A stretch of DNA of 53,247 nucleotides from Pseudanabaena sp. M085S1SP2A07QC (GTDB taxonomy: Bacteria; Cyanobacteriota; Cyanobacteriia; Pseudanabaenales; Pseudanabaenaceae), in assembly GCA_020404895.1 (NCBI GenBank), contig JADBWK010000109.1, forward strand, positions 1-53,247, given 5' to 3'. Each line of letters opens with the position of its first letter. Position 1 is the stretch's first letter. A program made the translations under genes and the position numbers. Shown one piece after another: positions 1 through 53,247 of this stretch. The notes under the pieces were generated by a model that saw nothing but the letters and a program-made list of their open reading frames with translations, did no database searches and was not told the origin of the DNA.

Positions 1-1
1 C

Positions 2-1381
2 GCTCTCAAGGATTCTCATCATTATGTGCGTGGGAATGCAGTAGCGGCATTAGGCAAGATTGGCATTGACAAAGCCGTTGAGTCTCTCATTCTCGCTCTC
101 AAGGATTCTCATCATTATGTGCGCGGGAATGCAGTAGCGGCATTAGGCAAGATTGGCATTGACAAAGCCGTTGAGCCTCTCATTCTCGCTCTCAAGGATT
201 CTGATTGGAATGTGCGTAGGAATGCAGCAGAGGCATTAGGCGAAATTGGCATTGACAAAGCCGTTGAGCCTCTCATTCTTGCTCTCAAGGATTCTAATGA
301 TTTTGTGTGTAACAGAGCAGCAGAGGCATTAGGCGCGATTGGCAGTGACAAAGCCGTTGAGTCTCTCATTCTCGCTCTCAAGGATTCTGGTGATGATGTG
401 CGTGGGAATGCAGTAGCGGCATTAGTCAAGATTGGCAGTGACAAAGCCGTTGAGTCTCTCATTCTGGCTCTTAAGGATTCTGATTGGAATGTGCGTAGGA
501 ATGCAGCAGAGGCATTAGGCAAGATTGGCAGTGACAAAGCCATTGAGCCTCTCATTCTCGCTCTCAAGGATTTTCATTGGAATGTGCGTAGGAATGCAGT
601 AGCGGCATTAGGCAAAATTGGCATTGACAAAGCCGTTGAGTCTCTCATTCTCGCTCTCAAGGATTCTGGTGATGATGTGCGTGGGTATGCAGCAGAGGCA
701 TTAGGCAAAATTGGCAGTGACAAAGCCGTTGAGTCTCTCATTCTCGCTCTCAAGGATTCTCATTGGAATGTGCGTAGGAATGCAGTAGCGGCATTAGGCA
801 AAATTGGCAGTGACAAAGCCGTTGAGTCTCTCATTCTCGCTCTCAAGGATTCTGGTGATGATGTGCGTGGGTATGCAGCAGAGGCATTAGGCGAAATTGG
901 CATTGACAAAGCCGTTGAGCCTCTCATTCTTGCTCTCAAGGATTCTCATTGGAATGTGCGTGGGTATGCAGCAGAGGCATTAGGCGCGATTGGCAGTGAC
1001 AAAGCCGTTGAGTCTCTCACTCTCGCTCTCAATGATTCTGATGATGATGTGCGTGGGAATGCAGTAGCGGCATTAGGCACGATTGTCGAAAACGATCGCA
1101 ACCTACCCATCCTCACCCAACAACTCCCCTATCTCCTTACCCTCATCCCCACAGAAGCCAGCCAACAAGCCCTCTCAGTCATCACCGCCATCCAAGCCCG
1201 ATGCAAATACTACAACTACGACATAGCTCAAACACCCTTACCCCCCGAAGATAAACCCAACCCCACCACAGGCAACACCTACATCTTCAAAGCACCCGTA
1301 AGTCAAGTAGTAGAAAATCTAACTGTTCAACGCGATAATATTGCTACACAAAACAACCAAAAGACAGCACCTGAGTCCTAA
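2..1381 (+). CDS. HEAT-repeat protein with C-terminal signalling-like tail (5' partial)
   Basis: The reading frame is open from base 2, so the true start lies outside the window. The visible part is about 11-12 near-identical 31-residue repeats of the HEAT/PBS-lyase type (core [21 protein letters not shown]), encoded by 93-bp DNA repeats up to about base 1085. A proline- and asparagine-rich linker follows. The last ~30 residues carry FKAPVSQVV, then TV, DNI and TQNN. This tail is matched at the N-terminus of the next gene, 32 bp downstream. HEAT repeats form right-handed solenoids used for protein binding. Within each repeat only a short patch before and after V-R varies (HHY, DWN, NDF, GDD, HWN, DDD). 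A phycobilin lyase is the usual annotation for E-Z type HEAT proteins in cyanobacteria, but the neighbourhood and tail argue for a binding or sensor protein. The upstream domain cannot be seen. Confidence 0.85.
26..1080 (+). repeat. 93-bp tandem coding repeats
   Basis: Tandem in-frame 93-bp units encode the HEAT array. Adjacent units are almost identical at nucleotide level outside a ~20-bp variable patch, which points to recent duplication or gene conversion rather than old divergence. Confidence 0.9.
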
Positions 1382-1413
1382 CCAACCCCTAAACATTACC
1401 CAATGAGAAAAAT

Positions 1414-1788
1414 ATGACCTTTAACTTCCATGCCCCCGTAGGACAAGTCATCGCAGGCAATCAAACCGTCACAGGCGACAACATCGGCACGCAAAACAAC
1501 TACTTCGGCACAGACGACCCCAACACCCAAGAACTAGCCAATGAACTCGTTGAAATCCTGCAAGGAATCGTCCCTCAAATCTCCGATCCCACCAGCGAAG
1601 CAGGCAAAGAAATCATCACCGCCGCCGCAATGGAAGAGATAGAAAACAAACCAACCCTTAAAGATCGTCTAGTTGCTGCATTTAAAGCAGGTGCATTTGA
1701 AGCTATCAAAAAAATTGCCAAAAATGATTTTGTGGAAGTCTTCCTTACTGCCTTCAAAGCAGGACTTGAAGCCAAACCTAAAAAGTAA
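1414..1788 (+). CDS. Small protein with N-terminal NxTVxxDNIGTQNN motif and helical C-terminus
   Basis: This 124-residue protein has no enzyme motif that I recognise. Residues about 4-30 (FHAPVGQVI, then N-TV, GDNIGTQNN) match the tail of the HEAT protein just upstream almost position by position. The rest is predicted helical: an acidic helix (ELANELVEIL), then a segment with KPTLKDRLVAAFKAGAFEA and a final amphipathic helix ending KPKK. From memory, C-termini of this 'NPTLKxRLVxALKAG' kind occur in many short cyanobacterial proteins after pentapeptide-like or N/Q/G-rich heads; I cannot check that here. Same strand and close spacing suggest co-transcription with the HEAT gene. A role as an effector or adaptor recruited through the shared motif is inference. 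Confidence 0.75.
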   Translation: MTFNFHAPVGQVIAGNQTVTGDNIGTQNNYFGTDDPNTQELANELVEILQGIVPQISDPTSEAGKEIITAAAMEEIENKPTLKDRLVAAFKAGAFEAIKKIAKNDFVEVFLTAFKAGLEAKPKK

Positions 1789-1830
1789 AGCTCCTATTCT
1801 AGATATCAGCCGTATCAAAAAGTGAAACTT

Positions 1831-2061
1831 ATGACAGTACAAGACCTCGCGATCGCCAAAATCCAAAATCTTCCCAACGAACTCGCTCAGGAAGTAAGTG
1901 ACTTTATTGACTTTCTCATGCTCAAACAAGACAACCAACGCTGGCAGCAATGGACACAATTTAGCGAATCCCTAACCATCAGCGAATCCGACTTTAGCGA
2001 CTATCTCAAAAATCTAGAAGACTACGAAGAAAGACTAGTACGCGGAGAAATCCAATGGTAA
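1831..2061 (+). CDS. Antitoxin-like protein of a MazEF-type pair
   Basis: The ATG at 1831 gives a 76-residue acidic protein; a GTG three codons upstream is the alternative. The N-terminus (AIAKIQNLPNELAQEVSDFIDFL) resembles the DUF2281 family of cyanobacterial antitoxins. The C-terminus is acidic and aromatic, as expected for a disordered toxin-wrapping tail. Its stop overlaps the start of the MazF-like toxin by a few bases, the classic antitoxin-first arrangement with translational coupling. Assignment rests mainly on this pairing. Confidence 0.7.
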   Translation: MTVQDLAIAKIQNLPNELAQEVSDFIDFLMLKQDNQRWQQWTQFSESLTISESDFSDYLKNLEDYEERLVRGEIQW

Positions 2062-2402
2062 CAGTCATCAGAGGCGATATCGTCCTATGTGACCTCAATC
2101 CTGTAATTGGCACAGAACAATCAGGCATCCGACCTGTCGTTATTGTCCAAAGCGATCGCGCCAACAGAGTCAGCCCCCACACAATCATCGCCCCATTCAC
2201 AACCAAAATTCGCCGCGCACTTTTGCCCTCTCACGTATTTGTCCCCAAAGGCATCGGTGGTCTTTCCCAAGACTCAGTAATCCTCTGTGAACAGATTCGA
2301 GTAATTGATAAAACTAGAATTCTCAAAGCGATCGGGCAACTAGAAGAACCATATATCCAACAACTAGCCCAAGCCTTAAAAACTATTCTTGATTTGCAAT
2401 AA
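2055..2402 (+). CDS. mazF: MazF/PemK-family toxin (endoribonuclease)
   Basis: The 115-residue protein has the MazF/PemK hallmarks: RGDIVLCDLNPVIGTEQSG near the N-terminus (the conserved G-D and P-x-x-G-x-E-Q-x-G-x-RP), RPVVIVQSD, then a central T and a C-terminal LCEQIRVIDKTRI strand. Members are ribosome-independent mRNA interferases held inactive by the cognate antitoxin. The start overlaps the upstream antitoxin stop, so the two are co-translated. The length is normal and the frame intact, so it looks functional. Confidence 0.88.
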   Translation: MVTVIRGDIVLCDLNPVIGTEQSGIRPVVIVQSDRANRVSPHTIIAPFTTKIRRALLPSHVFVPKGIGGLSQDSVILCEQIRVIDKTRILKAIGQLEEPYIQQLAQALKTILDLQ

Positions 2403-2408
2403 CCGCAA

Positions 2409-2741
2409 ATGGATAAACTAGAAAATTACCGTCTATACATTCAAAATCTTCTGGAAAAGCATAGTCATTTTAAAACTCAAGACGATGTACAGAGTGAGTT
2501 GATTTTTGACACCGTGCGCGATCGCTATCAGTTAATGCGTATTGGCTGGAAAGGCTTAAAGCGCGCCTATCATACTGTTCTACATTTTGATATCAAAGAT
2601 GGAAAAATCTGGCTACAGCAAAATACAACCGATATTGACGTAGGACAAGAATTACTAGAATTCGGTATTCCCAAAGAAGACATCGTGCTGGGTTTACACC
2701 CTCCCTACAAAAGACCCTATACAGGCTATGGAGTTGCTTAA
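2409..2741 (+). CDS. xisI: XisI-family protein
   Basis: The 110-residue protein matches the XisI family named after the fdxN-element excision controlling factor of heterocystous cyanobacteria. Visible family features are the N-terminal L-x-YR-x-Y-I-x-x-LL, the central DTVRDRYQLMRIGW, and the C-terminal LGFxPPYKRxYTGY-like ending (LGLHPPYKRPYTGYGVA). It is normally preceded by xisH, a predicted nuclease-like partner. Here it follows mazF by 6 bp and no xisH is visible. XisH/XisI pairs are now widely suspected to be toxin-antitoxin-like rather than true excision factors. Confidence 0.88.
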   Translation: MDKLENYRLYIQNLLEKHSHFKTQDDVQSELIFDTVRDRYQLMRIGWKGLKRAYHTVLHFDIKDGKIWLQQNTTDIDVGQELLEFGIPKEDIVLGLHPPYKRPYTGYGVA

Positions 2742-2745
2742 ACAG

Positions 2746-3156
2746 ATGTCCAAACAAACCATTACCTATCTATCCCCACTCGATGCCCTCATCGCCGTTG
2801 CCAAAAGACTTAGCCTCTACGAAAATCAACACAAACTCGACTCTGAAGAATTTTTCCATCAATATCGCCAAGGAAAAACATCAGATGAAATAGAATTTAT
2901 CGAATGGGCAAACGACTATCAACACTATCTCGCCCTGCGTCAGGAAATAGAACAAGATCAACGCCCCAAATGTATCGGCATGGGCGACAGTGGCATGACC
3001 AACCTATCCGAACGAGTTGACGAACTACTTTATGCCGATCATCAAGCCCCATCTCCCATTAAAAAACGTCGAGTAGGTATATTAAAAGGCACATTCGTTT
3101 TGCCATTACCCGATGACTTTGATGAACCCCTAGAAGACTTTCAAGAATATTCATGA
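2746..3156 (+). CDS. Antitoxin-like protein, cyanobacterial family
   Basis: I take the ATG at 2746, just after the xisI stop, giving 136 residues; an upstream ATG at 2728 would overlap xisI. The N-terminal half (TITYLSPLDALIAVAKRLS, then an acidic EEFFHQYRQG stretch) resembles short cyanobacterial antitoxin-like proteins. The middle has IGMGDSG followed by LSERVDELLY, and the end (RRVGILKGTF...PDDFDEPLEDF) is the tail typical of DUF2281 antitoxins, with its DFDEPL motif. It may therefore be a composite of two antitoxin-type modules. No intact toxin follows directly. Confidence 0.6.
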   Translation: MSKQTITYLSPLDALIAVAKRLSLYENQHKLDSEEFFHQYRQGKTSDEIEFIEWANDYQHYLALRQEIEQDQRPKCIGMGDSGMTNLSERVDELLYADHQAPSPIKKRRVGILKGTFVLPLPDDFDEPLEDFQEYS

Positions 3157-3182
3157 CAGTTCCAATCAAAAAGTAAATCATC

Positions 3183-3476
3183 ATGAAAACAGCAACCATC
3201 TCCCGTCATGTCACCCGTAACCCTGAAATTCTCTCAGGCGAACCAATTATCGATGGAACTAGAACACCCGTTAGAGCAATTGTTGAAAACTGGCGCTTAG
3301 GAGTTAGACCAGAAGAAATTCCATTACACTTGCCACATCTCAATCTCGCTCAAATCTTTGATGCCCTTAGCTTTTATCTAGACAACCAATCAGAAATCAA
3401 CGAATACATCGAACGCAATCACGTCCCCGATGAACTGGTTCACCCAATCATTAAAGCTAGACTAAATCAAAGATGA
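3183..3476 (+). CDS. DUF433-family protein (antitoxin-like)
   Basis: The 97-residue protein carries the DUF433 pattern: RNPEILSGEPIIDGTRTPV, then a winged-helix-like segment (VRAIVENWRLGVRPEEI) and HLNLAQIFDALSFYLDN. DUF433 proteins are small HTH-like antitoxins often followed by a PIN-like DUF5615 toxin. Here only a seven-codon stub is in frame after the stop, so the partner is missing. It is the last intact gene of the toxin-antitoxin cluster. A second DUF433 gene lies at 33.5 kb. Confidence 0.85.
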   Translation: MKTATISRHVTRNPEILSGEPIIDGTRTPVRAIVENWRLGVRPEEIPLHLPHLNLAQIFDALSFYLDNQSEINEYIERNHVPDELVHPIIKARLNQR

Positions 3477-3536
3477 CTATTTATGATAGTTAACTTTTTG
3501 CTAACCTAAAATAAGCAGATTGAGCAGGTAATAAAA

Positions 3537-3777
3537 ATGCAGACACTTTTAAAAGTGGAAGATGCTGTAATTTCAGTGTTACGAACCTTACCACCAGACA
3601 AGCAACAAGAATTACTAGATTTTGCAGGTTTTTTGCAAACCTAAAGCTACGGTTAAGCGACCACGAAAAAGTATCAAAGGTTTGTGCGCCGATCTAAATA
3701 TCGATATTACTGAAGAAGATATTAGAACAGCAAGACAAGAAGTGTGGGGCAATTTCCCTAAAAATATTCAACTATGA
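3537..3777 (+). pseudogene. Frameshifted VapB/DUF2281-type antitoxin
   Basis: The ATG at 3537 opens a 35-codon frame (VEDAVISVLRTLPPDKQQEL) that stops at 3642. The protein clearly continues in another frame with KRPRKSIKGLCADLNIDITE, EDIRTARQEVWGNFP, ending at 3777. The second part is the standard C-terminus of cyanobacterial VapB antitoxins. A one- or two-base indel near 3640 explains the break. The stop overlaps the ATG of a VapC stub (ATGA), the normal VapBC junction. Confidence 0.75.
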
Positions 3778-3869
3778 GTGCAATTGTTGCAGATACACAT
3801 ACTTTAATTTACTACGTCGCATACGCCTACAACACCAAGGCTACAAGTCCTGATATGATCATCAGGTAG
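3774..3869 (+). pseudogene. VapC PIN-domain toxin, N-terminal stub
   Basis: The ATG overlaps the VapB stop. The first residues, SAIVADTHTLIYY, are the first beta strand of a PIN domain with its catalytic Asp. Homology ends after about 15 codons and the frame stops at 3869. The remaining ~115 codons of a PIN toxin are gone, replaced by the proS upstream region. Confidence 0.7.
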
Positions 3870-3940
3870 AATCACCGTTAACAGATCAACGAAATTCTAG
3901 CGAATATCCCTAGCGAACATCAGCGAACATCTCCAGCAAT

Positions 3941-5731
3941 ATGCGTCTATCTCAAATGCTCTGGGTCACTCTGCGTGAAGATCCCGCCGAAGCAGAACTC
4001 ACAAGTCATAAACTCTTACTCCGTGCAGGCTACATCAGGCGCGTAGGTTCAGGCTTGTATGTGTACTTGCCGCTCATGTGGCGCGTTTTGCAAAAGATCT
4101 CGGCGATCGTCCGCGAAGAGATGAACGACACAGGGGCGCAAGAATGCCTGTTGACGCAACTGCAACCTGCGGAACTATGGCAGGAGTCAGGACGCTGGGA
4201 TACTTACACCAAAGCCGAAGGGATCATGTTTGCCCTCACCGATCGCGCTAATCGTGAAGTCGGGCTTGGTCCTACCCACGAAGAAATTATTACAGCGATC
4301 GCTAGAGATACGATTCGTTCTTACCGTCAATTGCCGCAGCATCTCTACCAAATTCAAACCAAATTCCGCGATGAGATTCGTCCTCGTTTTGGCTTGATGC
4401 GTGGGCGCGAGTTCATCATGAAGGATGGCTACTCGTTCCATGAAAATGAAGAGAGCCTCAAAGAAACCTACTACGAAATGGATCGCGCCTATCGGAAGAT
4501 GTTCGATCGCTGCGGTCTGAAATTTAGGGCAGTAGAGGCAGACTCAGGAGCGATCGGTGGTTCGGGTTCGCAGGAGTTTATGGTATTAGCAGAAGCTGGT
4601 GAAGATGATATTCTCTTTACCGAAGATAGCAGCTATGCCGCTAATGTCGAGAAAGCAGTATCACTTCCACCTGAGGCTGTACCATCGCATTTTGACAAGT
4701 TTGAGAAAGTGCATACTCCCAAAAAGGGAACCATTGAGACTGTGTGCAAGTTGCTGAAATGCGACCCCACCCAAGTCGTCAAGCAGGTTCTCTACCAAGT
4801 CATTTATGATAATGGCACGACAGTTTTAGTATTAGTTAGCATTCGTGGCGATCGCGATGTTAATGAAGTGAAGCTGCAAAATGAACTGACAAAACTAGCA
4901 AGTATCTACGGCGGGAAAGCTCTTATCAACCTCCAAGTTGCCGATCCTGAATCTCAGCAAAAATGGGCGCATTCCAAACTTCCTGTCGGATTTATCTCAC
5001 CAAGTCTGGATGATTCCTATATTGACAAGAGTTCCACAGTTTCTCAAAAGTTTCTGCGCTTAGCCGATCGCACTGTTGAGCATTTACAAAATTTTGTCAC
5101 GGGTGCAGATGAAGCTGATTATCACGTTGTTGGCGCAAATTGGGGTAAGGAATTTACATTACCCACAGTTGTAAATCTTGACAAGGCAAAAGAAGGCGAT
5201 CGCGCCGTTCATGATCCTTCTCAAATCTTGCAAACCGCCAGAGGCATTGAAGTTGGTCATATCTTCCAATTGGGAACTAAATACTCACAAGCGATGAAGG
5301 CGACCTTCACCAATGAGCAAGGCGAAGAACTGCCCTTAGTCATGGGTTGCTATGGTTTAGGTGTCTCGCGCCTCGCCCAAGCTGCCGTTGAGCAGTCCTA
5401 CGACAAAGATGGCATTATCTGGAATAAGGCGATCGCTCCCTACCATGTGATCGTCACCGTGCCGAACGTGGGCGATGCTAAGCAAATGGATGTAGGCGAA
5501 AGGCTCTACACTGCCCTTGATGCCGCAGGTGTAGAAGTACTACTAGACGAGCGCGATGAACGGGCTGGTGTCAAGTTCAAGGATGCCGATCTCGTTGGTA
5601 TTCCCTATCGGGTGGTTACGGGTAAGGCGATCGCTGATGGCAAAGTCGAAATCGTTAATCGCGCGACGAAGGTGGCGACTTTGGTAGAGATTGAGTCAGT
5701 GGTGGAGTATCTACAGAACGAACTCAAGTAA
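3941..5731 (+). CDS. proS: Prolyl-tRNA synthetase
   Basis: ProS is a class IIa aminoacyl-tRNA synthetase charging tRNA-Pro in the cytoplasm. The 596-residue length is right for the bacterial type with an inserted editing domain. The N-terminus ([19 protein letters not shown]) is canonical and fixes the start. Motif 2 is visible at about residues 140-165 ([20 protein letters not shown]). The YbaK-like editing insertion lies at about 220-400, and motif 3 is the later [10 protein letters not shown]. The C-terminal anticodon-binding domain has [20 protein letters not shown]. It is a single gene between the toxin-antitoxin cluster and a DUF790 gene. tRNA-Pro(GGG), one of its substrates, is at 40.0 kb. 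Confidence 0.97.
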
Positions 5732-5738
5732 AATAACA

Positions 5739-5792
5739 GCCTTGCACTCAAGTGCAGGCTGAAAGCTAAAACCCGTTAAAACGGGTTGATAT
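5739..5792. repeat. Two short hairpins after proS
   Basis: A stem of CAGCC-TGCACT against AGTGCA-GGCTG (5739-5763) is followed by AACCCGTTAAAACGGGTT. They may end proS transcripts, although no clean U-run follows. Confidence 0.5.
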
Positions 5793-5829
5793 TATTATTG
5801 AGTCTGCTTCAGCATACTTAACTGGAGCT

Positions 5830-5874
5830 TATACCAAAACACAAAATGGCTACGCCATTTTATGTTTTGGTATA
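5830..5874. repeat. Palindrome with TATACCAAAA ends
   Basis: A near-perfect 45-bp palindrome with ends TATACCAAAAC / GTTTTGGTATA and centre TGGCTACGCCA. The same ends and a similar centre recur at 25.0 kb and 29.4 kb, and the ends (with other arms) at 29.8 kb. Confidence 0.85.
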
Positions 5875-5898
5875 ATTAATTTATAAGCCTTTTCTTTT

Positions 5899-7113
5899 AT
5901 GCTGCCTAGCGACCTCCTGATGCATCGACTGAATGGCGAAACCGTCGTTCCTAAAAGATTGAAATTAGACGATAAGCATCAAGCGATCGCCATAGAACTA
6001 ATCGCAATTTTTGAGAATGCTAAGGGCGGGGCTCAGAGTGAACTCGATCGCCTATTGCAAGAACTTGAAAGCGACACACCAGATTATCGGGTGAAGCGGG
6101 GATTAGCGCATATTCTCAAGTCCAGTTTCAGTACTTTTGAAATTGTGAGTCCCCTTGAACCTCAAGAATTACGCCGCCGTATTTTCGAGTTATCAGCTCA
6201 AGTTATCCCTAGCCAGCAAGCTACACAGCAAACCCTTACCAAACTTGCCGATAATCTGACTGAAGAACTTAAACGCGAGGTCTTACCTTCACAAATTAAA
6301 ATGGGGCTTTATGCCGATCTGATAGAAAATCGGATTCTGACCGAATTTGAAATACCTACACCTGAAGCTCTTATCCATCGTTATAATCTTTCGCAAGTAC
6401 AGGGGATTTTCTATAGAGCGAGTCACATGACGCTCAAAGTCCATCGTAACGATCCAGGAGAATATAAGCTGCTATTCCGTTATCTCAAGCTATTTCAATT
6501 GATGTCCTATATTGAAGGTGATGTCGATTATGGCTTTACGATTACCGTCGATGGCGCAACGAGTTTGTTTGGTACGAGTACCCGTTACGGACTTGCGATC
6601 GCAAAGCTTCTTCCTGCCCTACTTCATGTCACCAAATGGAGCCTCAACGCCACCCTCGTTGAAAAAGATACTTATTCAAAACAAAAGCGTACAGGATTAT
6701 TTACTCTCGATTCTGATTGTGGTTTAGTCAGCCATTATCCTGCTGGCAAAATGTATGACAGTGCGATCGAGTCATCGTTTGCCGAGCGATGGGCGGAATT
6801 AAAAACAGAATGGAAGTTAGAAAGGGAAGTAGATTTAATTCCGATTCCCGGAAGTGTGATGATTCCTGATTTTCGACTAGTACATCCCGATGGACGTACT
6901 TATCTCTTAGAGATTGTCGGCTATTGGCGACCTGAATATTTACGCAAGAAGTTTTCGCAAGTGCGGCAAGCTAATTGTGAGAATTTGATTTTGGCGATTT
7001 CTGAACGATTGAATCTGGAGAAAGCAGGCGTAAAAGTAAGCGATACACCTGCGCTGACGGTTTGGTTTAAGGATAAACTTTCGCCCAAAGTAGTTTTACA
7101 AGCAATCGAGTAG
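5899..7113 (+). CDS. DUF790 / Bax1-like nuclease
   Basis: The 404-residue protein begins MLPSDLLMHRLNGETVVPK, the standard DUF790 start. The family includes archaeal Bax1, a structure-specific endonuclease that partners the XPB helicase. The nuclease core is near the C-terminus: GSVMIPDFRLVHPDG, then YLLEIVGYWRPEYLRKK, giving the D...E-x-V/K type metal site. The N-terminal part has FEIVSPLEPQELRRRIFELS. In bacteria an XPB-like DEAD/H helicase gene is usually next door. None is adjacent here, since the neighbours are proS and DUF6671. A role in DNA repair is inferred from the family. Confidence 0.85.
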   Translation: MLPSDLLMHRLNGETVVPKRLKLDDKHQAIAIELIAIFENAKGGAQSELDRLLQELESDTPDYRVKRGLAHILKSSFSTFEIVSPLEPQELRRRIFELSAQVIPSQQATQQTLTKLADNLTEELKREVLPSQIKMGLYADLIENRILTEFEIPTPEALIHRYNLSQVQGIFYRASHMTLKVHRNDPGEYKLLFRYLKLFQLMSYIEGDVDYGFTITVDGATSLFGTSTRYGLAIAKLLPALLHVTKWSLNATLVEKDTYSKQKRTGLFTLDSDCGLVSHYPAGKMYDSAIESSFAERWAELKTEWKLEREVDLIPIPGSVMIPDFRLVHPDGRTYLLEIVGYWRPEYLRKKFSQVRQANCENLILAISERLNLEKAGVKVSDTPALTVWFKDKLSPKVVLQAIE

Positions 7114-7118
7114 AATGC

Positions 7119-7164
7119 CCATATACCGTAGTGACAATTCATGAATTGCCACTACGGTATATGG
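7119..7164. repeat. Palindrome with CAATTCATGAATTG core
   Basis: Outer arms CCATATACCGTAGTG / CACTACGGTATATGG surround the core CAATTCATGAATTG. It lies between the convergent DUF790 and DUF6671 genes. The same core family recurs at 8975, 28580 and 45363. Confidence 0.88.
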
Positions 7165-7185
7165 AGCAAAGCGATGTGCAGAATA

Positions 7186-8103
7186 CTAAGGATTGCAGTA
7201 GGAGCAGTACATCGGATCAGCAAATTGAACTTGATCTGGGAAGAGAACTTCTTGCTGAAACTGACAGCGATTGCAACGATAAATATGAGCGCGAGTAACT
7301 TGGGTGGGTAATCCGCAAATCTCGCATGGCAAACCCTTTATTTTTTTCACTACATCAAAATTCACAAAATCACAATGGGGACAGAATTGCTGTAACTTCC
7401 GTACTAACTCTTCAGTAGCTTTCGCAATATTGTTCATGCGAGTGGGATTGTAGAGCGATCGCATATCTGTCTCAATATGAATTTGTGATGATTGTTTTAG
7501 TAACTCATTGACAGATTCTTTGAGTAAATCTTCTGAAGTAATCCCTTTATAAATCGCCTCTTTTGCCGAAGTCTTGGCATCTGGCATCAATACGATCGCA
7601 TGATCGGGAAAGCCAACTTTGAGCGCAAACTCATAGGCTTGTTCGTAGCTAGAAATCTCTTGATGGCGAAAGTTAGTATCAGTGGAGAGAAATTCGCCAT
7701 AAACCGAAAAGTTATGTTTTTGATCCAGTAAAAACACAATTTCGCGATTGAAGGGAATACCTAACATCGGATGCGGAAAAAAGCTGCCTTCACTAGCGAT
7801 CGCTAAATCAGCATCTATTATCTCTAAAGCTTTTTCGGCTTTGAGTTTTGCGGTTTCGACTTGATTGGCAGGGCGATCAATATCGCGAGTAAATGTACCA
7901 AACAAATCGCTATCAAAATCTTGAGGTACGGTAACTATAACGCCTAACGATGTTTGTAAGATTGGCGCGATCGCTAATTCCTTACGATGCATTGTCGCAA
8001 TTACCAATAGGCGATCGCGAAAGTTTATTCTGTGATCTATTGTATTTTCTTGTTCCCCTCTCCCAGTGGGAGAGGGGCTAGGGGTGAGGGCATCACTCGT
8101 CAT
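7186..8103 (-). CDS. DUF6671-family protein with C-terminal zinc ribbons
   Basis: The body from FRDRLLVIATMHRKE to the end matches a conserved cyanobacterial/bacterial family that I know as DUF6671. The C-terminus has two Cys-pair zinc ribbons (FCPHCDF...LPCEICGLPT and YRCNRCQF...YCSYCNP). The function is unknown. The ATG at 8103 overlaps the end of nrtD by 11 bp, but the first ~27 residues are translated from a CCCTCTCCCA/TGGGAGAGGG palindromic repeat and are not part of the family. The repeat may have extended the gene's 5' end, or a non-ATG start closer to FRDR may be used. It probably forms the last cistron of the nrt operon. Confidence 0.75.
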   Translation of the reverse strand: MTSDALTPSPSPTGRGEQENTIDHRINFRDRLLVIATMHRKELAIAPILQTSLGVIVTVPQDFDSDLFGTFTRDIDRPANQVETAKLKAEKALEIIDADLAIASEGSFFPHPMLGIPFNREIVFLLDQKHNFSVYGEFLSTDTNFRHQEISSYEQAYEFALKVGFPDHAIVLMPDAKTSAKEAIYKGITSEDLLKESVNELLKQSSQIHIETDMRSLYNPTRMNNIAKATEELVRKLQQFCPHCDFVNFDVVKKIKGLPCEICGLPTQVTRAHIYRCNRCQFQQEVLFPDQVQFADPMYCSYCNP

Positions 8104-8929
8104 GGGCAAAGCGATTATATAGGAAGTCTAGAGCTGTATTTCTCAGATCGTAGTATAGAGGATCTTCCATGATTTGGGCGCGATCGCGGGGACGAGCAAA
8201 GGGAATCGTTAAGATTTCACCAATACTCGCGGCAGGGCCATTGGTCATCATGACAAGGCGATCGGCTAAGAATAGAGCTTCATCAATATCGTGGGTGATC
8301 ATCAATACCGTACAGCGATGTTCTGTCCAAATTTGTAATAGCTCCTCTTGCAGTTCCTCTTTGGTAATCGCATCCAAAGCGCCGAATGGTTCATCAAGGA
8401 TCAGAACTTCGGGACGGATGGATAAAGCTCTAGCAATCGATACGCGCTGTTTCATCCCACCTGAAATTTGGGTTGGCTTTTTCTCAGCCGATTCACTCAA
8501 TCCGACCATAGCGAGGTGATGGCGGACGATATCATTTTTCTCGCTTTTCGACATGTTTGGATTAACCGAGTCCACGGCAAGCATGACATTTTCGTATACT
8601 GTGAGCCAAGGCAAGAGCGCATAACCTTGGAATACGACCATGCGATCGGGACCTGGCTTGGTAATCAGTTTGCCATTAACTAAGACTTCGCCCATAGATG
8701 GTTTTGAGAAGCCACCAACCATGTTTAGAAGCGTAGATTTACCACAGCCTGAGTGACCGATTAAGCAAATAAATTCACCTTCTTGGACATGAAGATTTAC
8801 ATCTTCTAGAACTACATATTGTCCATTGTTAGGTGTGGGATAAATTTTGGAAACATTTTCAATGCGAAGGAAGGATTCTTGAGGGGGAATTGTAGCGATC
8901 GGTGTGGGGTTAAGGGTTGTTTGGGTCAT
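8093..8929 (-). CDS. nrtD: Nitrate/nitrite ABC transporter ATP-binding protein NrtD
   Basis: NrtD is the second cytoplasmic ATPase of the NrtABCD transporter. The start at 8929 (MTQTTLNPTP) gives 278 residues. A longer frame to 8986 runs through a palindromic repeat and is not credible. Walker A is GHSGCGKST, the signature ISGGMKQRVSIARAL, and Walker B VLILDEPFGALD, followed by the H-loop in MITHDIDEAL. Unlike nrtC it lacks the C-terminal NrtA-like domain. It is the fourth gene of nrtABCD, 86 bp after nrtC, with a palindromic element between them. Confidence 0.92.
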   Translation of the reverse strand: MTQTTLNPTPIATIPPQESFLRIENVSKIYPTPNNGQYVVLEDVNLHVQEGEFICLIGHSGCGKSTLLNMVGGFSKPSMGEVLVNGKLITKPGPDRMVVFQGYALLPWLTVYENVMLAVDSVNPNMSKSEKNDIVRHHLAMVGLSESAEKKPTQISGGMKQRVSIARALSIRPEVLILDEPFGALDAITKEELQEELLQIWTEHRCTVLMITHDIDEALFLADRLVMMTNGPAASIGEILTIPFARPRDRAQIMEDPLYYDLRNTALDFLYNRFAHDE

Positions 8930-8974
8930 TTTCTTACTCTTTCTTGCACTCAATTTATAAAAATTCTTATATAA

Positions 8975-9006
8975 CTGTAGGGGCAATTAATGAATTGCCC
9001 CTACAG
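8975..9006. repeat. Perfect palindrome between nrtC and nrtD
   Basis: CTGTAGGGGCAATT / AATTGCCCCTACAG surround AATG. It belongs to the CAATT-x-AATTG family and could attenuate nrtD expression. Confidence 0.88.
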
Positions 9007-9014
9007 TTGGGAGG

Positions 9015-11012
9015 TTAAGCGACCATTCGCATAGAATCCATGCCAATCTCAGCCATCGTGATATTACGCTTAATCTCTAGATGATTGAGATAATCAATGG
9101 GATCTTCAGCATTAAAGGGAATGTCGTCAAAGAGTTGAATCGCGTTACGGCTATAGGTGATATCGGTCAACCCAAGCTCACGCGCCGCTGTACTAAAAAC
9201 TCCAACTCGACAGCTTTTTTCGAGAACTTCTACCCAGTTGCGAGGGAAGGGAACATCGCCCCAACGCGCCATCTGGGTAATGTGCCAGAGATGCTCAGAA
9301 CGGCTGGGTCGGTTGACACCAGCACCGTAGAACTGATGGTGTGCAGGTTCGCGCATGGGAGTATCGATCGCACAGGTGACATCATCAGGATTACCTAAAT
9401 GGATGTAATTAACATTCGTGCTGACATATGCGCGACGGGAGAGGATTTGGCGAATCTCTTCAGAATTGTTAGGGTCGGCGCAATACATACAAGCTTCTAG
9501 TAATGCTTTGACGAGAGCAATGTGCGTATTCGGATAGGCATTTGCCCAATCTTCGCGCACACCGAGAACCTTGCCAGGGTGTCCTTGCCAAATTTCCAAA
9601 TCTGTCGCAACGGTAAAGCCGATATTTTCCATCGCGGCGCGGAAGTTCCAAGGTTCACCGACACAGAAACCATCGATACTGCCAGCCTTGAGGTCAACTA
9701 CCATTTGCGCTGGTGGAATTGTTTTTAGCTCGACATCGTGATCGGGGTCGATACCGCCTGCGGCTAACCAGTAGCGCAGGAGCAGATTATGCATTGAAGA
9801 TGGATGGACTACGCCCATGCGGTGAGAGCGATCGCGTGTATTTTGCAACATCTCTTTAAAATCAGGGAGAGTATGAATACCGCGATCGTAGAAGCGGCGA
9901 TCGAGGCTAATCGCGTTACCATTACGGGTCATGGTTAGCGCCGTCACAATTGGTTTGCAAGCGCCAGCGCCGCCAAGGGTCATCCACATGGGTAAACCAG
10001 AAGGCATTTGCGCGGCATCCAGATAACCACCCGCGATCCCATCGACAATTCCGCGCCAACTGGTTTCACGCACTAGAGAGACTTCATCAAGTCCATGCTT
10101 TTGAAAGAAGCCTTTCTCTTTAGCAACGGCGATCGGCGCACAGGCGGTTAAGGGAACGAAGCCGATTTCTAGATTGACTTTTTCTAGACCATGACGAGCC
10201 ACTGTGGTTACAGTCCTTGCATTGAGCTTCTTAACGCGCTTCTGTTGGTTTAAGAAATAGATAATTTCACTGCGTAAGCTGTAATAGCTTGGATGTTTGA
10301 CGGCTTCTAGTCTTTGACGAGGGCGAGGAATATCTACTTCCAAAATGCCGCCAATTTTTGAGGCAGGACCATTAGTGAGCATGACAATGCGATCGCTTAG
10401 CAATACCGCTTCATCGACATCATGCGTAACCATTACTGCCGTAATTTGGTCTTCATTACAAATCTGCATTAATTTCTCTTGCAGATTGCCACGGGTTAGC
10501 GCATCCAAGGCTCCAAAGGGTTCATCAAGGAGAAGTAGTTTTGGTCTGACTGCCAAGGCGCGGGCGATCGCAACCCTTTGACGCATACCACCCGATAGCT
10601 GCGTGGGTGGCTTGTCGATCGCATGGGCTAGCCCCACCATGTTAACATAACGCTCCACTAACGCATGGCGTTCCTCTTTCGATAAGTTCGATAGAACTTC
10701 ATCAACAGCCAGCGCCACATTGTCGCGTACCGATAGCCAAGGCAAAAGCGAATAGTTTTGAAATACCACCATGCGATCAGGCCCTGGACGGGATACGCGC
10801 TCATCTTCGAGCATGACGACTCCGCCAGTGGGCAGATCTAATCCTGCGATCATATTGAGTAAGGTGGATTTCCCACAGCCAGAGTGACCGATGAGGGAGA
10901 TAAATTCACCTTTTTTAATATGTAAATCAATTCCTTTAAGGGCAATATATTCTTTGCCGCCGCCTAAGGGAAAAGTTCTCTCGACTTGATCAACTGAAAC
11001 AAAACTACTCAT
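9015..11012 (-). CDS. nrtC: Nitrate/nitrite ABC transporter ATPase with NrtA-like domain, NrtC
   Basis: This 665-residue fusion is characteristic of cyanobacteria. Residues 1-~255 are an ABC ATPase with Walker A IGHSGCGKST (~41-50), signature LSGGMRQRVAIARAL and Walker B LLLDEPFGALD. From ~278 to the end is a substrate-binding-protein-like domain related to NrtA (LEIGFVPLTACAPIAVAKEK, then PSGLPMWMTLGG). In Synechococcus this cytoplasmic domain mediates ammonium inhibition of transport. It is the third gene of the operon, downstream of nrtB with a ~140-bp gap that carries a C/G-rich inverted repeat. Confidence 0.95.
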   Translation of the reverse strand: MSSFVSVDQVERTFPLGGGKEYIALKGIDLHIKKGEFISLIGHSGCGKSTLLNMIAGLDLPTGGVVMLEDERVSRPGPDRMVVFQNYSLLPWLSVRDNVALAVDEVLSNLSKEERHALVERYVNMVGLAHAIDKPPTQLSGGMRQRVAIARALAVRPKLLLLDEPFGALDALTRGNLQEKLMQICNEDQITAVMVTHDVDEAVLLSDRIVMLTNGPASKIGGILEVDIPRPRQRLEAVKHPSYYSLRSEIIYFLNQQKRVKKLNARTVTTVARHGLEKVNLEIGFVPLTACAPIAVAKEKGFFQKHGLDEVSLVRETSWRGIVDGIAGGYLDAAQMPSGLPMWMTLGGAGACKPIVTALTMTRNGNAISLDRRFYDRGIHTLPDFKEMLQNTRDRSHRMGVVHPSSMHNLLLRYWLAAGGIDPDHDVELKTIPPAQMVVDLKAGSIDGFCVGEPWNFRAAMENIGFTVATDLEIWQGHPGKVLGVREDWANAYPNTHIALVKALLEACMYCADPNNSEEIRQILSRRAYVSTNVNYIHLGNPDDVTCAIDTPMREPAHHQFYGAGVNRPSRSEHLWHITQMARWGDVPFPRNWVEVLEKSCRVGVFSTAARELGLTDITYSRNAIQLFDDIPFNAEDPIDYLNHLEIKRNITMAEIGMDSMRMVA

Positions 11013-11065
11013 TTTAAAATTCTCCTTTAATAAAATATCAATCTGCTGATGGCGCTAGATTCTAA

Positions 11066-11150
11066 AGATACCCCCCAGCCCCCCTTGTAAAGGGGGGAGA
11101 ATAAATTAATTATCTTCTTCCCCCTTTACAAGGGGGATTGAGGGGGATCT
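11066..11150. repeat. C/G-rich inverted repeat between nrtB and nrtC
   Basis: The unit is an imperfect palindrome starting AGATACCCCCC and ending GGGGGATCT, with inner arms CCCCCTTTACAAGGGGG and CCCCTTGTAAAGGGG. A sister copy lies between nrtA and nrtB. Confidence 0.88.
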
Positions 11151-11152
11151 CT

Positions 11153-11989
11153 TTACTTCTGTTCTTCAGGCAAAATTACGTTCTGAAGCCAGCCGATCGC
11201 ACGGTCAAGGATTAAGCCGACAGCACCGATATAAACTAGAGACAAGATAACTTCGCCCACCTTGTCATTGGTATAGGAGTTCCAGATGAAGAAACCGATG
11301 CCAACAATACCTGGCATGATGATTTCGGCGGCGATAATGGCGAGCCATGCGAGACCGATAGAAATGCGTAGACCAGTGAAGATATAGGGAAGAGCGGAAG
11401 GAATCAAAATCTTAAAGAAATACTTTTGGCGAGAGAGTTGTAACACTCGTGAAACGTTGCGATAGTCTTGGGGGATTTGCTTAACACCAACCGCAGTATT
11501 TAACAAGATTGGCCATACAGCTGTGATAAAGATAACGAATAGTGCTGCGGGTTCATTTTGACGCAGGGCGGCGAGAGCAATCGGAACCCATGCCAGAGGT
11601 GGAACAGTTCGCAAAAATTGGAACAATGGATCGAGTGCTTTGTCAATCACCGCATTAGTACCAACCAGAATCCCGACACTAATACCAACGATCGCTGCTA
11701 ATGAGTAACCCTTGGCAACCCGTTCAAAACTAGCGAGAGTTTGCCAAAATAATCCTTTGTCAGTACCACCGCGATCGAAAAAGGGATAAAGCAATAGATT
11801 ACGAGTGGATTTTTCAGAAATAATATCAATTGGACCTGGCAATTTGACTAAGCCAATGCTAGAAAGAATCTGCCATACAATCAAGAATCCCAAAATGCCG
11901 ATGATTGGGAGCGCCCAATTCTGAGCATTTTTCTGCCAAAACTTCGCGATCGCATTTGATGAATTACGATTACCAATACTTGCTGCCAT
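11153..11989 (-). CDS. nrtB: Nitrate/nitrite ABC transporter permease NrtB
   Basis: NrtB is the integral membrane channel of the transporter, expected to act as a dimer. The 278-residue protein has several hydrophobic helices (IIGILGFLIVWQILSS near the start). A BPD_transp_1 EAA-type loop is near QKYFFKILIPSALPYIFTG, which contacts the ATPase. It lies between nrtA (upstream) and nrtC, each separated by ~140-150 bp occupied by related inverted repeats. Confidence 0.94.
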   Translation of the reverse strand: MAASIGNRNSSNAIAKFWQKNAQNWALPIIGILGFLIVWQILSSIGLVKLPGPIDIISEKSTRNLLLYPFFDRGGTDKGLFWQTLASFERVAKGYSLAAIVGISVGILVGTNAVIDKALDPLFQFLRTVPPLAWVPIALAALRQNEPAALFVIFITAVWPILLNTAVGVKQIPQDYRNVSRVLQLSRQKYFFKILIPSALPYIFTGLRISIGLAWLAIIAAEIIMPGIVGIGFFIWNSYTNDKVGEVILSLVYIGAVGLILDRAIGWLQNVILPEEQK

Positions 11990-12032
11990 AATTTTTTACT
12001 CCTAAAATATTTGTTTGCGATTAATTTTTAAG

Positions 12033-12116
12033 AGATCCCCCTCAATCCCCCTTGAAAAAGGGGGAAGAAGATAATTTTTCTTTTCCCCCCTTTACAAGGG
12101 GGGCTAGGGGGGATCT
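12033..12116. repeat. C/G-rich inverted repeat between nrtA and nrtB
   Basis: It starts AGATCCCCCTCAATCCCCC and ends GGGGGGATCT. It resembles the nrtB-nrtC copy and is likewise confined to the intercistronic gap. Confidence 0.88.
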
Positions 12117-12139
12117 AAACCCTAAAACGTAGCCAAAAT

Positions 12140-13492
12140 CTAAGCCTTCTTAATCTTTAAACTATCAAGATAAGCTTGAGGATTCTCAGGATCGAACTTT
12201 GTACCATCGAAGAATTCTTCAATACCGCGAGAAGTACTAGTCGGAATGTCGGCAACTGGGAAACCAGCATCTTTTGCCGCCTCACGCCAGATATCCTCAC
12301 GGTTGACCTTCTTGATCCAATCCTTCGCAGTTGCTAGAGATTCCTTAGGTAAGAAGCCCCAACGTACACTCTCGGTGATGAACCAGAGATCGTGACTTTG
12401 ATAGGGATAGGAAACATTCCCCTTTGAGTCTTTCCAATAGAGCGTAGCCATACTCTTATCATCAATAATGCGCCCATCACCCATGTCATACTTGCCCATC
12501 ATTGGCGCTGTCAGGATTTCAGGATCGACACCAAAGTAGTTTTGCGTGGCTAAGATCTGCACAAGTTCCTTGCGATTATCAAAGTTGTCGCACCATTGCT
12601 GCGCTTCCATAATTGCTTTTAGAATCGCTTTTGTCGCTTTAGGATACTTATCTACCCAATCCGATCGCATTGCAAAATATTCTTCAGGATGTCCTTTCCA
12701 AATTTCCGCAGTCAGGGCAGGAATGAAGCCGATCTTGTCTTTGACGATGCGATAGGGCCAGGGGTCACCTGTGCTGAAGGCATCCATCGTGCCAGTTTTC
12801 ATATTGGCGACAGTTTGCGCCGCAGGTACGGTCAGCAATTCGATGTCCGTATCAGGATCGACTCCATTCGCCGCTAGCCAGTAACGAAGCCAAAATTCTT
12901 GATTAACTTTTGGGAAGGTGTAAGCCGCTTTGAATTTCGCACCTTCAGATTTAAACTTCTCAAAGAAATCCTTAGCTTTGTCGATTTTGAGAGTTAATCC
13001 TTTGTTTTTGTGCTTATCTGCGATCGCGATCGCATTGCCCTGTGTATTTAACTGCAACAGCACATACATCGGGATTTTGAGATTATCGGTGATAATTCCT
13101 TCGGAAATTAAATAGGGCATGGGCATTTGCCATTGACCACCATCGATACCACCTGCGGAGGTACCAATTTTGACACTATCTCTAGCAGATCCCCAGTTGG
13201 CTTGCTTGGATATTTCCAGATCAGTCATGCCATATTTATCAAAAAATCCTTTTTCTTTGGCAACGATCAATGGTGCAGCTTCAACAATTGGCAAGTAGCC
13301 CAGTCGCACTTTCGTAATCTCAGGCACTTGTTCAGTGGGAATAATAATTTTGGCGGCTTTTGGTGAAGTAATGGTTGGGGTATCTTCGGGGGGATTGCCA
13401 AGACAGCCTTTGAGCAAAACTGAACTGAGAGCGGCTACTCCTGCTGTGGCGATAAAGCGTCGCCGTGAAATGTTGTACTTGAAATCAGACAT
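12140..13492 (-). CDS. nrtA: Nitrate/nitrite-binding periplasmic lipoprotein NrtA
   Basis: NrtA captures nitrate/nitrite outside the cytoplasmic membrane and passes it to NrtB. The 450-residue precursor starts with a twin-arginine leader ([10 protein letters not shown]) that ends in a lipobox-like LLKGC with Cys30, so it is likely a Tat-exported, lipid-anchored protein. The binding domain begins at [20 protein letters not shown]. The [15 protein letters not shown] and [14 protein letters not shown] blocks are typical of NrtA. It is first in the operon, divergent from ndhB. No nirA or narB is in the window, so the assimilation operon is split or lies elsewhere. Confidence 0.96.
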
Positions 13493-13952
13493 AATTTCGT
13501 TCTTTAAATTAACGTTGGAAAAAGTGATTAAATTTTTAAGGTGTTATTAAGTCAGCGCAAAGCCAAGCTGCGATCGCCCTTAGTTAAATTGCAGCTTGCA
13601 AAGCTACAGGCAATCTCAACTCACCCAGATTCAGAAGCTAAGTTATGAGAAGACTTAGCGAAAAAACTTGAGAACGATTGATTCGTTGCTATTGATATCT
13701 TAGAGTTAAACCTTCATAGAGTAAAGCCTATTATTTTTATGCAATACATAGCATTTAATCTATGTGTTGAGCGGACTATAATTAGGACGAAATCTACCTA
13801 AGTCATGCTGCCAAAGGATAGATCAGGGTTTGATATCATCACCCTACTTGCAGATTTCTGACAGGTAATTCTCAAATAGAGAAGGTTGCAAGAAATAAGA
13901 GCGACTCTATTTTTGCTATACAATTGCCATAGCAACAACACATGAATTAAGT
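13493..13952. promoter_or_regulatory. Divergent nrtA / ndhB promoter region
   Basis: This 460-bp gap must hold both promoters. At 13746-13765 there is a perfect ACATAG-N8-CTATGT inverted repeat, overlapped by ATGC-N8-GCAT (13739-13754). Palindromes of this size suit a dimeric regulator such as NtcA or the LysR-type NtcB. I found no exact GTA-N8-TAC NtcA site; the nearest is GTA-N8-TAT at about 13721. No small gene is evident. Confidence 0.5.
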
Positions 13953-15500
13953 ATGGATACAGCAAGTCTCAATGCTCTGCTCAATAGTGGCGCGATCTTG
14001 CCAGAACTAATCGTCATTGGGACATTGGTACTCGTATTGATCGTCGATCTGATTGCCTCGGGGCGCAAATCGGCAAATGTTCTACCCTACATTGCGATCG
14101 CAGGTTTAGCGGTTTCCACAGGCGCTTTGATCTGGCAATGGACGGGCTTAGAAAACCCGATCGCCTTTTTGGGTAGCTTTAATAGCGATAAACTCAGCAT
14201 TATTTTTCGCGGCATCATTGCCCTTTCGGCTCTACTAACGATTCTCGTCTCGGTGCGTTATTTAGAGCAGTCGGGCGTAGTGGTGGGCGAATATCTGGTA
14301 ATTTTGCTTAGTGCCACCTTGGGCGGTATGTTCCTCACTGGCGCTGACGAAATGGTGATGGTATTTGTCGCCCTTGAAACCTTGAGTATTTCGTCATACT
14401 TGCTGTCAGGCTATACCAAACGAGATCCCCGCTCTAACGAAGCAGCTCTTAAGTATTTATTAGTCGGTGCAGCTAGCTCAGCAATTTTCCTCTATGGCAT
14501 GTCTTTGCTGTACGGACTCTCTGGCGGCGAAACTTCATTAGCGGCGATCGCATCGAAGATCACCGTGAGCAATACAGCCCTGATCATTTCAATGGTGTTT
14601 GTAATTGCGGGAGTTTCCTTCAAGCTCTCGGCAGTACCTTTCCACCAATGGACTCCTGACGTATATGAAGGCTCCCCAACTCCTGTAGTTGCCTTTTTGT
14701 CGATTGGCTCGAAAGTTGCAGGTTTTGGACTTGCTCTCAGATTTTTAATTACCGTTTTCCCTCTTGCTTCTCTGCAATGGCATTACGTGTTTGTGGTATT
14801 GACAGTTCTAAGCATGGTCTTGGGCAACGTTGTAGCGATCGCACAAACAAGCATGAAGCGGATGCTTGCTTATTCATCCATCGGTCAAGCAGGTTTTGTA
14901 ATGCTCGGCATGGCGATCGATTCCGAAGCGGGTTATGCCAGCATGATCTTTTACTTGATCCTGTATTTATTCATGAACATGGGTGCTTTTGCCTGCATCA
15001 TCCTGTTTGCTTCTCGCACAGGAACCGATCAAATCAGTGAATACAGTGGTCTCTACCAAAAAGATCCCCTACTCACCTTGGCTCTAAGCGTTTGCTTACT
15101 ATCATTAGGTGGTATTCCTCCTCTCGCTGGTTTCTTTGGTAAGCTCTACATTTTCTGGGCTGGTTGGCAAGCTCAAGCTTACGGTTTGGTATTGTTAGCT
15201 CTAGTCATGAGTGTAGTTTCTCTCTATTACTACATCCGCGTCGTCAAGATGATGGTGGTCAAAGAGCCTCAAGAAATGTCTGAGTCGATTCGCAACTATC
15301 CTGAGATCTCATGGACTCAGATTGGCATGAAGCCTTTACAAGCGGCGCTCGTATTTACACTAATATTTACTGCGATCGCAGGTATTGCGTCTAATCCTCT
15401 CTTCTCCCTATCCAACCAAGCCGTAAAAGAAACTCAGTTTCTCCAAGCTAAAGCTCCGAATGCAAAATCAGTAGCAGTCTTACCACCATCTGCACAATAA
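13953..15500 (+). CDS. ndhB: NAD(P)H-quinone oxidoreductase subunit 2 (NdhB)
   Basis: NdhB is a proton-pumping membrane subunit of the photosynthetic NDH-1 complex, needed for cyclic electron flow, respiration and CO2 uptake. The 515-residue protein has about 14 hydrophobic helices. It includes the antiporter-like core [19 protein letters not shown], with the conserved Glu, and [20 protein letters not shown], with conserved Lys and His. The start [18 protein letters not shown] is typical of the family. It is a single gene with its own terminator. Confidence 0.96.
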
Positions 15501-15531
15501 AAAAAGGGGCGCTATGCGCCCCTTCATTTTT
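15501..15531 (+). terminator. ndhB terminator
   Basis: The stem GGGGCGC / GCGCCCC with a three-base loop is preceded by an A-run and followed by TTCATTTTT. It begins at the ndhB stop and could serve both strands. Confidence 0.88.
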
Positions 15532-15831
15532 CTAATGATTGCAACATAAGTCTAATATCAAACAAGGTTGAAATTACTGTTGAAACCTTACCAACAAGTT
15601 TCTGGTAATCCTCAAAATTTACTTCCCTTTCATCACCATCTAGAGAGGCGTGAGCAGCTTTGTTACGAACAGAAAAAAGATCTTTCACCTGAGATTGTTC
15701 TTGCCCCAGTCTAGATTCTATAGCAGTCTTGTCAAAATTCTTATTGCTTTCTAGTTTTCTAATACGATCTTTAAATGCACCATAGAGTTGTTGGTTAGGC
15801 AAAGGGATTTTTTCTTCAGAGAAGTTATTTT
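15524..15831 (-). pseudogene. HEPN-domain gene remnant, 5' end cut off by IS66
   Basis: About 100 C-terminal residues remain in frame. They contain RNKAAH, which fits the R-x4-H active-site motif of HEPN RNases, within SVRNKAAHASLDGDE. The open frame continues to 15919 only by reading through the IS66 left end. HEPN proteins commonly act as toxins or abortive-infection nucleases; I recall similar MAE_28990-type sequences in cyanobacteria. The N-terminal part is missing and no copy of it is in the window. Confidence 0.6.
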
Positions 15832-15885
15832 GTAGAAGTTCACAGGGGATAGTAAAAAAGAAATAAATCTGATAGGGTAAAGGAC

Positions 15886-17248
15886 ATGGAAAAGCCCGTG
15901 AGTGAACTAATAGAGTCAATCAGTCAAGAGGAATGGGCGCAAGTGCCAGATTCTGTGTGCAAACTAATTGAAGAATTAGTGCGACGGATTGATAATATTG
16001 AGCAAAACATGGCAGCATTGCGGGAAGAAAATGATCTACTCAAAGAACAAGTCGCAAGAACTTCGGCTAACTCATCACAGCCATCATCAAAGAATCGGCT
16101 AGATTTTAAGCCAAATCGAAAGGAAATCTCAGGGAAGAAACGGGGCGGTCAAATAGGACACATCGGACACAAGCGCAAACTGTACCCAGTCGAAATGTGC
16201 CAAGAAGTAATCGACTATTATCCAGAGAAATGCAGTAAATGTGGGTAGCAAGTCAAAGAAAGCAACAGTCAAATATATCGCCATCAAGTAGTAGAAGTCC
16301 CACCAGTAAAGCTAATAGTCATAGAACATCGTTTTCATCAAATGACCTGTACTTGCTGCGGGAAAGAAAATCAAGCCCCATTGATGGCTGAAATTATCAG
16401 CAAGGGTGGATATGGTTCAAGAGTAGCAGCCTATATAGGTCTATTTAGTAGTCAGTATCGCCAATCCTATAGCAATGTAAGAGATATCTAGGACAAATCA
16501 AAACCCAAGTAAGTGAATGCGGCACGAAGTGCCGCATTCACTTACTTGGGTTTTATGTCCTAAGCAAACCTTACATTGCTATATCGTCAAATCGAGAGGT
16601 AGAGCGACTACTGCGGCTCAAACTGTCTTGGGAGAAACCTTTACTGGATTTATTACCAGTGACCGTTGTCCTGCCTATAACTGTGTGGATGTTTCTCATA
16701 GACAACTGTGTTGGGCACATCTCAAGCGAGACTTCATCCAAATCTCGGAACGAGTGGGAGCTTCGGTGGAGATCGGTGCAGCTCTGCTAACTCAAGAAAA
16801 GCTGCTTTTCAATCTTTGGCATCAATTTAGAAATGAACAACTCACTCGCAGTCAGTTAATACAGGCGGTCAAACCTATTCAAGCTGAATTTTCGAGTATT
16901 CTGCTCGAAGCTGCCGAACTTCACATTGATCCTCAGGAAAAAACACCTTTGGCTAAAACTGTACGAACATGCCGTAATTTGTTGAAACTGGAAGTTGCTT
17001 TGTGGCTATTTGTAAGTGAAGACGGCGTTGAGCCAACTAATAATGCTGCCGAGAGAGCCATTCGCCCTGCTGTGATTTGGCGACGTACTAGCTTTGGTTC
17101 AGATTCTCTTGCTGGTAGCGAGTTTGTCTCTCGTTTGCTCACTGTTGTTTCTTCTCTGAATCTCCAAGAGCGTAATATTCTTGATTTTTTGGCTGAATCT
17201 ATCTTGGCTGCTCGTTCTGGGCAAATTCCACCTTCTCTTCTCCCTTAG
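15886..17248 (+). pseudogene. IS66-family transposase, interrupted
   Basis: The N-terminal part (15886-16467) has a coiled coil (ALREENDLLKEQVA), SSQPSSKN, and the zinc-finger pairs CSKCG and CTCCG. An in-frame TAG lies at 16246. The C-terminal part (16584-17248) has SDRCPAYNCV, RQLCWAHLKRDF and NNAAERAIRP. A 116-bp hairpin element sits between them, and about a hundred residues expected in the middle are missing. The gene cannot make a transposase. Confidence 0.88.
16468..16583. mobile_element. Hairpin MITE (family A, copy 1) inside IS66
   Basis: Terminal inverted repeats TATAGCAATGTAAG / CTTACATTGCTATA enclose AGGACAAATCAAAACCCA, then a long perfect stem with GAA at the tip, then TGGGTTTTATGTCCTAAGC. 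Sister copies are at 24896 and 31733. Confidence 0.88.
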
Positions 17249-17265
17249 CCCCCTTGAACTTCTAC

Positions 17266-17498
17266 GATCCGACAATACTTACTCGACAATCTGAATTAAG
17301 TGTTTTACAGCCGATTCCGCGCAGATGAGGTTTCAGTAAAGCCAGAAAGTTTCCAGCGATATTCCCATGATCGATCGAGCCACCACTCATCGCATAAACT
17401 TCACCATCGATGTACTCATGGCGTTCTAACTGTTGTTCCTCCCATGCAAAGTATTCTTCTGGAGTGAACTTCGGAAAATGTTCTTTTAAAGCAATCAT
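17266..17498 (-). pseudogene. Uma2-family (DUF820) nuclease, 3' end lost to IS66
   Basis: The N-terminal ~75 residues of a Uma2 protein remain: FTPEEYFAWEEQQLERHEYIDGEVYAMSG with the family's E-Y-x-D-G-E motif, then DHGNIAGNF and NSDCRVSI. Homology ends at the IS66 right boundary (17265). A full-length protein has ~190 residues with the PD-(D/E)xK site further on, so this is inactive. Confidence 0.82.
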
Positions 17499-17555
17499 CT
17501 AAAATCTCCAAACATTTAGTCAAATTTTATATTGACAATTGATAATTACTCATTT

Positions 17556-17786
17556 TTAACTATAAGAAAACACATCTAAAGAAATTGATCTAACTGGTTT
17601 ATCCTTACCATGCAACATAACCCGAATACGCTCAGTTGTTTCCCTATTAAAAACCTCATCACCACAACGCGAACAAACCATCGCAGGAATATTTTCAACT
17701 AAATGAAACTTCTCGCCAATATTAAAAACCTCACTCACATATTCTGTATGGCAATCTGTAGAACCACAAACATGACACTTAAACAC
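17556..17786 (-). CDS. YgiT/MqsA-type zinc-finger antitoxin
   Basis: The 76-residue protein has two Cys pairs (CHVCGS near the start and CSRCGDEVF further on) around LVENIPAMV, the YgiT-type zinc finger of MqsA-family antitoxins. These usually also carry an HTH domain that represses the operon; here only a short C-terminal part follows. The ATG abuts the stop of the upstream DUF4258 gene, giving toxin-first order as in mqsRA. Confidence 0.82.
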   Translation of the reverse strand: MFKCHVCGSTDCHTEYVSEVFNIGEKFHLVENIPAMVCSRCGDEVFNRETTERIRVMLHGKDKPVRSISLDVFSYS

Positions 17787-18097
17787 TAGATTCTCCTCCT
17801 TCTATAATCAATCCATTGCACAGGATCTGGCTCATACAATGCGATGATTTTAACTACATCAGACTCAATTCTTGAAACTTGAATATGTAAAGAGCGCTCC
17901 TCCCTTGTAAATCCTAAAAGCAAACAACTAGGTGAATACTTATCATCTGGATAATCCTCGATTACCTCCATAGTTATACTAGCTTCTTTGATTTCCTCTT
18001 CACTGATATTACGCTCGACAGCCCTTTTAAAAGCGTGTCTCGTAAACTCAAAATCTCCAGCCTGTAATTGTCTTTGAATTTCCTGCAAGGATTTCAT
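17786..18097 (-). CDS. DUF4258-family toxin
   Basis: The 103-residue protein has FTRHAFKRAVERNISEEEI near the N-terminus and ends VQWIDYRRRR, the usual DUF4258 pattern. DUF4258 proteins are RelE/MqsR-like small toxins commonly paired with YgiT-type zinc-finger antitoxins, as here. The ATG overlaps the stop of a decayed upstream fragment (ATGA). The pair looks intact. Confidence 0.8.
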   Translation of the reverse strand: MKSLQEIQRQLQAGDFEFTRHAFKRAVERNISEEEIKEASITMEVIEDYPDDKYSPSCLLLGFTREERSLHIQVSRIESDVVKIIALYEPDPVQWIDYRRRRI

Positions 18098-18350
18098 AAT
18101 ATCGCCAAAGCTTCCTCTAAACTCAAAGGCGTTTCATCTTTAACTGTTATCATCGCATTATAAAGCCCCTCATCTTCAATCAGTTCAAAGTTACCGTTGC
18201 CTAACTTTTATGAGCGCAGCGTACCACAGCCTTAGCAAACATCTCAGGCATAGCTTCTTGACAATCAGAAAAATCAATATCCTCATCAGACATTGCATCA
18301 ATCCGCGCCAAATCAGTTTCAGATTTGGTCAAAATAGACTTTTTATTCAT
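18094..18350 (-). pseudogene. Decayed BrnA-like antitoxin plus second gene fragment
   Basis: The ATG at 18350 opens a 49-residue frame (ETDLARIDAMSDEDIDFSD, EMFAKAVVR) of the BrnA/CopG-like antitoxin type. It stops early at 18201. A different frame then runs directly on (GNGNFELIEDEGLYN, PLSLEEALAIL) to the ATGA overlap with the DUF4258 gene. A deletion seems to have joined the remains of two genes. Confidence 0.55.
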
Positions 18351-18355
18351 ATTTA

Positions 18356-20128
18356 CTAACCCTCAATAATTAATTTTTCTAACTCTTTCAACTCCTCATC
18401 CAGCATAACAATTTCTTCCAAAATCTCCTCAACCGATCGCAACTTTTCGGGCTTATAAAACACCTTATTAAAATTAATCTCCACACCCACCACTTTCTCC
18501 AAATACTCAAACGGCTTCGTAATATATTTCGCCATAAACGCAGCGATCGCCTCTCGATTTGCCACCTCATCACGATGAAAGGGAATAATCTCATAATCTT
18601 TTTGATAGTCAGGCGTTAACTCCACCGTAATCTCAATCCGTTCAGCCTGAGTTTTAGACGCTTTTTTAAAAGCCGCTTTCACCACAAACTTCCCACAGCC
18701 CAACTCCTCACGCTTCGCCCCAGACTGTTTGATAATTGTCTCGCGATCGCTATCAAAACTATAAACAGCCTTATCCGTCGTCACCATCAAAGGCTGCTCC
18801 TTATAGTCCAACGAATCAATATTCGTGAGTATAATCCCCTGCTTATTGAAATAGAAAAACTCCTTCTCAAACACTCGTGCATAGTCATTGTCCACAAACC
18901 GCGCCAAAGTTTCCACAATCTCTAAACGGCTTACCTCATCGATTTCCTTGCGCTTCGAGCCTTTATTTTTCTTGAGAGGCTTAAACTTTTCACTCGCATT
19001 AATCAGCATCACCTTATCTTGGCGATCGCCCGACTTGCGTTTATTCAACACCCACAGATAAGTATAAATACCCGTATTAAAAAACTCATCCGTCGGTAAC
19101 TGAATCACCGCCTCCACAATATCGATATCCAACATCCACTTGCGAATATTGCTCTCCGCCGAACCCGCATCGCCACTAAACAGCGTTGAGCCATTGTGAA
19201 CCACCACACCCATACCGCGATCGCTCAGCTTCGAGATCAAATGCTGCATAAACAACAACTGACCATCCGAAATTGAAGGCAAATACTTAAAGCGCTGTGT
19301 CTTATCGTCCTTAATTGCTTTTTCGTAACCCTTCCAACTCACCCCATAGGGCGGATTGGCAATCACCACATCAAACGCACCATCGTCAAACTTGTCATCC
19401 GTCAGCGTGTTGCCATGCAAAATTTTGGAATCCAACCGAAACCGACTCTCAATCTTGGCAAGCGCATACAACGCATCATTCCAGTCTTGCCCAAAAGTCT
19501 GAGTCAGCCGTTGCACTTTCGCATTAATTCGATCCTCTACCCCAAACAGCAAATTCCCACCGCCACAAGTGCAGTCATATATTTTTAAAAGGCGATCGCT
19601 ATCCTCAATATTCGAGGCAATAATTTCCGCAATCAGCCCAATCACATCATCGGGCGTATACTGTTCCCCCGCAGTCTCCGCCGAAATATCCGCCCAACGT
19701 CTCTTGATATGCTCCTCTAAAGTCGTAATTTCCGAGTTGTTAAACGGTTTAAGATCAATACTGCTCCATTCCTGCGTATAGCCAAGCAAAACTTTTTTGG
19801 CATTCAGTTTCGCAATCACACCCTTAATATCAAGAAACTTTTCCCCCTCAGTCGCATCAACACCCAGCAAATCCCTAGTTTCGCCATCAAAGCCCCGTAA
19901 ATACGCCTCAAAATCGATATTAAAAGATTTATCGTTCTGACAAATATCTTTGAGCGTTTGATTTTTCTCAAAAATAAACTTGTTATAGCCCTGACCTTTA
20001 TTCTGAATTAGCTCGATCAAGTCTTCTTGCGGAATATCAGCCAAAGCCTCTGCCCCAATTTCTGCCTTTAGCTCATCAAACATTCTCACCAATCGACTTT
20101 CGATCATCACTAGGGCAAAAAAAGGCAT
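18356..20128 (-). CDS. N6-adenine DNA methyltransferase, HsdM-like (orphan)
   Basis: The 590-residue protein has the class order of HsdM: a helical N-terminal part, a SAM-binding motif DCTCGGGNLL, the catalytic NPPYGVSWKGYEKAI, then SDGQLLFMQHLISKL. The C-terminus is coiled (RSVEEILEEIVMLDEELKEL). The SAM loop normally reads DPxCGSG; here the Pro is replaced by Cys. The N-terminus starts abruptly and lacks the usual LRGxxDxxxYK segment, so the 5' end may be lost. No hsdS or hsdR is in the window. The ATG is 228 bp from a terminator shared with glyS. Confidence 0.8.
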   Translation of the reverse strand: MPFFALVMIESRLVRMFDELKAEIGAEALADIPQEDLIELIQNKGQGYNKFIFEKNQTLKDICQNDKSFNIDFEAYLRGFDGETRDLLGVDATEGEKFLDIKGVIAKLNAKKVLLGYTQEWSSIDLKPFNNSEITTLEEHIKRRWADISAETAGEQYTPDDVIGLIAEIIASNIEDSDRLLKIYDCTCGGGNLLFGVEDRINAKVQRLTQTFGQDWNDALYALAKIESRFRLDSKILHGNTLTDDKFDDGAFDVVIANPPYGVSWKGYEKAIKDDKTQRFKYLPSISDGQLLFMQHLISKLSDRGMGVVVHNGSTLFSGDAGSAESNIRKWMLDIDIVEAVIQLPTDEFFNTGIYTYLWVLNKRKSGDRQDKVMLINASEKFKPLKKNKGSKRKEIDEVSRLEIVETLARFVDNDYARVFEKEFFYFNKQGIILTNIDSLDYKEQPLMVTTDKAVYSFDSDRETIIKQSGAKREELGCGKFVVKAAFKKASKTQAERIEITVELTPDYQKDYEIIPFHRDEVANREAIAAFMAKYITKPFEYLEKVVGVEINFNKVFYKPEKLRSVEEILEEIVMLDEELKELEKLIIEG

Positions 20129-20321
20129 TATAAATGACGGTCATTCCGACTCTTTAATCCCAGATCCGCGCAGCAAGTCCGCCGTTGCCCAGATCGTTGA
20201 CTCGTATTGTAAGGATGTTGGTTGTTGACATTGAATTGCGATCTAGCCGTATTTTGCTGAAATTTAAGTCAACTTATTATTGCAGGGCGTGTGTAAAGAT
20301 TTATCGCGATCGCAAGCTACT

Positions 20322-20360
20322 AAAAACAAAAAAGGACGCATTGCGCCCTTTTTGTTTTTT
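20322..20360 (-). terminator. glyS terminator
   Basis: AAAAACAAAAAAGGACGCA pairs with TTGCGCCCTTTTTGTTTTT. Read from the minus strand it lies directly after the glyS stop. In the other direction it faces no gene. Confidence 0.82.
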
Positions 20361-22485
20361 ATTTCAGGATGGCACTAAAGTCAGCTAATTGGCGGCTGTA
20401 GTTGCGGATAATTCCCAGCAGATTCAGGCGATTTTGCCGTACTAATGTATCTTCTGCCATGACTAATACATCATCAAAGAATTTGGCTAAGACAGGCGCG
20501 ATCGCTATAATTCCTGCCATCAACTGCTCATCACTAGGCTGACTGGGCAAAGCGGAGATCGCTTGATATAAATCCCTTTCCGCTGGTTCAGTCAAAGTCT
20601 CAGGATTAATAATTGCCGTCACATCAACGGTCATACTATCCAAGTCGCCCTGTACCGCTAGTCGAGAAGCTCTAACAATCGGCTCATAGATGGCACTGAG
20701 TGTTGCCCCATCGCGAGATTTTTGCAGAAAGTGAGCGCGTTCCTTGATGCGAGTGAGATTGCTCAAGCCTTGCAAGGTATAGGCGAGATCCTCATTACCT
20801 GAGACAGCATTAACAAGATCGTATTCAATCCCTTGATCAGCCAAAATTGTTTCGTAACGCTGCTTAAACCATTTATAAAGATTTTCAAGAACAGCTTCCG
20901 CAGGTGTCGCCAACAAATTCTTGGCTGCGTAAATAGCGATCGCCTCCTGCAATAACTTCGGCAAATTGAGGGCAAAATCACTTTCCCAAGCAATCTGCAC
21001 AATTCCAGTAGCGGCGCGGCGCAATGCAAATGGGTCAGAGGAACCTGTGGGAATAATCCCTAAGCCGAAAATACCAACGAGGGTATCAATGCGATCGCTA
21101 ATGGCAATAATCTTCCCTGCCAAAGAAGTTGGCAATGAGTCACTAGCGCCGCGTGGTTGGTAATGCTCCCGAATACCCGTCGCCACAGCAACAGGTTCTT
21201 CGCTAGAAAGGGCATAGTAATAACCCATTTGACCTTGCAGCTCAGGAAATTCCTTAACCATCTGCGTGACGAGATCGGCTTTGGCTAGTAGGGCTGTGCG
21301 ATCGATGATCGCCTTGTCTGCTTCTGTGGTTTCTAAATTCGCGATTGACGCAATCACCACTTTAGCGATCGCCCGAATCCTTTCTACTTTTTCAGCAACC
21401 GAGCCAAGCTGGGCTTGAAAAGTAACTTTTTCTAAAAGTGGCAAGAAAGTCTCTAAATGTACCGCGCGATCGCTATCGTAGAAAAACTTGCCATCGGAGA
21501 GACGCGCCCTAATTACACGCCCATTTCCCGCCGAAATCAAACGCGATTTATTGGGATCACCATTGGAAATGGTGATAAAGCGTGGTAGCAACTGATCGGG
21601 ATTTTTGAGCGAATGTACGGGGAAATAGCGCTGATGACTAACCATTTCGGTTTTGATTACGGGCTGAGGCAGCTCTAAATATTCCCGTTCAAATTCACCA
21701 ATTAATGCTGTGGGAAATTCCACTAGATAAGTAACTTCTTCAAGTAAATCTTCAGGAATTTCAGCTTTACCGCTAAATAATTCCACAATGCTATTCATCT
21801 GCGCGAGAATATGTGTTTTACGCTCTTTCCCATCTACTAATACAAAGGCTTCGCGTAAAGTCGCCACATAATCGATCGCTGTGTCAATAATTACCGATCG
21901 TGGATGCAGGACACGATGCCCTTGGCTAATGCGATCGCTTTGGACATTTTCTAAGGCGATCGGTAAAAGCTTGGAATTAAATAACGACACCAACCAACGA
22001 ATCGGACGGGGAAATTTTAGATCGCCATTGCCCCAACGCATCAAGCGCTTACCTTCGAGTCCCGTAATCCAAGATGGGGCAAGTTCTTGCAAAATATCCT
22101 TCGTCAGGCGACCGATAATCTGCTGATGAGCAAAGACAAATGCGCCCTTATCAGTTTCTTTAATAAAAATATTTTGGAGATCTATGCCCTTAGACTTGGC
22201 AAAACCTAATAAAGCCTTTGTGGGTTCACCTTGCGGATCGCCATTAACAAAAGCTGAACCGATCGCTGGCCCCTTGATTTCTAGACTGCGATCGCTTTGT
22301 TGAGTTGGTAAGCCTTCGATTAATACGGCAAGACGGCGAGGCGTACCATAGACACTGACCTTACTCGTAGTTAATTGGTGCTCATCTAAATTCTTTGGGA
22401 TGCGCTCTTGCCATTGGCGCAAAGCATCAACAATAAAGCTAGCAGGTAGCTCTTCAGTACCAACTTCTAACAGAAAACTTGCCAT
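20359..22485 (-). CDS. glyS: Glycyl-tRNA synthetase beta subunit
   Basis: GlyS is the tRNA-recognising subunit of the heterotetrameric bacterial glycyl-tRNA synthetase; the alpha subunit glyQ is not in the window. The start at 22485 (MASFLLEVGTEELPASFI) is the canonical N-terminus; the frame extends 20 codons further but without homology. The 708-residue length is normal. Family blocks include GPAIGSAFVNGDPQGEPT, MRWGNGDLKFPRPIRWL and the HD-like region ALRRAATGIVQI. The C-terminal DALR-like helical part is present. Confidence 0.95.
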   Translation of the reverse strand: MASFLLEVGTEELPASFIVDALRQWQERIPKNLDEHQLTTSKVSVYGTPRRLAVLIEGLPTQQSDRSLEIKGPAIGSAFVNGDPQGEPTKALLGFAKSKGIDLQNIFIKETDKGAFVFAHQQIIGRLTKDILQELAPSWITGLEGKRLMRWGNGDLKFPRPIRWLVSLFNSKLLPIALENVQSDRISQGHRVLHPRSVIIDTAIDYVATLREAFVLVDGKERKTHILAQMNSIVELFSGKAEIPEDLLEEVTYLVEFPTALIGEFEREYLELPQPVIKTEMVSHQRYFPVHSLKNPDQLLPRFITISNGDPNKSRLISAGNGRVIRARLSDGKFFYDSDRAVHLETFLPLLEKVTFQAQLGSVAEKVERIRAIAKVVIASIANLETTEADKAIIDRTALLAKADLVTQMVKEFPELQGQMGYYYALSSEEPVAVATGIREHYQPRGASDSLPTSLAGKIIAISDRIDTLVGIFGLGIIPTGSSDPFALRRAATGIVQIAWESDFALNLPKLLQEAIAIYAAKNLLATPAEAVLENLYKWFKQRYETILADQGIEYDLVNAVSGNEDLAYTLQGLSNLTRIKERAHFLQKSRDGATLSAIYEPIVRASRLAVQGDLDSMTVDVTAIINPETLTEPAERDLYQAISALPSQPSDEQLMAGIIAIAPVLAKFFDDVLVMAEDTLVRQNRLNLLGIIRNYSRQLADFSAILK

Positions 22486-22557
22486 AACCACGAGTTGAGG
22501 GACTGTTTTCAGTTTAACGCTTTGATGCGAAAGTAACTCAAGCAAAATTAATTACAA

Positions 22558-22611
22558 ACCGAAACCCATAAAGTTTGGCTCCGCAGGGGCGAAACTTTAT
22601 GGGTTTCGGTA
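22558..22611. repeat. Long hairpin upstream of glyS
   Basis: The arms CCGAAACCCATAAAGTTT / AAACTTTATGGGTTTCGG enclose a GC-rich tip. Confidence 0.85.
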
Positions 22612-22666
22612 ACTTCTTTAGTACAAGTACTTAGGGAACTCAAAGGAAAAAATGATCCATATAAAA

Positions 22667-22709
22667 CCAAAAAAATAGAGGCGGGCTACGCCCGCCTCTA
22701 TTTTTTTGG
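22667..22709. repeat. Hairpin between glyS and ado
   Basis: The perfect arms CCAAAAAAATAGAGGCGGGC / GCCCGCCTCTATTTTTTTGG have the tip TAC. Its U-rich arms make it terminator-like on either strand, between divergently transcribed genes. The rest of the 22486-22870 gap holds no gene, and the ado promoter must lie near 22750-22860. Confidence 0.85.
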
Positions 22710-22870
22710 AGATCGATTATTTTATGTAAGTCCCTTAAAACTTAGATAACGTATGTCTGAGCGAAGCTTCACCATAGCTTTCTGGGTTTTAATTTTATTG
22801 CATAGTCCACTTAGCATAAAATAGCAAGAGATTAACTTTTATTGAGCAGGGATATTTAAAGAGGCAAAAC

Positions 22871-23566
22871 ATGGGGCAAACACTCGAAGCTGTAGCGATT
22901 GACTATTACACAGAAAACTATCGCGATGCCTACAGTCGAATCAATGCGATCGTCATTGAAGGTGAAGCTGAGGCGTACAGCAACTATCTCCAACTAGGGG
23001 AGCTACTGCCCGAATCTACTGAAGATTTTACCAGACTTGCGAAGATGGAGGATCGCCACAAAAAAGGCTTTATTGCCTGTGGTAAAAACCTCAAAGTCAC
23101 ACCTGACATGGATTTTGCTGAGAAATTCTTTTCCGAATTGCATGGCAACTTTCAAAAAGCGTTTGCAACAGGGGATATTGTCACTTGTCTGTTGATTCAA
23201 TCACTCATCATTGAGTGCTTTGCGATCGCTGCTTACAACATCTATATTCCCGTTGCTGATCCTTTTGCACGCAAGATCACTGAAGGCGTGGTCAAAGACG
23301 AATACTTGCATCTTAACTTTGGCGAAGAATGGTTGCATAATCATTTTGACGATTCCAAGGCAACCCTAGAGCAAGCAAATCGGCAAAACTTGCCTATTGT
23401 CTGGAAAATGCTCAACCAAGTCGAAAATGATGCCAATGTCCTTGGCATGGAAAAAGAAGCTTTGGTTGAAGACTTCATGATTCAATATGGCGAAAGTCTA
23501 GGCAAAATCGGCTTCAACACCCGCGACATCATGAGAATGTCAGCAATGGGTTTGGTAGCTGCTTAG
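22871..23566 (+). CDS. ado: Aldehyde-deformylating oxygenase
   Basis: ADO is a ferritin-like di-iron enzyme that turns fatty aldehydes into alkanes (Cn-1) plus formate, using O2 and reducing equivalents. The 231-residue protein has every metal ligand at the positions known for Synechococcus elongatus ADO: Glu32, Glu60, His63, Glu115, Glu144 and His147. Typical blocks are [20 protein letters not shown] and [15 protein letters not shown]. It lies 162 bp upstream of its partner aar on the same strand. It should produce the hydrocarbons found in cyanobacterial membranes. Confidence 0.97.
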
Positions 23567-23567
23567 T

Positions 23568-23706
23568 AGCAATTAGCTGTTAGCTGTTAGCATTTAGCTA
23601 ATTGCCAACAGCTAATCATCTTTACAATCCTCAAAAAAGAAATAATTATTTCTAAAAATTCTAAATAAAAAAGCTAAAAGCTAACCGCTAATAGCTAATT
23701 GCTAAT
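23568..23706. repeat. TAGCTAATTGC-type repeats between ado and aar
   Basis: Direct and inverted variants of TAGCTAATTGC and TAGCTGTTAGC fill the ado-aar gap. They recall the short tandem repeats common between cyanobacterial genes and could form weak hairpins in the ado-aar mRNA. Confidence 0.6.
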
Positions 23707-23728
23707 AAAAAACTGGTAACTGCAATCG

Positions 23729-24748
23729 ATGTTTGGTCTTATAGGGCATTTGACAAGTCTTGAACACGCTCAGTCTGTAGCAAGGGAATTAGGCTATCCC
23801 GAATACGCCGATCAAGGTTTGGAATTTTGGTGTAGCGCCCCGCCCCAAATCGTCGATCGCATCAAAGTTACGAGTGCCACAGGTCAGCAGATCGAAGGGC
23901 TATATGTAGAATCTTGTTTCTTACCTGAAATGTTAGCGGGAAGTAAAATCAAAACCGCGATTCGCAAAATTCTGAATGCGATGGCACTTGCTCAAAAAAA
24001 TGATATTGATATCACGGCTCTGGGTGGGTTTTCCTCGATTATTTTTGAAAATTTTAACTTGAGTCAGATGTCGAGTGTGCGGAATATTCAACTAGAATTT
24101 GATCGCTTCACCACGGGCAACACCCACACCGCTTACATTATCTGTCGTCAGATCGAAGAGGCAAGTCGTAAGTTTGGTATTGATCTGGCTAAAGCCACGG
24201 TGACTGTTTGTGGTGCAACTGGTGACATTGGTAGCGCTGTATGTCGTTGGTTAGATACACGTACCAACATCAAAGAATTATTGCTAGTTGCTCGGAATCA
24301 GGAACGCTTACAAGAATTGCAAGCCCAACTTGGACGCGGTAAGGTAATGGATATGGAGGCTGCTCTGCCGCAATCGGACATTATCGTGTGGGTGGCGAGT
24401 ATGGCAAAGGGAATGGCGATCGATCCAGCTACTCTCAAGCGTCCTTGCGTTCTCATTGATGGTGGCTATCCGAAGAATATGTCTACTCTTGTTCAAGAAG
24501 ATGGAATTCATGTGATTGATGGCGGTATCGTTGAGCATAGTCTCGATATTGATTGGAAGATTATGAAGATCGTGAATATGACAGCTCCTGCCCGTCAGCT
24601 TTTTGCTTGTTTTGCGGAGGCGATGCTTTTAGAGTTTGAGGGTTGGCATACTAGTTTCTCTTGGGGACGCAATCAAATCAGCATGGAGAATATGGACAAA
24701 ATTGGTGAAGTCTCGATCAAACATGGATTTAGACCGCTAATCCAATAA
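23729..24748 (+). CDS. aar: Long-chain acyl-ACP reductase
   Basis: AAR reduces acyl-ACP to fatty aldehyde with NADPH and hands it to ADO. The 339-residue protein has the Rossmann motif GATGDIGS at 162-169 and a cysteine at position 294 (LFACFAEAM), which aligns with the catalytic Cys294 of the S. elongatus enzyme. The N-terminus [15 protein letters not shown] is canonical. In many cyanobacteria accA follows; here repeats and a dehydrogenase follow instead. Confidence 0.97.
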
Positions 24749-24799
24749 AGGATTTTGGATTCCCAATTCTCGAAATAGCATTCCTTAGCACTTGTGCTA

Positions 24800-24846
24800 A
24801 AACCCGTAAAGTTTTGCTCATGCGGAGCAAAACTTTACGGGTTTTG
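24800..24846 (+). terminator. Hairpin after aar
   Basis: AAAACCCGTAAAGTTTTGCTC pairs with GAGCAAAACTTTACGGGTTTT around ATGCG. It lies ~50 bp after the aar stop and is followed by T-rich DNA; probable transcript end. Confidence 0.65.
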
Positions 24847-24895
24847 CTTTGTGATTAATTTTTTCTACTCTTTTCTCGCCAAAGAAATAGACATG

Positions 24896-25003
24896 TATAG
24901 CAACGTAAGAGATAGATAGGACAATTCAAAACCCAAAAGATGGCAGAGCGAAGCTCTGCCATCTTTTGGGTTTTATGTCCTAAGCAAAGCTTACATTGCT
25001 ATA
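24896..25003. mobile_element. Hairpin MITE (family A, copy 2)
   Basis: Ends TATAGCAACGTAAG / CTTACATTGCTATA; inner CAAAACCCA / TGGGTTTTATGTCCTAAGC. The central arms AAGATGGCAGAGC / GCTCTGCCATCTT differ entirely from copy 1 but pair perfectly. Confidence 0.88.
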
Positions 25004-25112
25004 ATACCAAAACACAAACTGGCGTAGCCAGTTTGTGTTTTTAAAACCCTTGCAGGGTTTGGCTTTACACCAGTTCACAGAAGTGTTGTCACACTTCTGT
25101 GAACTGGTGTAA
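25004..25112. repeat. Composite three-hairpin element
   Basis: In order: a CCAAAACACAAACTGGC / GCCAGTTTGTGTTTT-type hairpin, AAACCCTTGCAGGGTTT, and a hairpin with arms TTACACCAGTTCACAGAAGTG / CACTTCTGTGAACTGGTGTAA. The same three parts occur in reverse order and orientation at 29327-29429. Confidence 0.82.
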
Positions 25113-25131
25113 AACCAATAAATAGCGGTGC

Positions 25132-25323
25132 TTGGCAGCGATCGCCAAGGGAGACGGCTTGAAATCCTATACAGGATTGGTATATCTTGCCAAAATGCTT
25201 GACCCTTCAGAGTCTTATCCCATAGCCCTAATCTGTGAGAGCGTGAAACCTACTCGTCAGAGTCCTCCCAAGTTTATCCTCCAAACTGTCCCAGAATGTC
25301 CATCTGGATATAAGCGGATTTAA
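25132..25323 (+). CDS. Possible small ORF, unrecognised
   Basis: A TTG-started 63-codon frame (GDGLKSYTGLVYLAKMLDP) ends at 25323. I do not recognise it. It has no clear ribosome binding site and lies between repeats and the dehydrogenase gene. It could be a gene fragment or a chance frame. Confidence 0.25.
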   Translation: MAAIAKGDGLKSYTGLVYLAKMLDPSESYPIALICESVKPTRQSPPKFILQTVPECPSGYKRI

Positions 25324-25397
25324 TCGCCACAAGACAAAATCAGGGCGATCGCTATAGTAAATTTATTAGGCTGATAAAGTTTTGGTAAATTGCAAAC

Positions 25398-26288
25398 ATG
25401 ACTCAAAAGATTGCATTTCTTGGTTTAGGCGTAATGGGTGGGGCAATGGCTGCCAACTTAGTCAAACGTGGATATTCAGTACTAGGTTGGAATCGCACTA
25501 AAGATCGCCCCACGATCGCTACATTTACAAGTGTAGGCGGCACATTAGCTGAGTCCTTAGAAGATGCAGTCCGAGAAGCAGATGTGGTGTTCTCTTGCCT
25601 AGGCGATGTCCCTGATGTCACCGAAGTACTCATCGGTGACATCGGCGCGATGCACTTTGCCAGAGCCAATACCTTATTTATTGACACCAGCACCATCGGC
25701 AGTGATGCTGCTAAGAGCTTTGGGAATGCGTTAATGCATGACGGTTTACGATTCTTGGATGCGCCAGTGTCGGGCGGCGATGTGGGAGCACGTAATGGCA
25801 CATTAACTTTTATGGTTGGCGGCGATCCCGAAGATTTACAGGAGTGTTTATACCTATTTGAGGCTATGGGTAGCAATATTAAACATTGTGGCGCGATCGG
25901 TAGCGGTCAAGCCATAAAGCTCTGCAATCAAACTCTAGTTTCAGTCTATATGCTGGCTCTTTGCGAAACCATGCAATTTGCTAAAAAAATGGGGCTCGAT
26001 CCGCAATTAATTGTCGATGTTTGCGGTAGTGGGGCAGCAGGATCTTGGGCTTTAACTAATCTCGGCATGAAAGTAGCAACTAGTGATTATCAGCCAGGAT
26101 TTGCAATTAAACATATGCTTAAAGATTTAAGACTTGTGCAAGAAATTAGCGATCGCCAAAATTTAGATTTTCCTTTAGATCTACCTGCGATCGCCCTAGC
26201 TTTGCAAAATTTCCAAAAAGTGAGTCAACTCGATGACGGACAAGGGGCTGAACAAGGCACACAAGCAATGATCCGTGCTTATCAATAA
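25398..26288 (+). CDS. NAD(P)-dependent beta-hydroxyacid dehydrogenase
   Basis: The 296-residue protein belongs to the 3-hydroxyisobutyrate / tartronate-semialdehyde reductase family. It has an N-terminal Rossmann motif (GLGVMGGAMAANL), the substrate-binding DAPVSGGDVGA near residue 120, and the catalytic Lys in GSGQAIKLCNQ. The C-terminal helical domain has KHMLKDLRLV. In cyanobacteria and plants close relatives act as glyoxylate / succinic-semialdehyde reductases, so that is my preferred role; substrate cannot be settled from sequence. It is a single gene. Confidence 0.88.
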   Translation: MTQKIAFLGLGVMGGAMAANLVKRGYSVLGWNRTKDRPTIATFTSVGGTLAESLEDAVREADVVFSCLGDVPDVTEVLIGDIGAMHFARANTLFIDTSTIGSDAAKSFGNALMHDGLRFLDAPVSGGDVGARNGTLTFMVGGDPEDLQECLYLFEAMGSNIKHCGAIGSGQAIKLCNQTLVSVYMLALCETMQFAKKMGLDPQLIVDVCGSGAAGSWALTNLGMKVATSDYQPGFAIKHMLKDLRLVQEISDRQNLDFPLDLPAIALALQNFQKVSQLDDGQGAEQGTQAMIRAYQ

Positions 26289-26406
26289 TCAGTCTGAATC
26301 ACGGATTTGACGGATTAATTATAAGATTTCGCGGATTTTGATGATGCTGTGCCAAGAAAAAATCTGTGTCATCCTTTAATCCTCGTAATCCGTGATTCAG
26401 ACTGAT
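26288..26406. repeat. Long inverted repeat after the dehydrogenase gene
   Basis: Ends ATCAGTCTGAATCACGGATT / AATCCGTGATTCAGACTGAT are perfect 20-bp inverted repeats around ~80 bp holding further imperfect copies (GACGGATTAAT, CCTTTAATCC). MITE- or REP-like. The rest of the gap to 26519 is the aspC upstream region. Confidence 0.82.
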
Positions 26407-26519
26407 GGGATTTTTGGGTTTAAATCGTAAATTGTTAAAAATCTAGCAAACTCTAGCAAGTATGCTTTGATACAATGCGATGCTAATCCCATAAAGATGC
26501 CTCCGCTCCTCCAGAAAAA

Positions 26520-27689
26520 ATGCAACTGGCAAAAAGACTTCGTAATATTCAGCCTTCCTTAACTCTAGCGATCGACGCAAAAGCTAAGGCGATGAAGGCT
26601 AGTGGAATTGATATTTGTAGCTTTAGTGCTGGCGAACCAGACTTTGATACACCCGACCATATCAAGGCTGCTGCCAAACTCGCACTCGATCAAGGCAAGA
26701 CTCGCTATACAGCCGCCGCAGGTATCCCTGAGCTGAAACAAGCGATCGCCGCTAAGCTCCTGCGCGACAATAACGTAACCTACAAGCCCGAACAAATCAT
26801 CGTCACTAATGGTGGTAAGCACTCGCTGTATAACCTGATGATGGCTATCCTTGACGAAGGGGATGAAGTAATTATTCCTGTGCCGTTTTGGGTGAGCTAT
26901 CCCGAAATGGCAAAGCTTGCTGAGGCGACACCAGTATTTGTGATTACAACTGAAGAAACTGGCTACAAAATCACTCCTGAACAATTAGAAGCAGCCATCA
27001 CACCCAAAACCAAGTTATTTGTTCTCAATTCGCCTTCTAATCCCACAGGCATGGTGTACTCGCCTGCGGAAATTAAGGCTCTAGCCGAAGTCCTAGACCG
27101 ACATCCCCATGTTTATATCGTTTCCGATGAGATTTACGAAAAGATTCTTTACGATGGGGCTACCCATTTAAGTATCGCGGCAGTGAGTCAGTCGATGTAC
27201 GATCGCACTTTGATCAGTAGCGGTTTTGCTAAGGCTTACTCAATGACGGGTTGGCGAGTTGGCTATTTGGCTGGCGCAACCGAAATCATCAAGGCGACTA
27301 CGATGATCCAAGGACATAGCACCTCGAATATTTGCACCTTTGCTCAGTATGGCGCAGTTACAGCCCTCAATGACTCCCAAGACTGTGTCGAAGTGATGCG
27401 CAAAGCTTTTGCAGAACGTCGCGATGTCATGTATGATCTATTGACTGCGATTCGAGGGCTTACCTGTCCCAAGCCTGACGGAGCGTTTTATCTCTTCCCT
27501 AGCATCGAAGCTTTTAACATTCCTTCTCTAGAATTTTGTGACAAATTATTAGAGGATCAGAAAGTTGCTGTCATTCCAGGGATTGCTTTTGGTTTAGACG
27601 ATTGTATTCGTCTCTCCTATGCTACGGATTTAGGCACGATTCGCGAAGGCTGCGATCGCATTCGCCAATTTGTCGAGAAATATTTTTAA
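26520..27689 (+). CDS. aspC: Class I aspartate/prephenate-type aminotransferase
   Basis: This PLP enzyme of fold type I has 389 residues. Visible active-site features are [10 protein letters not shown] (36-45), NSPSNPTG (170-177), SDEIYE with Asp203, and [18 protein letters not shown] with the Schiff-base Lys238. The C-terminal Arg is in DDCIRLSYA. It belongs to the subgroup Ib of bacterial aspartate and aspartate-prephenate aminotransferases; which substrate dominates is not decidable here. The start [18 protein letters not shown] is standard. Its own terminator follows. Confidence 0.92.
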
Positions 27690-27697
27690 TCTCTAGA

Positions 27698-27737
27698 TCA
27701 ATAGAAAAATCGGCGCATTGCGCCGATTTTTCTATTG
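27698..27737 (+). terminator. aspC terminator
   Basis: CAATAGAAAAATCGGCGCA pairs with TGCGCCGATTTTTCTATTG. The downstream arm ends 10 bp before the start of the next gene, so it may also sit in that gene's leader. Confidence 0.82.
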
Positions 27738-27746
27738 ATAGCTTAT

Positions 27747-28493
27747 ATGAACAAAATCTACTTCGCCATAGCAACCATTGTTATTTTGCTCTGTGGATAT
27801 TTGGGGCTAAATTTTTGGTTGCTGGATAATCGTACTCCCAGCAATAGCATGACTGAATCCCTCGGCTCAGATCCCTACGCATTGAGCACCTACCCCATCA
27901 ATCCCGATCTGTCAAAACGCGATCTAAACAAACCCTTAGTCGTGTTTTTTGGAGACTCCCGTGCGGTGGCTTGGCCAGCGATCGCCAATATTCCCTTTGA
28001 ATTTATCAATCGTGGCATCAATGGACAAACTACTAACCAAGTATTAGGAAGATTATCTGCTCATGTCGCTTCCTTATCACCTCAAATCGTAGTCGTCCAA
28101 GTTGGTGTGAATGACCTGAGGGATTTTGTCGAATTACCAGATAAATCACGAAATATAATCAATAATTGCAAACAAAATATTCAAAAAATTGTTGATAGAT
28201 TAACCCAAGAACTAAAAGCAACCGTCATTCTCACTACGATTTTCCCGACTAGTGAGTTATCTCAATCAGTTCGAGCTTATTGGCCAGAAGAAGCCGATCG
28301 CGCGATTATTGAGATTAATCAATTTATCAAATCACTCAAGAGCGATCGGGTTATTATTCTAGACGCAGCGACACTCCTAGCGGATGAGCGTGGTAAGGTT
28401 CGCCAAATCTATAGTCGAGATATTCTGCATCTCAATAGCCAAGGCTATACAATGCTTAACGATGAGTTATTGAAAATACTCACGAATAAGTAA
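27747..28493 (+). CDS. SGNH/GDSL-family hydrolase, membrane-anchored
   Basis: The ATG at 27747 gives 248 residues; a TTG four codons earlier lies in the terminator arm. An N-terminal hydrophobic segment (FAIATIVILLCGYLGLNFW) acts as a signal anchor, so the domain faces the periplasm. The four SGNH blocks are present: FFGDSRA (Ser), RGINGQT (Gly), VGVNDLRD (Asn) and DILHLNSQG (Asp/His). Family members are esterases, lipases or acyl-thioesterases; the substrate is unknown. Confidence 0.86.
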   Translation: MNKIYFAIATIVILLCGYLGLNFWLLDNRTPSNSMTESLGSDPYALSTYPINPDLSKRDLNKPLVVFFGDSRAVAWPAIANIPFEFINRGINGQTTNQVLGRLSAHVASLSPQIVVVQVGVNDLRDFVELPDKSRNIINNCKQNIQKIVDRLTQELKATVILTTIFPTSELSQSVRAYWPEEADRAIIEINQFIKSLKSDRVIILDAATLLADERGKVRQIYSRDILHLNSQGYTMLNDELLKILTNK

Positions 28494-28496
28494 ACC

Positions 28497-28538
28497 CATA
28501 GGGTTGCGCCCCTGCGGGGCAAAACCCTATGGGTTTAT
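28497..28538. repeat. Hairpin after SGNH hydrolase gene
   Basis: AACCCATAGGGTTGCGCCCC and its complement close around a GC-rich tip just after the stop; probable transcript end. Confidence 0.65.
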
Positions 28539-28543
28539 CTAGT

Positions 28544-28636
28544 TAGGACTTACGCAAAAACGCCCTGAAAGACTCATTTTGCCGTAGGGGCAATTCATGA
28601 ATTGCCCCTACGGCTCGTTCTTTTGTGTAAGTCCTA
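28544..28636. mobile_element. MITE with TAGGACTTACGCAAAA ends
   Basis: Ends TAGGACTTACGCAAAA / TTTTGTGTAAGTCCTA are near-perfect inverted repeats, flanked by CTAGT on both sides (possible 5-bp target duplication). A nested CCGTAGGGGCAATTCATG-type palindrome (28579-28612) fills the middle. A related element is at 29222. Confidence 0.78.
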
Positions 28637-28678
28637 CTAGTTAGAAATATACTTCGCAAAGATTGGAAAGTTAAACGG

Positions 28679-29221
28679 ATGGCAAAATTTTACGATCGCC
28701 TGACGACCGAACTACAGAACTTCATCGAAGCTCAGCATATTTTTTTTGTGGCAAGTGCGCCTAATGATGGACGTGTGAACCTGTCGCCAAAAGGAATGGA
28801 TGCGTTGCGCGTAATTAATGAGTCCGAAATCGCCTATCTTGATCTCACAGGAAGTGGTAACGAAACCGCCGCCCATCTCCTCGAAAATAGCCGAATTACT
28901 GTCATGCTATGTAGTTTCACTGAGAAGCCCTTAATCCTGCGTCTCTATGGTCAAGGCGAACCAATCCGTCCTAGAGATGCGGCATGGCAAGAATATCTAT
29001 CTCTATTTCCTACGATCGCAGGTACTCGCCAAATCGTGCGGGTCAAAGTGGAATCTGTCCAAACATCCTGTGGTTTTGCAGTTCCCTTTTATGAATTTTC
29101 AGGCGATCGCCAAGTATTAAAAGAATGGGCAGAGAAACAAGGTGAAGAAGGTGTCTATAAATATTGGCAAAAAAACAATCAGCAAAGCATTGATGGCTTG
29201 CCCACTAGACTTCTGGAATGA
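28679..29221 (+). CDS. Pyridoxamine 5'-phosphate oxidase-family protein
   Basis: The 180-residue protein has the split beta-barrel FMN-binding pattern of this family: FFVASAPNDGRVNLSPKGMD at the N-terminus, then NETAAHLLENSRITVMLCSF and RLYGQGEPIRP. It is not PdxH itself, which is longer and has other C-terminal blocks. Relatives bind flavin, haem or F420; the substrate is unknown. The stop is directly followed by a MITE. Confidence 0.86.
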   Translation: MAKFYDRLTTELQNFIEAQHIFFVASAPNDGRVNLSPKGMDALRVINESEIAYLDLTGSGNETAAHLLENSRITVMLCSFTEKPLILRLYGQGEPIRPRDAAWQEYLSLFPTIAGTRQIVRVKVESVQTSCGFAVPFYEFSGDRQVLKEWAEKQGEEGVYKYWQKNNQQSIDGLPTRLLE

Positions 29222-29314
29222 TGTGACTTACGCATTTGGTAGATGTGGTGAGGGCTTTGCCCCCGTCACATCTACCCGAAATCCAGTAAATTCGTTAGTC
29301 TTGCGTAAGTCCTA
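29222..29314. mobile_element. MITE with GACTTACGCA ends, copy 2
   Basis: Ends GTGACTTACGCA / TGCGTAAGTCCTA bracket a hairpin (GTAGATGTGGTGAGGGC / GCCCCCGTCACATCTAC). It starts at the preceding stop codon. Confidence 0.76.
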
Positions 29315-29326
29315 ACTTATTCTTTT

Positions 29327-29429
29327 ATACCAATTCACAAAAGTGTGACTACACTTCTGTGAATTAAAAAACAAACCCTGTAAGGGTTTTAAAAACACAA
29401 AATGGCGTAGCCATTTTGTGTTTTGGTAT
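29327..29429. repeat. Composite three-hairpin element, reverse copy
   Basis: Ends ATACCAA / TTGGTAT. The order is TTCACAAAAGTGT hairpin, AAACCCTGTAAGGGTTT, AAACACAAAATGGCGTAG palindrome: the inverse of 25004-25112. It reaches the stop codon of the next (minus-strand) gene. Confidence 0.82.
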
Positions 29430-29749
29430 TATCTCCATTTCTCTTGATTCTGCAAGATAAACTCTTCTATGGCTTCTTTTGCTTCCAAAAGACTTGCGCC
29501 AGTTTCTCCTCTATAGAGTTTTATGGCTTCTATCTTGCGATAGGGATCTAGTGCAAGCTGTTTAACTTGATCTGAGATTAGAGATGGAACTTCAATCTCC
29601 ATCCGATTTAATAGCAAGCTTAGAGAAAGATGCATACGCTTTATCTTTTGCTCAAGCTTTTTAATACTTGATTGAAGGCTAAGGATAACCCAAATAATAA
29701 TGATGAAGAGAGCAGAAACATAAATAAATCCATCTGTAGCGGACACCAT
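29429..29749 (-). CDS. Membrane-anchored protein with L7/L12-like C-terminal domain
   Basis: The 106-residue protein has one N-terminal transmembrane helix (FIYVSALFIIIIWVILSL), a coiled segment, and a C-terminus (RKIEAIKLYRGETGASLLEAKEAIEEFI) that follows the ribosomal L7/L12 C-terminal pattern KIxxIKxxRxxTGxxLxEAK. Small membrane proteins with this domain occur in several bacteria; their function is unknown. It lies downstream of tolC in the same direction. Confidence 0.7.
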   Translation of the reverse strand: MVSATDGFIYVSALFIIIIWVILSLQSSIKKLEQKIKRMHLSLSLLLNRMEIEVPSLISDQVKQLALDPYRKIEAIKLYRGETGASLLEAKEAIEEFILQNQEKWR

Positions 29750-29781
29750 AGTTAATCCTTAGTTTTGTCTTGTACTTTAAA

Positions 29782-29838
29782 TATACCAAGACCAAAATGG
29801 GAGGACACTTTGCGTCCTCCCATTTTGGCTTTGGTATA
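29782..29838 (-). terminator. Palindrome after tolC (TATACCAA ends)
   Basis: ATACCAAGACCAAAATGGGA / TCCCATTTTGGCTTTGGTAT form a long stem tipped with ACTTTGCG. It shares the ATACCAA ends of the composite family and begins at the tolC stop, so it may act as terminator. Confidence 0.68.
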
Positions 29839-29839
29839 T

Positions 29840-31546
29840 TTATAAACCACTTACAGCTCGTTCAAGATTAGCTCGGGACTGGTTGTACCCAATGATTGCC
29901 TGTACACGATTAACATCAGCACGAGTTAAATCAGACTCAGCCGTAATTACCTCAAGCTGAGTTCCAACACCTGCATCAAGCCGTAGACGAGCCAAACGCA
30001 AGGCTTCTTGAGCTTGTTCGACAGCTTTAGTAGCCGTGTCAATTTGCTTAAGGCGCGATTGCTGATTGATATATGACTCTTCCACATCATAACGAGCTTG
30101 ACGAGCATCTTGCTCAAAGCGAGCTTCCGCGATCGCTTGATCGGCTTTAAATTGATTTACTTGTGCGTCGGCTCTACCTCCATCAAAGAGGTTCCAATTT
30201 AGAGTTGCCCCAATTTGATAACCAACACCGATACCGCCGCCACTGGTAAATTCAGAAGCAGTATTAAAGTTCCCAAACAAATTAATTTGAGGTCCTATTC
30301 TTGCTAGAGAATTATTAGCGCGATCGCGAGCAACTTCACGCTCTAATTTGCGAATATCTAGCTCGGCACGATTGCGTACAGCTAATATAATGGTTTCTTC
30401 AACTGGCAATTTCCATTCAGGTACGGGTGCGATTTTATCCGCCGCCGTGATTTCGACAATGGAAGGATAATTTAGCTGTCGAGATAACTCACGTCTTGCC
30501 ACCAATTGCGCTGCCTCTGCATTGAGCAAATCTTGCTTAGAATTAGCAAGCTGAACTTCAGATTGCAACACATCAAACTTTGTGCCAACGCCTGCTCTTT
30601 CTCTAGCCTTGGTATCTTTTAAGCTTCTTTCTGAATTTTCAACAGCTTTGCGTTGAATGCGAATTGTTTCGTCAGCATTCTGTAAGTTGTAATAGGCTGT
30701 GACGATGCCCAAACGAATATTTTGCCTGATACGACTGAGATCGGCTTCAGCGATGCGGAGGTTGTTTTCGGCGATCCGAACCGTAGACTCCTTAGAGCCT
30801 GAGTCAAATATGTTGTAATCAATGCCAATCGTGGCATTTAGTGGATTATTAGTTGTTTTACCTGATGGGATATTGTTATTTATGCTGTTTAAGCGTATTT
30901 GAGCCGAGTCAGTGTAGTTGTACTGTACCGTCCCTGTAACAGTAGGCGATCGCCCTGCTTCGGATTCTTGCAATACAGCACGAGCGCGATTGATCGCAAT
31001 TCTGGCGAGAATTGCATCTGAGTTAGTTTTTTCAACTAGTTCAAGAATTTCGGCTAGGGTGACTGGCTTAGTGATATCTAATCTAACTTGGCTGGGTGTC
31101 GTTGGGACAACTAGTGTCTGTGCGGGATCAAGTTGACCTGAGGTAGAGGCTGCGGCGCTAGGAATTACTCTGGCAGGTTCAGTAGAAGAGCTGACTTTTT
31201 CAGGTTGCGATCGCTGACTGTCCAGAAGGATAGTAGTTTCTAAGGCAGGCAATTTAGATGATTCTGAAACATCGGCTTTCGGTAAAGCCGCAATCACTAC
31301 CTGAATGTCTTGGAGAATAGGTTGCTGATTACTAACTAACTCAGGTTTGGGTTTGAGTGGCTGCACCTTTTTTGGGGTAGTTACTTCATCAATTAATGAA
31401 GTAGCTTTTATCGAACTGTCAGGCTCTAGGACAACCTTTGTATAAGGTTTTAGAGGCATGGTAAATTCTTGAGCATTGGCTGTCCAAGCTGGAATCAGAA
31501 GCGATAAACTCGCACCAAGCGTCAACCAACTGGAGTAAATTCGCAT
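29840..31546 (-). CDS. tolC: TolC-family outer-membrane efflux protein
   Basis: TolC-type proteins form the trimeric outer-membrane channel of tripartite exporters. The 568-residue precursor has a signal peptide (LGASLSLLIPAWTANAQ) and a long proline/serine-rich region of ~120 residues typical of cyanobacterial homologues. Two OEP repeats follow: ITKPVTLAEILELVEKTNSD starts the first, and heptad coiled coils (RARAVLQESEAGRSPTV, GVGTKFDVLQSEVQLANSKQDL) follow. The second repeat has DAGVGTQLEVITAESDLTRA. No ABC or RND partner is adjacent. It is divergent from pepA. Confidence 0.92.
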   Translation of the reverse strand: MRIYSSWLTLGASLSLLIPAWTANAQEFTMPLKPYTKVVLEPDSSIKATSLIDEVTTPKKVQPLKPKPELVSNQQPILQDIQVVIAALPKADVSESSKLPALETTILLDSQRSQPEKVSSSTEPARVIPSAAASTSGQLDPAQTLVVPTTPSQVRLDITKPVTLAEILELVEKTNSDAILARIAINRARAVLQESEAGRSPTVTGTVQYNYTDSAQIRLNSINNNIPSGKTTNNPLNATIGIDYNIFDSGSKESTVRIAENNLRIAEADLSRIRQNIRLGIVTAYYNLQNADETIRIQRKAVENSERSLKDTKARERAGVGTKFDVLQSEVQLANSKQDLLNAEAAQLVARRELSRQLNYPSIVEITAADKIAPVPEWKLPVEETIILAVRNRAELDIRKLEREVARDRANNSLARIGPQINLFGNFNTASEFTSGGGIGVGYQIGATLNWNLFDGGRADAQVNQFKADQAIAEARFEQDARQARYDVEESYINQQSRLKQIDTATKAVEQAQEALRLARLRLDAGVGTQLEVITAESDLTRADVNRVQAIIGYNQSRANLERAVSGL

Positions 31547-31732
31547 AATTCAGACCGTCTCTTATTCGTCTTTAAAATAGCAGCTAACATACCTTATTGT
31601 GGTCATCTTCGGATAGCTCACATGTAACAATCATCATGCTATCGGGTCAAAATGAAGAGGAAGCGCTGTATGTTTGCCTTACAGATTGTAGTACAAACCT
31701 AGAAATTTGGTAGGGTGCTTTGCCCTGATTTC

Positions 31733-31848
31733 TATAGCTTTTAATATTTATGCTAGGACAAATCAAAACCCCAAATAAAAATTGAGGCGCAAAGCGCCTC
31801 AATTTTTATTTGGGGTTTTATATCCTAAGCAAACCTTTTACGTCTATA
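31733..31848. mobile_element. Hairpin MITE (family A, diverged copy 3)
   Basis: Diverged ends (TATAG...CTATA) but strongly conserved AGGACAAATCAAAACCCC and GGGGTTTTATATCCTAAGC. The central arms AATAAAAATTGAGGCGC / GCGCCTCAATTTTTATT have tip AAA, unlike copies 1 and 2. It lies in the 385-bp gap between tolC and pepA, which otherwise holds only promoters. Confidence 0.82.
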
Positions 31849-31931
31849 AAACCACCTTTTTTCGTATTCGTCTAACTGGCGTTAATATTAAAGTGTAACG
31901 TCGCGACAAAATTTACAGACTGTATCCAAAA

Positions 31932-33461
31932 ATGAATATTTTTCCCTCAGTAACTGCTCCGCAGGCTTGGCATGGTGATGCTCTTGCGATCGCTGTTTTT
32001 GCTAGTCCAAAATCTAGCAATGAGCAATCAGAAAATCCAGCCAAGCCAACTCTACAACTATCTCAATCACTGAAAAACTTAGATATTCAGGTTTTAGCTT
32101 GTACTTTGACTGATTTAATTACTGAGTCAGAATTTACGGGGGAAATTGGCGCATCTGTTGGTGGGCGTGTCGGGATTGACTATGCGATCCGTAAAGTGAT
32201 TTTGATCGGCATGGGCGATCCCGCTAAGGCTAATACTGATGTTTGGCGTAAAGCTGCTGCATCGGCGGTGAAATGGGCTAATAAGGAGAAGGTGAAAAAG
32301 CTGGCACTTTCTTTTCCTACCTATAACCAAGATGTGAATTTGACGGCTCAAGCGATCGCAGAGGGTGTATTGCTTGCAGCCCATCAAGACAAACGCTTTA
32401 AATCCAAAAATGCCAATCCGCAATTCCTCGATCAAGTGGAGGTTTTAGAAACTGATCCTGAATTAGCAAATCCTGCGATCGCTAAGGCGCAGCAGATTGT
32501 TGATGGTGTAATTTTGGCGAGAGAGTTAGTATCTGCGCCAGCAAATATTGTTACCCCGATTACATTGGCAGAAACTGCGGTAGCGATCGCTTCTGAATCT
32601 GAGCATTTCACTGCTAAAATCCTTGAACAAGCTGAATGCGAAGCTATGGGCATGGGTGCATTTCTCGGTGTGGCAAGAGCCTCAGATATTCCGCCTAAGT
32701 TCATTCATCTCACCTACAGCAACGGTACGCCGAAGCGCAAATTGGCGATCGTGGGCAAAGGCTTGACCTTTGACTCTGGTGGTTTGAATCTAAAAACTGG
32801 TGTGGGTAGTAGCATCGAACTAATGAAAACTGACATGGGCGGCTCGGCGGCGGCCCTGGGCGCAGCTAAGGTGATCGCGCAGCTACAACCTACCGACATC
32901 GAAGTACATTTCATCGTCGCTACTTGCGAAAACATGGTCAATGGCAGTGCGATGCGTCCAGGGGATATCCTTACGGCTTCTAATGGCAAAACCATTGAGG
33001 TGAATAATACTGATGCTGAAGGTCGCTTGACCCTTGCGGATGCGCTGGTCTATGCCGATAAGTTGGGTGTCGATGCGATCGTCGATCTGGCGACGCTGAC
33101 AGGTGCTTGTGTGGTCGCCTTGGGCGAGGATATTGGAGGGATGTGGTCGATTGATGATGATTTTGCCGAGGCGATCGCTAAAGCCGCAAAAGATGCTGGT
33201 GAAAAATTCTGGCGGATGCCCCTTGAAGATCCCTATTTCGATCAATTGAAGTCTGTGGTTGCCGATTTCAAAAATACGGGTTCGCGTGCGGGTGGTGCGA
33301 TTACGGGTGCTTTATTTTTGAAGCAATTTGTGGAAAAGACTAAGGCGTGGGCGCACCTTGATGTGGCGGGACCAGTCTGGACTGAGCGCGAGTCTGGCTA
33401 TAACAATGCTGGTGGCACTGGTTTTGCGGTGCGTACTTTGGTGAATTTAATTATCAATTAA
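31932..33461 (+). CDS. pepA: Leucyl (cytosol) aminopeptidase
   Basis: PepA is a hexameric M17 zinc/manganese aminopeptidase acting in peptide turnover. The 509-residue protein has the metal-binding block KGLTFDSGG (276-284) and the family signature NTDAEGRL (359-366), with the active-site Lys in the first and Arg in the second. The C-terminal catalytic domain follows an N-terminal macro-like domain. It overlaps the end of the convergent DUF433 gene by 8 bp. Confidence 0.95.
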
Positions 33462-33792
33462 TTAGATATTGCGATCGCAGCAAATATTCATTGAGATGCG
33501 ATCGCAATCTTGCGATTACTTCTGAATGTTCTTTCTTTAGCCATTCTTGATAGTGCTGTTCTTGTGACTGCTCTAAGCGGAAAATATATTCATCAATTTG
33601 AACTCGATTACCCCAGTAATAGGTAATTGCGGCATAGATTTTTTCTAGATTCAAGTTTGGCAATTCTTCTAAAATTTCTTCGGGACTATAGCCGCTTAAA
33701 TAGTATTTGATGACATCTTGGATGCCAATACGATGACCTTTGATGCGGATGTCATCTGGGCTTAGAAAATCGAAATAGTCTTCTAAAAGCAT
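33454..33792 (-). CDS. DUF433-family protein
   Basis: The ATG at 33792 gives 112 residues; a GTG four codons upstream is possible. It has the DUF433 helix block ([26 protein letters not shown]) and [17 protein letters not shown] charged C-terminal extension of ~35 residues follows. DUF433 proteins are usually antitoxins, but no DUF5615 partner is seen next to it. Its 3' end overlaps pepA by 8 bp. Confidence 0.8.
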
Positions 33793-34040
33793 AGTTATTA
33801 ACACTTCTATGTGAATGATATTTTAGTTCAGTCGTGGTATTGCCTTAAAAATTTATGACCAAGATTTTTTGTGAAACTCCTATTCAAGACTGCTATAGTA
33901 GTTACAGAAAAATTTTAAAAAGTGAATTCATAATTTTTTATCTCATTAGACTTTTTGCCTACTCTGAATTACAAAGTGAGGAAATGGGTATATGAAATAT
34001 ACAACGAAGAAAATAGAAATTCGCAAAGAGCTTAAGATTC

Positions 34041-34349
34041 GTGGGCAGAGTTGTAGCTATTCAAGTACTTTTTGCGTTCGATCTCCAATACAAAAACAAT
34101 CGGGCTAGACAGCTAATAGCAGATGCATGGATGATTAGAGCTTTGTTGGAGAACAAAGTTGATGATCTGGTTATGTTGTTAGAAAAAAGTGAAGATAATA
34201 AATCGTCAACTTATTTTATAAATGTGTTGGAATCTGCTGGCTGGACAGTTTTACCTTGGGATTTTGCCAAAAAGCAACCTCTCTTTATGGAGTTTATTTT
34301 GGAAGAAAGAGAAGTTTTTTACGAGCGAATTGCAAAAGTTTATGCCTGA
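34041..34349 (+). CDS. Unrecognised protein, possibly broken at 5' end
   Basis: The frame starts at a GTG (34041) and gives 102 residues (RQLIADAWMIRALLENKVDDLVMLLEKSEDN, cut here at unknown family). A short ATG frame just upstream (33992; MKYTTKKIEIRKELK) reads into it with a one-base shift, so the true N-terminus may be frameshifted. The stop overlaps the next ATG (ATGCCTGA), so the two form a coupled pair. No homology recognised. Confidence 0.5.
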   Translation: MGRVVAIQVLFAFDLQYKNNRARQLIADAWMIRALLENKVDDLVMLLEKSEDNKSSTYFINVLESAGWTVLPWDFAKKQPLFMEFILEEREVFYERIAKVYA

Positions 34350-34611
34350 AAACTTGCAAGAAGAGATGCAATTCCTCCAAAGTGTTGTAAATCAAGCAAA
34401 AGAGTTGGATGAATCAGTTTACCGCGAGCTAAAAAGATCACAAGCACTTTTAGAATATGGTTTTTATACTGAAGCTTCTCTAAGACTTGGTAGAGCAGTT
34501 GAAGCAAGTATTTACAGTACGGCTAGACTGCTAGGAATGTCTGTGTCGGCTGTAGGTGTGAAGCAAATTGGAAGCATAGCAAATAGACTCAACGGAGTAC
34601 AAATATCGTAG
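34341..34611 (+). CDS. Unrecognised protein, likely truncated by ISAs1
   Basis: The ATG at 34341 overlaps the previous stop. The 89-residue product is helical (NLQEEMQFLQSVVNQAKEL, LEYGFYTEASLRLGRAVEA). It ends 8 bp before the ISAs1 left end. On the other side of the IS, an open frame from 35894 (FVLDRKSHLEPTLIRMLGE) without a start looks like downstream coding sequence of the same locus. The segment ASLRLGRAVEASIYSTARLL recalls HEPN-like or DUF4145-type helices, but I cannot assign it. Confidence 0.5.
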
Positions 34612-34618
34612 AAGTTCT

Positions 34619-35893
34619 AGGGCAACCGCACACGTTCATGAATAAATAACGAAACAAAGAAGGCAAAGTAAAATGACCAATATAAATTAAAAGCAAAAAA
34701 GTGCCATGTCTTCTACAATCAGCCCAGTCGCATTAATTGAGACACATTTTGGCAACTTGCGAGACCCAGAGCAGCACATAGTATCGAACATAAGCTATTA
34801 GACATATTGGTAATCAGCATATGTGGAACAATAAGCGGAGCAAATGATTTTACAGCAATAGCAGAATATGGAAAATCCAAGGAAAAATGGTTAAAGACAT
34901 TTTTAGAATTAGAAAATGGAATACCATCAGCAGATACATTTGAGAGAATATTTGCTCGACTGAACCCATCAGAACTGCAAAAATGTTTTATAGGATGGAT
35001 GGAAGCAGTCCATAAAACAACAGACGGAGAATTGATTAATATTGATGGCAAAACGTTGAGAGGAGCAAAGGAAGCAGGCAACTCCCGTAGCCTAATTCAT
35101 ATGGTGAGTGTTTGGTCGGCAACGCAGCATTTGGTTCTGGGACAGAAAAAAGTTAGTGAGAAATCAAATGAAATAACCGCTATCCCACCATTGCTAGAAA
35201 TGTTGGCAATTCGAGGTTGTTTGGTCAGCATAGACGCAATGGGATGTCAGACCGAAATCGCCACAACAATCATTGAACAAGGTGCAGATTATGTATTAGC
35301 GCTAAAAGGAAATCAAGGTAACCTCCATGATGATGTAAGTCAATTATTCAGCTCTGCTCGCGCACAGAAATTCCATAATATCGAACATCAATTCCATTCA
35401 ACAGTAGAAAAAGGGCATGGGCGCATTGAGAAGAGATCCTATTGGACTATGAGTAATACAGAATTTCTCATTGGCGCAGAGAAATGGACAGGGTTAAAAA
35501 GTATTGGCATGGTTGAATCAGAACGTAGTGTCAATGGCGTAGTTTCTATCCAACAGCGATATTATATTCTGAGTATTGAGAGTGATGTTCACAGGTTCTC
35601 TCAATCTATTAGAAGTCATTGGAGTATTGAAAATCAACTACATTGGATTCTTGATGTTGCTTTTGATGAAGATGCTTCTCAATGTTGTCGAGGCTATACT
35701 GCTGAAAACTTAGCTGTTATTCGTCATGTTGGCTTAAATTTACTTTCCTGTGACAAAAAAACTAAGGTCGGAGTCAAGACTAAACGACTTAAAGCTGGCT
35801 GGGATGACAACTATCTCAAGGATATACTTAACGCCTTAAACATAGTCTCACCTTAGCCTTCATTATTTATTCATAAACGTGTGCGGTTACCCT
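34619..35893 (+). mobile_element. ISAs1-family insertion sequence
   Basis: The left end AGGGCAACCGCACACGTTCA and right end CGTGTGCGGTTACCCT are inverted repeats extended by ATGAATAAATAA / TTATTTATTCAT. The size of 1275 bp fits the family. I see no matching target duplication, which may mean a later rearrangement. Confidence 0.88.
34706..35856 (+). pseudogene. ISAs1-family transposase, N-terminal frameshift
   Basis: The ATG at 34706 reads MSSTISPVALIETHFGNLRD, then a one-base deletion near 34766 ends the frame at 34798. The rest continues in another frame from RAAHSIEHKLLDILVISICG to the end. The body has the family's DDE features: INIDGKTLRGAKE, VSIDAMGCQTEIA, GADYVLALKGNQ, and the late HWSIENQLHWILDVAFDED. 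A 349-residue product could start internally, but would lack the N-terminal DNA-binding part. Confidence 0.86.
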
Positions 35894-36114
35894 AACGAAA
35901 ACACCTTTGTACTCGATCGCAAAAGTCACTTAGAGCCAACTTTGATTAGGATGCTTGGTGAGATACCTATAAATGGCGATCTTGTGAATAGCTTGATTCT
36001 TGGCGACATGGAACTATGAGAGTAAATAAGTTTGTTGAGCATCACCTTCTTAGACATAACGAAAATGAGCTAAAGCGTGTACGTCTGGCTGTCAAACCAT
36101 TTCTCTTTAATTAA
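35894..36114 (+). pseudogene. Gene remnant downstream of ISAs1
   Basis: The frame FVLDRKSHLEPTLIRMLGE to GDMEL is open from the IS boundary and ends at 36018. It overlaps a 32-codon frame (ATG 36016, MRVNKFVEHHLLRHNENEL, stop 36114) by ATGA. Both look like remains of the unit cut by the IS. No family recognised. Confidence 0.45.
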
Positions 36115-36264
36115 CGTCAGATTCTTAAAAATTGTTGTTAATGTTGCTAGTCATTTTTTAGTATGAATCTAGAGTCAATAAGCAAGATTGTGTATTGTCG
36201 CACCCCAAAAGATATAATCGCTTCAGACTTGTTTACATAATCATAGACACAATCACAGATTTAT

Positions 36265-37239
36265 ATGGCAGAGGTTACTTTTTTCAACGCCCTCAGAGAA
36301 GCGATCGATGAGGAAATGGAGCGCGATCCAGCCGTTTATGTTTTAGGCGAAGACGTGGGGCATTATGGCGGCTCCTACAAAGTAACCAAAGACCTTTACA
36401 AGAAATACGGGGACTTACGCCTACTCGACACCCCGATCGCAGAAAATAGCTTTACAGGTATGGCGATCGGCTCAGCAATGACTGGCTTACGCCCGATCAT
36501 CGAAGGCATGAACATGGGCTTCTTGCTACTCGCCTTTAACCAAATCTCCAATAACGCTGGGATGTTGCGCTATACCTCTGGCGGTAATTTCAAAATCCCA
36601 ATCGTTATTCGGGGACCTGGTGGCGTTGGTCGCAACCTCGGCGCAGAGCATTCACAGCGTCTCGAAACTTACTTTCAAGCTGTGCCAGGCATTAAAATGG
36701 TGGCTTGCTCCACTCCTTACAACGCCAAAGGCTTGCTGAAGTCAGCAATTCGTAATGATAATCCGATCCTTTTCTTTGAGCATGTGTTGCTGTACAACCT
36801 CAAGGAAGATATCCCCGACGAAGAATATTTGTTGCCTCTCGACAAAGCGGAAATCGTACGCGAAGGTAATGATGTGACGATCCTGACCTATTCAAGGATG
36901 CGTTACCATGTACTCAAAGCAGTCGAGACTTTAGTTGATAGAGGTTACGATCCTGAAGTGATTGACTTGATTTCACTCAAGCCTTTGGACATGGAAACCA
37001 TTGTCACCTCGTTGCGTAAAACTCATCGCATTGTGATTGTTGAAGAAGGAATGCGCTGCGCCAGCATTGGTTCAGAGATCATTGCTTCGATTAATGATAG
37101 CTATTTTGATGAGCTTGATGCGCCAATTGTACGTCTTGCCGCGCTTGATGTACCAACTCCCTACAATGGTGGATTGGAAAATCTGACAATTCCTCAACCT
37201 GAGGATGTAATTGCCGCAGTTGAGAAATTGTTGGCATAA
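36265..37239 (+). CDS. pdhB: Pyruvate dehydrogenase E1 component, beta subunit
   Basis: PdhB pairs with PdhA (not in the window) to form the TPP-dependent E1 of pyruvate dehydrogenase, making acetyl-CoA. The 324-residue protein opens [18 protein letters not shown] and has [37 protein letters not shown] and [18 protein letters not shown]. The C-terminal transketolase domain ends [20 protein letters not shown]. As usual in cyanobacteria, it is separate from the other pdh genes. A strong terminator follows. Confidence 0.96.
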
Positions 37240-37275
37240 AAAAAAGAGGCGGTGCTTAGCACCGCCTCTTTTTTA
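37240..37275. terminator. Bidirectional terminator between pdhB and umuC
   Basis: AAAAAGAGGCGGTGC pairs with GCACCGCCTCTTTTT around TTA. It serves the convergent pdhB and umuC genes, which end on either side. Confidence 0.92.
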
Positions 37276-38565
37276 TGAAACTTCGAGTAGATCTTGCCAA
37301 CAGGTTGTGTATTTTGGCGATCGCTGTTCAGATTTGGTTTTCCAAACTTGCATCACGCCAGTTGAGGCAAATCGTAAGGTATCTCGACCATATATTTCAT
37401 TAATCGCATCCATTACGCTCATCAGATTGCGCGATCGCTGCTTCTCCTCATCATTACTAACATCAAAAAGATTGCCTTGGACTTGCTTTTCAGACACAAG
37501 CCCTGTCATGATCACACCAGCTTTTTTAAAATTTTGTCCTTTGCGATAGATACTTTCAGTTAACTGAGCCGCAACACGAGATAGTTCAAGCGTGTAGTTA
37601 GTTGATAAATCTAATTCTGCGGTGGCGCTATTTGAGTAGAAATTATCTCGAAAAGGACTAGTTCTTGCAAAAACGGTGATCACGCTGGCGGCTTGTTTTT
37701 GCCGTCGTAGTTTCTCGGCAGCTCGATGCGTAAAAGAAGCGATCGCTTCTTTTAGTTCAGACAGCGTATCTATTGACTGCGGAAAAGAGCGAGAGACACA
37801 AGTTCCTTTTTTGGGATTGTCAAGTAACTCCATCGCTAAACAAGATTCACCGCTTAGCTCTAATTGCAACTTAACACCAACGATACCCATCTTTTTCCGA
37901 ATCAAGCTCTCATCGGCATTTTTTAATTGCAATGCTGTATTGATGCCTTTGTCTCTCAGCCAAGTAGCATATTTGAAGCCAATACCCCAAATATCGCCAA
38001 CATCCACCTGAGATAAGATTTCATCCATAGATGGATAAACACTAAGATCGAAAACACCTGAGCTAGATTTCTTAGCAATCAAATTGGCTAACTTTGCTAA
38101 GGTTTTAGTCGGGGCAATTCCTACTGAAACTGGAATGCCCACCCATTGCAGCACTCTTTGACGGATTTCATTGCCATATTCCGTCAAGTCACGATATCGA
38201 AATCCTGATAAATCGATAAAGGCTTCATCAATTGAGTAGATTTCCACGTCGGGAGCAAAGTAAGCCAATGTAGACATGACTCTACCCGACAAATCGCCAT
38301 AAAGACTGTAGTTAGAGGAATAGACCTGAACATCGTAGCGCTTGATGAGTTCGTAGATTCGGAAGACAGGTATGCCCATCTTGATACCGAGATCTTTGAC
38401 TTCCTGCGATCGCGCCACGACACAACCATCATTATTTGATAGGACTACCACAGGTTTTCCCATGAGTGCAGGATTAAATAAACGTTCGCAGGAAACGTAA
38501 AAGTTATTGCAATCTACCAGAGCGAATCTTTTTTCGGCTTTTCGGTCTAATACTGTGGATAACAT
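37273..38565 (-). CDS. umuC: DNA polymerase V catalytic subunit UmuC
   Basis: UmuC is a Y-family polymerase for translesion synthesis. The ATG at 38565 gives 430 residues. It has the palm motifs ALVDCNNFYVSCERLF and YSIDEAFIDLSG (catalytic acidic residues), the helix-hairpin-helix DVGDIWGIGFKYATWL and a little-finger domain, then the UmuC-type C-terminus (DALNEIYGRDTLRFA-like, here DAINEIYGRDTLRFAS). The gene overlaps umuD by 62 bp. Confidence 0.94.
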   Translation of the reverse strand: MLSTVLDRKAEKRFALVDCNNFYVSCERLFNPALMGKPVVVLSNNDGCVVARSQEVKDLGIKMGIPVFRIYELIKRYDVQVYSSNYSLYGDLSGRVMSTLAYFAPDVEIYSIDEAFIDLSGFRYRDLTEYGNEIRQRVLQWVGIPVSVGIAPTKTLAKLANLIAKKSSSGVFDLSVYPSMDEILSQVDVGDIWGIGFKYATWLRDKGINTALQLKNADESLIRKKMGIVGVKLQLELSGESCLAMELLDNPKKGTCVSRSFPQSIDTLSELKEAIASFTHRAAEKLRRQKQAASVITVFARTSPFRDNFYSNSATAELDLSTNYTLELSRVAAQLTESIYRKGQNFKKAGVIMTGLVSEKQVQGNLFDVSNDEEKQRSRNLMSVMDAINEIYGRDTLRFASTGVMQVWKTKSEQRSPKYTTCWQDLLEVS

Positions 38566-39118
38566 TAGTGACAACTCCCCAAATATGTAGTTCGAAATGT
38601 TCGTTAATGAAAATCGTCTTGTAGCCGTCGTTCTCAGGAACTAGTGCAACTTCGCCTCTTTGATAATGTAAGCGTTTGACAGTTATTTCTCCCTGTACTA
38701 CAGCGATTACGATATCGCCGTGGGTAGCTTCAAGAGAGCGATCGACAATCAGTAGATCTCCATCATGAATATGTGCTCCAGTCATCGAATTCCCTGAAGT
38801 TCTCACAAAGAAGGTTGCCGCAGGATGAGTCACCAAATAACTATTAAGATCGAGCTTATGTTCCACATAGTCTTCCGCAGGAGAAGGGAACCCCGCAGGG
38901 ACAGAACAATTTTGCAACGGCAATTCTAATTTAGTGCTCATATCGGGAAGATGAATATCTCTAACACTTTCGGCAAGATTACTAACCTGTTCTTTTGTCC
39001 ATGCGCCAATATTCACTACGACCTGATTGGTCGGCAATTGTATATTTGGCGAGAATTGATGGCGCTTACTATCTCTGAATTGCCTAAATCTACTTTGATA
39101 CGGATCGTCACTTTCCAT
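38504..39118 (-). CDS. umuD: UmuD-like S24 peptidase
   Basis: UmuD self-cleaves with RecA's help to become the accessory subunit of polymerase V. The cleavage site is Ala-Gly in SVPAGFPSPAEDY. The catalytic Ser is in RTSGNSM and the Lys in GEITVKRL. The ATG at 39118 gives 204 residues, ~60 more than E. coli UmuD. A start at 38941 (MSTKLELPL) would give the classical length, but the upstream frame looks like real coding sequence, so I prefer the long form with moderate certainty. AGTAC near 39139 could be half of a cyanobacterial LexA box. Confidence 0.9.
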   Translation of the reverse strand: MESDDPYQSRFRQFRDSKRHQFSPNIQLPTNQVVVNIGAWTKEQVSNLAESVRDIHLPDMSTKLELPLQNCSVPAGFPSPAEDYVEHKLDLNSYLVTHPAATFFVRTSGNSMTGAHIHDGDLLIVDRSLEATHGDIVIAVVQGEITVKRLHYQRGEVALVPENDGYKTIFINEHFELHIWGVVTNVIHSIRPKSRKKIRSGRLQ

Positions 39119-39232
39119 AAGCCTATTTTTGAATAAAGTACGATATTCAAACAATCTAACATGATCGCCTCTACATAGCAAGAACAAAAAAGTAGCGACC
39201 ATTTTTTATATTGCCTCTGCTTTTTCTCTTGC

Positions 39233-39301
39233 TATAGCCACTTAAAAAGACAAAAGAGAGTTGCGCTGCAACTCTCTTTTGTCTTTTTAATTTTGTCCTA
39301 A
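39233..39301. repeat. Hairpin element upstream of umuD (family A-like)
   Basis: It starts TATAGCCACTTAAAAAGAC, and the arms AAAAAGACAAAAGAGAGTTG / CAACTCTCTTTTGTCTTTTT surround CGCTG, followed by TTGTCCTAA. It resembles a shortened family A element. Confidence 0.6.
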
Positions 39302-39337
39302 CAAAAAGGGGGATAGCCCTTTTTTGATGTTGACTGG

Positions 39338-39583
39338 CTAAGCAGCTTGAAGCCTCATTTGATCTGGTACTAATATCCAAACTCGAAATTGATCTGCATC
39401 AGGTGTGATGACTACAGCAACACCTAGGTCTATATCTTTCTTAGTAGCAGCGATCGCATGGTCTAAGGTGTCATAGGATTTATCAGCGACAAAAGTTTTT
39501 CCTAAGAAGACAATCCCGCGCTCTCTACCAGCGATGGTCATAACTTCAATGGAGCGAGTGTCACTCAGGGAATTGAGAATCAT
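39338..39583 (-). CDS. Small hypothetical protein
   Basis: The 81-residue protein (MILNSLSDTRSIEVMTIAG, then ERGIVFLGKTFVADKSYD and GVAVVITPDADQFRVWILV) has alternating strands and looks like a compact globular domain. I do not recognise the family. It has good codon usage and a HIP1 site inside. It lies between umuD and the Nudix remnant on the minus strand. Confidence 0.6.
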   Translation of the reverse strand: MILNSLSDTRSIEVMTIAGRERGIVFLGKTFVADKSYDTLDHAIAATKKDIDLGVAVVITPDADQFRVWILVPDQMRLQAA

Positions 39584-39726
39584 AATTGGTGGAATGTCAA
39601 AAGTTTTTTTTATAGCATTGAGTATCCCTTTTTATAAATACTAGGACTGTGATCGCAAGTTCTTGTTCCTGTGATCTTAATCGTGGTAATTTGCGATCGG
39701 CATCACAAATACTAAAATTTAGACCC

Positions 39727-39918
39727 ATGGATAAGCCTCAATGCATCAGACCGATTTCCATTTGCTTATTCCGTAAAGACAACAAAATCTTAGTATCGGA
39801 ATGCTTTGACTCGATCAAGCAAGACTATTTTTGCCGTCCATTAGGTGGAGGAATAGAGTTTGGAGAAAGTAGCCAAGAAGCGATGTTGCGTGAAATTGAT
39901 AGTGTATTCGCTACATAA
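39727..39918 (+). pseudogene. Nudix hydrolase, truncated
   Basis: The ATG at 39727 opens an N-terminal Nudix fold (RPISICLFRKDNKILVSE) and reaches the Nudix box: LGGGIEFGESSQEAMLREI. The box should continue E-L/x-x-E-x-G, but the sequence switches to DSVFAT and stops. About 80 residues, including half the catalytic box, are lost. A terminator-like hairpin follows at once. Confidence 0.8.
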
Positions 39919-39957
39919 AAAGCAGATAAATTGCAAGACAATTTATCTGCTTTTTAT
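39917..39957. terminator. Terminator-like hairpin
   Basis: AAAAAGCAGATAAATTG pairs with CAATTTATCTGCTTTTT around CAAGA. It lies between the Nudix remnant (plus) and tRNA-Pro (minus) and can serve both. Confidence 0.82.
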
Positions 39958-39964
39958 TATGAAA

Positions 39965-40038
39965 TCGGAATGTTGGGATTTGAACCCAAGACCCCCACTA
40001 CCCCAAAGTGGTGCGCTACCAAGCTGCGCTACATCCCG
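39965..40038 (-). tRNA. tRNA-Pro (anticodon GGG)
   Basis: The minus strand folds as a cloverleaf: acceptor CGGGATG / CATTCCG with discriminator A, anticodon arm CCACT-loop-AGTGG with loop TTGGGGT (GGG at 34-36), and T arm with GGTTCAAATCC. CCA is not encoded. It reads CCC/CCU codons. Confidence 0.95.
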
Positions 40039-40122
40039 TTGTATTTTTGACGCTTTCCTATCATAGCATGATGGTTTGCAAATTTTACTAGTCAATCAAA
40101 AACATCAGTAGTTCTCATTATG

Positions 40123-40175
40123 AACCGATTTTGGTGTTTTCAGAGCCTTTGGCTCTGAAAACACCAAAATCGGTT
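40123..40175. repeat. Perfect long hairpin
   Basis: AACCGATTTTGGTGTTTTCA and its complement enclose GAGCC-TTT-GGCTC; stem of ~25 bp. It lies downstream of the minus-strand TIGR04376 gene. Confidence 0.88.
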
Positions 40176-40252
40176 TTTGAAAACACGCCTGCGGCGTGCT
40201 TTCAAGCTGATCAAAAGAGGAAAGACACAAAGCGCCTTCACTCTTATAGGTT

Positions 40253-40825
40253 TTATTTACCCATATTGCGTTTGAGGCGTTCGAGTTCCTCATCCATTTC
40301 CCAACGACGAAAAGTTTCTTCTAACTTATCGTTAGGATCTCGAAACGGTGGAGTATAAAGATTGTCCCAATTTAAAGGAGTACTAGTTGGTGATTTTGCT
40401 TTGGCAGTTTTAGCAGCTTCAGCGACTTTAGCTTGTACTTCTTTGCGCCGCTCTTGGATCTGCACCTGTAGCGTTTGACTATCAGTGGCGCGTTTTTTAA
40501 CAAGCTCCATCTGCGCCCAGATTTGGTTGCCTTGGCGCAAGAGCGCAGCTTCACGTTCTTTAGCGGCACTAGCTAAGTCAGGACGATCAAAGGATTCTGC
40601 TTTAACAGTGCGATCGTGCCAAACGCGAATTTCTTCAGCGATTTCCAGAATCCGATCTTGAAGTTGTTTCTCCTCCAGTTTCGAGCTAACGATTAGTTTC
40701 GCTATTTCTTCTTCTTGTTGCCGCAATTTATCTTCGAGGATTTGCAACTCAATCTGTGGGTTATTACGAATAAACTCCTCTAGGCGCGTCTCTAAAAAGC
40801 GAGATATATCCTCTATCAACCCCAT
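40253..40825 (-). CDS. TIGR04376-family cyanobacterial protein
   Basis: The 190-residue protein starts MGLIEDISRFLETRLEEFI and is coiled coil through most of its length (LEDKLRQQEEEIAKLI to KAKVAEAAKTAK-like repeats), ending with WDNLYTPPFRDPNDKLEETF and RRWEMDEELERLKRNMG. This matches the small cyanobacteria-specific family I know as TIGR04376, function unknown. The coiled coil and tail suggest a structural or membrane-peripheral role. Confidence 0.85.
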   Translation of the reverse strand: MGLIEDISRFLETRLEEFIRNNPQIELQILEDKLRQQEEEIAKLIVSSKLEEKQLQDRILEIAEEIRVWHDRTVKAESFDRPDLASAAKEREAALLRQGNQIWAQMELVKKRATDSQTLQVQIQERRKEVQAKVAEAAKTAKAKSPTSTPLNWDNLYTPPFRDPNDKLEETFRRWEMDEELERLKRNMGK

Positions 40826-40893
40826 ATACTTTCCTCAGATGTCTTAGGCGCTTTCCAGAGAAATTGTAACCCAATATCAACATTGACATAGCC

Positions 40894-40944
40894 AAAAGTA
40901 AACGAAACTTGCGGCGCGAAGCGCCGCAAGTTTCGTTTACTTTT
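40894..40944 (-). terminator. Long hairpin after the 41-42 kb gene
   Basis: AAAAGTAAACGAAACTTGCG and its complement close around GCGC-GAA-GCGC. It starts 10 bp beyond the stop of the minus-strand gene at 40954 and may end its transcript. Confidence 0.72.
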
Positions 40945-40953
40945 AGGACTATA

Positions 40954-42087
40954 TTAGAATTTTTGCCCAACAAATATAGTTTTCGTTTCCTTACCGCGCT
41001 TGAGAATGATCTCTTGCTGACTAACACGGGATAAAACCCAGCCAGTATTGTTAATCGCTTTGCCAAGTCCGATAGATTGGACTGAGCCATTTATATCAAG
41101 CATTGCGGTAGAGCGATCGCCTAAGTCAAGTACACCGATCAATGTATATGATGGCGCAGGCGCAGCAGTGACTTGAGTAACTGCATTTGGTCTGGTCGTT
41201 GTCGCAGAGTTAGACACATCAATCGAGTTATTTGATGTGGCAGGTGGCAAAGCAAGAGGGGATGGTGAATTACCACTATTGCTTAAAGCAGGTGGTTGAT
41301 ACACAGGTACATACATTGGCTGCTGCAACCCATTCACAAAAGGATTATTTGTCCCCATAGGCAATTGCATATTGCCAACGAGGGGTGCAGCCATGAGGGG
41401 CATATTGCCACCAATGGTGCTGTTAGTAGTTGCGATCGCCCGATTTTTGTCTACTACTTCCGACAACATCCGCTTAATTTCTTCGCCAAAGGCTTTATTT
41501 GAGACTGAGTCTTTAGCCGAGACTTGAGCAACATTAACTGATTGCCTACCCAACCAAATTCCATGATTAATTGTCCACATTACTGCTGCGATTAGGGCAG
41601 AGCTGCAAGCAAAGACTAGCAAGAGGCGATCAAGCAGATTATATTTCGGGACTACTGCCTCAGGTGGTGTCGGTGGTAGGTTACTGGTCGGCTCTGGATT
41701 CCGCATAATGTAGGGTTGAATCCAGAGCACATCTTGTTTAGATATGGGTGGTAAAGCAATATCAGCAACATTAAGCTTGGTAATGCTGACAGTATCCTTT
41801 GATGTTGATAGATCCTTCTCGGAGGTGTCCAGTTTAGGAATTGCTACTATATCTGAGCTTGAGGCTTGTACAGAAGCATAGGGAGATGATGTTTTGCTTT
41901 GCTTGGTTTGTGAATTTCTTTGTCTAAGCGATCGCTGCTTAGCATAATCAACATGGAGCGTGGATTCGACATCTCCAAACAGATCGTCCATTAAGTTATC
42001 AACGTTGTCTGTATAAGCATCAACGTCTTGAATTACATAAGACTGCTCTGAGCTATTTGTATATTTATTATCTGTACTCTGCATCAT
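40954..42087 (-). CDS. Membrane protein with PilP/GspC-like C-terminal domain
   Basis: The 377-residue protein has a low-complexity N-terminal cytoplasmic part (~150 residues), one transmembrane helix (LLDRLLLVFACSSALIAAVMW), and a proline/asparagine-rich periplasmic linker. The C-terminal ~70 residues (YTLIGVLDLGDRSTAMLDI, GLGKAINNTGWVLSRVSQQEI, GKETKTIFVGQKF) follow the PilP/GspC-type beta domain pattern G-x-x-I-x-x-G-W-x-L. In cyanobacteria such proteins may serve the type IV pilus, but no pil genes adjoin. Assignment is tentative. Confidence 0.72.
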   Translation of the reverse strand: MMQSTDNKYTNSSEQSYVIQDVDAYTDNVDNLMDDLFGDVESTLHVDYAKQRSLRQRNSQTKQSKTSSPYASVQASSSDIVAIPKLDTSEKDLSTSKDTVSITKLNVADIALPPISKQDVLWIQPYIMRNPEPTSNLPPTPPEAVVPKYNLLDRLLLVFACSSALIAAVMWTINHGIWLGRQSVNVAQVSAKDSVSNKAFGEEIKRMLSEVVDKNRAIATTNSTIGGNMPLMAAPLVGNMQLPMGTNNPFVNGLQQPMYVPVYQPPALSNSGNSPSPLALPPATSNNSIDVSNSATTTRPNAVTQVTAAPAPSYTLIGVLDLGDRSTAMLDINGSVQSIGLGKAINNTGWVLSRVSQQEIILKRGKETKTIFVGQKF

Positions 42088-42221
42088 ATGAAGATCCTAT
42101 TCACTCTATTAACCATTCGCACTTAGCCATACCCGAATTTATAATCAAATTGTCAAGTTTTTAGCGCCATTCTAGCCGAATCACAATACTTTAAACTTGT
42201 CTCAGAACAAACAAGAAAAAA

Positions 42222-42345
42222 CAGGGCAACCGCATAAAAAATAGACAGCTTACGCAGTAAGGATTTCAATCCTAAGTATTTTTACTCACTGATTTCTAGA
42301 CTGCCTGATAGTTAAGGATTTCAATTTTTTTATGCGGTTGCCCTG
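42222..42345. mobile_element. MITE with ISAs1-type ends and 10-bp target duplication
   Basis: Ends CAGGGCAACCGCATAAAAA / TTTTTATGCGGTTGCCCTG are perfect inverted repeats. CAAGAAAAAA occurs directly on both sides (42212-42221 and 42346-42355). AGGGCAACCGCA is also the end of the ISAs1 copy at 34619. There is no coding capacity in 124 bp. Confidence 0.88.
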
Positions 42346-42427
42346 CAAGAAAAAATAATACTGGTAAGTGATACCACAGATTGACGCTTAACACCATAGC
42401 TTTGACAGAGATTTTGTAAATCTTTTT

Positions 42428-43012
42428 CTATTCTTCTTCATTTGGGTCAGCATTTGCGCCTGTGTAGCCTGTGGCAATCCATAAGACTGCACGTCCACAG
42501 TCTCGCACTGTGCGTAGCCAAGATTCGCTCGGGTTGGTTGAAGGGACAATAATTGGCGATACCGCGATACCTCTACTGCCAAATACAAAGGCTGCGATTG
42601 CTTTCGCCCGTGGCATATGAAAATCTGCTGTGATTAGATAAGTATGTTGAATCTTAAGGCTATTAAAGTCATCGACAAGGGTGGTGAAATTTGTCACTGT
42701 ATCAGTAGCCCGTCTATCTAGATGTATCCGCTCTTCGGGAATTTCAGCCCTCTGGAAAACAGCTTCAGCATCTTCATCATTAATCCCTGTGGAAAGCCAC
42801 AAGTCTAGATCAGGATGTTGTTTGGCAAACTCAGCTGCAAAAGTTTCACGTCCTCGTCCTCCTCCTAAAATTAGGATCGCTTGAGGTTGAGGGGCTTGAG
42901 CATATGCGATCGCAAGTTTAATCGGAATGATGCTGGATAGCAGTAACAAGATCGTTATACTGACGGAGACAACAATGAGCTTTACTCTGCGTTTTAACTT
43001 AGCCGACTTCAT
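42428..43012 (-). CDS. YdcF-like / DUF218 membrane-anchored protein
   Basis: The 194-residue protein has an N-terminal transmembrane anchor (KLIVVSVSITILLLLSSIIP) and a DUF218 domain: AILILGGGRGRE near the start, DLDLWLSTGIN, ERIHLDRRATDTVTNF and TYLITADFHMPRAKAIA. Family members such as SanA and YdcF act in envelope integrity; the reaction is not known. The C-terminus is acidic. Confidence 0.86.
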   Translation of the reverse strand: MKSAKLKRRVKLIVVSVSITILLLLSSIIPIKLAIAYAQAPQPQAILILGGGRGRETFAAEFAKQHPDLDLWLSTGINDEDAEAVFQRAEIPEERIHLDRRATDTVTNFTTLVDDFNSLKIQHTYLITADFHMPRAKAIAAFVFGSRGIAVSPIIVPSTNPSESWLRTVRDCGRAVLWIATGYTGANADPNEEE

Positions 43013-43040
43013 GAATACAAAAATATCTTTTAGCTAATTT

Positions 43041-43076
43041 TGACAAGCAAAGAAGGGACGCTTTGCTTGCCTTCTT
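43041..43076. repeat. Hairpin between YdcF-like and DUF1517 genes
   Basis: AGCAAAGAAGGGACGC / GCTTGCCTTCTTTC give an imperfect stem upstream of the YdcF-like gene. Confidence 0.5.
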
Positions 43077-43083
43077 TCTTCCC

Positions 43084-43134
43084 AGCCAAGAATTGGTGGT
43101 GCGGAGCGAAGCCCTGCACCACCAATTCTTGGCT
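43084..43134. repeat. Long hairpin after DUF1517 gene
   Basis: AGCCAAGAATTGGTGGTGC / GCACCACCAATTCTTGGCT surround a 13-base tip containing GCGAAGC; likely the end of the DUF1517 transcript. Confidence 0.8.
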
Positions 43135-43176
43135 TTGTAATGACTATTTTTTTTGCGGGAAGGAAATATCTTTAAT

Positions 43177-44157
43177 TTAGATTCTGACTAAATCAGGATA
43201 TATCGTCAGCACCTCATCTGTTGTGAGGGTATAGTCCTCAGACTGCGGTTCCCACAACACCTCTACAGCCAGCAGGTTATCCGCAGGCACAGAGCCGATC
43301 GCGGATAAGGCTGACTGCAAATCTGCGGTAGAACGTAAAGGAGGCAATTTGCTGAGGCTATCACCCGCAACTGCAAGTAAAAGCGTAACCACAATATATT
43401 CGCTTGGAGCTTCGAGATCTAAGCTGCCTGCACTAGGCAAAGATGAAGCAGTTTTGCCTTGCAGTACCCGACCACTGACGTTACTCAATACTTCCTCATT
43501 GAGTTTGCTACGCTCGGACATCACCAAGCTATTAAATTTTTGTTCAGCCAGAGCAAACTTGGTGTTTTCGTTAGCACTGCTGACATAGACCCAATATTCT
43601 GGATGACGCATCAAGGAGATGGCAGTTTCGCGAGTGACATTGGCTAAACCTTCAACGGAGGAGGTGTCCGACTCCAGAGCTAGACGAGTTAACTCTTGTT
43701 GCAGCGATCGCGCTGAGGAGAGTAGACCAACTTGGATTTTGGCAACAGTAACTTTGCTAGCCATGCCAGTAATGCCTTCGCCATCACCACGACCACGAAA
43801 TGCTTGCATGATAGCGCCTGCAACAATCACCAATAATAGGATCGTAAACAGTCCGCCGCCACCGCCGCCAAAAAACATAGGCAGGAAGAAAAATCCACCA
43901 CCGCCACTATTGTTGTAGTAGCCATTGCTGCTGCCGCTATATCCCGAATTGGATGGCGCAGAACGACTTGGTGCAGATTTAAAGGAGCTGCCACCCATTC
44001 GCCCGCCTGAGCGTTTGGCAAAAGCTTCGTGAGCACCACCAAATACGATCATCGCAACTAATGAAACTGCGGCTAGCGATCGCGTCCAGACTTTGACGTG
44101 AGCTTTAACTTTTTGCATAAATTCTAAGCTGAAAAACTTCATAGATAAAAAGGACAT
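43177..44157 (-). CDS. DUF1517-family membrane protein
   Basis: The 326-residue protein has an N-terminal hydrophobic segment (SLAAVSLVAMIVFGGAHEAFA), then a Gly/Ser/Tyr-rich stretch with RSGGRMGGSSF, a second transmembrane helix (GGLFTILLLVIVAGAIMQAF) and a C-terminal DUF1517 domain (VTVAKIQVGLLSSARSLQ to VLWEPQSEDYTLT). The family is found in cyanobacteria and chloroplasts; the plant relatives have been linked to thylakoid biology but the function is not known. A later ATG (44142) is an alternative start. Confidence 0.88.
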   Translation of the reverse strand: MSFLSMKFFSLEFMQKVKAHVKVWTRSLAAVSLVAMIVFGGAHEAFAKRSGGRMGGSSFKSAPSRSAPSNSGYSGSSNGYYNNSGGGGFFFLPMFFGGGGGGLFTILLLVIVAGAIMQAFRGRGDGEGITGMASKVTVAKIQVGLLSSARSLQQELTRLALESDTSSVEGLANVTRETAISLMRHPEYWVYVSSANENTKFALAEQKFNSLVMSERSKLNEEVLSNVSGRVLQGKTASSLPSAGSLDLEAPSEYIVVTLLLAVAGDSLSKLPPLRSTADLQSALSAIGSVPADNLLAVEVLWEPQSEDYTLTTDEVLTIYPDLVRI

Positions 44158-44229
44158 TTCTGAAAGAATTGCTATAAATGTTCTATATCAATTCTAACCT
44201 AGTCAAAGTTTGCCGTAAGCTACTAAAAC

Positions 44230-44288
44230 ATAAAATCCAAAAAGACAAATTGCCCGCGTAGCGGGCAATTTGTCTTTTTGGATTTTAT
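44230..44288 (-). terminator. gshB terminator hairpin
   Basis: CATAAAATCCAAAAAGACAA and complement close on GCCCGC-GTA-GCGGGC. It overlaps the gshB stop codon (44285). Confidence 0.82.
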
Positions 44289-45247
44289 GCGAGGTTTGCT
44301 AGCCAATCCATCACCCGATCTCCTAAACACACACCATCAAGGCGATCAATTTCGCGGACACCTGTGGGGCTAGTGACGTTGACTTCGGTGAGGTAGCCGC
44401 CAATAACATCAATACCAACAAACATCAAGCCATCACGCCTTAGAATTGGTGCGAGTTGGTTGCATATTTCCCGTTCGCGATCGGTAATATTTACCTGAAC
44501 AGCACTGCCACCTGCTGCCATATTGCCACGAAACTCTCCCGATTGGGGGACGCGGTTGACAGCACCAATTGGTTCGCCATCCAGCAAAATAATCCGCTTA
44601 TCGCCCTTTTGTGCGTCGGGCAGATATTCCTGCACCATCACAGGAGTTTTGCCAATATTCGTACTGATTTCGATCATCGAATTCATATTGCGATCACCTG
44701 TTTCCAAAAACAAAATCCCCTCGCCACCTTTGCCGCCCAGTGGCTTCATAACTGCCTTGCCCTCAGCCGCCACAAATTCGCGAATTGTCCCTTTATCAGC
44801 AGTCACAATTGTTTTGGGAATTGCCTTAGTAAATTGTAGCGCATACATTTTCTCATTAGCAGCACGGATACCTTGTGGTGAGTTAAGAACTTTAGTTTTG
44901 CCAGTATCAACGTAATCGAGAATATAAGTTGCATAGAGATATTCCGTTGTTACAGGTGGATCGGGACGCATCCACACAAATTGCATATCTTCTAAAGGCT
45001 GAAATTTCCCTTCTGCGACTTCATACCAAGGATTTGGAACTTGCCATTTCCCATCTACTAGGGGCACAGGATAGATCTTAGTGGATTGCAAAAAAGCCCA
45101 TGCTTTGCCATCTTTGACACTGAGCGTATTCATATTTGTAATAAATACCGCATGTCCCTTGCGACAAGCTGCTTCCATCAGCGCTACGCTAGTGTCATGG
45201 GCAGGATCTAGTTTGGCGATCGGATCAATAATAAAGGCAAGTTTCAT
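44285..45247 (-). CDS. gshB: Glutathione synthetase
   Basis: GshB adds glycine to gamma-glutamylcysteine with ATP, the second step of glutathione synthesis. The 320-residue ATP-grasp protein starts MKLAFIIDPIAKLDPAHDTS, the standard N-terminus with the substrate-binding FxxDP. It has the glycine-rich loop KPLGGKGGEGI, VQEYLPDAQKGDKRIILL, and the metal-binding end VEVNVTSPTG-like (LTEVNVTSPTGVREIDRLDG). It is a lone gene. Confidence 0.96.
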   Translation of the reverse strand: MKLAFIIDPIAKLDPAHDTSVALMEAACRKGHAVFITNMNTLSVKDGKAWAFLQSTKIYPVPLVDGKWQVPNPWYEVAEGKFQPLEDMQFVWMRPDPPVTTEYLYATYILDYVDTGKTKVLNSPQGIRAANEKMYALQFTKAIPKTIVTADKGTIREFVAAEGKAVMKPLGGKGGEGILFLETGDRNMNSMIEISTNIGKTPVMVQEYLPDAQKGDKRIILLDGEPIGAVNRVPQSGEFRGNMAAGGSAVQVNITDREREICNQLAPILRRDGLMFVGIDVIGGYLTEVNVTSPTGVREIDRLDGVCLGDRVMDWLANLA

Positions 45248-45359
45248 AGATTCAGTTGATTTTTAGAGCTTTTAACACTCAATCTATCAGTTTTCAAAAT
45301 TTTTCTACTACCAAAGCCAGCAATTACCAAAATTAAGACCCAAGCATAAATAATTTATT

Positions 45360-45398
45360 TGTAGTGGCAATTCATGAATTGCCACTACAAATAAATTA
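45360..45398. repeat. Palindrome with CAATTCATGAATTG core
   Basis: TTTGTAGTGGCAATT / AATTGCCACTACAAA around CATG, bordered by ATTTA / TAAAT. It belongs to the family of 7119, 8975 and 28580. Confidence 0.86.
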
Positions 45399-45409
45399 AG
45401 GGTTTCCCG

Positions 45410-45715
45410 TTATTCATCAATAGCAATTGTGGAAACTAATCGCAATAACTTGGGGATTTCTTCTGTCTCAGGAGAAAATTCTAACTGAGTTTCGCAGGTG
45501 GGTAAATATCCTGACTCCGCAAAAGAGATTAACATTCTCTGCAATGCAATCCATACTTCTGATTCAAATTCCCAATCATAGCGAGAGTTGGCTCGACCTG
45601 CGATTGATCGCAAAGCCCAAAAGTAGCTATTACGCACAATTGAACCTTGCTTGTTATACTTCGGTACATCCTCTCGATTAATAAATAGAACGTCATTCTC
45701 AATCTTTACTCGCAT
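45410..45715 (-). CDS. Small hypothetical protein
   Basis: The 101-residue acidic protein (VKIENDVLFINREDVPKY, SRYDWEFESEVWIALQRML) has no family that I recognise. Its steady codon usage and lone position suggest a real gene. It lies between gshB and an IS630 remnant, all on the minus strand. Confidence 0.55.
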   Translation of the reverse strand: MRVKIENDVLFINREDVPKYNKQGSIVRNSYFWALRSIAGRANSRYDWEFESEVWIALQRMLISFAESGYLPTCETQLEFSPETEEIPKLLRLVSTIAIDE

Positions 45716-45779
45716 CTACAGTCTTAACATTAAATACAAATACATTCTTTAGTATACTTGCTTTCAATTACGAGTAAAA

Positions 45780-46318
45780 TCATCGCTCATATGAGGAAGC
45801 AGGTGAAATGGCAAAAGCAAGTATCAACATGTCTAAGTCAGCTTGTTTGATGGCTTTTTTTAATGGGTCTTGCTTTGCTTTATGACTTGCCCTAGTCCGC
45901 TTCCACCGATAACTCTTTTTTTTTAGACTCGACTTAATCTGTCACTACTCAAATCCACCCCTCGCTCTTGCTTCAGTTTATGAGCTAATTGCTTACAGTT
46001 GTAGGTTCGTGGTTCATTCTCCAAACAATCTGATAAGTATTCCAAGTCTGAGTTTTGCCATTTTGGTTTAGCCCCTCGACCCTTCATTTCCGACAACCCA
46101 GCTATACCACCTGTTTGCCAACGCTTTAGTGTTGCTCTTACTGTATGCTCATGGCACTTGAATATTTGGGCTATCTTTGGCACATTCCAACCTTGGGCAT
46201 TCATTCTCTCCATATGCGCTCGGTCGCGTGTCCGTTGCGGGAAGTTTTCGGATTCTCTCGTCTCGCTTAATATAATTTCTTGCTCTGGTGTAAGTATTAT
46301 TCTTATTGGGGAAGACAT
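45780..46318 (-). pseudogene. IS630-family transposase remnant
   Basis: The ATG at 46318 opens an N-terminal HTH region (LTPEQEIILSETRESENFPQ, VPKIAQIFKCHEHTVRATLK, GGIAGLSEMKGRG). The frame stops at 45923 after LSSDRLSRV. It continues in another frame past an A9 run (SYRWKRTRASHKAKQDPLKK) to 45780. Only ~170 codons remain, so the DDE catalytic domain is lost. IS630 members often use frameshifting at A-runs, so the shift may be original. Confidence 0.82.
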
Positions 46319-46371
46319 TCTATTTTTTGTTTTTTATCTTACATTTAATTCCGCCTACCTAATTAGATGAA

Positions 46372-46698
46372 ATTCGCAAAATATCAGGATCATAATATGG
46401 TTTCTATGGTTTCAAAGTAAACCCCAGACTAAAAGTCCGAATCTCTAAACTATCTGTGACGCAGATAGAAAATCTAGCTGAAGCAATATTTGATTTTGCA
46501 ACTGTCACTGACCTGAATAATTGAGTGAAAAATCAGTCGTAAACTCCTCTCAGAGACCATAGACAAAGACAACAGTACCCAAATATTTACTTACAGCATT
46601 TTGCGATCGCACCTAAATCAATAAACTTTTATCGATCGCATTTGACATACATCTCAATTTGAGCGATTATAGACAAGCTAATAAATTAGCTGGTTTTT
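46372..46698. other. Gap without gene
   Basis: About 330 bases upstream of tRNA-Ala. No ORF, repeat or RNA that I can name; two HIP1-like sites (GCGATCGC and ATCGATCGC) and AT-rich DNA near the tRNA start. Confidence 0.5.
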
Positions 46699-46771
46699 GG
46701 GGCTATAGCGCAGTTGGTAGCGCATCTCAATGGCATTGAGAGGGCCAGCGGTTCGAATCCGCTTAGCTCCA
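46699..46771 (+). tRNA. tRNA-Ala (anticodon GGC)
   Basis: Acceptor GGGGCTA / TAGCTCC with discriminator A; D arm GCGCAGTTGGTAGCGC; anticodon arm TCTCA-ATGGCAT-TGAGA with GGC at 34-36; T arm with GGTTCGAATCC. CCA is not encoded. It reads GCC/GCU codons. Confidence 0.96.
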
Positions 46772-46840
46772 TACTACAGAGGTTTTCAAATTAGTATGCA
46801 CTCATTTGAAAACAAAAAATCAATCTCAGTAAGGTTTTTA

Positions 46841-46873
46841 GGTTTTCATTTTGCCGTAGGCAAAATGAAAACC
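46841..46873. repeat. Hairpin after tRNA-Ala
   Basis: GGTTTTCATTTTGCC / GGCAAAATGAAAACC around GTA. Confidence 0.82.
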
Positions 46874-46878
46874 ACTGT

Positions 46879-46913
46879 AAAATAGGGAAAGCATTTTGTG
46901 CTTTCCCTATTTT
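46879..46913 (+). repeat. Hairpin in the leader of the L,D-transpeptidase gene
   Basis: AAAATAGGGAAAGCA / TGCTTTCCCTATTTT around TTTTG ends 16 bp before the ATG. It could end a tRNA transcript or control translation. Confidence 0.75.
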
Positions 46914-46929
46914 CTTGTGACAAGAAATC

Positions 46930-48342
46930 ATGTATCAATTCATGTCTAGTGCTGCTGTAGCAGCGATCGCCTTTTTTGTTGCTGCACCGCCCCAAACAGT
47001 TAAAGCGCAAACTCCACCGATCCGCACTTACCAGCCTAAAGCCACAGCAAGTGCTAGGGATGCCCAAATACTCGACCAACAGCAGAAAGCGCATCCTAAC
47101 AGATTTGATCTTAAGAAATATCCTCTCACTGAAAGCAATGCCTCGCATTGGCAAGAATCTCTATGGGCGATCGGCGTTTTAGCCCCCGAACAAGACTATG
47201 CCCTGCAAGCCTTAGAAAAGGTTTTGCAATTGACAACAGCCGCAAACCTCACCGATCCTCAAAAAGGAATTATTGATACAGCGATCCAAGTATCAACACA
47301 GCTTTATACACTCAAACCTGCGGTTTATAGTAAGCTCAAGTCGCATTTTTTGCGCACTATTGACTATAGTAATGACCCACAATGGGTGGCAATTTCCCTC
47401 GCCGCGATCGCGAAGTCAGCCGTTTATCCATCGGCAAATATCTCCCCAATCCAAATTGATAAATTGCAAATCAAGGTGCAGCAACGTTTTCCTAACTGGT
47501 CAGAGGATCTCCATCTGCGAACTACGATCAACAATATTCAAAGCGAACGCCAACTTGCAAAAAAAATACCAATTCCCAGTCTCACAGATTTATTGAAATG
47601 GCAAATCGCCCCACAACAGGCGCATATGTATGTTCTTTGTCGTCCTAATCGCGATATTTTGTGTTTATCAGTTTTAAAAGATCGCCAAGGGCAATTTGTT
47701 AAACAAAATAAACAACTTTGGTCAGCACCATTACTGCTTCAGTCTATCCATAATCTCGATTGGAATTTTAGTAATGGGCGCACCCCACAGGGAATTTATC
47801 GTATGGAGGGCATTTCTCGACAACCAGATGATGAAGTGTTTCATGCCTATGGACAGTTTTCGCTGGTAAATTTATTTTTACCCTTTGAGGATGGTGTGAA
47901 TGCTTTTTTACCACAACAAAAAGGTAAATTTTCAGGTGATTTGCAAGCCTATCAAATGCTTTTACCGCCCTCATGGCGAAATTATGAGCCAATTCAGCAA
48001 GCGTATTTAGCTGGGAGTATGGGGCGATCGCTGTTTCGGATTCATGGTAGTGGCGCTGCGATCGACTTTTTTCGTAACAAACCCGCAGTAGTCAACATCA
48101 AAAACTTTGACTGGAACGCTACATTGGGATGTCTCTCGGCTCTAGAAATTTACGATGATCGCGGTAGTTTACTCAAAGCTGATATGCCAAAAATTCTTGA
48201 TGCTTTAAATACTGTGGGCAAAGGCAAGGTTGATGGTTATTTAATTGTTGTAGATATCCCCAGTCCATCAAATGAGCCAGTGACAATTGCTGAAGTTGCT
48301 AAGTATCTAGCTCCCAGCGCTTTGCGCTCAAACCCGAACTAA
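46930..48342 (+). CDS. L,D-transpeptidase (YkuD-like) exported protein
   Basis: The 470-residue protein has a signal peptide (SSAAVAAIAFFVAAPPQTVKAQ), a helical N-terminal region (~60-215) and a C-terminal catalytic region with YkuD landmarks: GRTPQGIYRMEG (283-294), RIHGSG with His372, and TLGCLSALE with Cys401. L,D-transpeptidases make 3-3 peptidoglycan crosslinks in the periplasm. The spacing of TPxG, H and GC suits a functional enzyme, although the surrounding sequence is atypical. Likely a lone gene. Confidence 0.78.
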   Translation: MYQFMSSAAVAAIAFFVAAPPQTVKAQTPPIRTYQPKATASARDAQILDQQQKAHPNRFDLKKYPLTESNASHWQESLWAIGVLAPEQDYALQALEKVLQLTTAANLTDPQKGIIDTAIQVSTQLYTLKPAVYSKLKSHFLRTIDYSNDPQWVAISLAAIAKSAVYPSANISPIQIDKLQIKVQQRFPNWSEDLHLRTTINNIQSERQLAKKIPIPSLTDLLKWQIAPQQAHMYVLCRPNRDILCLSVLKDRQGQFVKQNKQLWSAPLLLQSIHNLDWNFSNGRTPQGIYRMEGISRQPDDEVFHAYGQFSLVNLFLPFEDGVNAFLPQQKGKFSGDLQAYQMLLPPSWRNYEPIQQAYLAGSMGRSLFRIHGSGAAIDFFRNKPAVVNIKNFDWNATLGCLSALEIYDDRGSLLKADMPKILDALNTVGKGKVDGYLIVVDIPSPSNEPVTIAEVAKYLAPSALRSNPN

Positions 48343-48391
48343 GAGATTTTGTAAAAGCGTTGCGAAGCAACGCTTTTACAAAATCTCTTAG
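48339..48391. terminator. Bidirectional terminator
   Basis: CTAAGAGATTTTGTAAAAGC and complement close on GTTGC-GAA-GCAAC. It lies exactly between two convergent stop codons. Confidence 0.88.
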
Positions 48392-48393
48392 GG

Positions 48394-49386
48394 TTAGTTC
48401 TGCTCGACGCTACCAGCACGGAAAACACGACCAATTACTTCTTCGATCGCAGGTTCATTTACCGATAAATCCAGAATCTCTAATTCGGCAAGAATTTGTG
48501 AAACCACCTTGGTCAATTTTTCTCTCGGTACTAAAAAACAAACTGCTTGACCATCAATATTTAAGATTTGACCATATTTCTGTAAACCTTCGCGATCGGT
48601 AATTGGTTGGGATAGCTCCACTCGCACCTCACGATAGGGCGCAAAGTTATTATGTAGACCCTCGAGACTACCGTCATAGATCAGTCCACCTTCATGGATT
48701 AGCAACACCCGCTTACATAAAGCCGTAATGTCTGCCATATAGTGACTTGTCAATATAATCGTCGCCTGGTAGCGCTGATTATATTCCCGCAAAAATTCTC
48801 GTACACTCGCTTGAGCATTCACATCTAAGCCTAAGGTTGGCTCATCTAAAAACAAAACTTGCGGCTGATGCAACAAAGCCGCCAATAATTCGGCTTTCAT
48901 ACGCTCACCAAGGGAGAGTTTTCGCATGGGCTGCAAAAGCTTTCCTTCCAGCGATAGCATCTCTGTCAGCTCACCGAGGCGATGCTTAAATAATTTGTCA
49001 GGAATGTCGTACACCGACGCATTCATCTTTAAAGAATCTAGTGCTGGCAGATCCCAAATTAATTGTTGTTTCTGCCCCATGACTAAGGTGATTTTTTGCA
49101 AAAAGCTGGTGTCTCTCTGAAAGGGGATATGCCCAGCCACTTGGACATGCCCCGATGAAGGATGGATTAAGCCCGTTAGCATTTTCAGCGTTGTGGTTTT
49201 GCCTGCCCCATTTGGGCCCAAAAAGCCAACCATTTCACCAGATGCGATCGCGAAGGAAATATCTTTAACCGCTGCGATCACCCGATATTGACGATGCCAA
49301 AAGTGTTTGAGAGTGCCAACTATTCCCGCATCTTTGACCGCAATATTATAAATTTTGCTCAAACCTTCAACTGTAACCATTGCCAT
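48394..49386 (-). CDS. ABC-2 type exporter ATP-binding protein
   Basis: The 330-residue ATPase has Walker A GFLGPNGAGKTTTLKML, the signature LSLGERMKAELLAALL, Walker B VLFLDEPTLGLD, and the H-loop in LTSHYMADI. An extended N-terminal loop (KDAGIVGTLKHFWHRQYRVI) and the C-terminal ~80-residue domain put it in the NatA / DUF4162-like group that pairs with ABC-2 permeases. No permease gene adjoins. Substrate unknown. Confidence 0.92.
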   Translation of the reverse strand: MAMVTVEGLSKIYNIAVKDAGIVGTLKHFWHRQYRVIAAVKDISFAIASGEMVGFLGPNGAGKTTTLKMLTGLIHPSSGHVQVAGHIPFQRDTSFLQKITLVMGQKQQLIWDLPALDSLKMNASVYDIPDKLFKHRLGELTEMLSLEGKLLQPMRKLSLGERMKAELLAALLHQPQVLFLDEPTLGLDVNAQASVREFLREYNQRYQATIILTSHYMADITALCKRVLLIHEGGLIYDGSLEGLHNNFAPYREVRVELSQPITDREGLQKYGQILNIDGQAVCFLVPREKLTKVVSQILAELEILDLSVNEPAIEEVIGRVFRAGSVEQN

Positions 49387-49674
49387 AGCACTCTAACCAA
49401 GATGCATTCTGATATACTGTCAACAATATCAATTAAAAACGTTGGTATTGCTCATCGATTAAATAGAGTTGAGTCAATAATTCTGTAAAGACACAATCAA
49501 AAAAACAGTTAATGTTGATTAGGCAATATTCTTAACCTTATCTTATTTTTAAGGTTTTAGAAATTTTATGATTGCAGTAGCAATTTATCGTTCTAAACTG
49601 GCTTAATCTTCAAGGTTATTGAGTTTTGATAACGATTTTCGCTAACGCACAACTGGAAAACAAGGAAAGCAGTC

Positions 49675-50046
49675 ATGGTAAAAGTCCTCGTAGTGGACGA
49701 TAGTCCGATGGTGTTGGAGATGGTCTCAGCACATTTAAAGCAACATGGTATAGAAGTTACGGAAGCCAATAACGGTGCTGAGGCAGTTGAAAAGCTCAAA
49801 GCTTTAACTCCTGATCTCGTTGTTACTGATGTGGTCATGCCTCAAATGAATGGTTATGAGTTATGCCGTTGGATCAAAAATAATGCCTCTACGAAGAATG
49901 TACCCGTAATTATGTGTACAACCAAAAGTGAGGAATTTGATAAGTACTGGGGCATGAAGCAGGGCGCAGATGCTTACTTAACTAAGCCCTATCACCCACC
50001 TGAATTAATCAAAACAATTAAGCAGTTACTTAGCCAAGGCAAGTAA
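49675..50046 (+). CDS. CheY/PilH-like single-domain response regulator
   Basis: The 123-residue protein is a bare receiver domain: acidic pair Asp8-Asp9 (VLVVDDSPMV), phosphoacceptor Asp52 (VVTDVVMPQMNGYEL), Thr82 (IMCTTK) and Lys104 (YLTKPYHPPEL). Cyanobacterial PilH/PixH-like regulators of this type act in pilus motility and phototaxis chemosensory systems. No histidine kinase, CheW or pilG partner is adjacent. The 288-bp upstream gap holds its promoter. Confidence 0.92.
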   Translation: MVKVLVVDDSPMVLEMVSAHLKQHGIEVTEANNGAEAVEKLKALTPDLVVTDVVMPQMNGYELCRWIKNNASTKNVPVIMCTTKSEEFDKYWGMKQGADAYLTKPYHPPELIKTIKQLLSQGK

Positions 50047-50086
50047 AAGAAAAGAGGTGTGCAATGCGCCCCTCTTTTCTTTTACA
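50045..50086 (+). terminator. Terminator of the response regulator gene
   Basis: AAAAGAAAAGAGGTGTGCA / TGCGCCCCTCTTTTCTTTT with a U-rich 3' side starts at the stop codon. Confidence 0.82.
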
Positions 50087-50096
50087 AAATGAAACC

Positions 50097-50226
50097 AGCA
50101 ATGCTCATTATAAAAATAGGTTTTGATGCAAGTCCGCCAACGGTGGACTTGCATCAAAACCTATTTTGGGTTTTCAGTGTCTGCGGCGCTGAAAACCCAA
50201 AATAGGTTTCATAATTTAGAATTGCT
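50097..50226. repeat. Branched palindromic element
   Basis: Outer ends AGCAATGCTCATTATAAAA / TTTCATAATTTAGAATTGCT pair imperfectly. Inside are the stem AATAGGTTTTGATGCAAGTC / GACTTGCATCAAAACCTATT and GGGTTTTCAG / CTGAAAACCC, then AAAATAGGTTT. It would fold as a multi-branch structure. Confidence 0.78.
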
Positions 50227-50228
50227 GG

Positions 50229-50271
50229 AATGAAATAAAAAGGGGTGCAACGCGCCCCTTTTTATTTCATT
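50229..50271 (-). terminator. psiE terminator
   Basis: AATGAAATAAAAAGGGG-TGC / GCGCCCCTTTTTATTTCATT. It overlaps the psiE stop codon. Confidence 0.82.
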
Positions 50272-50773
50272 CTGTTATTTTTTTGTCCTTGCGCCGTGCG
50301 GAGGCTATTTGTTGAGGATCTACGCCTTCAAAGGTGGGTGGCAGCCAAACCCGAACTACTAATAGTAGGGCTAGAGCAATTAAAAAAGCACAGGTAGCCA
50401 TGACTTGCTTCCATTCGACCTCTAGCAACCCTTTAACAATCACTTCTCGCAATACCGAAACGATAGTAACTTCTACGGAAACCCCTATGGAAACTCGCTG
50501 TTCCTGAAGATAAATAATTAATAGCCGAAATAATTCCACTAAAATGAGGATAAATAAAATATCTGCCGTTATGTCATGAAAGTGCAGGGTAGTTAATAAA
50601 GATTGAAAAATCTCCTTAAGTTGCAACACCATGACGCAAAACAGTCCAATACAAAGAGAAATCGCGATCGCATCTTGCACCAACTCCAAAGTTTTGACAA
50701 TTCGACTACGCAGAGTTTTGCCATCCCATGAAGTGATTAGCGGATCTTGAGCTGAGTCATCTGAGTGCTGCAT
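50267..50773 (-). CDS. psiE: PsiE-family (phosphate-starvation-inducible) membrane protein
   Basis: The 168-residue protein has four hydrophobic helices (AIAISLCIGLFCVMVLQL, ADILFILILVELFRLLIIYL, WKQVMATCAFLIALALLLVV) with the conserved VSIGVSVEVTIVSVLREVIV between them. This is the PsiE family, named from E. coli where it is induced by phosphate starvation; function not known. No Pho box recognised upstream. Confidence 0.88.
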   Translation of the reverse strand: MQHSDDSAQDPLITSWDGKTLRSRIVKTLELVQDAIAISLCIGLFCVMVLQLKEIFQSLLTTLHFHDITADILFILILVELFRLLIIYLQEQRVSIGVSVEVTIVSVLREVIVKGLLEVEWKQVMATCAFLIALALLLVVRVWLPPTFEGVDPQQIASARRKDKKITE

Positions 50774-50980
50774 ATTTGATTTGATCTACTAAGAAACTTT
50801 GACACAAATTAGCATAGTTTATTCTTATAGGACAATCAGTTTTTTATTAGATATTCATATACTGTAGAGCTGATTCACTTATGAGATCAGTTTTTTTTGG
50901 GAGATTGCGCTCAATGGGGGCGAAATCTCTGAAGCCGTTTAGAATTACAGAAAGCTTTCGCTTCTCTCGGTTACAGAAAT

Positions 50981-51865
50981 ATGGACTTGAAGTTTTATTT
51001 GGGTTGTGCGGTTTGGGCTTATAAAGGTTGGGTTGGTGATTTTTATCCTAAGGGGAGCCGCTCAACGGAGTTTTTGCAACTCTATAGCGATCGCTTAGCA
51101 ACCGTAGAGGTAAATTCAACTTTTTATGTACTCCCCGATCTCCAAACTGTTGAGCGCTGGGCAAAGGATACGCCCGCAAATTTTAAGTTTTGCCCAAAGT
51201 TCCCAAAACAGTTAACCCATAATGGTTTGTTACTACCTTATCTAGATCAGGCGTTACATTTTTTAAATTTAATGTCTGGATTTGGCGATCGCTTAGGTGT
51301 GCTATTTGTCCAACTGCCACCGAGCTATAGCCCAGCTAATTTTGCTGATCTAGAAAATTTTCTCAGAGCTTTACCGACAAAAAACTATCAAATTGCTCTA
51401 GAAGTCCGTCATGGTGATTGGTTTAAATCGCCACATTGCGATCGACTCAATACGCTACTTCAAAATCTTGGTGTCGGACGAGTGTTGCTCGATTCTCGAC
51501 CAATATACGACCTACCCTTAGGTAATGAAATTGATCCCGCATTGTCGATACCAGTGCAGCAGGAGCGTCGCAAGCCAAATTTACCTTTGCAGCCTATAGT
51601 GACTGCCCCATTTAGTATTGTGCGTTTTATTAGCCATCCTGATCGCGATTTAAATATTCGCTTTTGGCAAGAATGGGTGACTTATTTGCAAGACTGGTTA
51701 GCTAATGAAACTCAAGTTTATTTTTTTGTACATTGCCCTATCGAAGAGCGATCACCCCATAATGCTAAATATTTTCAGGAAATGTTAGAAAAGGCGAATG
51801 TTCCTGTGCCAGCCTTGCCTTGGAATGATCTAACTCCGCCACCGCAACAATTAACACTATTTTGA
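50981..51865 (+). CDS. DUF72-family protein
   Basis: The 294-residue TIM-barrel-like protein begins with LKFYLGCAVWAYKGWVGDFY and continues LQLYSDRLATVEVNSTFYVLP, FKFCPKFPKQLTH, and YFFVHCPIEERSPHNA near the end: the DUF72 (YecE-like) pattern. The function is unknown. The next gene starts after a single base, so the two are co-transcribed. Confidence 0.92.
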   Translation: MDLKFYLGCAVWAYKGWVGDFYPKGSRSTEFLQLYSDRLATVEVNSTFYVLPDLQTVERWAKDTPANFKFCPKFPKQLTHNGLLLPYLDQALHFLNLMSGFGDRLGVLFVQLPPSYSPANFADLENFLRALPTKNYQIALEVRHGDWFKSPHCDRLNTLLQNLGVGRVLLDSRPIYDLPLGNEIDPALSIPVQQERRKPNLPLQPIVTAPFSIVRFISHPDRDLNIRFWQEWVTYLQDWLANETQVYFFVHCPIEERSPHNAKYFQEMLEKANVPVPALPWNDLTPPPQQLTLF

Positions 51866-51866
51866 T

Positions 51867-52241
51867 ATGCTCACAATTAAATCAGTTTTACGGGTCTTGC
51901 TTGCGATATTCATGATCACCGCAGGGACACTTCACTGGGTAACGCCCGATCCCTTTGTGCAGATCGTTCCTTCTTTTTTACCTTATCCTTTAGCTTTGGT
52001 TTACATTAGTGGCGTATTTGAAATTTTAGGTGGAGTTGGCTTGTTAGTTCCCTCAGTTAGTCAAGCCGCAGCATGGGGATTGATCGCCCTATTCATTGCT
52101 GTATTTCCTGCCAATATCAACATGGCAGTTAATCGTATTCAAATGGATGGAATTCCCGACTCAGACTTATTACGATGGGGAAGGCTACCATTGCAAGCAG
52201 TCCTCATCGCATGGGCTTGGTGGTATACCAAAAAGATTTGA
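51867..52241 (+). CDS. DoxX-like membrane protein
   Basis: The 124-residue protein has four transmembrane helices (LRVLLAIFMITAGTLHWV, ALVYISGVFEILGGVGLLV, AAAWGLIALFIAVFPANI, LPLQAVLIAWAWWY) and the DoxX signature F-E-I-L-G-G-x-G-L-L. The related family often reads AGxxHF and ANIxMA. It starts one base after DUF72. A terminator hairpin follows. Confidence 0.86.
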   Translation: MLTIKSVLRVLLAIFMITAGTLHWVTPDPFVQIVPSFLPYPLALVYISGVFEILGGVGLLVPSVSQAAAWGLIALFIAVFPANINMAVNRIQMDGIPDSDLLRWGRLPLQAVLIAWAWWYTKKI

Positions 52242-52276
52242 GAAGCGATACAAAGTATCGTTTCTCAAATCTTTTT
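52231..52276 (+). terminator. Terminator of the DUF72-DoxX pair
   Basis: AAAAAGATTTGAGAAGCGATAC and complement close on AAA, followed by TTTTTGTC; a 21-bp stem beginning at the DoxX stop. Beyond it, 52277-52560 contains no gene that I can see. Confidence 0.85.
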
Positions 52277-52578
52277 GTCTCGTACTTAGTTTAGCAATAA
52301 AAGTGATCAATTATTGGCGATTGCTTAATAATTAGCCCTGTTGGGCAATCAAAAATTCTTGTAACCTAGTCTGGGCAAAAGTTTCAAGGATATTAATCAA
52401 AAGGTTTGAAAGCTTTTCTCTGTGCGGGTTTCAGCGATTCTAGTCGTTATTATCCAACAGTGCTATTATTTGACTTTGCGATCGCCAATAACCTTTCGGA
52501 ACTAAACAACGAAGTCAACTATTTTTGCTTGCCTATTTTTGGCTAAAAAAAGACAGCTTTAACGGGCGTGTCGATTCG

Positions 52579-52642
52579 GTATAACGCTCCGGTTCAGCGG
52601 CGAACCGCGCAGCGGATCGTCCGCTGCAACCGGTTGTTAGCC
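52579..52642 (-). repeat. attC-like recombination site
   Basis: On the minus strand the order is GGCTAACAA, arm CCGGTTGCAGCGG, a variable tip, arm CCGCTGAACCGG, then AGCGTTATAC. The arms pair with one unpaired base in the first arm. The TAACAA and GCGTTA boxes are the classical attC ends. Confidence 0.76.
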
Positions 52643-53110
52643 GATCGGCCCATAAACATCTTTCATTCAACAAACGGCGAATCCAAGTCAGTCGCCAGCA
52701 CCAGCACATCGGGATCGTCATTAAATATGGCTATGAGGTCACCATGTAACTTGACTGCCGCTTCGCGGACTCCAGTGTCGATGAACCGAAATTTCCGCCA
52801 ACTCCAAACGCGGTCTTGACCTGCTCCATCTGTCACGTACAGATCCAGGTGCCCATCATCACACTCTTGCCCGTAGATGCACACGCCGAAGGTGCATGGG
52901 AACCCTGCCAACTCGACCCACCAACCCCAATCCTCGCAGCAGCAAAACGGTGCGTCGTACCCGTACTCCCGCAGCCTGCTGACCAGATACTCCGCGAGTG
53001 CTTTGCCATACATACCTTCGTTGACAAGTTCCTCAGCCTCGCCAGGAAGAATCGGAAATTTTGCGGAGCTGACGCGGATGAATGTCCCCATTTGGCCTCC
53101 ACTAGGCTAA
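52585..53110 (-). mobile_element. Single integron-type gene cassette
   Basis: On the minus strand the 526-bp unit starts TTAGCC after a G, contains one ORF and ends in an attC-like site. The leading GTTAGCC (53111-53105) is exactly complementary to the attC R'' box GGCTAAC (52642-52636), as expected for a cassette that once circularised. The unit is GC-richer than its surroundings. No integrase gene is in the window. Confidence 0.72.
52663..53091 (-). CDS. Integron-cassette hypothetical protein
   Basis: The 142-residue protein starts 20 bp inside the cassette (MGTFIRVSSAKFPILPGEAE) and ends 20 bp before the attC site. Distinctive blocks are GYDAPFCCCEDWGWWVELAG and FGVCIYGQECDDGHLDLYV, rich in Trp, Cys and acidic residues, with an alpha/beta look. 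I recall similar unnamed proteins in environmental integron cassettes and immunity-type proteins, but cannot check. Codon use is GC-richer than in neighbours and HIP1 sites are absent, in line with transfer. Confidence 0.75.
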   Translation of the reverse strand: MGTFIRVSSAKFPILPGEAEELVNEGMYGKALAEYLVSRLREYGYDAPFCCCEDWGWWVELAGFPCTFGVCIYGQECDDGHLDLYVTDGAGQDRVWSWRKFRFIDTGVREAAVKLHGDLIAIFNDDPDVLVLATDLDSPFVE

Positions 53111-53150
53111 CTAGTAAGTTGAACCGCAGCAGCTACGCTACGCGGTTAAC
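53105..53150. repeat. Second partial attC-like inverted repeat
   Basis: GGCTAAC (53105) is followed by TTGAACCGC and, after 14 bases, GCGGTTAA (53142-53149). The arms differ by one base as in attC sites, but no clear outer box is seen on the far side. The final ~100 bases of the window are AT-rich again and hold no recognised gene. Confidence 0.45.
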
Positions 53151-53247
53151 GGGTTTTCGTTTTGTCGGTTCCAACGAAAAGTTCTTTTGCTGCACTTTTA
53201 GGATTTTATCATATGATGTCAAGACCTTATTGAAGTGCTGTCAATAG

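Follow-up and report, generated by a model that had tools for sequence, protein, structure and literature searches.

A short chromosomal cassette array in Pseudanabaena, at a site that carries other cassettes in sister species and is probably served by an integrase encoded elsewhere

The stretch of DNA considered here, referred to below as the window, is the entire 53,247-nucleotide contig C12 in a 4.81-Mb, 190-contig assembly of Pseudanabaena sp. M085S1SP2A07QC, and close to its end lies a unit with the appearance of an integron gene cassette. An earlier note on the window described this unit as a lone cassette in the chromosome, with a single attC lacking an integrase. The question raised by the locus is whether the unit is a solitary insertion or part of a system in which cassettes are captured at particular sites. 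It is concluded with considerable confidence that the region is a short chromosomal cassette array, in which cassettes have most likely been exchanged by an integron integrase (IntI), probably one acting from another locus. In minus-strand orientation, the terminal part of the window presents an ORF-less cassette, the gene cassette and a conserved non-coding element in that order, followed by a flanking gene on the plus strand. The features are as follows.

53111-53247, minus strand: ORF-less cassette that precedes the gene cassette; the contig ends 2 bases before it is complete, and the full form, G|TTCTATTG...CTAG, is ~139 bp in sister species
53105-53187, minus strand: attC that ends the ORF-less cassette; covariance model R2 gives it 24.6 bits (E=0.005)
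52585-53110, minus strand: complete gene cassette of integron type, 526 bp; it starts at G|TTAGCC and its last base is the G of GTTATAC in its attC; both ends are G|TT crossover points
52663-53091, minus strand: cassette ORF, 142 aa, with GGAGG 5' of the ATG; no Pfam or NCBIfam family
52579-52642, minus strand: attC of the gene cassette, with R'' GGCTAAC and extrahelical bases; its R', GTTATAC, comes from the next element; 52.1 bits
52463-52584, minus strand: conserved non-coding element that closes the array on its downstream side, beginning TTATACCGAA
51867-52241, plus strand: conserved chromosomal flanking gene for a 124-aa membrane protein; it follows the array in genomes G017, G008, G019 and G010

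The bounds of the gene cassette had been placed correctly in the earlier note, as had the presence of an ORF, which reads on the minus strand, and the leading GTTAGCC is indeed the exact reverse complement of the cassette's own R'' box. The observation that the cassette is GC-rich is also sustained, since its GC content of 56% compares with 43% for the window and is reached nowhere outside the region by sliding windows of 525 bp (mean 43.1%, sd 3.8%). The absence of HIP1 sites that had been reported alongside it is real but uninformative: only 0.8 sites are expected in a sequence of this length, so their absence carries no weight.

Because the covariance model used for the genome-wide search (R1) included the window sequence, a second model (R2) was built from 16 attC sites, all taken from other genomes. 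In a search of 0.29 Mb, R2 assigns 52.1 bits to the attC of the gene cassette (E=6.9e-10) and 24.6 bits to that of the ORF-less cassette (E=0.005), both E-values being rough owing to short calibrations of the models. The attC-like end recognized in the earlier note is thereby recovered with a model free of this genome. The R'' and R' ends of the site are paired and it folds into an imperfect hairpin, for which the fold z relative to shuffled sequences is about -4 on either strand (0 of 200 shuffles). A search of the region against Rfam returned weak sub-threshold matches alone, none of them an attC model. The proposition that the site is a misread chance hairpin, a terminator, a transposon end or an assembly join is given next to no probability. 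The one thing that can be said for it is that strong hairpins are frequent in bacterial DNA, whereas the E-value of 7e-10 from an independent model and the fold statistics speak against it, and no terminator-like site was detected. Furthermore, G017, G008, G019 and G010 join the same downstream flank, at the same base, to differing attC sites, which counts against it as well.

The second attC is longer and weaker than the first, and the same site also scores on C43, C142 and C45 of this genome and in G017. It had been described earlier as a half-formed site at 53105-53150 which might have received the cassette; the presence of a neighbouring attC is upheld, but the site is full, extends to 53187, and ends the preceding ORF-less cassette. 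The sequence of this cassette (140-141 bp) is identical on C12, C43 and C142, and copies with 77%, 99% and 89% identity are found on C45, in G017 and in G006, respectively. An interpretation of 53105-53247 as an attI or a fixed leader was rejected, because the copy on C45 comes after an attC-like end and before a terminal element, and the copies in G017 and G006 begin at a G|TT of their own. The same ORF-less cassette heads an array with five attC sites on C43 (L020, 1-3011), the cassettes of which we take, by eye, to be GNAT-like and glyoxalase-like. Expression of the cassette gene may be driven by the ORF-less cassette. The latter resembles the promoter cassettes without a gene described from Vibrio and from integrons of oral metagenomes (PMC11014356, PMC6557892) in being short, in having an attC and no ORF, and in lying upstream of gene cassettes; it differs from them in giving no match to the sigma-70 consensus when scanned, which leaves the name of promoter cassette unsupported by that scan. 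Promoters of such cassettes are not predictable in silico (PMC11014356).

On its other side, the gene cassette abuts the terminal non-coding element, a sequence of ~122 bp that starts with TTATACCGAA or TTATGCCTAA and is found in 25 of 26 genomes of the genus, with 1-40 matches in each. Most copies begin directly behind the G of an attC or an attI; some have an attC of their own, and many others have none at their end. In G023, the sequence forms the body of 217-bp ORF-less cassettes which stand in tandem beside an integrase, and for this reason the view of the element as the mere empty right flank of an attI was refined. The possibility that it encodes a small conserved peptide was discarded, because the only plausible frame is interrupted by in-frame stops in 20 of 29 scorable copies. 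The membrane protein encoded by the gene beyond it is, as far as can be judged by eye, presumably DoxX-like. With an attC-bearing cassette upstream and a cassette-like element downstream, the gene cassette is not the lone one that had been proposed.

The strongest indication that the locus is a place of cassette capture is provided by its counterparts in G017, G008, G019 and G010, four sister species of the same genus in which this chromosomal site is found again, flanked in the same way and filled with unrelated cassettes. Among these species the upstream flank, which spans ~2.09 kb and includes an oxidoreductase gene, is 90-93% identical, and the downstream flank is 91-94% identical; identity is 95-97% for the terminal element and the flanking gene, and in G010 a diverged copy of the element adjoins the flanking gene. 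The stretch between the flanks measures 0.8-3.4 kb and differs in content from species to species: G017 has the ORF-less cassette of the window (99%), another ORF and a gene that is trehalose-phosphatase-like by eye, G008 has one 208-aa ORF, G019 has several ORFs, and G010 has two stretches. Every 5' junction reads ATAAG|TT and every 3' junction reads CG|TTATACCGAA, and this, as judged from the sequences, is the pattern left when cassettes are swapped site-specifically at a single position. The earlier suggestion that the cassette was inserted by recombination is borne out by this comparison with relatives, which shows other occupants in four species, as well as by the clean G|TT at both junctions of the cassette.

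The sequence that precedes the 5' junction in the sister species adjoins the oxidoreductase gene and shows homology to the attI next to the G019 integrase (alignment score 63.5, compared to a maximum of 50.5 among shuffles; 0/1000). No integrase is present at the site in any of the four species. The integrases of G019 and G010 lie on other contigs, the G008 genome yielded none, and G017 retains only broken fragments, the longest of which has 94 residues and contains a stop. The cassettes of these species may have been exchanged before the loss of a local integrase, and not in trans.

These orthologous sites also bear on the lone-cassette reading of the earlier note, in the form of an off-target insertion at a site which is neither attI nor attC. 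Insertions of this attG type by IntI1 have been described (Loot et al. 2024, as cited in PMC12901181), and the window has only one strong attC; what the locus has in common with such insertions, and with single attC sites that lack an integrase, is a cassette lying outside a demonstrated complete integron. The receiving site here, in contrast, is not an unrelated genomic sequence but an array that contains att sites. Upstream of the cassette there is a neighbour with an attC, downstream of it a cassette-like element, and the orthologous sites hold arrays and attI-like sequence. An off-target insertion is regarded as very improbable.

The statement that neither an integrase nor an array is present, as it was made for the window, is true of those 53 kb, but it does not extend to the genome, where a search for intI and for further attC sites found both. 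Two integron integrases exceed the cut-off of 265 bits for NCBIfam TIGR02249, one on C82 (432 bits; L016, 9151-9999) and the other on C21 (422 bits; L017, 9474-10322). Both are open over 283 residues and are cut at the 5' side by the contig ends, because of which their matches begin at profile position 32 and the first 31 positions are missing. The segment of the C82 integrase that we take to be integron-specific is YPNAARDWHWQYIFPS, and residues which are presumably the R-K-HxxR-H-Y set can be read in the integrase sequence. Integrase remnants occur on C45 and C41, and there is an apparent N-terminal remnant on C109; the C45 locus (L018, 6432-6560; L155) shows synteny with the G019 locus, where the integrase is intact, but of its own integrase no more than an N-terminal part is left. 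With R1, 15 attC matches were obtained on nine contigs: the start of C43 has five, C12 and C142 have two each, and the remaining ones are on C131, C101, C15, C109, C175 and C45. In nine congeners that were examined in the same respect, the counts range from 1 (G003) to 73 (G023). A reading of the locus as an attC site in a genome without an integrase is contradicted by these results.

The nearest named integrase relative comes from Pseudanabaena sp. CAN_BIN31 (82% identity over 94 aa). In a tree of 95 sequences, 27 cyanobacterial integrases form one clade (support 97/93), while both integrases of the present genome, together with that of G019, fall inside a largely proteobacterial clade (100/91), and this position suggests that they were acquired horizontally.

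According to the preferred explanation, the array consists of the ORF-less cassette, the 526-bp gene cassette and the cassette-like terminal element, and occupies a chromosomal site long used in the genus for cassette capture, a site which in the sister species keeps its attI-like sequence without an adjacent integrase. Cassettes were most likely exchanged by IntI through recombination, at G|TT, between an attC and either an attI or another attC, and the integrase acting on the array is probably encoded at another locus. We infer that the integrases of C82 and C21 are active and work in trans on the array of the window.

The location of the integrase relative to the array is a part of this explanation on which the state of the assembly bears. 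The contig stops inside the ORF-less cassette, and the assembled part of the array excludes the upstream flank. An attempt to locate the upstream side by means of the sister-species flank failed: this genome has no copy of the oxidoreductase gene, and C144 carries the genes that lie beyond it, in a different context. Since the oxidoreductase gene is absent, the upstream side differs from that of the sister species, and it could hold an integrase. It is conceivable, and rather unlikely, that the integrase of C82 or C21 sits directly past position 53247, beside the array, as in a cis integron. C82 and C21, as well as C12, C43 and C142, share an identical stretch at their ends and each stop about 141 bp into it, in the manner of an assembly interrupted by a repeat. 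These breaks would be accounted for by a missing repeat contig on which the integrase 5' end lies together with the attI and the ORF-less cassette; the absence here of the gene found upstream in the sister species points in the same direction. On the other hand, the site lacks an integrase in four sister species, where the attI-like sequence adjoins the oxidoreductase gene, and the pairing of the contig ends is incomplete, there being three downstream ends for two integrase ends. The cis arrangement is a variant of the preferred explanation and does not compete with the cassette reading; the likelihoods assigned to the two overlap for this reason.

A broader proposal can be made tentatively: that the genus possesses a dispersed platform of attI-bearing array sites without integrases, which are spread over the chromosome and common to several species, to which one or a few integrases supply cassettes in trans, one of them horizontally acquired and of proteobacterial type, and whose ends are marked by the non-coding element. 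The element, which occurs at 1 to 40 or more copies per genome, might in this case serve in regulation or recombination. This is possible, though the balance of probability is against it.

Among described systems, the locus resembles two more. Like a CALIN, it is an attC-bounded cassette array (two attC sites in the window) with no integrase seen adjoining it, and its position is kept across species, as is the case for the CALINs of Xanthomonas (PMC12444791); unlike a CALIN, it has an attI-like site at its upstream end in the sister species, and its own contig ends at 53247, with an integrase possible beyond. With sedentary chromosomal integrons, in which multiple intI genes and pseudogenised copies are common (PMC2426708), the genome shares chromosomal intI genes and attC cassettes, and its sister species an attI-like sequence at the head of the array, but its cassettes are scattered over many small loci, and its integrases group with proteobacterial IntI outside the main cyanobacterial clade. 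The array is one of several in a multi-locus chromosomal integron system, and its integrase most likely lies elsewhere. The earlier remark that integrons are rarely reported in cyanobacteria is weak, since integrase genes above the cut-off are present in 23 of 58 genomes searched, cyanobacteria have been listed as integron-bearing since at least 2008 (PMC2426708; also PMC8618304), and a taxon-specific Cyanobacteria attC class is part of an existing tool (PMC12444791). Among the open-licence papers found, none is devoted, judged by title or abstract, to the integrons of Pseudanabaena. Both integrons in cyanobacteria and cassettes without an ORF are already known; what is less ordinary is the attI-bearing array without an integrase and the non-coding, cassette-like element in 25 of the 26 genomes. 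The site offers a cyanobacterial case in which the flanks are constant, the cassettes differ in every species examined, and the integrase is elsewhere or broken, and with it the evolution of an array in trans, without an integrase of its own, becomes testable in cyanobacteria that are grown in the laboratory.

The 142-aa cassette protein matched no family in Pfam or NCBIfam, and searches of plasmid and phage collections found no relative; the sole match to a viral contig was set aside as an 18-residue fragment. Among 386 cyanobacterial genomes, matches occur in only two others, G358 (58% identity over 133 residues) and G348 (a short match), and no attC was found adjoining either of them. A decayed relative of the cassette gene lies on C15 of the same genome (L236, 3328-3646), with an attC directly after it, and from this it appears that the family arrived as a cassette at least twice in this genome. 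Together with the ORF-less cassettes, the protein enlarges the stock of cassettes to which no function is assigned. Elsewhere in the window, positions 29327-29429 hold a ~105-bp repeat with around 40 copies in the genome at 83-94% identity, which is probably an ordinary dispersed repeat.
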